A stretch of DNA of 34,951 nt from positions 1 through 34,951 of the forward strand of contig QGUR01000006.1 in assembly GCA_003242205.1 (NCBI GenBank). The letters are read 5' to 3'. How positions within the stretch are numbered: the stretch's first letter is position 1; every line of letters starts with the position of its first letter. This document shows positions 1 through 34,951 of the stretch, piece by piece. A program made the translations under genes and the position numbers. The DNA is from Chloroflexota bacterium. Lineage in GTDB: Bacteria > Chloroflexota > Anaerolineae > Aggregatilineales > Phototrophicaceae. The notes under the pieces are model-generated. The model was not told where the DNA came from. It saw only the letters and a program-made list of their open reading frames with translations, and searched no databases.

Positions 1-2
1 CG

Positions 3-434
3 GGGGCCGGAAGGTTTGGGCCTATCCGGGCCGATGGCAGCCGGCGACCGGCTTTCGATACCTGGCGCTGGCTGGCGGCGGATTTCAGGCATGTCGAGAG
101 GGCAGCTCTGGCGCGCAACGAACGGGTCTCGGTCGTACGGTTGGAGCTGGCCGGCGGGCAAACGGCTCTGCTGGCCTGGGCACGGGGAGCAACACCCGTA
201 GAATTGCGTATCGGTGCGACAGGCACACAATCCTTTTTATACGACCAATATGGTAAGATGATGACGGCGTCGCCTGTCGCGGGAGCATACTCCCTGTCGC
301 TACCGGGGGCTATCTGCAATGCGGCAGATGGATGCCCGGTCGGGGGCTATGTCACGGTGCTTGTTCAGCCATCGGGCGAATTTCCTGTCGAAGAAATAAC
401 GGCGGATGGACTTCAGCCGTTAACGTTTAATTAG
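3..434 (+). CDS. C-terminal part of an unidentified protein, possibly a secreted glycosidase
   Basis: An open frame enters from the left edge and runs without interruption to TAG at 432-434, so this is the 3' part of a gene whose start lies outside the window. About 143 residues are visible. The first part contains an FDTWRWLAADFRHVERAAL stretch, followed by short alternating hydrophobic strands rich in Gly, Thr and Val, which suggests a beta-sandwich tail. Such a helix followed by a beta-rich tail is common at the C-terminus of TIM-barrel glycoside hydrolases, but no catalytic motif is in view and the family is a guess. The DUF1385 gene begins 14 bases after the stop, so the two are probably co-transcribed. 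Coding is supported by the continuous frame and tight spacing; function is unknown. Confidence 0.6.
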   Translation, partial: GAGRFGPIRADGSRRPAFDTWRWLAADFRHVERAALARNERVSVVRLELAGGQTALLAWARGATPVELRIGATGTQSFLYDQYGKMMTASPVAGAYSLSLPGAICNAADGCPVGGYVTVLVQPSGEFPVEEITADGLQPLTFN

Positions 435-448
435 GAGTCAGAGGGCGC

Positions 449-1432
449 ATGGCCGAAAATAAAACTGCTGGGCCAAAACAGTTTTCTTATGGCGGGCAGG
501 CCGTGATCGAAGGCGTGATGATGCGCGGGGCGCACGTCGCCGCCGTTGCCGTGCGCGATCCCGAAGGCAAGATTGTCGTTCACGAACAACCGCTTAATGC
601 GACGCTCTATCGCGGGCGTATCAGCAAGACGCCGTTCATTCGCGGGCTCGTTGGCCTGTGGGACGCGCTTGGTCTGGGGACGCGCGCTCTGATGTGGTCT
701 GCCGACGTGGCTCTGGGCGTTGAAGAGGACGGCGAAAAACCGAGCTTTAACGGTCCGCTTGGCTGGGGCACGATTGCCTTCTCACTGGTGCTCAGCATCG
801 GCCTGTTCTTTTTGCTGCCGACTGCCGCTGCCAGCGGGCTGGAACAGTTGTTTGGGCTGGACCACGCCTCGTTCGTCGTTAACCTGCTCGAAGGTGTCGT
901 GCGCCTGCTGCTGATTGTTGGCTATATCTGGGCGATTGGACGTTTGGCGGATGTCAAGCGGCTGTTTGGCTATCACGGCGCGGAACACAAGACGATCAAT
1001 GCCTATGAAGCCGGGGCGGAACTGACGCCGGAAGTCGTGGCCACGTATCCAATCGAGCATCCCCGTTGCGGGACGGCGTTCCTGCTGACCGTGGTTTTCG
1101 TCAGCGTTTTGATCTTTTCCGTGCTCGGTCGCCCACCGCTGATCTGGCTGTTTGTCTCGCGCATTTTGCTCATCCCGGTGGTCGCCGGCATCGCCTATGA
1201 AATTATCCGTTTCACGGCGAAGAACATGCACAATCCGGTTGTGCGCGCCATCATCATCCCCAATCTGGCATTGCAGCATCTGACGACTCGTGAACCTGAT
1301 CTGACGATGATCGAGGTCGCGATTGTGGCCTTCAAACGGGTGCTCGTATCCGAAAAACTTCTTGCCGAGGGCGACGCAAGTCCTGAACAGGCGAATGCTC
1401 CGGCAACAGCGCCCACACCGGCCGGCGACTGA
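449..1432 (+). CDS. DUF1385 family membrane protein, YqhQ-like
   Basis: The 327-residue product matches the DUF1385/YqhQ family over its full usual length. The N-terminus carries the family signature GGQAVIEGVMMRG. The middle has hydrophobic segments near residues 105-128 and 142-166, the conserved GYHGAEHKTINAYE block near 180-193, a CGTAFLL block near 207, and two further membrane stretches before a charged tail rich in Ala and Pro. The conserved His and Glu residues are why the family is sometimes labelled metal-dependent; the reaction is not established. The ATG at 449 is preceded by TAGGAG around 432-437, which overlaps the stop of the upstream gene and implies translational linkage. A strong terminator follows at 1516-1548. 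Confidence 0.9.
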   Translation: MAENKTAGPKQFSYGGQAVIEGVMMRGAHVAAVAVRDPEGKIVVHEQPLNATLYRGRISKTPFIRGLVGLWDALGLGTRALMWSADVALGVEEDGEKPSFNGPLGWGTIAFSLVLSIGLFFLLPTAAASGLEQLFGLDHASFVVNLLEGVVRLLLIVGYIWAIGRLADVKRLFGYHGAEHKTINAYEAGAELTPEVVATYPIEHPRCGTAFLLTVVFVSVLIFSVLGRPPLIWLFVSRILLIPVVAGIAYEIIRFTAKNMHNPVVRAIIIPNLALQHLTTREPDLTMIEVAIVAFKRVLVSEKLLAEGDASPEQANAPATAPTPAGD

Positions 1433-1515
1433 CGCCCCCAACGCAACCCGCAACGTCCTCGCTGAATGGAACCGGCAGGTTGCGACGGAAGGTGCGGACT
1501 GAATTCAGCCTCTCC

Positions 1516-1548
1516 AAGAGCGCCACGACTAGTGGCGCTCTTTTATTT
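1516..1548 (+). terminator. rho-independent terminator after the DUF1385 gene
   Basis: An 11-bp perfect stem (AAGAGCGCCAC at 1516-1526 pairing with 1532-1542) closes a 5-base loop and is followed by TTTTATTT at 1541-1548. It lies 84 bases after the stop codon and should end the transcript containing the first two genes. Confidence 0.9.
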
Positions 1549-1592
1549 GTCTTGCGGCTTCATGGTGGCTTAGCAGAAGGCAAGATAGTTCG

Positions 1593-1620
1593 TTAGACTT
1601 TCTATCGTGAATTCTATATA
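1593..1620 (+). promoter_or_regulatory. possible sigma70-type promoter for the beta-lactamase-family gene
   Basis: TTAGAC at 1593-1598 and TATATA at 1615-1620 are separated by 16 bases, in an AT-rich stretch between the terminator and the next gene. The match is moderate. It is the best candidate in the 150 bases before the gene. Confidence 0.35.
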
Positions 1621-1689
1621 GTCTTGCAAACGATACATCAGGTGGTGGACTGATGGAGTTCTGACGGAAAGCTGTCAGTCAGAATGTTC

Positions 1690-1695
1690 AGGAGG
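1690..1695 (+). promoter_or_regulatory. ribosome binding site that fixes the start at 1701
   Basis: AGGAGG at 1690-1695 ends 5 bases before ATG 1701. Two other in-frame starts, GTG 1695 and ATG 1698, overlap or crowd this site, so 1701 is the best start. Confidence 0.75.
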
Positions 1696-1700
1696 TGATG

Positions 1701-4136
1701 ATGAAGTTTTACCTTCGCGTGCTCGTACTTACCGCCTTGCTTTTGCTCACCGCCCCGGTTCTGGCCCAGGACGGCGAGGTGACGCTCGTGCCCTTTAGCA
1801 ACGAGTTGTTTGGCGTTGAAGGCGTCATACCGCAAGGCTGGACAGAGGCCGCGCCCGGTGTCTATGCGCGTGGGCAAGACGAAACCGACATCACGAGCCT
1901 GATCGTGCAGGCGGCTCCGGGCATGACGGCGGAAGCGCTTGAGGGTGTGCTGTTGCAGCAGCTCGGTATTGATTCGCTGCCTGAAAGCACCGGCACGCTG
2001 GAAACGGACGCTTATTCCTGGACGCTTTACGAAATCGACGTAGAGCAGGCGGGGATGAGCATTCGCGTCGATCTGGCGCTATCCGAAAGTGAATCCGGTG
2101 TGACACTGGCGCTGTTGCAAGCGCTGGCGGACGAGCACGACGCGTTGCATGAGGCCGTCTTTCTTCCGGTCGTGGAGGCGCTTGCCCCTGCCGGGGCGGA
2201 TACGGGCGCGGTCGAAGGCGAAGGAGAATCCCAAGCCGTTTACGAAGACCCGGAAGGGCGGTTTAGCGTACCCATTCCGGCCAACTGGAGCGCGGAAGAG
2301 CGCGATGGCTACATCGTTTTATCTTCGCCGCAGGGGTTGATCACCGTCTCCATTGTAGTCGTAGAGACAGACGATCCTGAGGAGGCGCTGGAAAACGCAT
2401 GGGCAGTCGTCGATCCGGATTTTGATCAGCAGATCGAGGAAACGCTTGAGTTTCCAACGTCTCAGTTCGAGCACTTCCAGCTCCATATCTATGAAATGGA
2501 TGACGAAGAAGAAACCCTCGTGCAGGCTGAAGTGCGCGTGTATGAAGGCGTGTCCTATGTTCTGCTTGTCGTTGCCGACGTGGTTGCGCTTGAACAGCGA
2601 CTGGCGCAAATCCAGATCATCGACACCGGCTTTGAGATCGCGGCGATGGAGCAGACGGATTTGTCGGATGTAGAGCCGCTGCCGCTGACGGATGACCTGA
2701 TCGCCGAGTTCGAAGCCTATATTGAAACGGCGATGGAAACCTACGACACGCCCGGCGTAGCGGTGGCAATCGTGCGGGATGGCGAGATTGCTTACGCCAA
2801 CGGTTTTGGGGTTCGCAATCCGGAGGGCGATCCGGTCACGCCGGAAACGCTGATGTTGATCGGCTCGACGACCAAGACCATGACGACCTTACTGATGGCG
2901 CAGATGGTCGATGAAGGCGTCATGGACTGGGACACGCCGGTAGTGGACATCCTGCCAACGTTTTCCGTTGCCGACCCTGAAGTGACCGGGAAACTGAGGA
3001 TGCAGGACATGGTCTGCGCGTGTACGGGCGTGCCGCGCCGGGATCTGGAACTGTTTTTCAATGCGAACGAACTCACTGCCGAAGGAGTCATTGAATCGCT
3101 TGCGACGTTTGAATTTTTCACCGGCGTTGGCGAGGCGTTCCAATACAGCAACCAGATGGTTGCCGCAGGCGGTTATCTCACGGCGCTGGCAGCGGGCGGC
3201 GAGTACGGCAATCTCTACGACGCTTACGTGAGTCTGGTTGAGGAGCGGATTTTTGAGCCGTTGAAGATGGAGCGCACGACGTTCTTCTTTGAAGAAGCGC
3301 TCGCCGATGAAGACCATGCCACACCGTATGGCCTGTATGCGGACTTCACCACCAGACCGTTGCCGATGGAGATTGAGGAATTCTGGCTGGAGCCAATCGC
3401 TCCCGCAGGCGCGGCATGGTCGAATGTCCTCGATCTGGCCCGCTACATGATTATGGAACTGAACGAGGGCGTGGCAGCGGATGGAACGCGTATTGTTTCT
3501 GCGGAAAATCTGGCCCGGACGTGGGAGCCGCAGGTCGCGATTTCGGCGACTGACGAATATGGTCTGGGGTGGATCGTTAGCGACTTTCACGGCTTGCTGA
3601 TGCTCAGTCATGGCGGCAATACGCTCGGTTTTACGGCGGATTTTGCTTTCCTTCCCGAACGTGATCTTGGCGTGGTGGTGCTAACCAACCAAAGCTCCTC
3701 ACTGCTGAATACTGCCATTCGCTCGCGCCTGTTCGAGATGCTCTTCGAGCAGCCTTATACTGCCGAAGAAGAACTGCAATTCGCGCTCAATCTGTTTCGG
3801 CAGCAGGTACAGGAAGCGCTCGAAAGCCTTGAGCGTACAAGCGATCCGGAAATCACCGGGCTGGTGGTAGGTCGGTTCACGAACGCCGCGTTGGGCGAGG
3901 TGACGATCAGCCTCAACGATGAAGGCGTTCCTGTTTTCGATGCGGGTGAGTTCCAGTCAGAGTTGTGGCTTGAAACTGACGACGAGGAACAGGCAGACGA
4001 TGACTCGGTGACGTTTGTGCTGTATGACCCGCCTCTCAACGGACTGTCTCTCACTTTTGAGCCAGATGATGAGGGCGTCTACCAGATGACGCTGGGCAGC
4101 GGCGCCACTGAATACGCATTCGAGCGGCTGGAATAG
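1701..4136 (+). CDS. secreted beta-lactamase-family serine hydrolase with N-terminal tandem domain
   Basis: An 811-residue exported protein. Residues 1-22 form a signal peptide ending in VLA. Residues about 30-160 and 185-310 look like two copies of one small domain, each with an F-x-V-x-x-P-x-x-W pattern (VIPQGW and PIPANW). From about 325 comes a penicillin-binding-protein/class C beta-lactamase fold (PF00144 type): S-T-T-K with nucleophile Ser389 and Lys392, Y-S-N at 482-484, and H-G-G at 637-639. All three catalytic motifs are intact. The last ~150 residues are an acidic beta-rich tail, as in DUF3471-type tails. Family members include D-aminopeptidases, esterases and carboxypeptidases; true beta-lactamase activity cannot be inferred. 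It probably stands alone, with its own promoter region and a shared terminator with mutS. Confidence 0.9.
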   Translation: MKFYLRVLVLTALLLLTAPVLAQDGEVTLVPFSNELFGVEGVIPQGWTEAAPGVYARGQDETDITSLIVQAAPGMTAEALEGVLLQQLGIDSLPESTGTLETDAYSWTLYEIDVEQAGMSIRVDLALSESESGVTLALLQALADEHDALHEAVFLPVVEALAPAGADTGAVEGEGESQAVYEDPEGRFSVPIPANWSAEERDGYIVLSSPQGLITVSIVVVETDDPEEALENAWAVVDPDFDQQIEETLEFPTSQFEHFQLHIYEMDDEEETLVQAEVRVYEGVSYVLLVVADVVALEQRLAQIQIIDTGFEIAAMEQTDLSDVEPLPLTDDLIAEFEAYIETAMETYDTPGVAVAIVRDGEIAYANGFGVRNPEGDPVTPETLMLIGSTTKTMTTLLMAQMVDEGVMDWDTPVVDILPTFSVADPEVTGKLRMQDMVCACTGVPRRDLELFFNANELTAEGVIESLATFEFFTGVGEAFQYSNQMVAAGGYLTALAAGGEYGNLYDAYVSLVEERIFEPLKMERTTFFFEEALADEDHATPYGLYADFTTRPLPMEIEEFWLEPIAPAGAAWSNVLDLARYMIMELNEGVAADGTRIVSAENLARTWEPQVAISATDEYGLGWIVSDFHGLLMLSHGGNTLGFTADFAFLPERDLGVVVLTNQSSSLLNTAIRSRLFEMLFEQPYTAEEELQFALNLFRQQVQEALESLERTSDPEITGLVVGRFTNAALGEVTISLNDEGVPVFDAGEFQSELWLETDDEEQADDDSVTFVLYDPPLNGLSLTFEPDDEGVYQMTLGSGATEYAFERLE

Positions 4137-4148
4137 CCCGGACAATTC

Positions 4149-4180
4149 GGCTGGCGGGCGGATTTATTCCGCCGCCAGCC
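4149..4180. terminator. bidirectional hairpin between the hydrolase gene and mutS
   Basis: GGCTGGCGG-G-CGGA (4149-4162) pairs with TCCGCCGCCAGCC (4168-4180) as a 13-bp stem with one bulged G and a TTTAT loop. It overlaps the mutS stop codon and lies 13 bases past the stop of the convergent gene. There is no long T-run, so it may act as a two-way terminator or simply as a 3'-end stabiliser. Confidence 0.6.
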
Positions 4181-6770
4181 GCTTCAGTTCGTACAATTTT
4201 GTCAGCGCTTCAATCGGGCTGAGTTCGTCCACGGCGATGCTCTTGAGCGCTTTCAACGCCGGATGCTCGCTCTGATCGAATAGCGTGAGTTGAGCCGGGT
4301 TCTCCTTGCGCTTTTTCGCCGCCGGGTGTTCAAAGTCCGCGCCCTGCGTTTCCAACTGGTGCAGCAGTTCGCGGGCGCGCTCGACAACCGGGCGCGGCAA
4401 TCCGGCGATTTGCGCGACATGCACGCCATAGCTGCGGTTCGCGCCTCCGGGCACAACCCGATGCAGAAAGACAATTTCGTCGTTGTCTTCGGCGACCGCG
4501 ACGCTGTAATTGCGCGTGCGCGGCAGGACATTTGGCAGTTCGGTCAGTTCGTGGTAGTGGGTTGCGAACAGCGTCCGGCAATTCAGGCGCGGGTGGTTGT
4601 GGATATATTCAATCACCGCGCGGGCAATGGCGAGGCCGTCATAGGTCGATGTTCCACGCCCGACCTCGTCCAGAATCAGCAGGCTGCGCCGCGTGCTGCC
4701 CGAAAGCAGGCGCGCCGTCTCCACCATTTCGACCATGAAGGTGCTTTGCCCGGCATGGATTTCATCCTGCGCGCCGATACGCGCGAACAGGCGGTCCACC
4801 AGTCCAATCGTCGCCGAGTCGGCAGGCACAAAACTGCCGATCTGCGCCATGAGCGTGATCACCGCCACCTGCCGGATATAAGTCGATTTACCCGACATAT
4901 TCGGCCCGGTGATGATGTGGATGCGTGACATGCTGTCGAAGCGCGTGTCATTCGGTACGTAGCGCGTGCCGCCATCGAGCAGTTTTTCCACGACCGGATG
5001 CCGCCCAGCTTCGATAATCAATACATCGTCTTCGGTCAGGGTGGGGCGGCAATAGCCCTCGCGCACCGCGACCGTCGCCAGCGACAAAAAGACGTCGAGG
5101 TGAGCGATGGCGCGGGCCGTGCCTAGCAGGCGCGATGACGCCTCGCATAAGGACTGGCACAACGCTTCAAATAGCTCGCGTTCAACTTTCAGGATTTGCT
5201 CTTCGGCGTTGAGCACGAGGGTTTCATATTCTTTCAGTTCGGGCGTGATATAGCGCTCGGCGTTGACCAGTGTTTGCTTGCGGATGTAGTCTTCGGGAAT
5301 CTTGTCCTTGTGCGCGTTGCTGACCTCGATGTAGTAGCCAAAGACCTTGTTGAAGCCGACCTTGAGGGTTGGAATACCGGTGCGGCGGCGCTCATGAGGC
5401 TCCAGATTGGCAATCCACTCGCGCGCTTCGCGTGTCTGCTCGAGAATGCGATCCAGTTCCTCGGAATAGCCGGGGCGAATCGTGCCGATGGTGTTGAGGA
5501 CAGCCGGCGGATCGTCGGTCAGGGCGCGGGAGATATGATCGAGAACATCGGAGCAGGCATCCAGCTTGGTGGTCAGCGCCGACAGCGCCGGAATCGGCTC
5601 AATCAGCGCCTGAATGGTGGGCACGACGCTCAGGCTTTCGCGCAGGGCCAGCAGGTCTCGCGGCCCGGCTTTTCCGATCAGCAGGCGGTTGGTCAGGCGT
5701 TCCAGATCGGAGACGTTGCGTAACGCTTCGGTCAGTTCGGCGCGTAGCGCTTCATCCTGAGTGAGCGCTTCCACCGCGTCCAGCCGGGCGTTGAGGCGCT
5801 TCAGGTCGAGCAGCGGCTGCGAAATCCACGTGCGCAGCAGGCGAGCGCCCATCGCCGTCACCGTGCGGTCGAGCACGCCTAACAGACTGCCATGCACCTT
5901 GCGCGAGCGAATCGTTTCCGTCAGTTCCAAATTGCGGCGCGTGAACGGGTCGAGCACCATGAAGCTGGCGGTGCTGTAGGCCCGGATGCTGGTCAGTTGT
6001 GCCAGATTGTTGCGCTGCGTATCGCGTAGGTAGTGCAGGATGGCTCCGGCGGCAGCGACGCCATACGGCATGTCGCCCAGACCAAAGCCTTCCAGCGTAC
6101 GCACGCGGAAATGTTGCGTCAATAGCTGTTCGGCTCCCGCAGGTTCAAAACGCCAGTCGGCGATCGGCGTCAGGTGAATGCCGGGCGGCAGCGACGCGCC
6201 TTTTTCAACCCACGTCGACGGCATGATCACTTCGCTGGGTTGCAGGCGCGACAATTCCTCGACGACCAGTACGGCAGCGTTTTCGCCTTCAAGCTGCGTT
6301 GCGGCGAACTCGCCGGTTGTGATTTCGACATAGGCGATACCGGCCTTGCTCCATTCACGCGTGTCCGGGTTGCCGACCGGCAGGATCGCCATGAGGTAAT
6401 TCTGCTTGCGGTCGGACAGAATCTCCGGCTCGATGACCGTTCCGGGCGTGATGACGCGGGTCACCTCGCGTTCGACCAGCCCTTTGCCGTTCGGCTCGGT
6501 CACCTGCTCGCATACCGCGACGTGATAGCCCTTTTCGATCAGACGGGCGACGTAAGTCTCCAGCGCGTGGTGGGGAACGCCGGCCATGGGCACGCGCTGC
6601 GTCTTGCTGATCGGGCGGCCCGTGAGCACCAGATCCAGCTCGCGCGCCGCGATTTCAGCATCTTCATCAAAGGTTTCGTAAAAGTCGCCTAGTCGAAAGA
6701 AAAGAATGCAATCGGGATATTCCCGTTTGACATCAAGATACTGCTGCCTGAGAGGCGTTACCTGCGTCAT
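4164..6770 (-). CDS. mutS: DNA mismatch repair protein MutS
   Basis: The 868-residue product has the normal MutS length and domain order. The N-terminal mismatch-recognition domain has GDFYE with the stacking Phe30 and Glu32. Connector, lever and clamp domains follow. The ATPase domain has Walker A GPNMSGKST with Lys628, the ST-rich loop STFMVEMVE, Walker B LLILDEVGRGTST, and FATHYHEL. The C-terminus ends in a short helical region. MutS binds mispairs and small loops and recruits MutL; no mutL is in this window. The ATG at 6768-6770 has only a weak AGGG upstream. A well-formed promoter reads toward it from 6862-6890. The neighbours are unrelated and on the opposite strand. Confidence 0.98.
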   Translation of the reverse strand: MTQVTPLRQQYLDVKREYPDCILFFRLGDFYETFDEDAEIAARELDLVLTGRPISKTQRVPMAGVPHHALETYVARLIEKGYHVAVCEQVTEPNGKGLVEREVTRVITPGTVIEPEILSDRKQNYLMAILPVGNPDTREWSKAGIAYVEITTGEFAATQLEGENAAVLVVEELSRLQPSEVIMPSTWVEKGASLPPGIHLTPIADWRFEPAGAEQLLTQHFRVRTLEGFGLGDMPYGVAAAGAILHYLRDTQRNNLAQLTSIRAYSTASFMVLDPFTRRNLELTETIRSRKVHGSLLGVLDRTVTAMGARLLRTWISQPLLDLKRLNARLDAVEALTQDEALRAELTEALRNVSDLERLTNRLLIGKAGPRDLLALRESLSVVPTIQALIEPIPALSALTTKLDACSDVLDHISRALTDDPPAVLNTIGTIRPGYSEELDRILEQTREAREWIANLEPHERRRTGIPTLKVGFNKVFGYYIEVSNAHKDKIPEDYIRKQTLVNAERYITPELKEYETLVLNAEEQILKVERELFEALCQSLCEASSRLLGTARAIAHLDVFLSLATVAVREGYCRPTLTEDDVLIIEAGRHPVVEKLLDGGTRYVPNDTRFDSMSRIHIITGPNMSGKSTYIRQVAVITLMAQIGSFVPADSATIGLVDRLFARIGAQDEIHAGQSTFMVEMVETARLLSGSTRRSLLILDEVGRGTSTYDGLAIARAVIEYIHNHPRLNCRTLFATHYHELTELPNVLPRTRNYSVAVAEDNDEIVFLHRVVPGGANRSYGVHVAQIAGLPRPVVERARELLHQLETQGADFEHPAAKKRKENPAQLTLFDQSEHPALKALKSIAVDELSPIEALTKLYELKRLAAE

Positions 6771-6861
6771 TGCAAAGCCCTGTTCTGATTGTGAAGTTCT
6801 GGTTTAAACGGGCGGAGGAAGCTTGTCAGGATAATTTTGTTTCACGCTTGCGCGCGTTACT

Positions 6862-6890
6862 ATTTTAACAACGCATGACGGGGACTTCAA
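6862..6890 (-). promoter_or_regulatory. sigma70-type promoter for mutS
   Basis: On the minus strand TTGAAG (plus 6885-6890) and TAAAAT (plus 6862-6867) are spaced by 17 bases. Transcription would begin about 85 bases before the mutS ATG. Confidence 0.5.
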
Positions 6891-6904
6891 TTAAAGTCTA
6901 GAAC
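6875..6904 (+). promoter_or_regulatory. possible promoter for the ROK kinase gene
   Basis: ATGACG (6875-6880) and TAGAAC (6899-6904), each matching 4 of 6 consensus bases, are 18 bases apart and overlap the mutS promoter on the other strand. The match is weak; it is listed because a divergent promoter is required here. Confidence 0.25.
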
Positions 6905-6930
6905 ATCTGTCCGATTAGAGGAAGCTACGC

Positions 6931-7953
6931 ATGTCCGACGTTCTCATCAGCGTGGATCTGGGCGGCACGAACATTCGCGCCGCGCGCCTGGACCGCGACT
7001 TAAACATCCTTGAACGCGTGCAAATTCCGACCGAAGCGCACCTCGGCTGTGCGTCCACCATCGAGCGCATCAAAAGTCAGGTGCGAGTGGTGATGCCGGT
7101 GGACGATACGCCGGTTGCCGGAATTGGCATTTCCGCGCCGGGGCCGGTGAACCCGCGCACGGGAATCCTCGTCGCGCCGCCGAACCTCGGCGATTGTTAT
7201 CAGGTGCCGTTGGAACAGGAATTACGAACTGCATTTGGCGTGCCGACCTATCTTGGCAATGACGCTAACGTTGCCGCGCTGGCGGAGGTCGCGCGCGGGG
7301 CGGCGAAAGGCGCGCATGATGCGATCTTTCTGACCATCAGCACCGGCATTGGCGGGGGCATTATCACGGGCGGGCGGCTGCTGCTGGGACATGACGGGCT
7401 GGGCGCTGAAGTTGGACATATGGTCATTATGGTCGATGGGCGGGTTTCAACGCTGGAGAAAGAGGCTGCCGGCCCGGCGTTGGCCCGGCAGGCGCGGGCG
7501 CGGCTGGAAGCGGGTGAAAAGTCGATTATCCGCGACGTGGTTGGCGGCGACCTGAGTCTCATTACCGGGCGTACGGTCGGCGAGGCGGCGCAGGAAGGCG
7601 ACGCGCTCGCGCTCTCCATCATCCGGCGGGCCGGTCGCATCGTCGGCATGGGTATCACGACACTGCTGCATCTGTTCAATCCGGAAGTCATCGTCATCGG
7701 CGGCGGTGTTAGCCGGGTGGGGGAACTGCTGTTCGAGCCAATGCGCGAGGCGATTAAGGAGACGGCTATTGATCCGGCGTACTGGCGCGATCTGAAAATC
7801 GCCCCTGCCGCGCTTGGCGACAACGTCAGCATTTATGGCGCGGCGGCGCTGGTACTCACGCACGGTGGCGTAATGGATATCGATGCCGCCAGCAGTGAGA
7901 TGACGCCCGGAACGGAGGTGTTTGGAGCGGGCGGTGGAAACGCGGGAAACTAG
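6931..7953 (+). CDS. ROK family sugar kinase (glucokinase-like)
   Basis: The 340-residue product has the ASKHA phosphate motif VDLGGTNIRAARLD at the N-terminus, GIGISAPGPVNPRTG, the catalytic LGNDANVAALAE, STGIGGGII, and a C-terminal LFNPEVIVIGGGVS adenosine motif. ROK proteins are ATP-dependent sugar kinases or repressors. This one has no N-terminal helix-turn-helix, so a kinase is expected, with glucose or an N-acetylhexosamine as plausible substrate. After GAEVGHM the usual Cys-rich zinc motif (C-x-C-G-x-x-G-C-x-E) is missing and replaced by a shorter DGRVSTLEKEAAG. The conserved His in GHM remains. GAGGAAG upstream of ATG 6931 is a fair ribosome site. The hydrolase gene overlaps its 3' end. 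Confidence 0.9.
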   Translation: MSDVLISVDLGGTNIRAARLDRDLNILERVQIPTEAHLGCASTIERIKSQVRVVMPVDDTPVAGIGISAPGPVNPRTGILVAPPNLGDCYQVPLEQELRTAFGVPTYLGNDANVAALAEVARGAAKGAHDAIFLTISTGIGGGIITGGRLLLGHDGLGAEVGHMVIMVDGRVSTLEKEAAGPALARQARARLEAGEKSIIRDVVGGDLSLITGRTVGEAAQEGDALALSIIRRAGRIVGMGITTLLHLFNPEVIVIGGGVSRVGELLFEPMREAIKETAIDPAYWRDLKIAPAALGDNVSIYGAAALVLTHGGVMDIDAASSEMTPGTEVFGAGGGNAGN

Positions 7954-8809
7954 CTTGAAGGCAAGCGCAACCCGCCTTGATGTTCGCGGGCTACGGATTC
8001 GCTGTTTCGTCGCCGGGGAAGATGGCCCTCCGGTGATCCTGCTGCATGGCGGCGGCCTGGACTCGGCGGAACTGTCGTGGGCCGATACGATTGGGCCTTT
8101 GTCGACTCGGTATCGCGTCTACGCGCCAGACCTGCCCGGATATGGGCAGAGCGACAGGCCGGACGTGACTTACAGTCTGGATTTTTACGTCGGTTTTCTC
8201 GATGGTTTCTACGAAGCGCTGGGGCTGGAGAAAGCGAGCCTGATCGGCCTTTCGCTGGGGGGCGGCATCGCTCTCAGCTTTACGTTGCGCTATCCCGAAC
8301 GCGTGGACAGGCTGGTCGTCGTCGGACCTTACGGAATTGCGCCGCAGTATTCCGCGCACAAGTTGTCGTATCTTTACATCCACAGCCCGCTGAATGAACT
8401 GTCCTATCGCATCTTTGGCCTCGGTCGCAGCCTCATCCGTTGGAGTCTGTCGTCGGGTGCGATCCGTAATGCGGAGCGGCTGACGCCGGAATTGATCGAT
8501 CAGGTTTATGCTGCAGCCAGAGAACCGGGAGCGGGCAAAGCCTTCGCCTCGTTCCAGCGCGACGAGTTTCGCTGGAATGGCGTCCGGACATATCTGATGG
8601 ATCGCCTGCCGGAAATTCAGACGCCAACGCTCATCGTGAACGGGGAGAAAGACAATCTTGTTCCGGCGTCGGCGGCGGAGCAGGCGCACCGGCGCATCCG
8701 AAATTCCCGCCTGCACATCCTTGCTGGCTGTGGTCACTGGGCGCAGCGCGATAACCCGGAAGAGTTCAACCGCGTCGTGCTCGAATTTCTTGACGAGAGC
8801 GCCGGTTAG
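7934..8809 (+). CDS. alpha/beta hydrolase
   Basis: The 291-residue product is a standard alpha/beta hydrolase. HGGG near the N-terminus forms the oxyanion hole, DLPGYGQSDRP follows, GLSLGGG carries nucleophile Ser107, NGEKDNLVP carries Asp240, and GCGHWAQRDNPEEF carries His268. The arrangement resembles meta-cleavage product hydrolases and related esterases, but the substrate cannot be read. There is no signal peptide, so it is cytoplasmic. The gene overlaps the ROK kinase stop by about 20 bases, so the two are co-transcribed. GTG 7934 is chosen because GGAG at 7924-7927 is 6 bases upstream; TTG 7922 is an alternative, with GGAGG only 3 bases before it. Confidence 0.9.
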   Translation: METRETSLKASATRLDVRGLRIRCFVAGEDGPPVILLHGGGLDSAELSWADTIGPLSTRYRVYAPDLPGYGQSDRPDVTYSLDFYVGFLDGFYEALGLEKASLIGLSLGGGIALSFTLRYPERVDRLVVVGPYGIAPQYSAHKLSYLYIHSPLNELSYRIFGLGRSLIRWSLSSGAIRNAERLTPELIDQVYAAAREPGAGKAFASFQRDEFRWNGVRTYLMDRLPEIQTPTLIVNGEKDNLVPASAAEQAHRRIRNSRLHILAGCGHWAQRDNPEEFNRVVLEFLDESAG

Positions 8810-8840
8810 TGATGGACGCTACAGGGGCCGGCCCTGAAGG

Positions 8841-9785
8841 TCATCGCGCGACGATGCGCTCCAAGCCGCGCGCCCGCCGTTCCTGCAGAATCAGGCTGTC
8901 GTAAATATACTGGTTTAGCGGTGTGGCAACGCCGGCTTCGCGCCCAAGCCGTACGACTGCGCCGGTTTGCGCTTCCAGTTCCGACGGTAGCCCGTTGATG
9001 ATGTCGCGCTGCATGGAGGTTGTCGTTTCAGGCGGAAAGGTGTCGATGAAGGCGAGTGTGCGCTCCAGTGTGTCGTCCGGCAGCCTGACGCCGCGTGCCC
9101 GCGCCACCGCGATGATTTCGGCCATTACGGTTTCGAGCATCGCTCGCGTTGCCGGGTACTGGCGAAACTCGCCGATGCTCGCCCGTGTTACCGCGCCCAC
9201 GCCGCTCATCGAGGTCACCAGCAGAAATTTCTCCCACAACGCGGCTTCGATATCATCCGAAAGCTCTGAATAGATACCCGCGTCAAGCAACGCCCTCAGC
9301 AGGCGTTCGGCTTCGGGCGTGCGCTGGCCGTCGAGCTGACCAAAGATGATCGTCGGCTGTACGCCGGCATGTCGCACCCTGCCGGGCGCTTCCAGTTCAA
9401 AGAAGCCGCGTACTAACCCTCCCAGAGTTTGCGCCCTGCCGACCTGTTCGGCGACGATATCCGGCGCTTCAACGCCGTTTTGCAGCGTCAGAAAACGAGT
9501 GTGCTCGTGCCGGAGCACGGGCACACTTCGGGCAACATCCGCTATCTGCCACGTTTTTACGGCGATCATGACGTAATCTGCCGGCCCGACCGTGGTCAGA
9601 TCATCGCTTGCCTGAACCTGCAGGCGCAGCGTTGCGCCGTTCTGATCGGTGACCGTCAGGCCGGATTCGCGCAGGACGCGCAGATGTTCCCCGCGCGCGA
9701 TGAAGACCACCTCGTGACCGGCGCGCTGCAACTGAGCGCCGAAATAGCCGCCTACCGCGCCGCTGCCTACCATGACAATCCGCAT
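8841..9785 (-). CDS. panE: 2-dehydropantoate 2-reductase (ketopantoate reductase)
   Basis: The 314-residue product opens with the NADP-binding GSGAVGGYFGAQL Rossmann loop, followed by the family's VKTWQ (catalytic Lys in the VKT block), LQNGV, and WEKFLLVTSMSGVGA, which holds the second conserved Lys, then a C-terminal helical domain with the conserved PSELEAQTGAVVRLGRE block. PanE reduces ketopantoate to pantoate in pantothenate and CoA synthesis. ApbA/PanE paralogues with other 2-oxoacid substrates are common, and no other pan gene is in the window, so the exact role is moderately sure. Start ATG is at 9783-9785. A promoter with extended -10 lies at 9828-9856. It converges on the alpha/beta hydrolase with a 31-base gap. 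Confidence 0.88.
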   Translation of the reverse strand: MRIVMVGSGAVGGYFGAQLQRAGHEVVFIARGEHLRVLRESGLTVTDQNGATLRLQVQASDDLTTVGPADYVMIAVKTWQIADVARSVPVLRHEHTRFLTLQNGVEAPDIVAEQVGRAQTLGGLVRGFFELEAPGRVRHAGVQPTIIFGQLDGQRTPEAERLLRALLDAGIYSELSDDIEAALWEKFLLVTSMSGVGAVTRASIGEFRQYPATRAMLETVMAEIIAVARARGVRLPDDTLERTLAFIDTFPPETTTSMQRDIINGLPSELEAQTGAVVRLGREAGVATPLNQYIYDSLILQERRARGLERIVAR

Positions 9786-9827
9786 AGGCCCTGTTCACCT
9801 TCCTGTTCTGGCTGGTTGGGATGCGCC

Positions 9828-9856
9828 AGCATAGCAAAACGGGCGTGGGCTTCCAA
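9828..9856 (-). promoter_or_regulatory. promoter for panE
   Basis: On the minus strand TTGGAA (plus 9851-9856) and TATGCT (plus 9828-9833) are 17 bases apart, and TGC directly precedes the -10 as an extended element. The predicted leader is about 36 bases. Confidence 0.45.
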
Positions 9857-9967
9857 CTGGAATGGTCTGCAGTGGATTGATGAGGCGTCCGGCGGGCCGT
9901 GCCGTTCCTTGAATATAAGAATTTCGTTGTAGTTTTTTTAACGAAGCGCGAAACATTCCGATCAACA

Positions 9968-9976
9968 TGGTACAAT
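9968..9976 (+). promoter_or_regulatory. extended -10 promoter for the histidine kinase
   Basis: TGGTACAAT fits TGn-TACAAT. No good -35 is visible 16-18 bases upstream. The -10 ends 7 bases before ATG 9984, which places the start of transcription at or next to the start codon. Confidence 0.5.
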
Positions 9977-9983
9977 CGTGCGT

Positions 9984-11558
9984 ATGTTAATGCTGCTAGA
10001 CTATCGCGTTCGCCAGCGCGACTTCCTGCTCGAAATTTCGCGCGCCATTACCGCCCAACTCGATCTGGGCGAGGTATTGCGTCGCGTGCTCAATGCGTCG
10101 GTCGTGATGCTGGCCGGTCAGGTGGGCATGGTCGCGCTTCGCGACGCCAGCGGCGAGTACAAGGTGCGCGCCACCGTCGGGCTGGATACGGCCAAAATCC
10201 CGGCCCTGAACACCATTCTCCGCGAGTTGATCAGCAGCGTGGAAGAGGGCTACTCGCGAGAGGCCCTCGACGCCCGGATGAAACGCATGCTTGCGCTGCT
10301 TGGGCGTCCGCTGCAGCAATATGTGGCGTTGCCGCTGGTGTTTGCCGGCGAACCGCTAGGCCTGCTGATCGTCTTTCGCTCCTATCAGGGGGCGGCCACG
10401 CCCGACGATATTCAGATTTTGCAGAGCTTTGCCGATCAGGCGGCAATCGCGGTCCATAACGCCCAGCTTTACGAGCGAATCGATCATGAGCGACGGCGGC
10501 TGGCGGCCATTGTTCAGCATAGCGCCGATGGCGTCATGATCCTCGACGCTGGTCTTCGCATTCTGATTTTCAACCGCGCGCTGGAGCGCATGACCGGCTG
10601 GCGCGCGCAGGACGCGATTGGCGCGCCGGTCGATGACGTCATCGTCTGGAAGCGGCGTGACGGCATGGACTTGGCGGATGCGCTGGCCTCGGGCTGGCCT
10701 GCGACGCGGGATAGCGACACGCCTGAGACCTTGTATGTGGAAGGCGATCTGGAACGGCGAGATGGCCTGACACTCGCCGTCGGCATTACCTATGCGCCGT
10801 TGCTGGCAGCCAACGGTCAGGTGGCGAACATCATTGCCAACGTGCGCGACATCACGCACTGGCGGCAGGCGCAGGAAATGCAGAATGTTTTTATTTCGAC
10901 CATTTCCCATGAACTGAAGACGCCGGTTGCGATCATCAAGGGATATGCCGGGACGCTGAACCGTCAGGATGCCGACTGGAATCCGGAAGTCATACGCGAC
11001 GGTTTGCAGGTGATCGAAGACGAGTCCGACCGGCTCGCCGGTTTGATCGAAAACCTGCTTACGGCTAGCAAATTGCAGGCGCAGCGCGATATGGAGTTGC
11101 AACTCGGCGACGTGCGCCTTGACGAACTGGCGGCCCGGTCGCTCGAACGCTTCGCGCCGCAAACCAGCCGGCATGAATTCGTACTGAACTTCCCAGAGGA
11201 GTTTCCCATCGTTCAGGGGGACGAAACCCGGTTGCGTCAGGTGCTCGACAATCTCATTAACAACGCCGTTAAATATTCGCCTGATGGCGGCCGGATCGAG
11301 GTCGGCGGTCGCGTCGAGCCGGGGCATGTGACGGTCTACGTCACCGATCAGGGCGTCGGCATGACCGAAGCCGAGCAGGAACGGGTTTTCGAGCGGTTCT
11401 ACCGCGCCGACAGTACGCTCAGCCGCAAGACGCAGGGAACCGGTCTGGGTCTGTATCTGGCGCGGGCTATCGTTGAAGCGCATGGCGGTAGCATGTCCGT
11501 TACCAGCCGTCCCGGTCAGGGCTCGACGTTCAGTTTCACGCTACCGCTGACCAGCTAG
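9984..11558 (+). CDS. soluble GAF-PAS sensor histidine kinase
   Basis: The 524-residue product has no membrane segment. A GAF domain spans about residues 15-165 and a PAS domain about 180-295. HisKA has FISTISHELKTPVAIIKGY with phospho-accepting His309. HATPase_c has NLINNAVKYSPDGG (N box), DQGVGMTEAEQERVFERFYR (G1/F) and GTGLGLYLARAIVEAHGG (G2). It should sense an intracellular ligand or redox signal and phosphorylate a response regulator, but none is adjacent. GTG 9978 and ATG 9990 are other in-frame starts; ATG 9984 fits the promoter spacing and would make a leaderless message. The CpXC gene follows after 57 bases with a small hairpin between. Confidence 0.92.
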   Translation: MLMLLDYRVRQRDFLLEISRAITAQLDLGEVLRRVLNASVVMLAGQVGMVALRDASGEYKVRATVGLDTAKIPALNTILRELISSVEEGYSREALDARMKRMLALLGRPLQQYVALPLVFAGEPLGLLIVFRSYQGAATPDDIQILQSFADQAAIAVHNAQLYERIDHERRRLAAIVQHSADGVMILDAGLRILIFNRALERMTGWRAQDAIGAPVDDVIVWKRRDGMDLADALASGWPATRDSDTPETLYVEGDLERRDGLTLAVGITYAPLLAANGQVANIIANVRDITHWRQAQEMQNVFISTISHELKTPVAIIKGYAGTLNRQDADWNPEVIRDGLQVIEDESDRLAGLIENLLTASKLQAQRDMELQLGDVRLDELAARSLERFAPQTSRHEFVLNFPEEFPIVQGDETRLRQVLDNLINNAVKYSPDGGRIEVGGRVEPGHVTVYVTDQGVGMTEAEQERVFERFYRADSTLSRKTQGTGLGLYLARAIVEAHGGSMSVTSRPGQGSTFSFTLPLTS

Positions 11559-11561
11559 CGA

Positions 11562-11577
11562 CAGGCGTTCGCGCCTG
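11562..11577 (+). other. small hairpin between the kinase and CpXC genes
   Basis: CAGGCG-TTCG-CGCCTG forms a 6-bp stem with a UUCG loop, 4 bases after the kinase stop. There is no T-run, so it is more likely a stability or processing element than a terminator. Confidence 0.4.
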
Positions 11578-11615
11578 CGCATCTTATCTGTTCCAAGTTT
11601 GGAGATCAAAACCTC

Positions 11616-12971
11616 ATGCCAATTATGAATCGTGCAGCAGTCCAGTGTCCGCGTTGTGGCAATCAGTTCGAGGCAACAGTCAATTCGCTGATCGACCCGG
11701 CGCAGGACCCGGCGGCCAAGATGCGTCTACTGAATGGTCAGGTGAACGCCGTCCAGTGCCCGCGCTGTGGCACTGTCAGTTCGGTGCCGGCGCCGGTCGT
11801 GTATCACGACGCCGACAAGGAGCTGCTGATTACCTATATTCCGATGGAACTCAACCTGCCCAAGGAGCGGCAGGAAAGGATCATTGGCGATCTGATACGC
11901 GAGGTCACCAACAGTCTGCCACAGGAAAAGCGCAAGGGATATCTGTTTCGCCCGACGGAGGCGCTGACGCTGCAAGGGCTGATCGAGAAGGTGCTACAGG
12001 CCGATGGCGTGACGCCTGAAATGATGGAAGCGCAGCGAGCGAAACTGCGTCTGGTGGAGACATTGCTTCAGACTGCTCCGCAAGATTTGCCGCAACTGGT
12101 GCAAGAGCATGATAGCGAAATTGACGCCCAATTCTTTCAGGTGATGACGCTGGTCGCGCAGCGCTATCTGCAGGAAGGGCGGGCCGATCTGGCGCAGCAT
12201 GTTCTGGCGGTGCAGGCGGTAGTCGTTGAGCATTCAACCGCCGGGCGTGAGTTGATCACCCAGACCGAATTGCAGGAAAAGATTGTCGCTGAAGTGGCCG
12301 ACGCGCTTCGCGCGCTCGGAGAGCAGGCGCAGCGGTCAGATTTCGTTGATCTGGCGATCCGCTACGCCGGTGACACCGAGCGATTGCAGGCGTTGGTGGG
12401 GCTGGCCCGTCCGGCGTTCGACTACCAGTTTTTCCAGGAATTGACGGTCAAAATCGCCGAAGCGCCTGCTTCGGAACGTGAGCGTCTGGAGACTTTGCGC
12501 GATCTGCTGTTACAGTTCACCGCTGCCATTGACCGGCAGACGCAGCTGGCCGTCCAGCAATCGGCTGAACTCCTGCAGGCCATCCTCGCCAGCCCCAATC
12601 CGGACGAGTTGATCCGAGCTAACCTCGACCTGATCGACGATACCTTCATGGCCGTGCTGAGCGCGAACATTCAGGAGGCCGAGCGTCAGTCGGACATCGC
12701 CGCTTCGGCCAAGCTGAAGAGCGTGTATGAACGCATTGTCACGATTCTGCGTGAGAACATGCAGCCTGAACTGCGCTTCATCAACGACGTTATCGCGGCT
12801 CCCACGCCGGATGAAGCGCGCGCGTTGGTGGCGGAAAACGCCGGAACCTATGGCGCGGGCCTGCTCGATCTGCTGGATAGCGTCGAGCAGATGATGGCCC
12901 CACGCGGCGACGAAGCGCTGATGCAGCGGCTGGCGCTGATGCGCGAGGAAGCTGAACGCGTCTTAAGCTGA
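11616..12971 (+). CDS. CpXC domain protein
   Basis: The 451-residue product begins with a CpXC domain: two CPRC knuckles (Cys11/Cys14 and Cys48/Cys51), expected to bind one zinc, followed by the conserved PVVYHDADKELLITYIP and EKRKGYLFRP segments up to about residue 120. The remaining ~330 residues are predicted almost wholly helical and are rich in Gln, Glu, Ala and Leu, with no signal peptide or membrane segment. CpXC proteins have no assigned biochemical role. GGAG at 11601-11604 is 11 bases from the ATG, a loose spacing. It is in line with the histidine kinase, so a regulatory link is possible but unproven. Confidence 0.82.
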   Translation: MPIMNRAAVQCPRCGNQFEATVNSLIDPAQDPAAKMRLLNGQVNAVQCPRCGTVSSVPAPVVYHDADKELLITYIPMELNLPKERQERIIGDLIREVTNSLPQEKRKGYLFRPTEALTLQGLIEKVLQADGVTPEMMEAQRAKLRLVETLLQTAPQDLPQLVQEHDSEIDAQFFQVMTLVAQRYLQEGRADLAQHVLAVQAVVVEHSTAGRELITQTELQEKIVAEVADALRALGEQAQRSDFVDLAIRYAGDTERLQALVGLARPAFDYQFFQELTVKIAEAPASERERLETLRDLLLQFTAAIDRQTQLAVQQSAELLQAILASPNPDELIRANLDLIDDTFMAVLSANIQEAERQSDIAASAKLKSVYERIVTILRENMQPELRFINDVIAAPTPDEARALVAENAGTYGAGLLDLLDSVEQMMAPRGDEALMQRLALMREEAERVLS

Positions 12972-12992
12972 CCGGCAAGGCTTTTCCTTAAC

Positions 12993-13022
12993 TTGCCAGA
13001 CAGACGGAATAATAAGTAATAT
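12993..13022 (+). promoter_or_regulatory. candidate promoter for the secreted glycosidase
   Basis: TTGCCA (12993-12998) and TAATAT (13017-13022) are 18 bases apart. The -35 lies in the right arm of an inverted repeat, GGCAAG 12974-12979 with CTTGCC 12992-12997. Confidence 0.4.
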
Positions 13023-13032
13023 CGATAGCGCT

Positions 13033-13061
13033 GCACGCTACTCCGGTAGCGTGCTTTGTTT
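13033..13061 (+). terminator. terminator-like hairpin upstream of the secreted glycosidase
   Basis: A perfect 9-bp stem GCACGCTAC (13033-13041) / GTAGCGTGC (13046-13054) with loop TCCG and tail TTTGTTT. It lies 61 bases after the CpXC stop and 32 bases before the next ATG. It should end the CpXC transcript. If the promoter at 12993-13022 is real, it would sit in the glycosidase leader and act as an attenuator. Confidence 0.85.
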
Positions 13062-13093
13062 CCTGTTTGCGCCATTCCGGCTGAGGTTAAAAC

Positions 13094-14518
13094 ATGCATT
13101 CACTGGCTCGTCAGGTCGTTCGTCGGTTATTTCCCCATCCAATATTGCTTTGTGTGCTTATTTCGCTGGTTTTGATTGCGCCGGTACGGCTCGCACAGGC
13201 GCAGGATGCGCCGGGAGAATTTGAGATTATCCGTACGGCGCTGGTCGAGAAGTTCCGGGTGCGAATGCAGCAGGTCGCCGAGTGGAGTTGGGAACAGGTT
13301 GACTTCACCGACGGGATCGAGAGTTGTATTGACGAGGGAGAACGAAAGGGCGTCAATGCACCTTGGGGGCGGCGTTATCTGGTTACGGCGTTTAACGGCG
13401 TGACCTACGAAGGCCGCATCAGCTACGATCAGACGATCGTCGTGGCTTGCGACAGCCCTGAGCATGAGCGGCTCATGGCCGCCGCGGCGCAGCCTCCGGC
13501 CCCTGCCGAAGCGCCTGCCGGTGACGAAGCTCCGGCAGCAGCGCCGCTGCCTCCCCCGGTGGCGGGTGCGGCAGCCAGCGCCGGTTTCGCGCTCGGCGGC
13601 CACGTCAACAACATGAATGGCCAGACCTTCGACGCGATGCGGCGCTCGGGAATGACATGGCTGAAGAAGCAATACATTTTCAACGTGGGCGATTCGCCGC
13701 ACAACGTCGCCGGCATGATCGAAACGGCGCATGCCAACGGCTTCCGCATTCTGCTTGGCATCGTCGGCAAGCAGGAACAGATGGGCGATTACCCGGCATA
13801 CATCAATGCCTATGCCGAATTTGTCGGCGGCGTGGCTGCTCTGGGCGCGGACGCGATTGAAGTTTGGAACGAGCCCAACATCGATCGTGAATGGCCGGCG
13901 GACATGATCAACGGCGCGACGTATACCCAACTGCTTGCGGCGGCCTACAACGCGATCAAGTCGGCCAATCCCGGCACGCTGGTTATCAGCGGCGCTCCGG
14001 CTCCGACCGGCTACTTTGGCGCGGTGGGCTGCGGGGCTGGCGGCTGTAACGACGACGTTTTCATGCGCCAGATGGCAAACGCGGGCGCGGCCCGGTATAT
14101 GGATTGCATCGGGCTGCACTACAACGAAGGCATCATTCCGCCCAGCCGCACCAGTGGCGACCCAAGGGGCGAGTATCCCACCTATTATTTCCGGTCGATG
14201 TTGCAGCGCGGCTATGGGCTGTTCGGCGGCAAGCAGGTGTGTTTCACCGAACTCGGTTATCTGTCCGGCGAGGGCTACGACACGCCCATTCCCGGTAATT
14301 TCGGCTGGGCGGCCAATACGACGGTCGAGCAGCACGCGGCATGGCTGGCCGAGGCGGCCACGCTGGCTGCCCGCAGCGGTCGCGTGCGCCTGATGATTAT
14401 CTGGAACGTCGATTTCCGCGACTTCACACCGACTGACCCGCTCGGCGGGTACGCCATGATTCGCCCCGATAACGGTTGCCCGGCTTGCGACGCGCTGGCT
14501 GTTGTCATGGGGCGCTGA
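13094..14518 (+). CDS. secreted clan GH-A-like glycoside hydrolase
   Basis: The 474-residue product has an N-terminal signal peptide (residues 1-36, ending AQA). Next is a small domain at about 37-130 of no known type, then a Pro/Ala-rich linker at about 133-160. A TIM-barrel catalytic domain runs from about 165 to the end. IEVWNEPNIDREW carries the putative acid/base Glu260, and CFTELGYLSGEG carries the putative nucleophile Glu386. This Asn-Glu-Pro plus later Glu arrangement is that of GH5/GH39-type clan A retaining enzymes, so it probably cleaves beta-linked polysaccharides or glycosides outside the membrane; the family and substrate are not fixed. Several Cys residues may form disulphides, consistent with export. 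AGG sits 8 bases before ATG 13094. Confidence 0.85.
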   Translation: MHSLARQVVRRLFPHPILLCVLISLVLIAPVRLAQAQDAPGEFEIIRTALVEKFRVRMQQVAEWSWEQVDFTDGIESCIDEGERKGVNAPWGRRYLVTAFNGVTYEGRISYDQTIVVACDSPEHERLMAAAAQPPAPAEAPAGDEAPAAAPLPPPVAGAAASAGFALGGHVNNMNGQTFDAMRRSGMTWLKKQYIFNVGDSPHNVAGMIETAHANGFRILLGIVGKQEQMGDYPAYINAYAEFVGGVAALGADAIEVWNEPNIDREWPADMINGATYTQLLAAAYNAIKSANPGTLVISGAPAPTGYFGAVGCGAGGCNDDVFMRQMANAGAARYMDCIGLHYNEGIIPPSRTSGDPRGEYPTYYFRSMLQRGYGLFGGKQVCFTELGYLSGEGYDTPIPGNFGWAANTTVEQHAAWLAEAATLAARSGRVRLMIIWNVDFRDFTPTDPLGGYAMIRPDNGCPACDALAVVMGR

Positions 14519-14554
14519 CCTTTTCCCTGATGCGGAGAGGGCGATAGCCCCTGC

Positions 14555-14609
14555 ATTGTAGTGAGGCGGCATGCCGTGGGATGGCTTCGCGCTGCCGTCT
14601 CACTACGAT
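14555..14609. terminator. long inverted repeat between convergent genes
   Basis: GTAGTGAGGCGGCA at 14558-14571 pairs with TGCCGTCTCACTAC at 14593-14606 over 14 bp with a single G-T wobble, and about 3 further outer pairs are possible. The loop is 21 bases. It lies between the stop of the secreted glycosidase and the convergent stop at 14629. It has no strong T-run. A two-way terminator is likely, but a small mobile palindromic repeat is possible. Confidence 0.6.
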
Positions 14610-14628
14610 TTCCCGGTTGCTGAAAGAA

Positions 14629-15558
14629 CTAAACAGAAACGTGGTTCGGCTTCGGCGAAGCCTCCAGCAGCCCGTGCGCTTCGAGCCGTGCCCGGTATTC
14701 GCGCAGGACGCGCTGGCCGTGATCCTGAAAGTGGCCCTTCACATGCTCGTCATCGAGCCTGGCGGCGTGTTCCGGCGTTTGCAGGTCGGCTGCAAATCGC
14801 CGTAGCTTGCGCCTGCGCTCCCAGGCTTCGAGGCGGTTGCCGAGCCTGCCACCGAGCAGGACTTCGAGCGCCTGTTTAAACAGTCGCCATGGCGCGGCGG
14901 GTGATTGCGTTTCCAGCGTGTAAAACGCATCCTTCGCATTGGGCAGGAAGGCGTTTGACCATCCGTTAGCGGCGCGCATCGCGCGGTAAAGATCGTGGCC
15001 AAACAGCGGGAGCATCTGCGCCAGCTCGTGGGCGATAAACAGGTTCTGGTTGTCCTGCACGAGCGCCGATTCGGAGAGCACGTAATTGGGGCAGATGGTC
15101 ACGCCTCGCAGCTTGCCCAGCCTGACCAGCAGGATACTGAAAGCGCGCGCCAGCCAGACGCGACCGGGCGCGGTCACCAGCAGGTAGTCGAAATCGTCGT
15201 GGCGCGAATCAGGGTTTCTCATGGCAAGCGCACCGGTCAGCGCGACCATCCGCACGAACGGCAGGCGAGACAGCCAGCTTCCGTACATGCGCGCTGCCGG
15301 CATCAGCTCGGCGGCAATGCGCTCGCGCTCGGCGCGAATTTCGACCAGTTCCTCTCTGCCCGCGCGGAATACCAGCCCGTTACGCTGGTCGATGTGCTGT
15401 CTCAGCCATGTTGAGGTGTGCAGCGCGTCTTCAATGTCGGCCAGCGCGACCGGGGTTTCGCAGATCAGAAAGTGGTGAATTTCGCGCGGCGTCATCGCAA
15501 AATCGAAGACATCCGCGTACAGGACCGTGCAAAGGATGGCGCGTTCGATTTGGCTCAA
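14629..15558 (-). CDS. nucleotidyltransferase-like protein of unknown function
   Basis: About 309 residues. The middle holds a DNA polymerase beta-type nucleotidyltransferase signature: LTGALAMRN, with Gly109-Ala110 where Gly-Ser is usual, then Asp122-Phe-Asp124 in HDDFDYLLVT, which fits hG[GS]x(9-13)DhDh apart from the Ser-to-Ala change. The two metal-binding Asp residues are intact. The N-terminal 90 residues are helical and may form a winged-helix-like lead domain; the C-terminal third is basic. No signal peptide. The target of nucleotidyl transfer is unknown. TTG 15558 is preferred because GAGAGG lies 6 bases before it; TTG 15582 is an in-frame alternative without a ribosome site. It is the last gene of a three-gene leftward operon. 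Confidence 0.75.
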   Translation of the reverse strand: MSQIERAILCTVLYADVFDFAMTPREIHHFLICETPVALADIEDALHTSTWLRQHIDQRNGLVFRAGREELVEIRAERERIAAELMPAARMYGSWLSRLPFVRMVALTGALAMRNPDSRHDDFDYLLVTAPGRVWLARAFSILLVRLGKLRGVTICPNYVLSESALVQDNQNLFIAHELAQMLPLFGHDLYRAMRAANGWSNAFLPNAKDAFYTLETQSPAAPWRLFKQALEVLLGGRLGNRLEAWERRRKLRRFAADLQTPEHAARLDDEHVKGHFQDHGQRVLREYRARLEAHGLLEASPKPNHVSV

Positions 15559-15612
15559 ACCGGCCCTCTCTTGCTCTTGCAACGGTCGGCGCGTGGGGCC
15601 GGGCGGACCGTA

Positions 15613-17112
15613 TCAATCGGCGCGCCACAGCCATGTGTTCTGGAACCGGCATGAGGTATCGGCAGTCTCAAAATTCACGACTGCGTTCCCCACGCCGCCT
15701 GATTCAAGCTCGGTTTGCAGTTCGCCGACGTAACGCCCGTCGACGTAGTAGTGCAGTGTATTGCCAAGGGCGATGACAAGCAAGCGGTGGCCCGCGGTGG
15801 CGTTCCAGTTGTCGACTTCGATATACAGGCCGGGCAAAAAGGTGTCGCCGTCGCGTTCCGACATGCCAACGCCGCCCTGACCGTCGAAATAGGCCAGCAG
15901 ATAATGCGTGGGATCGACCGACCGGACAACCAGTCCGCATCCGCCGAGCGCGCCCGTAATGCTGTCCGGATAGACTGTCGTTCCGATAGCGAAATCGGCA
16001 AAGGTCAGGCCGCTGGCAATCGGGAGAATGTTGACGCCGGGTCTCGTGTACTCGCTGAAGCTTTCACCGACGTTGAGCACGATCTGTCCACTGCCCGGAA
16101 TCAGGCGACGGCGCTGAAGCTCGGTCACGGTGGTGTTCGGCGTTCCTGAGGGGATGATCTGCGCGATCAGGCCATCCGCTTCTCGTGGCGTCGTCACATA
16201 CAGGTCATCGAAGGTAGAGGCAATGCCGGTCTGCACTCGCGTTCTGCCCACGACCAGACCGAGCTGGCCGGCAGCGGTGATGGTATTGTCGCTCAGGCGT
16301 CCAAGAATGTTGCCGTTGAAATACGCCTCCAACATGCTATCCGCCGCCAGCAGGCCGAGTGTGAAACGCGGTTGGTCGGCGCGAATGGCCGGATGCCGGG
16401 TCCAGTCGCGCAGCACGCGCTCTCCGTCTGCGGTCTGGAGGCTGAAGCGCCATTCGGCCCGGTCGTTCACCAGAAACAGATAGTATTCATCTTCGGACTG
16501 GGCGCGCGCTGCCAGCCCAACCGTCCAGCCACTGACGCCCGGATTAGTGGCTGTGACCTGCGCGAAGAAATCGGCGGGCGGCGTTAACGCTTCGTTGAAG
16601 GCTACGGTGTGTGGCGTTTCCTGCCCCAGAGCGAGGATCAGCGCGCCATCAGCGTCTTCTATGGCTCCGTCTCCGGTCGCTTTCCAGGCTTCCACGTCCT
16701 CGAAGTCGTCGTTGTGCGCCAGTTCTGAATAGCCCGGCAGGAGCGTGACCTCGAACTCGCCGCGGGTATTACCAAACGCTGACACGCTCAGCGTATACGT
16801 GCCGAATTCCGGAATAGTCACGGCTTCGAGCAGGGCGTCGCGACTATCCGGATAGTTGTAGTCGTCGTTACTGGCGATGATCTGGCCCGAACGGTCGCGC
16901 AGTGTGAGCACCGGGTCGAGATTACCACTCGTGGCTTCGACCACGAAGGATAGCGGTTCGCCGGTATTGCCGGTGAACTGGAACGTTTGTGGCTCGCCGT
17001 CTATTTCGCCGGAGCGGGGGACGAAGCGCGTCAGGGTGTTGTCGGCCTGAGCGTCGAGGCGTAGCGCCGTCACGGCGATAACGGCCAGCACGAGGAAAGC
17101 ACGTTTTACCAC
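15613..17112 (-). CDS. secreted protein with PPC-like domain and beta-sandwich repeats
   Basis: A 499-residue exported protein. Residues 1-23 are a signal peptide (ending AQA). Residues about 30-125 match the bacterial pre-peptidase C-terminal (PPC) style: GEPLSFVVEATSGNLDPVL, DRSGQIIASNDDYNY and GTYTLSVSAFG. Two further beta-sandwich modules follow (about 135-315 and 345-498). They resemble concanavalin-like or 3-keto-disaccharide-hydrolase-type domains, with FDDLYVTTP ending the first and LHYYVDGRYVGELQTE near the end of the second. No protease or glycosidase catalytic motif is visible, so a binding or surface role is likely. Start GTG 17112 overlaps the upstream stop by 7 bases, which implies translational coupling. 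Confidence 0.8.
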   Translation of the reverse strand: MVKRAFLVLAVIAVTALRLDAQADNTLTRFVPRSGEIDGEPQTFQFTGNTGEPLSFVVEATSGNLDPVLTLRDRSGQIIASNDDYNYPDSRDALLEAVTIPEFGTYTLSVSAFGNTRGEFEVTLLPGYSELAHNDDFEDVEAWKATGDGAIEDADGALILALGQETPHTVAFNEALTPPADFFAQVTATNPGVSGWTVGLAARAQSEDEYYLFLVNDRAEWRFSLQTADGERVLRDWTRHPAIRADQPRFTLGLLAADSMLEAYFNGNILGRLSDNTITAAGQLGLVVGRTRVQTGIASTFDDLYVTTPREADGLIAQIIPSGTPNTTVTELQRRRLIPGSGQIVLNVGESFSEYTRPGVNILPIASGLTFADFAIGTTVYPDSITGALGGCGLVVRSVDPTHYLLAYFDGQGGVGMSERDGDTFLPGLYIEVDNWNATAGHRLLVIALGNTLHYYVDGRYVGELQTELESGGVGNAVVNFETADTSCRFQNTWLWRAD

Positions 17113-17780
17113 TCGCGCATCCTCTGCGGAAAAACCAGCGCCAGCGCGTCCAGATAAGCCTGAAAATCGTCGATGGTCATTTCAGCGCCCGTTTGCCAGC
17201 GCTCGTTTTCGGCCTGTAACAGGCGGCGCTGCTCGCCGGCAAGCAGCAGGTCATCGCGCCCGCCGCCTTTCCGATCATTGGTCTTAGAGCGCGCTTGCAG
17301 ACGGGTGAACCGCGCCGCGTGTTCGAAATCCTTGAACTGATTCGGCGACATAAACGTGTACACCGAGAGATAGCGCTCATCCTGTTCCAGCGCACAGGCC
17401 AGCACGTGCCAGCCTTTCGGCACGCGCGAGCGGCGCTTGGTCTGGAAATGCCACATCAGCGTCGCGGCAGGCGCGTTCGCGCGAATTTCCTGCTGGACTG
17501 CGCCCTTGCGTACCATGCGGACGCCGTTTTCGTCGATTTGGACTTCCCGTCCGCTAGGCCAGCGTTTTTTCAGGATGCGTTCGACCAGCGCGGTGATGCC
17601 GTACGCGATCAGAAAACTGCCCAGAATGGCGATCAGGTTGATGCCTTCGCTCGAAATGATCACATTGAGCGCGATGTAACCGGCGAGGGCGGCGAGGAGA
17701 AAGACTATGACCACGGCGACTCGCAGCCCGCTGTGTTCGGCGTCGACGGGAATCGTCCGGGGCAACGCTTGATTATTCAC
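17106..17780 (-). CDS. two-TM membrane protein of unknown function
   Basis: The 224-residue product has two membrane helices near residues 20-42 and 47-68, a basic stretch (ERILKKRW), then a soluble domain of about 150 residues. That domain begins with the beta-rich REVQIDENGVRMVRKGAVQQEI, a pattern like the PH-like domain of YcxB-type proteins, and ends in helices. I do not recognise the family with certainty. GTG 17778-17780 is the start, with no clear ribosome site, so the exact start is uncertain. It is the first gene of the leftward operon with the PPC protein and the nucleotidyltransferase-like protein. Confidence 0.7.
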   Translation of the reverse strand: MNNQALPRTIPVDAEHSGLRVAVVIVFLLAALAGYIALNVIISSEGINLIAILGSFLIAYGITALVERILKKRWPSGREVQIDENGVRMVRKGAVQQEIRANAPAATLMWHFQTKRRSRVPKGWHVLACALEQDERYLSVYTFMSPNQFKDFEHAARFTRLQARSKTNDRKGGGRDDLLLAGEQRRLLQAENERWQTGAEMTIDDFQAYLDALALVFPQRMREW

Positions 17781-17868
17781 TGGCGAGAGTCTGTTCCGTT
17801 TTCTACTCTATCCTCGGAAATCGAGGCGATTATGCACAAATGTGTGGCAGCAGGCAAGGCTTCCGTGC

Positions 17869-18525
17869 TTAGCGCAGGCTGAGCGGCGCGACGCTATACA
17901 CGACGTTGAGCGCCCGGCTGACAATCACCAGACTGCGATAATTCACCAAACTGACTTCGGGTGGCAGCATGAAACTCTGGTTGCCGACCGATCCTTTCAG
18001 CGGACCGAGGTCAATATCGGTCACACCGAGGTTGGGATCAATCGCTGCGTCGTCGGGCGGCTTGGTAGACAGGATGAGGTGCAGTTCCGGCCCGTTGACC
18101 ACGCTGAAGTCTTCGAGATAGATGACCTTGCTCTGATCGGCCTGCTGGTACACGGTGAAACTGCCGCTGGCGCCGCGCACCTCATCGAGGCGATTGAACG
18201 CGCCTCCGGCGACGACGACCGGCCCGGTCATGCTCGGCAGCGCCTGATCGACTTCCGGCACGACAGTCGGCGGTTGTAAGGCCGCGTTGATCATCGCCAG
18301 CGCCGCTTCGGCGTTCTCACCCGCCAGACGACGATAGGTATTCTGCTGTTCAACAGGCAGCGCTTCGAAGGTCGGCTGAAGCTCTGGAGCCAGCCCTGAC
18401 AGCACTTCGACTGTGCCGCTGTCATCCTGACCTGAAAGCAGGTGCTGCCATTGCGGAAACGTGAAGGTCGCGGCGACGAGCAGCGCGCCAATGGCGATCA
18501 GAAAAAAACGGATGCGATTATTCAT
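17869..18525 (-). CDS. membrane-anchored or exported DM13 domain protein
   Basis: The 218-residue product starts with a hydrophobic segment (residues 5-24) that is an uncleaved anchor or signal peptide. A helical spacer follows (about 35-95). The C-terminal half (about 104-215) fits the DM13 domain: GAFNRLDEVRGASGSFTVY, SKVIYLEDFSVVNGPELHLI, LGPLKGSVGNQSFMLP and a final YRSLVIVSRALNVVYSVAPL. DM13 domains are extracytoplasmic and have been proposed to act in redox or electron-transfer roles, which is not experimentally settled. No Shine-Dalgarno is seen before ATG 18525. The response regulator gene ends 109 bases upstream, so it may have its own promoter. Confidence 0.8.
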   Translation of the reverse strand: MNNRIRFFLIAIGALLVAATFTFPQWQHLLSGQDDSGTVEVLSGLAPELQPTFEALPVEQQNTYRRLAGENAEAALAMINAALQPPTVVPEVDQALPSMTGPVVVAGGAFNRLDEVRGASGSFTVYQQADQSKVIYLEDFSVVNGPELHLILSTKPPDDAAIDPNLGVTDIDLGPLKGSVGNQSFMLPPEVSLVNYRSLVIVSRALNVVYSVAPLSLR

Positions 18526-18634
18526 GGGAAGGTGGGCGTGAGCCAGTGCGGCACAGGCGATGTAGGTCGGTCATGATGCCGCCAAGCGTACCACAAGCTG
18601 GTGGAGTATTCCAGCGATGAAGCAGACGTCAGGT

Positions 18635-19336
18635 TTATCTGGTGGGCATCATATATCCCTGACCCGGGGCCGTCACGATATAGGTCGGATTACGGGGGTT
18701 TTCTTCCAGTTTCTGGCGCAGGCGTGAGATATTGACGCGCAGAACCGAGTAATCACCTTCATACTGCTCGCCCCAGACGGCGCGCAGCAGTTCGTCGTGC
18801 GAGATGACCTGTCCCGGGTTACGCATCAGGGTGACCAGAATGCCGTATTCGATCGGCGTCAGGTGCAGGCGTTTGCCACGTATCGTCGCCTGACGGCGCG
18901 GCATGTCGAGCTCCAGATGGCGCACGACCAGTTTAGGCTCGGCAGTCGGCGTCCAGTCAACCCGGCGCAGCAATGCGCCGACCCGGGCGACCAGTTCTTC
19001 GGGAGAGAACGGCTTGGCGAGATAATCGTCCGCGCCGGCTTCCAGCGCGATGACCTTGTCGCGTTCCTGGCTGAACCCGCTGAGGATGATCATGGGGAGG
19101 AAGGAACTGGCGCGTACCTGTTTCAACACTTCCAGACCATTGATATCCGGCAGGTCGAGATCGAGCAGAACCAGATCAGGGTTCATGCTGGCGATATGTG
19201 TCAGCGCTAGCGAACCGCTATCCACCGCGCGGGCTTCGTACCCCGCGCTTTCAAGCACCGCGCAAACGACCTCTACCGTGTCGCTGTCGTCTTCAACAAT
19301 CAGAATTTGCCGGTTCTGTTCCTGTAGCGTCACCAT
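18635..19336 (-). CDS. OmpR/PhoB-family response regulator
   Basis: The 233-residue product has a receiver domain (about 10-125) with acidic pocket Glu15-Asp16-Asp17, phospho-accepting Asp59 in VLLDLDLPDINGLEVL, the conserved Ser in IILSGFS and Lys in DDYLAKPF. A winged-helix DNA-binding domain follows (about 135-232) with LTPIEYGILVTLMRNPGQVISHDELLRAVWG and the SRLRQKLE recognition region. The spacing and sequence resemble KdpE/RprY-type OmpR regulators. No histidine kinase is adjacent; the GAF-PAS kinase at 9984 is the only one in the window. GGGA lies 6 bases before ATG 19336. A plausible promoter is at 19405-19433. Confidence 0.93.
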   Translation of the reverse strand: MVTLQEQNRQILIVEDDSDTVEVVCAVLESAGYEARAVDSGSLALTHIASMNPDLVLLDLDLPDINGLEVLKQVRASSFLPMIILSGFSQERDKVIALEAGADDYLAKPFSPEELVARVGALLRRVDWTPTAEPKLVVRHLELDMPRRQATIRGKRLHLTPIEYGILVTLMRNPGQVISHDELLRAVWGEQYEGDYSVLRVNISRLRQKLEENPRNPTYIVTAPGQGYMMPTR

Positions 19337-19404
19337 AGGCGTTCCCGAAACTGGCTAATCGCGAAGGCGCACCAACCTTTAAACAACCCGGACATAACTA
19401 CATC

Positions 19405-19433
19405 ATAATAAAAATTAGTAAAAATGCTATCAT
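19405..19433 (-). promoter_or_regulatory. promoter for the response regulator
   Basis: In a markedly AT-rich stretch, minus-strand ATGATA (plus 19428-19433) and TATTAT (plus 19405-19410) are 17 bases apart. The leader would be about 62 bases. Confidence 0.4.
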
Positions 19434-19507
19434 GCCCTCATGAGTTTAATGTGATTTACTATTCCGTACCACTGTTTTGGCAAAGACGCTGGAGAACTAT
19501 AAATGGC

Positions 19508-19532
19508 ACGAGCCGGACATTGTCCGGCTCGT
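19508..19532 (-). terminator. terminator hairpin after tRNA-Val
   Basis: ACGAGCCGGACA at 19508-19519 and TGTCCGGCTCGT at 19521-19532 form a near-perfect palindrome around one central base, 12 bases downstream of the tRNA 3' end. The tail on the minus strand (GCCATTTATA) is only partly T-rich. Confidence 0.65.
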
Positions 19533-19544
19533 ATATACCAGTTG

Positions 19545-19617
19545 TGGGCACAGCAGGACTCGAACCTGCAACCCCAGTCTTGTAAGGACTGTGCTCCGCC
19601 AGTTGAGCTATGCGCCC
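19545..19617 (-). tRNA. tRNA-Val (anticodon UAC)
   Basis: A 73-base cloverleaf reads on the minus strand. The 7-bp acceptor stem is GGGCGCA/TGTGCCC with one G-T pair. The D-arm is TAGCTCAACTGGCGGAGCA. The anticodon stem is CAGTC/GACTG with loop CTTACAA, giving anticodon UAC for GUA valine codons. The T-arm is GCAGG-TTCGAGT-CCTGC. The discriminator is A, and CCA is not encoded, since ACAA follows the acceptor stem. It has its own promoter and a hairpin downstream. Confidence 0.96.
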
Positions 19618-19634
19618 GCTACTGAATCTCCCTC

Positions 19635-19663
19635 ATTCTACAGGAGCGAGCGACGATTATCAA
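19635..19663 (-). promoter_or_regulatory. promoter for tRNA-Val
   Basis: Minus-strand TTGATA (plus 19658-19663) and TAGAAT (plus 19635-19640) are 17 bases apart. Transcription would start about 11 bases before the mature tRNA. Confidence 0.65.
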
Positions 19664-19718
19664 TACTGGCGCGGCACGAGGCACGTCCTTGCCGCCGGTC
19701 TGGTTTCGGCGTTCGCGC

Positions 19719-20273
19719 TCACAATCGCGGCGGTGTGACGCCGGTCTGCCCCTGATACTTGCCTTTCCGGTCGGCGTAGGAAATTTCACATTCCTCGTCT
19801 GCCTCGAAGAAGATCACCTGCGCGATGCCTTCGTTGGCGTAAATCCGCGCTGGCAGGGGCGTCGTATTGCTGATTTCGAGCGTGACGTAGCCCTCCCATC
19901 CCGGCTCAAAGGGCGTCACATTCGTGATGATGCCACAGCGGGCATAGGTCGATTTTCCGACGCACAGCGTCAACACATTGCGCGGAATGCGGAAGTACTC
20001 CACACTGCGGGCGAGCGCGAATGAGTTCGGCGGCACGATGCAGACATCGCCCTTGAAGTCGATCATGGACTGCGGGCTGAAATTCTTTGGATCGACGACG
20101 GTGGAGTAGACGTTGGTGAAAATCTTGAATTCATCCGCCACGCGCATGTCATAGCCATACGATGAAACGCCATAGCTGATGACGCCTTCGCGCGTCTGCT
20201 TTTCCACGAACGGCTCGATCATCCTGTGTTCGAGCGCCATCCGGCGAATCCAATGATCGGGTTTCAAGCCCAT
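19719..20273 (-). CDS. dcd: dCTP deaminase
   Basis: The 184-residue product fits dCTP deaminase, a trimer that makes dUTP from dCTP for thymidylate synthesis. It has the N-terminal [16 protein letters not shown], the [13 protein letters not shown] core, [11 protein letters not shown], and the active-site block [15 protein letters not shown], which contains the catalytic Glu. The tail [10 protein letters not shown] is typical of the family. Whether it also hydrolyses dUTP, as some bifunctional members do, cannot be judged here. It lies 17 bases downstream of argS and is probably co-transcribed with it. Confidence 0.95.
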
Positions 20274-20290
20274 GTGGGTTCCTCGCTTGG

Positions 20291-22006
20291 CTACATGGTT
20301 TCCGGAGCAGACATTCCCATCAAGTCCAGCACGCGCCTGAAAACGACCTTGGCGGCCCGATAAAAGCGCAGCCGCGCCTTGCCCGTTTCCAGCGGCACTT
20401 CGCCGTGTAGCGCGCGCACGTTGTCGTAAATTGGGTGAAACACGCGCGCCAGTTCCAGCGCGTAAAAGGCAATACGGTGTGGCTCAAGGCTGATTGCCGC
20501 CTGCTCAATCTCGGTGCCAAGCTGCAACGCTTTGCGAATGAACGTCAGCTCGGCGTCGCCCAGCAGGCTCAGGTCTGCGCCTTCGTCGCTGACGCCGCGC
20601 GCCTGAGCTTCGCGTAGAATGCCGGCGCAGCGCACATGCGCGTTCTGGATGTAATAGACCGGGTTTTCGTTCGACTGCTTGACCGCCAGATCGAGGTCGA
20701 AGTCGAGATGCGAGTTCGGGCTGCGGTTGAGCAGCATGTAGCGCACGACATCGGGGCTGGTCTGGTCGATCAGATCGTCGAGCGTGTCGTAGATGCCGCG
20801 CCGCGTGCTCATTCGCACTTCCTTGCCATCGCGCACCGTGCGGACCATCTGATTGATAATGACGTTGATCTTCGACGCGTCGTAGCCAAGTGCCGAGACG
20901 GCGTACTGCACAACCTTGTACTGCGCGCCGTGATCCGCGCCGAGGACATTCACCAGCAGGTCGAAGCCGCGCTCCAGCTTATTCACGTGGTAGGCGATGT
21001 CGGGCAGGGTATAGGTAGGCTCGCCGCTGCTCTTGACCAGCACGCGGTCTTTCTGGTCGCCAAGCAGGGTGCTCCGGAACCAGACGGCCTCGCCTTTTCC
21101 ACCGGCGTCTTCGCGTTCTTCCGGGCTGGCATTTTCCGGCACGGCAGCCCGATAGATATAGCCGCGCTCGTCCAGCGCTTTCAATACGTCCCATACAGCG
21201 CCGTTGTCGTACAGGCTGTTCTCGTTGAAAAAGACGTCGTGATGGATGCGAATGCGGCTCAGGCTCGACCGGATCCATTCAAACATGCGCTTTTCAGCGT
21301 ATTCCTTGAACGGCTGCCAGTCGGCTTCGGCCAGTGCATCGCCCTGTTCCCGCACCAGATCCTGCGCGAACTCGATCAGATAGTCGCCGCGGTAAAAAGT
21401 GTCATCATCTTCGCCCGGAATTTCGACCGGGCGGCCCAGCGCTTCCAGATAGCGAATACGTAAACTGTTGCCGAGGTTACGCATTTGCCGCCCGGCATTG
21501 TTGAAGTAGTACTCGCGCTCGACATCGTAGCCGGCGGCTTCCAGGATGCGCGCCATTGTGTCGCCGATGACGCCGCCACGGCTGCGGCCAATCGTGATCG
21601 GCCCGCTCGGATTGGCGCTGACAAATTCGACCTGCGCGCGCTTTCCTGTGCCCAAAGAGAGCTGGAACAGATTGTCGCCTTCGGCCAGAATCGCCTCTAC
21701 CTGCTGGCGCAGCCAGTCCTCGTTCAGGCGAAAGTTGATGTAACCGGGATGCGCTACCTCGACCGCGCCGACGATCTCGGATTGCGGTATGTGGTTGGCG
21801 ATCTGCGTGGCGATGTGAAACGGGTTCATGCGCGCCGGTTTGGCAAGCTGCAGGGCGACAGCTGTCGCGTAATCGCCCTGTTCTGGCCGGCGTGGCGTCT
21901 CGACCACAATCGCCGGGATTTCAAAAGCGGGCAGGTCGCCGGCGGCCTGCGCCGCCTGAATGGACTGTTCGACAAGCGAGCCAAGTTCGTGTGGAATCAG
22001 CTTCAA
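20291..22006 (-). CDS. argS: arginyl-tRNA synthetase
   Basis: The 571-residue product has the usual ArgRS layout. The N-terminal additional domain includes [13 protein letters not shown] and HPGYINFRL. The class I catalytic core has [19 protein letters not shown], where the HIGH signature reads T-I-G-R with Arg141 replacing the second His. The second signature is VRMSTRRG, a KMSKR equivalent, and a DALR-type anticodon domain closes the protein. TTG 22006 is preferred because AGGA is 7 bases upstream and a promoter lies at 22051-22079. An in-frame TTG at 22084 would add 26 residues across that promoter. No Met codon near here offers a better start. dcd follows directly. Confidence 0.95.
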
Positions 22007-22013
22007 GGTCGGT

Positions 22014-22017
22014 TCCT
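22014..22017 (-). promoter_or_regulatory. ribosome binding site for argS
   Basis: Minus-strand AGGA lies 7 bases before TTG 22006 and decides the start against the upstream TTG at 22084. Confidence 0.55.
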
Positions 22018-22050
22018 GATGGTTGCAATCGGGGTTGAAAAGCTGGCCGG

Positions 22051-22079
22051 ATTGTATTGTCGTTTCCTCGTGTTGGCAA
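22051..22079 (-). promoter_or_regulatory. promoter for argS-dcd
   Basis: Minus-strand TTGCCA (plus 22074-22079) and TACAAT (plus 22051-22056) are exactly 17 bases apart. The -35 begins 19 bases after the stop of the upstream methyltransferase gene, giving a leader of about 38 bases. Confidence 0.65.
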
Positions 22080-22097
22080 GGCAAACAACAAAACCGC

Positions 22098-22934
22098 TCA
22101 CAACATTTCCACTACGCCGTCGCGGCCAACCGGAGCCGTGAAGTGGCCGGTGGGGCAGCGCCAGACAGCGTCATTTTCGACCATTAGTTGCCCGCAGCGC
22201 GGGCAGGACAGCACTTCGGCCAGCGGGCGCGCGCCTGTGGGCTGCGACACGCCTTCCTTGCACGCCCAGACGCGGTCGTAATCGACCTGCCAGTATTCAA
22301 TCTCGACATTCCGCAGCCCAAGCGCTTCGAGCCGGGCGACCAGTGTCTCGGCAGCGAACGTTTTGCCGGGCATCAGCCGGGTATTGATGCGGTTGGTGAT
22401 GAGCAGCAGCCCTCCGGGGCGCAACACGCGGGCCAATTCGCCCAGCACACGCTCCGGCGCGGTCATGAATTCCAGCGCTTCGAGACACGTTACCACATCG
22501 AAACTGGCGTCGGGGAAAGGCAGTTGTTCGGCGGGCGACCACACCAGCGCCACGCGATGTTCCTGACCTTCGAGTTTGGCGGCGGCCTTGCTCAACATGC
22601 GACGGCTCATATCGACGCCGATGACGCGTCCCTGAAAAAGAGCGTGATCCAGCATGGCGAGCGGAAGGCGGCCTGTGCCTGTGGCCACGTCGAGCACGAG
22701 CGGCGAGCGGTGCGGGGCGATGCGCTCCATGATCGGCTGCGCGAGGAACATATAGTCATAATCCGGGCGAAAGCGCTTGATATCGTCATAGCGGTCGGCG
22801 TAGAGATCGTAAAGCCAAATGACCACACGACGGCCAAGATATACACCCTCGCTTTCGATCAGGAGCCACCAGCCGAGAGCGATGATCGCCGCTGCCGCCA
22901 GCCCCATGAGCAACCATCCGGCGAAATCGCTCAA
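22098..22934 (-). CDS. membrane-anchored SAM-dependent methyltransferase with zinc ribbon
   Basis: The 278-residue product has a hydrophobic N-terminal helix (about 4-26) that should anchor it to the membrane. A class I Rossmann methyltransferase domain follows (about 55-215): VLDVATGTGRLPLAML is motif I, VIGVDMSRRML motif II, and LPFPDASFDVVTCLEALEF motif IV, then VLRPGGLLLITNR. The C-terminus holds Cys244-P-R-Cys247 and Cys260-P-T-G-His264, a possible zinc ribbon. Substrates could be a quinone, lipid or small molecule; the ribbon is reminiscent of RlmA-type enzymes but is on the opposite end. The start TTG overlaps the stop of the SDR gene in a TTGA, which implies translational coupling. 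Confidence 0.85.
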   Translation of the reverse strand: MSDFAGWLLMGLAAAAIIALGWWLLIESEGVYLGRRVVIWLYDLYADRYDDIKRFRPDYDYMFLAQPIMERIAPHRSPLVLDVATGTGRLPLAMLDHALFQGRVIGVDMSRRMLSKAAAKLEGQEHRVALVWSPAEQLPFPDASFDVVTCLEALEFMTAPERVLGELARVLRPGGLLLITNRINTRLMPGKTFAAETLVARLEALGLRNVEIEYWQVDYDRVWACKEGVSQPTGARPLAEVLSCPRCGQLMVENDAVWRCPTGHFTAPVGRDGVVEML

Positions 22935-23926
22935 CGTAGTAGCCCTCGCTCACGTAGCCAAGGCGCGCAGCGCTCGACGCCAGTTCGCAGATCGGTTCGC
23001 GGTTCCCAGCCGAGTAACTGCCGGGCTTTCGCGTTGCGGAACACCAGCGATGGCCGCAGCATCATATCCAGAGCCAACGGGGCCGCTTTCAGGAGATGTT
23101 CGGCCGGGGCAAGCGCTGCCAGCGCCGTCACGAGCCGCCGCACTGGGGACACGGGAATTGCGAACCAGCGCTGATGTCCGGCTAATCGCTGGTACTCTCC
23201 GATAAAAGCGCGCCATGTGCTTGCCGGGTCGGGCGTGGCATTGAAGGCCTGGCCGTCGGCTGCGGGGTGCGTGGCCGCTATAACCAGCAAATCGATCACG
23301 TCATCAACGTAGATCGGATGCGTCGCGCCGCTGCCATCGCCGATGAATGGCGTCGGGCGCAGCCGGGCCAGCCGGAAAAGGCGCTCCGTCCACATGGAGG
23401 ACTTCGGGCCGTAGATCATGCCGGGCCGGATGATGCTGTACGACAGGCCGCGCTCGCTCGCCACTGCCCGGAGTACGCGCTCGCCTTCAGCTTTGGTTTC
23501 GCTATAAGGGTCGTGCGTCACGGTTGCCAGCGGGGTGTCTTCCGTCACCACGCCCTCCTGTGCGTAGCCATAGGCGGCGATGCTGCTGACATGGACCAGC
23601 CGGTTGATCCCTGCGTCTGCAGCCGCGGTTGCAATATGGCGCGTCCCTTCGACGTTTACCGCCTGCTGTAACTGGCGGCTTCCGAAAGAAACGGCGACAT
23701 GAAACACAATCTGGCAGTCGCGTACTGTTTCGGGCAGGCTATCCGGCGCGGTCACATCGCCGTAAACGATGTCGATGCCGGGTATGCCGCGCAGGACGGC
23801 CGCCCGTTCCGGCGTTCGCGCCAGCGCCCGCACGCGCGCGCCCGCGTTCGCCAGTCGCCGGCTCAGCGCCCCGCCGAGGAAGCCGGTCGCGCCGGTGACG
23901 AGGACGGTCATTCCTTCCAGACTCAT
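22931..23926 (-). CDS. NAD(P)-dependent epimerase/dehydratase, extended SDR family
   Basis: The 331-residue product has the extended SDR nucleotide loop VTGATGFLGGALSRRL, the VHVSSIAAYG strand with the catalytic Ser, and YSETKAEGERVL with the Tyr-x-x-x-Lys pair. IRPGMIYGP and HPIYVDDVIDLLVIA are family landmarks. The type resembles 3-beta-hydroxysteroid dehydrogenase/dihydroflavonol reductase-like SDRs and UDP-sugar epimerase-like proteins; the substrate cannot be told. It lies between the ABC exporter (25 bases upstream) and the methyltransferase (4-base overlap), which suggests one operon and perhaps a shared lipid or isoprenoid substrate. Confidence 0.9.
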   Translation of the reverse strand: MSLEGMTVLVTGATGFLGGALSRRLANAGARVRALARTPERAAVLRGIPGIDIVYGDVTAPDSLPETVRDCQIVFHVAVSFGSRQLQQAVNVEGTRHIATAAADAGINRLVHVSSIAAYGYAQEGVVTEDTPLATVTHDPYSETKAEGERVLRAVASERGLSYSIIRPGMIYGPKSSMWTERLFRLARLRPTPFIGDGSGATHPIYVDDVIDLLVIAATHPAADGQAFNATPDPASTWRAFIGEYQRLAGHQRWFAIPVSPVRRLVTALAALAPAEHLLKAAPLALDMMLRPSLVFRNAKARQLLGWEPRTDLRTGVERCAPWLRERGLLR

Positions 23927-23951
23927 CGCTGCCGACTCCGCCGTCCTGCGC

Positions 23952-25754
23952 TCATGGGTTCATCGCTTCATCCTGAAACTGCATGTGATACAGCCGGGCA
24001 TACAACCCTCCCCGCGCCAGCAGTTCTTCATGGCTTCCAAGATCAACGATTGCGCCCTGATCGAGTACGGCAATGCGGTGTGCGACACGGATCGTGCTCA
24101 GGCGGTGGGCGATGATGACGGTCGTGCGGTTCTGCATCAGCCGCGCCAGGGCGTCCTGAACCAGTTGCTCGCTTTCGCTGTCGAGGCTCGACGTGGCTTC
24201 GTCCAGCAGCAGAATGCGCGGATCCTTGAGGATGGCACGGGCGATGGCGATGCGCTGTCGCTGGCCGCCGCTCAAGCGGACGCCGCGTTCGCCGACGACG
24301 GTTTCATATTTCTGGGGCAGGGCTTCGATGAACTCATGGGCGTTGGCCGCTCGCGCTGCCTCGATCACTTCTTCGGTTGTCGCATCCAGCCGCCCGTAGC
24401 GAATGTTCTCCATGACCGTGCCGCCGAACAGTAGAGTTTCCTGCGGTACGATGCCGATATGGCGACGCAGGCTTTCCTGCGTGACGTCACGCACGTCAAT
24501 GCCGTCGATGCAGACACGGCCGCTCGTGGGGTCGTAAAAGCGCGGAATCAGGTTGAAGAGGGTACTTTTGCCCGCGCCGCTTGGGCCGACCAGCGCCAGA
24601 ATTTCGCCCGGCGCAATGTCGAGGTTGATGTCGTGCAGCACTTCGACGCCTGCTTCGTAGCTGAAGCCAACGTGGTCGAAGGTAATACGCCCTTCAACAC
24701 GGTCGAGCACGCGTGCATCCGGCTTGTCGTCCACGGTTCGCGTCTGGTCGAGCAACTCAAAGACACGGCGCGTTGCGCCCAGCGCTTCCTGTAGCTGCGT
24801 ATACAGCCCGACAATGGAACCGATGCTGGTGGCGACTGTCAGCCCGTAGATCAGAAAGGCGATCAGTTCGCCGCCGGTCAGGCGGCCCGCCAGCACTTCG
24901 CGCCCGCCATACCACAGGATGAGCGCCAGCGAACCAAAGCCGAGAAACGCGACCAGCGGGCCAAAAACGGCGCGGATGCGGAGCACGCGCAGGGAGGCCC
25001 GAAATGCGCGGGTTACGGCGTCGGTATAGCGCTCATTCTCATAAGCCTCGCGCACGAAGCTCTTGACGACGCGGATGTTCTGAAATACTTCGTCGGCCAC
25101 GACTGTCGCGCTTGCCAATTCGTCCTGCACCTTCGTGCTGCTGCGCCGCAGCAGCAGGCCAAATACCGCGCCCACGCCGATCACGACGGGCGTCAGCGCG
25201 AGGATGAACAGGGTCAGCCGCCAGTTCAGCGCGAGCATGATGACGATGGAGCCCAGCGCGATGAGCGCCTGTTGCAAAAACGCGCCGACATTGCTTGTCA
25301 GCGTGTGGCGCATCACCGTCACGTCGCTTGCCAGCCGGGACACCAGTTCGCCGACGCGGCGGCGCTCGTAAAATGCCAGCGACAGCGTTTGCAGATGGCG
25401 ATAAAGCTGAAGCCGCAGATCAAAGGTAATGCGCTCGCCGATGTAGTTCAGATTGTAGGTTTCGATCAGCGACGTGAGCGAACGCAGCAGGAACACGCCT
25501 AGCAGCGCCAGCGTGATCTGGTCGAGCAGTTGGCTGTTGCCCTCTAACAGCACCGAATCGACCACGTTGCGAATGACCGCCGGAAAGACGAGGCTGAGCA
25601 GCGACGACAGTATCAACGCGACGACGGCGATGGCCATGCGCCCGCGATAGGGCAGGAGATAGGCGACGAGCCGCTGCCACCGGATCGGCACATCAGGAAT
25701 ATCGGCATCGTGCCGTTCTCGCAAAGCGCGCGAGCCGCGCCCAACACGGAACAT
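23952..25754 (-). CDS. ABC exporter, fused permease and ATPase
   Basis: The 600-residue half-transporter has the standard exporter order. A six-helix type IV membrane domain spans about 30-330. The nucleotide-binding domain has LVGPSGAGKSTLFN with Lys396 as Walker A, a Q-loop in IGIVPQETLLFGG, LSGGQRQRIAIARAI as signature, LLLDEATSSLD as Walker B and IIAHRLSTIR as the H-loop. All ATPase motifs are intact. It should act as a homodimer moving lipids, peptides or drugs outward, in the MsbA/BmrA class; the cargo cannot be read. It leads the ABC-SDR-methyltransferase operon. ATG 25752-25754 has AAAGAGA upstream. Confidence 0.95.
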   Translation of the reverse strand: MFRVGRGSRALRERHDADIPDVPIRWQRLVAYLLPYRGRMAIAVVALILSSLLSLVFPAVIRNVVDSVLLEGNSQLLDQITLALLGVFLLRSLTSLIETYNLNYIGERITFDLRLQLYRHLQTLSLAFYERRRVGELVSRLASDVTVMRHTLTSNVGAFLQQALIALGSIVIMLALNWRLTLFILALTPVVIGVGAVFGLLLRRSSTKVQDELASATVVADEVFQNIRVVKSFVREAYENERYTDAVTRAFRASLRVLRIRAVFGPLVAFLGFGSLALILWYGGREVLAGRLTGGELIAFLIYGLTVATSIGSIVGLYTQLQEALGATRRVFELLDQTRTVDDKPDARVLDRVEGRITFDHVGFSYEAGVEVLHDINLDIAPGEILALVGPSGAGKSTLFNLIPRFYDPTSGRVCIDGIDVRDVTQESLRRHIGIVPQETLLFGGTVMENIRYGRLDATTEEVIEAARAANAHEFIEALPQKYETVVGERGVRLSGGQRQRIAIARAILKDPRILLLDEATSSLDSESEQLVQDALARLMQNRTTVIIAHRLSTIRVAHRIAVLDQGAIVDLGSHEELLARGGLYARLYHMQFQDEAMNP

Positions 25755-25780
25755 GGAGGATCTCTTTCAACGGTAGAACA

Positions 25781-25807
25781 ATCCGGCGCTATTATGCCGC
25801 GCCGGAT
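25781..25807 (-). terminator. hairpin after the six-hairpin glycosidase gene
   Basis: ATCCGGCGC (25781-25789) pairs perfectly with GCGCCGGAT (25799-25807) over 9 bp with a 9-base loop, followed on the minus strand by TGTTCT. It lies between the glycosidase stop and the ABC exporter start. Confidence 0.55.
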
Positions 25808-25816
25808 GGATCGCCT

Positions 25817-28288
25817 CTAGTCTCCGAACAGGTCCGCCGGCGTTGCATCCGGCGTCGCGCTCGTGGAAACCGGCGGGCTGTAGTTCGGGTCGATCACGGC
25901 CTGCCACTCTGCATCTGCCGGCAATACGACGCTGTGGCCGGAGGGAAACTCGATTGCCGTTCCCTCGTTCGACCGGCGCACGACGACGCCCCGGTGGCGC
26001 ACCGTCACCGGCGTTTCCCAGACGAACGGGCCGCCGGTCCAGACCTTGCCCGGCGAAATGACGCGCACGCCGAGCACCCGAAGCAGCAGGTGAAGCGGCG
26101 CGATTCCGGCGAGATGGCCGCCTTCGCCCAGCCCGATGGGGGCGTCGCTATGATAAAACTCCGAAAATTCTCGCTCTCGTGCCAGCACGGCGACCTGAGT
26201 TTTCAAGAGCCGCCGCAGAATTTCAGCCGCCAGTTCGTACTGGCCGAGTTCGATCAACCCTTCTCCAACCAGCGTCAGCCAGAAGGGCCAGACGCCGCCG
26301 CTGCCGTTCGCGTTGGATGGGTCGAAGCGCGGGTCCTGCGCCGAGCACATGGTGACGCCGTTGGGGCGCAGAAAGTGATTCGGGTCGGAGAGAAGGGTTG
26401 TGAGCGTTTCGGCGCGTTCCTGCGGTAGCCCCGGAGTCCATAATGGCAGCAGCGCGTTGATGTCGAGCCGTGATGTGTCGAGCGCCGCGATGTGCAGACG
26501 GTAAACGTTAACCAGCCCCTCGCACCAGACGCGATTGACCTCTGAAAAGACGGTTCGGGTTGTGTAGACGCCGCGGGTATGGGTCCAGATGAATTGTTCG
26601 AGATCGACGGTTTCCCGGACGGGTTGGCCTTCGGCGTCGCTGCCCTCGATATGGACGGTCGCCTGAGGCACGTGCTCGTGGCCACCACTGACGCGCACGA
26701 TCAGGCGGCGCGGCGGGTTCAGCGCCAGCGCCGGAAACTGCTCTTCAGCTCCGCCCGCGTCGTCGATCACCGTTAGGCCGGGAGCGCGCAGGTGGCTGTC
26801 CCGGTCGCGGTAGCCATAGCGCCCTTCATCCCACAGGCTTTCCAGCGTCTGTGCCAGCCGGTCAACGTGTTCCGCCATAGCGCGTTCGCGCTCGCTGTCG
26901 CGCAGATAGTAGGCGATTTCGCGCAGGCTGGCTGCTTCCGAAAGCAGGTATGCGACCATATCCGGCCCTTCGACCGTGCGAATGTCGGCGTGCTGCCCCC
27001 ATGGCTGGGCGACGGCGAAGGTCGGAAAATACGGGTAGCCGGTCTGCGTTTCGGCCTGCCATTCCGGCAGGCCATCCCCGTCGGCGTCGAGGTCTGCGGC
27101 CAGCCAGCGTTCAAAAAATCGCTGGAGGCCTGGCAGCACGGCTTTCAGAAAACCGTCGTCTTCCGTGTACTGGAAGATGCCCCACGCCAGCCGCGCCAGA
27201 ACCGGCAGGCATAATAATCCCTGCCGCTGCCCGCCCAGACCGGGACGCCAGTCGATCCAGCCGTCCGGCTGCTGCACCGCGAGGTAATTGCGAACGATTC
27301 CCTGCGCCAGCGCCGGGTCGATAGCGGCGGCTCCCAGAGCTGCCAGATAGGCATGAGTTGGATTTTGCCCGCTCCACGAACGAAGGTGGTCGCTGCCATC
27401 ACCACGCCGGCTGTAACCACGGTCGGGCGCGCGCGTTGAGACAAACGAGGGGAAGGGCAGGCTGCCGGTTGGCCGCATGAAGGCCTGCGCCAGTTGCCGG
27501 TAGGAAAACGCGATGGTGGCGTCGAGATCCGTATCGCCGGTTTCGATATCGGGAATTGAGCTGGCAGCTTCGGCAATTCGAGCCAGAGCTTCGGTCCAGT
27601 TATGGTTCATCCAGTCGAGCGCCAGCGTGAACGAGCTCTCCCGGCTGTAGGCTGCTGCCTGGACGAAGCGCAGGCGGATACGTCCGTTGGCCGGAACGGT
27701 GAAGGTCCGTGCCAGCACCGGGCGTTCAGGGGCCTGAGCTTCCGGTTTTGCGCCTTCCAGCAGGACCACTGGATGCAGGTCGCCGATGCTTCCGAGATAT
27801 AGCCCGGCATTTCCTCTCGGCAGGTTAACCACGTGCACGCGCTGTTCCCGATTGCCGGTGATGACCTGACCAACCAGTTCCAGCCGTAGGCTGACGGCCT
27901 CAGCGCTCGTGTTGGCGACGGTCAGGCGCGCCCCGACAGCGTGCGATTCCATCGCCCAGAATTCGGCGCGCAGGGCCAGGTGCGGCGTGATGCGCGCTTC
28001 GGTTTGCAGATAGCCAGGGGCAAAAGCAGTTACGACGGGCGGCGTCGCAAAACCCTGCGCCTGATAGACGCTGGTCTGGTTGATAACCCACAACGGAACG
28101 AGGCTAACGAGGTTCGCGCGCCCGCCATAGCGCGTTTGCAGGGCCAGCGCCGGAGCGTCCTGCGCGCCGATACGCAGCCGCCATACCTGATCATCGACGT
28201 AATCGGTCTTCGCCAGCCGGGCGTCGGCGGCCAGATCGGTCAGCATGGGCCGGGTCGCGTCGAGTTGCCAGCGGCGAAGCTTTTTCAT
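25817..28288 (-). CDS. six-hairpin (alpha/alpha-toroid) glycosidase-like protein
   Basis: The 823-residue cytoplasmic protein begins with a beta-sandwich domain (about 1-235). A large helical domain follows, with motifs seen in six-hairpin glycosidases of the GH63/trehalase-like or glycogen-debranching type. They are LRSWSGQNPTHAYLAALGAA, QPDGWIDWRPGLGGQRQGLL and DLDADGDGLPEW (residues 399-410). The toroid seems to be interrupted by a beta-rich insertion near residues 515-590. The C-terminal ~100 residues include WTGGPFVWETPVTVRH. The catalytic acids are not assignable by eye, and its GH family is uncertain. AGGAG lies 6 bases before ATG 28288. The lipoprotein gene is 33 bases upstream in the same direction. 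Confidence 0.75.
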   Translation of the reverse strand: MKKLRRWQLDATRPMLTDLAADARLAKTDYVDDQVWRLRIGAQDAPALALQTRYGGRANLVSLVPLWVINQTSVYQAQGFATPPVVTAFAPGYLQTEARITPHLALRAEFWAMESHAVGARLTVANTSAEAVSLRLELVGQVITGNREQRVHVVNLPRGNAGLYLGSIGDLHPVVLLEGAKPEAQAPERPVLARTFTVPANGRIRLRFVQAAAYSRESSFTLALDWMNHNWTEALARIAEAASSIPDIETGDTDLDATIAFSYRQLAQAFMRPTGSLPFPSFVSTRAPDRGYSRRGDGSDHLRSWSGQNPTHAYLAALGAAAIDPALAQGIVRNYLAVQQPDGWIDWRPGLGGQRQGLLCLPVLARLAWGIFQYTEDDGFLKAVLPGLQRFFERWLAADLDADGDGLPEWQAETQTGYPYFPTFAVAQPWGQHADIRTVEGPDMVAYLLSEAASLREIAYYLRDSERERAMAEHVDRLAQTLESLWDEGRYGYRDRDSHLRAPGLTVIDDAGGAEEQFPALALNPPRRLIVRVSGGHEHVPQATVHIEGSDAEGQPVRETVDLEQFIWTHTRGVYTTRTVFSEVNRVWCEGLVNVYRLHIAALDTSRLDINALLPLWTPGLPQERAETLTTLLSDPNHFLRPNGVTMCSAQDPRFDPSNANGSGGVWPFWLTLVGEGLIELGQYELAAEILRRLLKTQVAVLAREREFSEFYHSDAPIGLGEGGHLAGIAPLHLLLRVLGVRVISPGKVWTGGPFVWETPVTVRHRGVVVRRSNEGTAIEFPSGHSVVLPADAEWQAVIDPNYSPPVSTSATPDATPADLFGD

Positions 28289-28321
28289 CGCATGCTCCTG
28301 TTCGCAGGGGCCGTTGTGGCG

Positions 28322-28987
28322 TCATTCTCCGCGCCCAAGCTGCCACGTTCTGTCCGCCTCGTTGAACCGAAATGCTTCTTCATACAGGCTGAACAAAATG
28401 TGATAGCCGGGGCCCATCACGTACTCGCCGTTTTCATTGATCGTGCCACCCGGATGATACTCATAGCGGCTGATATAGCCGAACTCATCCGGCGTGATCG
28501 CCCAGCCGAGGGCTTCCCTGACTTCCGGATTTTCCCGCCACAGTTTACCGAAACCGCGCTCTGGCTGGTAAAGGTTATCGGCGGGCGGCGTCAGTTCGGG
28601 GTCGCACTCCGGCTGGCCTTTCTCTAAGGGATCATTATTAATCGTCCAGATGGCGCGGCCCTCTTCCGTAATCTCCATGACCCAGATTTGACGCTTGGGC
28701 TGCACCCAGAACATGCGGCCACGTTCGAACGGCTGTTCCGCCACCTGAATCTGGCCAATAGTGGCAGTTGGGAATGGATCAGGGGTTGGACTGGCGGCTG
28801 GCGTGGGCGGGTCGGGTGTTACGGTTGGGGCGGCAGTTTCGGTTATTACAATATCGGTCGCGGTAGCGTTGTTATTATCGTCCGGTGTCTCGGTAGCAAC
28901 AATTACCATGAATGTCGGTGGCGCTTCCTGACATGCTGCAAGGGACAAGAGCAGGCAGGCAAGAACAACCAGCGACGAAGAACGCAT
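28322..28987 (-). CDS. lipoprotein of unknown function
   Basis: The 221-residue product has a lipobox LSLAAC with Cys19 as the lipidation site. A low-complexity linker rich in Thr, Pro and Asp follows (about 30-85). A globular domain makes up the remainder, with EQPFERGRMFWVQPKRQIWVM, GFGKLWRENPEVREALGWA, and a C-terminal PGYHILFSLYEE. These last elements recur in Chloroflexota surface proteins as I recall, but no function is known to me. ATG 28987 is chosen because GGAG lies 6 bases upstream; an in-frame start at 29017 would put charged residues before the signal peptide. A promoter lies at 29063-29090. It is followed by the six-hairpin glycosidase gene, so it may be its surface partner. Confidence 0.78.
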   Translation of the reverse strand: MRSSSLVVLACLLLSLAACQEAPPTFMVIVATETPDDNNNATATDIVITETAAPTVTPDPPTPAASPTPDPFPTATIGQIQVAEQPFERGRMFWVQPKRQIWVMEITEEGRAIWTINNDPLEKGQPECDPELTPPADNLYQPERGFGKLWRENPEVREALGWAITPDEFGYISRYEYHPGGTINENGEYVMGPGYHILFSLYEEAFRFNEADRTWQLGRGE

Positions 28988-29062
28988 TCCAAGCTCCGAA
29001 TCAGGTGGATACAACAAATCATGAGCGGCGCGATGTCCTCTGGAAAGCCGCTAAACAGCGCG

Positions 29063-29090
29063 ATTGTAGCAGACGGACCCGGAAAGGCAA
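29063..29090 (-). promoter_or_regulatory. promoter for the lipoprotein-glycosidase operon
   Basis: Minus-strand TTGCCT (plus 29085-29090) and TACAAT (plus 29063-29068) are 16 bases apart, and the -10 is preceded by TGC to give TGCTACAAT. The leader would be about 70 bases. Confidence 0.55.
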
Positions 29091-29146
29091 GCGTGCCCAA
29101 TCCGCTCACGCTACGCAAACTTTAAGCCCGCGAAAAGCAGCGTGTG

Positions 29147-29155
29147 TGATACAAT
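29147..29155 (+). promoter_or_regulatory. extended -10 promoter for the HhH protein gene
   Basis: TGATACAAT fits TGn-TACAAT. It lies 45 bases before ATG 29200. No -35 is clear. Confidence 0.5.
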
Positions 29156-29199
29156 TTAGTCAGTTGTGCGAACGACGCCCCTAAACTGGAGTGCGGGCT

Positions 29200-29523
29200 A
29201 TGTCACGACTGAGCTTTCTGATCTGTTTTGGGCTGGGCCTGGCCTTCGGTCTGTGGGTGCGTGTACGCTGGTTACAGCCCGCGTTGCTGGATGCTTCTGG
29301 CGAAACCGGCGCGGGTGATGACGATGACCTGATGGCCGTGGTCGGCATCGGCCCGGCGTTCGCGCAGGTTCTGCAGGATGCCGGTATCCGGACTCTGGAA
29401 CAACTGGCCCGTCAGGACGCCGATAAACTGGCGGCTCAGCTTGGCCATCGCGTTCCGGCGGAACGGATTAAACGCGAGCGCTGGATTGAGCAGGCGCGGG
29501 AACTCAGCCGGACGCAGCGATAA
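29200..29523 (+). CDS. small membrane-anchored helix-hairpin-helix protein
   Basis: The 107-residue product has one N-terminal membrane helix (about residues 3-20, LSFLICFGLGLAFGLWV), then an acidic stretch (GAGDDDDLM). A helix-hairpin-helix-like domain follows with VVGIGPAFAQVLQDAGIRTLEQLA, like the DUF4332/HhH_5 module found in many small bacterial proteins. It probably binds nucleic acid or protein at the inner face of the membrane; the actual role is unknown. ATG 29200 is preferred, with GGAG at 29188-29191 spaced 8 bases; GTG 29191 overlaps that site. The DUF971 gene starts 8 bases after the stop, so they are co-transcribed. Confidence 0.8.
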   Translation: MSRLSFLICFGLGLAFGLWVRVRWLQPALLDASGETGAGDDDDLMAVVGIGPAFAQVLQDAGIRTLEQLARQDADKLAAQLGHRVPAERIKRERWIEQARELSRTQR

Positions 29524-29531
29524 GACGACCT

Positions 29532-29861
29532 ATGAATGGACCAAGGCCGAAGGCCATTAACCTGTACAAGAACGAGGGGTATCTTGAGATCGCCTGGAAC
29601 GATGGTCAGGTGTGCCGGTACCCGTTGCCCGAACTCCGTGAAGCCTGTCCGTGCGTTGAATGCCGGGGCGGTCATGAATATATGGGCCGCGAGCACGACC
29701 CGGACAGCATTCTCTCGTTGAAGCCTCGTCGTTCGTATGCCATCACCGGCCTCGAAATGGTCGGGAACTATGCATTGCAGCCGACATGGGACGATGGCCA
29801 TAGCACCGGGATTTATGCCTGGGAATATCTACGTCGCTTGTGTCCTGCGATGGAGGAGTAA
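29532..29861 (+). CDS. DUF971 family protein
   Basis: The 109-residue product matches DUF971 (gamma-butyrobetaine hydroxylase N-terminal-like), with LEIAWNDGQVCRYPLPELREACPCVEC, WDDGHSTGIYAWEYLRRLC, and a Cys39-x-Cys41-x-x-Cys44 cluster followed by His48, which may bind zinc or iron. Stand-alone DUF971 proteins have no firm role; they occur near iron-sulphur and other metal-protein genes in various bacteria. It is the middle gene of a tight three-gene run starting at 29200. TTG 29866 begins 4 bases after its stop. Confidence 0.88.
   Translation: MNGPRPKAINLYKNEGYLEIAWNDGQVCRYPLPELREACPCVECRGGHEYMGREHDPDSILSLKPRRSYAITGLEMVGNYALQPTWDDGHSTGIYAWEYLRRLCPAMEE
29852..29858 (+). promoter_or_regulatory. 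ribosome binding site that fixes a TTG start at 29866
   Basis: GGAGGAG at 29852-29858, inside the end of the DUF971 gene, lies 7 bases before TTG 29866. Confidence 0.7.
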
Positions 29862-29865
29862 CCGT

Positions 29866-30432
29866 TTGAACGAGTCGCCTGCCTCTGGCGTCTATACTTT
29901 TGCCGAAATGAACTATCTTCGTCTGGAGGCGATGGATCTGTTCGAGCGCTGCCTGACCGAAGGGCAAACCCTGCCGCTGGAGGTGTTTGTCCAGCAACAG
30001 ATCGCGCAGGACCCGCCGCGCGTGGAATTGCTGCGTGAAGTGGCTGAAGACCTGCACCAGCGTCTGCTGGCGTTGCGCGAGCATCATTTCGACGTTCGCG
30101 ACCGTGTCCTGCGCCTGATACGCGATGAGTTCAAGCTCGATCTCAGCCCGTTAATTCCCCTGCGCGCTCTCGAAAACTTCCATCTGTTCGATGCAGACGA
30201 GGCTGTGCGTTTCCTCGGCCAGCAGCTTGCGCTTTCCCCACAGGAGGAGGCCACGCTGCGCGCCACGCTGAAAGCGTCGCTTGACGATGCGGCGCAACTA
30301 CACCGCGACGTCATGATGACGGAAAAGCTCTACGAATACGTTATGGACTGGGTCATGGGCCTGAACGCGACAGTGACCCGCCGCTTCTGGGCCGAATCGG
30401 CGCTGCGGGCGTCCGGTGAGTGCATACATTAA
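29866..30432 (+). CDS. helical protein of unknown function
   Basis: The 188-residue product is not recognised. It is predicted almost entirely helical, rich in Leu, Glu, Arg and Gln, with no signal peptide, membrane segment or metal motif. The sequence FAEMNYLRLEAMDLFERCL near the start and EKLYEYVMDWVMGLNATVTRRFW near the end are its most distinctive stretches. TTG 29866 is supported by the GGAGGAG upstream; an in-frame ATG at 29908 would lose 14 residues. It is the last gene of the 29200-30432 run and is followed by a clear terminator. Confidence 0.72.
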   Translation: MNESPASGVYTFAEMNYLRLEAMDLFERCLTEGQTLPLEVFVQQQIAQDPPRVELLREVAEDLHQRLLALREHHFDVRDRVLRLIRDEFKLDLSPLIPLRALENFHLFDADEAVRFLGQQLALSPQEEATLRATLKASLDDAAQLHRDVMMTEKLYEYVMDWVMGLNATVTRRFWAESALRASGECIH

Positions 30433-30468
30433 GACCTCGGCTTAGCCCGCTTTTCCATTGAGCTTTGC

Positions 30469-30500
30469 AAAGCGCGCCCACCAACGGCGCGCTTTATGCA
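30469..30500 (+). terminator. rho-independent terminator before malE
   Basis: AAAGCGCGCC (30469-30478) pairs with GGCGCGCTTT (30486-30495), a 10-bp stem with a 7-base loop, followed by ATGCATTT. It should end the HhH-DUF971 transcript. Confidence 0.8.
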
Positions 30501-30519
30501 TTTCGCCTAATTGCACGCC

Positions 30520-30547
30520 TTGTGAGAAATTTTTATCAGGATATAAT
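30520..30547 (+). promoter_or_regulatory. promoter for the malEFG-type operon
   Basis: TTGTGA (30520-30525) and a consensus TATAAT (30542-30547) are 16 bases apart. The leader is about 65 bases and shows no riboswitch-like fold by eye. Confidence 0.7.
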
Positions 30548-30619
30548 GCAGTCAGCACGGCTTGTCATGTAGTTTGTTATGCTTTGCGCGAACTCTGCTT
30601 CCAGTGAAAGGACTGCTGT

Positions 30620-31852
30620 ATGAAACACAAACTTGCTGGCCTTGTGCTCGTGAGCCTGCTGATGATGGCCGGCCTTGGCGTTGTGAGCGCGCAGGACGCG
30701 CCCACGCTGACCATCTGGGCCGACGAAATCACCGCTCCGACGTTGCAGAGCCTTGGCGAAGAGTTTGCAGACGAATACGGTGTTGACCTCGTAGTCCAGC
30801 AAATTCCGTTCAATGACATTCGCGGCCAGTTTGTTCAGACCGCGCCCACGGGCGAGGGGCCGGATATTCTGGTCGGCGCGCACGACTGGCTGGGCGAGTT
30901 GGTTGTGAACGGCTTGCTGACGCCGGTCGATGTCAGCGATATTGCTGACGAGATGAACCCGAACGCGATTGACGCCTTTACCTATAGCGGCGAAGTTTAT
31001 GGCCTGCCATACGCGGTCGACAACGTCGCTTTCTTCCGCAATGTCGATCTGGTTCCGGAAGCGCCCGCAACGTGGGATGAGGTTCGTGAAATCAGCGAGC
31101 AACTGGCCGAGGATGGCATCTACGGCTATGTCATCCAGCACCGCGACCCGTGGCACTCGTACTCGGTGGTGTCGGCGTTTGGCGGTTACGTCTTCGGCTT
31201 CGAGGAAGGCGAAGGCTACAACCCGTGCGACGTCGGATTGGATTCGCAGGGCACGATTGACGCCTACACTTTCCTCGGCAATCTGGCTGCTGATGGCCTG
31301 ATGCCGCTCAATTTGCAGCAGGAGTCGATGTGGTCGCTCTTCACCGAGGGTGAAGCCGCGATGATGCTGACCGGCTCCTGGGCGCTGGAAACCCTGCGCG
31401 CGTCGGACGTCAACTTTGAAATTTCGGCCCCGCCTGAAGGCCCCGGCGGCCCGGCGCGTCCGTTCCTGAGCGCGCGCGGTTTCATGATCAGCTCGTTTGC
31501 CAACGACCCGCTTCTGGCGCAGACCTTCCTGATGGACTTTGTCGCCAATGACGACGTCATGCAGGCGCTGTTCGATGCCGAGCACCGTCCGCCCGCGTGG
31601 AACAACGTCGAGATCGATGATGAAGCGGTTGCCGCGTTCACCGAAGCTGCTGCGACGGGTGCGCCTCAGCCGAGCATCCCCGAGATGGGCGTGGTCTGGG
31701 ACTCGTGGTCGAACCAGATGGAACTGTGCCTGACTGATCCGGCAAGCTGCCAGGCCGAGTCCGAACTGGCCGCCAGCCAGGTGCGCCAGGCTATCGGCGA
31801 CATCTGCCCGGCGGTTGAGGGCGAGGACGTGACGGCGGAGGCCGATTCCTAA
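30620..31852 (+). CDS. malE: sugar ABC transporter substrate-binding protein, MalE-like
   Basis: The 410-residue product has a signal peptide (1-24, ending VSA) without a lipobox. A family 1 solute-binding fold follows. TIWADEITAPTLQSLGEEF begins the first lobe, PDILVGAHDWLGELVVNGLL is the conserved ligand-lobe block, and YGLPYAVDNVAFFRNVDLV, MWSLFTEGEAAMMLTGSWAL and PARPFLSARGFMISS are family landmarks. It should bind an oligosaccharide in the extracytoplasmic space and deliver it to MalFG. Maltose or maltodextrin is the best guess, because the next gene has MalF architecture, but the sugar is inferred. AAAGGA lies 8-9 bases before ATG. A strong hairpin separates it from malF. Confidence 0.9.
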   Translation: MKHKLAGLVLVSLLMMAGLGVVSAQDAPTLTIWADEITAPTLQSLGEEFADEYGVDLVVQQIPFNDIRGQFVQTAPTGEGPDILVGAHDWLGELVVNGLLTPVDVSDIADEMNPNAIDAFTYSGEVYGLPYAVDNVAFFRNVDLVPEAPATWDEVREISEQLAEDGIYGYVIQHRDPWHSYSVVSAFGGYVFGFEEGEGYNPCDVGLDSQGTIDAYTFLGNLAADGLMPLNLQQESMWSLFTEGEAAMMLTGSWALETLRASDVNFEISAPPEGPGGPARPFLSARGFMISSFANDPLLAQTFLMDFVANDDVMQALFDAEHRPPAWNNVEIDDEAVAAFTEAAATGAPQPSIPEMGVVWDSWSNQMELCLTDPASCQAESELAASQVRQAIGDICPAVEGEDVTAEADS

Positions 31853-31869
31853 GCCTTACGCGTTTTCAA

Positions 31870-31925
31870 CACACCTGAAGCGTGCGGGCGTTCGTCACCG
31901 TGCGCTTCAGGTGTGCTTTTCTTCT
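31870..31925 (+). terminator. strong intercistronic hairpin between malE and malF
   Basis: CACACCTGAAGCG (31870-31882) pairs perfectly with CGCTTCAGGTGTG (31903-31915) over 13 bp; inner bases may add more pairs. The tail is CTTTTCTTCT. It starts 18 bases after the malE stop and ends 33 bases before the malF ATG. Confidence 0.9.
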
Positions 31926-31957
31926 GCATCGCAGCAACACTGGTGGGAAATGTCTCA

Positions 31958-33937
31958 ATGACCCAGAGCCCCACGCCCCCTGAGCGCGAGAACCGGCGCG
32001 GGCTATTTTCCGGTTCTGTACCGATGACCCTTTTGCGCCTCGGCGCGCTGGCGTTAATCGACGCTTTTGCTATCTGGCTGATTGCCAACCTTTTCAATGA
32101 TGGCTTTCACCCGCTGGCGATTACGCTGGCCATCATCACACTGGCGATCAACATCATTTTTCTGAACGAGCGGCTTTATCCGTTCCAGTGGCTTTCCCCC
32201 GGTCTGGCGCTGCTGGTCCTGATGGTCGTGTTTCCGGTGCTCATTACGATTTACTATGCGTTTACCAACTATCGCACCGGCAACCTGCTGACCAAGCCAC
32301 AGGCCATTACCCAGATTTTGCGGCGGCCGGAAAACCGCGTGCTGGCCGAAGGGTCGCAGACCTACGGTTACACGGCTTACCGCAACGAGGCGGGCGAGTT
32401 TCTGCTGTTGCTGGAAGGACGTGAAACCGGCGAGTTGCTGGTCGCGCCGCAGAACGAGACCGAACACCCGTTAACTCCGGAACTGGCCGGTCTGGCTGGC
32501 GTCACCTTCAGCGATGATGGCGAGACGGTCGAGGCGATTGAAGGTTACGAGCTTGTGCCGGCGGATGAAATTGCCGCTGCCTTTGAGGGGGTGGAAACGC
32601 TGGAATATGGCCCGCCCATCGGCACAGTGCTGGTCGGCCCGGTTGATCCGGAGGCCGAGGATGGCGAAGGCTATGCATACGATCCGGCGGCCAACCTGTT
32701 CGTCGATTTCACCGGACGCCGCCCCGCCTTTTACACGGCTCAGGTTTTTCGTTCTGGCGAGGGATTCGCGCTGTGGCTGACCGAAGATGGCGGGAATGAC
32801 ACGATCCTGCTGCGCCCGGATGGCCCGGCGGTCGTCAACGGCATACCGCAGTCGATCTACGATTACGTGATCATGAGCGCGCGTGAGCGCACGGCGTCGT
32901 CGAGCGCGCTGGTGGAAGCCGCATTTGGTAACCCGGAAGACCCGATCCAGATTGACCCGTTCTCCGCCAATCGCGCGGCCCGCTTCCAGTCGGTGCTGCG
33001 CTACGAGCCGGAAACCGATTCGCTGGTCAACCAGTTTACGGGCGTCATCTATCGACCGGTGCAGGGTACGTTTCGGCTGGTTCCGGAAAGCGTGCCGCCC
33101 GATCTGGAAACGCCGCCTCCAGAGGAACTTCGTCCCGGCTACTACGTCACGGTCGGGCTGGAAAACTTCACCCGGTTGTTCCGGGATCAGAGTATCTGGG
33201 GGCCGTTCTTCACCGTTTTCCTGTGGACGATTTTCCACGCGGCGGCAGTGGTTTTCATCACCTTCGCTCTGGGGATGGGCATGGCGCTGCTCATCAACGA
33301 CGAAATCGTGCCGATGCGGAAGTTTTTCCGCTCGATACTGCTGATCCCGTACGCAATCCCCGCTTTCATCAGCGTGGTCGTCTGGCGTGGCATTCTGGAC
33401 CCGAATCTGGGCGTGATCAATAACGTGCTTGGCGGGCTGCTGGGCATTGCGCCGAACTGGTATGGCGATGCAATGGCGGCGCGCGCGGCGATCCTGCTGA
33501 TCCAGCTCTGGCTCGGTTTTCCGTACATGATGCTGATTATTACCGGCGCGCTGCAAAGCATTCCGGCAGACATCTACGAGGCGGCCACCGTCGACGGTGC
33601 GAACGCCTTCCAGCGCTTTCGCTCCATTACGCTGCCACTGGTGCTCGTAACAGTTGGGCCGCTGTTGATCGCCTCGTTTGCCTTTAACTTCAACAACTTC
33701 ACCGTCATCCAGTTGTTCAATCGCGGCGGGCCAGCCATCCCCGGCAGCAGCGTGCCGACCGGCTACACCGACATTTTGATCACCTACACCTACCGTCAGG
33801 CGTTTGGCACGGCAGGCGGCACGGATTATGCATTCGCGTCCACGATCAGCATCCTGATCTTTCTGATCGTTGCCGCCATCACGATCTTCAACTTCCGTTT
33901 CACCAGAGGGTGGGAAGAGATTTCGGAAAATGTCTAG
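31958..33937 (+). CDS. malF: sugar ABC permease, MalF-like with a very large periplasmic loop
   Basis: The 659-residue permease has three N-terminal membrane helices (about residues 20-105), as in MalF. A hydrophilic beta-rich loop of about 300 residues (roughly 106-410) follows, including GYTAYRNEAGEFLLLLEGRE and DFTGRRPAFYTAQVFRSGEG. Five C-terminal helices make the transport core. The EAA loop reads EAATVDGANAFQRFRSITLP. Escherichia coli MalF is 514 residues with a ~180-residue P2 loop, so the loop here is much larger. ATG 31958 is chosen; an in-frame start at 31913 lies within the terminator hairpin and would add 15 residues of non-native sequence. malG overlaps the stop by 8 bases. Confidence 0.92.
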   Translation: MTQSPTPPERENRRGLFSGSVPMTLLRLGALALIDAFAIWLIANLFNDGFHPLAITLAIITLAINIIFLNERLYPFQWLSPGLALLVLMVVFPVLITIYYAFTNYRTGNLLTKPQAITQILRRPENRVLAEGSQTYGYTAYRNEAGEFLLLLEGRETGELLVAPQNETEHPLTPELAGLAGVTFSDDGETVEAIEGYELVPADEIAAAFEGVETLEYGPPIGTVLVGPVDPEAEDGEGYAYDPAANLFVDFTGRRPAFYTAQVFRSGEGFALWLTEDGGNDTILLRPDGPAVVNGIPQSIYDYVIMSARERTASSSALVEAAFGNPEDPIQIDPFSANRAARFQSVLRYEPETDSLVNQFTGVIYRPVQGTFRLVPESVPPDLETPPPEELRPGYYVTVGLENFTRLFRDQSIWGPFFTVFLWTIFHAAAVVFITFALGMGMALLINDEIVPMRKFFRSILLIPYAIPAFISVVVWRGILDPNLGVINNVLGGLLGIAPNWYGDAMAARAAILLIQLWLGFPYMMLIITGALQSIPADIYEAATVDGANAFQRFRSITLPLVLVTVGPLLIASFAFNFNNFTVIQLFNRGGPAIPGSSVPTGYTDILITYTYRQAFGTAGGTDYAFASTISILIFLIVAAITIFNFRFTRGWEEISENV

Positions 33938-34828
33938 CATCGTAGCGACCAGAAGAACCAGAGCAGACGAGGGCGAAGACCGCGGGACGCTGCTGCGCCG
34001 GCGCTATCCGGGCCGGCTTGCGGTCAGGCTCGTGCTGCTTGCCATCGCGATTATCTACGCGCTCTTCCCGGTAGTCTGGATCATATCCGTGTCGATCAAT
34101 CCGGCCAATACCAATGTCGTGCGCCAGCTTGTGCCGCCGAACGCGACGCTGCAATGGTATGAAATGCTGTTGAACAGCACCCAGTATCCATTCCTGACGT
34201 GGCTGTTCAACTCCGTCAAGCTGTCCGTCATCACTATGGTGCTATCGCTGGCTGTCGCCACGTTTGGGGCATTCGCGCTGTCCCGTTTTCGCTTTACCGG
34301 CCGCCGGCTGACGCTGCTGACCGTCTTTCTGGTGCAGGTGTTTCCCAGCTCGCTGCTGGTGATCGGCATTTTCAACATTCTGCTGCAACTGGGCATCTAT
34401 GTGGACCCGGTCGCCATAAACACGCATGGCGGGGCGATCCTCGCTTATCTCGGCGGCGCGCTCGGCATCAACACATGGCTGCTCAAAGGGTTTTTCGACA
34501 CCATCCCGCGCGAGTTGGACGAGGCAGCGCAAATCGACGGCGCGACGCACTGGATCTATTTCTGGCGCATTCTGCTGCCGCTGGTGCGCCCGATTCTGGC
34601 GGTTGTCGCCATCCTGATCTTTATCTCGACTTATAATGACTACGTAATCGCTTTGACGCTGCTGCGATCGACCAGCCAGCAGACGCTATCGGTCGGCCTC
34701 AACCTGTTCATCAGCGATACCGGGACTGAATGGGGGGTATTTGCGGCGGGCGCGCTAATGGGCGCGCTGCCGATCGTCGTCCTCTACCTGCTCATGCAGG
34801 ATTACATCGTCGGTGGCCTGACCAGTGG
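33930..34828 (+). CDS. malG: sugar ABC permease, MalG-like, 3' end lost at the contig edge
   Basis: About 300 residues of genuine permease are visible. There is a positively charged N-terminus, then LAVRLVLLAIAIIYALFPVVWI as the first helix and the usual six-helix core. The EAA loop reads ELDEAAQIDGATHWIYFWRI. The family end motif YIVGGLTSG appears at 34803-34829, where MalG proteins normally stop within four or five residues. The frame instead continues to TAA 34899-34901 as an atypical tail. That tail matches sequencing-adapter read-through, so I end the gene at 34828. The ATG 33930 overlaps malF by 8 bases. No ATPase (malK) is in view; Mal-type importers often share a distant one. Confidence 0.9.
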
Positions 34829-34951
34829 CTGGCTCTTTTACACATCTTACGCTTCCGGCGAAGAGGAGAGGGGGGTAGTTTGTGGTGGGGGGCGGCTTTA
34901 AGAAAAAAAAATAGTAGGTACATATGAGAGGAAGGAGCAGCATGAAGCAAA
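34829..34951 (+). other. likely sequencing-adapter read-through and low-quality contig end
   Basis: From 34829 the sequence matches the reverse complement of the Nextera mosaic end, CTGTCTCTTATACACATCT, at 17 of 19 bases. The next 14 bases match the read-1 adapter continuation GACGCTGCCGACGA at 11 of 14. Then come AGAGGAGA, which resembles an i5 index, a G-rich run like a degraded flow-cell adapter, and a run of nine A at 34903-34911. The order mosaic end, adapter, index, flow-cell arm, poly-A is that of a read running past a short insert. The bases after the poly-A carry no meaning. Confidence 0.85.

Follow-up and report, generated by a model that had tools for sequence, protein, structure and literature searches.

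The window, by which we mean the whole stretch of 34,951 nucleotides that was analysed, is contig C428 of a draft assembly that has 557 contigs and 4,682,109 bases in total. Near its end lies a frame that opens at 33930, reads for 323 residues and encodes a binding-protein-dependent transport permease. The permease family PF00528 was recognized with an E value of 2.5e-16 and passed its gathering cut-off (60.4 versus 26.4 bits). The NCBIfam MalG equivalog NF008231 scored 213.6 bits, below the curated cut-off of 261, and the gene is therefore called MalG-like. Ahead of it lie a MalF-like gene, above its NCBIfam cut-off, and a MalE-like gene, below its own. Matches to the permease were obtained in all 61 genomes searched, the window's own genome counted. 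The features of the contig end are collected in Table 1.

Table 1. Features at the end of contig C428, in window coordinates.
Feature	Position	Strand	Remarks
MalG-like ABC transporter permease, genuine part (residues 1-300)	33930..34829	+	PF00528; MalG profile; last four residues cut off
False C-terminus, 23 residues (301-323), and stop 34899-34901	34830..34901	+	translated from adapter
Degraded Nextera (Tn5) mosaic end	34829..34847	+	17/19; first base common to the true gene
Degraded read-1 adapter reverse complement (Nextera)	34848..34861	+	11/14; 28/33 jointly with the mosaic end; alone not significant
Index place AGAGGAGA	34862..34869	+	7/8 match with i5 index S503, reverse complement
Poorly preserved P5 arm	34870..34902	+	15/29, best ungapped offset 34873; better-preserved copies on C191 and C196
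Nine A beyond the end of the library molecule	34903..34911	+	A-runs at the same place in six other tails
Putative overrun noise past the A-run	34912..34951	+	no adapter match

The end of the permease gene was compared in the loci of 24 relatives (L005-L028), built from the best permease matches. All 24 proteins close with G(A/S)VKG (GAVKG in 22, GSVKG in two), and 22 of the alignments stop at window residue 300, four residues short of the relative's end; for the remaining two (L019 and L021) the alignment is stretched into the tail and the protein ends in the same way as in the other relatives. The continuation of the gene itself was observed directly in the same assembly, where contig C131 shares 33 exact bases with window positions 34797-34829 and then proceeds to GAVKG and a stop. 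From the C131 continuation and the ends of the relatives it follows that the break lies at 34829/34830, with base 34829 (C) common to adapter and gene, and that the protein has lost four real residues (AVKG) and gained 23 false ones ahead of the stop at 34899-34901. The warning of an earlier note on this DNA that the stop at 34901 yields a false C-terminus was thus well founded, and the four missing residues add to it. Two of its details needed correction: the frame does run past the true region, but the real end is YIVGGLTSG-AVKG-stop and not YIVGGLTSG; and the tail is adapter as claimed from 34829 onwards, but that first base also belongs to the true gene.

C131 is very probably the contig that follows C428. 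Ahead of the 33 exact bases its start is a poor copy of window positions 34740-34796; positions 1-103 (L366, G000:C131) consist of this error-rich start and the overlap with the last genuine bases of the window. It looks as if damage at both ends kept the two contigs from being merged. When the first 1,800 bases of C131 were compared at the nucleotide level with the relative G008, 44 bases matched, at the gene end only, and the synteny seen in this comparison extends no further than the gene. C131 might come from a second strain in the assembly, which would leave the conclusion on the tail unaffected.

Past the break the reading frame continues for 23 residues without a stop, as it would if the strain carried a variant permease C-terminus whose likeness to adapter arose by chance. 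Homologues of the tail, named beforehand as the result that would speak for such a genuine sequence, were absent: the 24-residue tail gave matches in just five of the 60 other genomes, all at E 0.307 or worse, and the 123-base tail gave nothing below E 0.01 in these 60 genomes. At a lax limit of E 10 the latter drew short matches in 59 of 61 genomes (own counted), the best of which (G055, E 0.0109) overlaps a mosaic-end-like place with three mismatches. Single inexact matches of this kind in relatives are meaningless, since a reversed control pattern produced 14 scattered matches over 12 genomes. Given also the normal gene end on C131, an adapter match far above its controls and the recurrence of the motif at other contig ends (see below), we regard a genuine genomic tail as extremely improbable.

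The Nextera mosaic end (CTGTCTCTTATACACATCT) was matched in the window only at 34829-34847 when up to three mismatches were allowed, and any match at this level occurred in one of 100 shuffles. The read-1 14-mer alone is weak (19 window matches at up to three mismatches versus 9.15 expected), whereas mosaic end and read-1 arm in order agree at 28 of 33 positions, compared with no more than 20 of 33 at any of 69,574 other window positions. The mosaic end is followed directly by the read-1 reverse complement and the adapter reads outwards at the contig end, as in read-through of an i5 arm; this order and position of the pieces were observed directly. Aligned to the full i5-arm read-through template, the tail reached a local score of 30, against maxima of 15.5 for 1,730 window segments, 15.5 for 2,000 shuffled tails and 13.5 for 2,000 shuffled adapters; the i7-arm template scored 15, from the mosaic end alone. 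The counts of 17/19 and 11/14 given in the earlier note were reproduced, and the index-like 8-mer and the nine A that it described are present. The GT-rich arm also lies where it had been placed, but its agreement with P5 was equalled by 154 of 5,000 shuffles and is weak alone.

The mosaic end of Nextera was derived from the ends of IS50, and the first 19 bases of the tail agree with the IS50 outer end at 15 positions and with the inner end at 14, as might be found if a natural IS50/Tn5 end had been inserted in the permease gene. The engineered mosaic end nevertheless fits better (17/19) than either natural end, the synthetic read-1 adapter comes next to it (28/33 jointly) and other tails of the assembly bear either of two library arms, all of which leaves such an insertion a practically negligible probability.

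No adapter was matched in the last 40 bases (34912-34951), and positions 34926-34951 have no second copy in the own genome at up to three mismatches. Adapter could therefore extend to about 34911 and be followed by a chimeric join to another real molecule, for which no source turned up in the genome searches. Short unmatched letters past an A-run are, however, also seen in other tails of the assembly, and overrun noise requires no second event; we consider a join improbable and read these bases as probable overrun noise.

Across the 557 contigs, the mosaic end was found 16 times at up to three mismatches, the window's copy counted, and the reversed pattern gave no match in the same contigs. 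All 16 copies point outwards with 0 to 104 bases left to the contig end (as judged from the cut-off points of the retrieved loci), so that the recurring placement at contig ends, again a direct observation, is the one of Nextera read-through in 16 of 16 cases. Both library arms are present among the tails: longer ones continue into the read-1/P5 arm (e.g. C191, C196) or into the read-2/P7 arm (e.g. C72, C171, C339, C537), and these six carry A-runs where the library molecule ends. In a sample of 60 of the 557 contig starts, five (C30, C35, C36, C55, C60) reached an outward score of at least 13.5, compared with none of 60 internal stretches and none of 60 scored on the opposite strand; when the threshold was lowered to 12, the separation was no longer clean (5/60 versus 1/60 and 2/60). 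The read-1 14-mer alone proved a poor probe of the own genome, with 338 matches at up to two mismatches versus 148 for the reversed control. Further degraded Nextera tails were seen on C35, C72, C102, C138, C171, C178, C191, C196, C247, C252, C339, C441, C498, C514 and C537, and at the contig starts of C30, C36, C55 and C60.

Thirteen index places were chosen by eye from the tails of the mosaic-end copies and the sampled contig starts; C35 and C55 were excluded because the place was unclear and C102, C138, C247, C498 and C514 because their tails were too short. Compared with a list of Nextera indices, five of the 13 fit at 7/8 or 8/8, two at 6/8, five at 5/8 and one at 4/8; of random 8-mers, about 1% reach at least 7/8. 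For index S503, whose reverse complement we take to be AGAGGATA, the fit is 7/8 in the window (AGAGGAGA), 8/8 in C36 (AGAGGATA) and 7/8 in C252 (AGAGGAAA). Among the i7 tails, C171 and C441 both read GGACCCCT, presumably N705 (7/8). The remaining eight of the 13 places do not exceed 6/8, which may reflect a mixture of libraries, or too much damage at these places.

The errors in the copies are not uniform. Ten of the 16 mosaic-end copies carry two errors and six carry three; no copy in the genome has fewer than two, and identification was therefore made through approximate matches. Direct comparison with the adapter revealed that 35 of the 38 wrong mosaic-end bases equal the preceding or the next adapter base, where 15.3 would be expected under uniform errors and none of 20,000 simulations reached 35. 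In the first 33 bases of the window's tail, all five errors copy the preceding adapter base. Illumina phasing errors would give such neighbour-base copies, and the pattern suggests dephased signal in reads that were missed by trimming. The natural reading would be that trimming ahead of assembly removed the clean adapter and left only the bad copies.

The arrangement and location of the adapter pieces, 15 other degraded tails in the assembly and the gene continuation on C131 together lead to the conclusion that the last 123 letters of the contig are error-ridden Nextera adapter, an ordinary assembly artefact that has given the permease a false tail; we hold this as practically certain, and it bears out the contention of the earlier note that adapter from Nextera read-through forms the contig end. 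The sequence of events would be as follows: a short-insert Nextera library molecule would have ended within the malG-like gene, and sequencing would have carried on beyond the insert, first through mosaic end and read-1 adapter, next through the i5 index and the P5 arm, and lastly into a poly-A run and noise. Dephasing of the cluster towards the end of the read would have brought errors into the adapter calls, most of them copies of a neighbouring base; a trimmer presumably missed this degraded adapter, which may then have been left as contig end by an assembler tolerant of weakly supported ends. Chance likeness, a permease with a real variant C-terminus and insertion of IS50/Tn5 were rejected on the controls, the recurrence, the fit of 17/19 versus 15/19 and 14/19, and C131.

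For annotation, the tail should be trimmed off, because a kept stop at 34899-34901 gives a permease with 23 false residues and without its last four real ones. In this assembly no fewer than 15 further contig ends need cleaning up in the same way; genes running into their tails would have false ends. A screen for exact mosaic ends would miss all 16 copies, owing to their two or three errors each.

Copies of the mosaic end were also looked for in relatives, and the pattern occurred in 11 of 60 genomes, with several copies in five: G020 (16), G037 (55), G056 (5), G058 (62) and G060 (65). Among the matches listed, which include none of G060, the copies of G020, G037, G056 and G058 are nearly all exact, and those on the minus strand lie at contig starts. 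The five drafts look untrimmed. Scans of two public collections (genome_contigs and viral_contigs) yielded at least 120 stretches each with the Nextera read-1 arm. Among the matches listed, the arm points outwards within 200 bases of the locus end in 125 of 126 and 118 of 120 cases, respectively, and is exact in 125 of 126 and 119 of 120, the scan pattern having left three positions free. In three public contigs a read-1 arm was seen deep inside, in L186 (2154-2176), L264 (1194-1216) and L097 (3892-3914); these are possibly misjoins via adapter.

In kind the window's case is commonplace, with the slightly unusual trait that an exact-match screen would miss it because of its degradation. Error-bearing tails that survive trimming could form a systematic, largely unscreened contamination of public drafts, marked by dephasing errors. 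We give this broader reading, which is seen in one assembly only, somewhat less than an even chance, and stop short of an even one because just one of 126 and one of 120 arms among the matches listed were not exact, although the scan pattern allowed variation at just three positions. If it were true, degraded tails would give proteins false termini and break contigs needlessly, C428 and C131 being an example.

Compared with MalG, the maltose/maltodextrin ABC permease, the window's gene has the same setting behind MalE-like and MalF-like genes and relatives that end in G(A/S)VKG, but it scores below the MalG cut-off, and its tail differs only as adapter. The Nextera ends of public contigs resemble the window in that the read-1 arm sits at contig ends and points outwards; they differ in being nearly all exact, whereas the window's arm has three errors. 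Adapter contamination at contig ends of microbial genome databases has been published (Moeller et al. 2024, PMC11536531): forward copies are described at contig ends and reverse complements at contig starts, where they block contig merging. Exact copies of AGATCGGAAGAG were counted there, and the word 'Nextera' does not appear in the text. Relative to that study, the degraded form described here is a minor twist on the published phenomenon: in both the adapter sits at contig ends, but there it is exact AGATCGGAAGAG, whereas here it is Nextera adapter with two or three errors in each of 16 copies.
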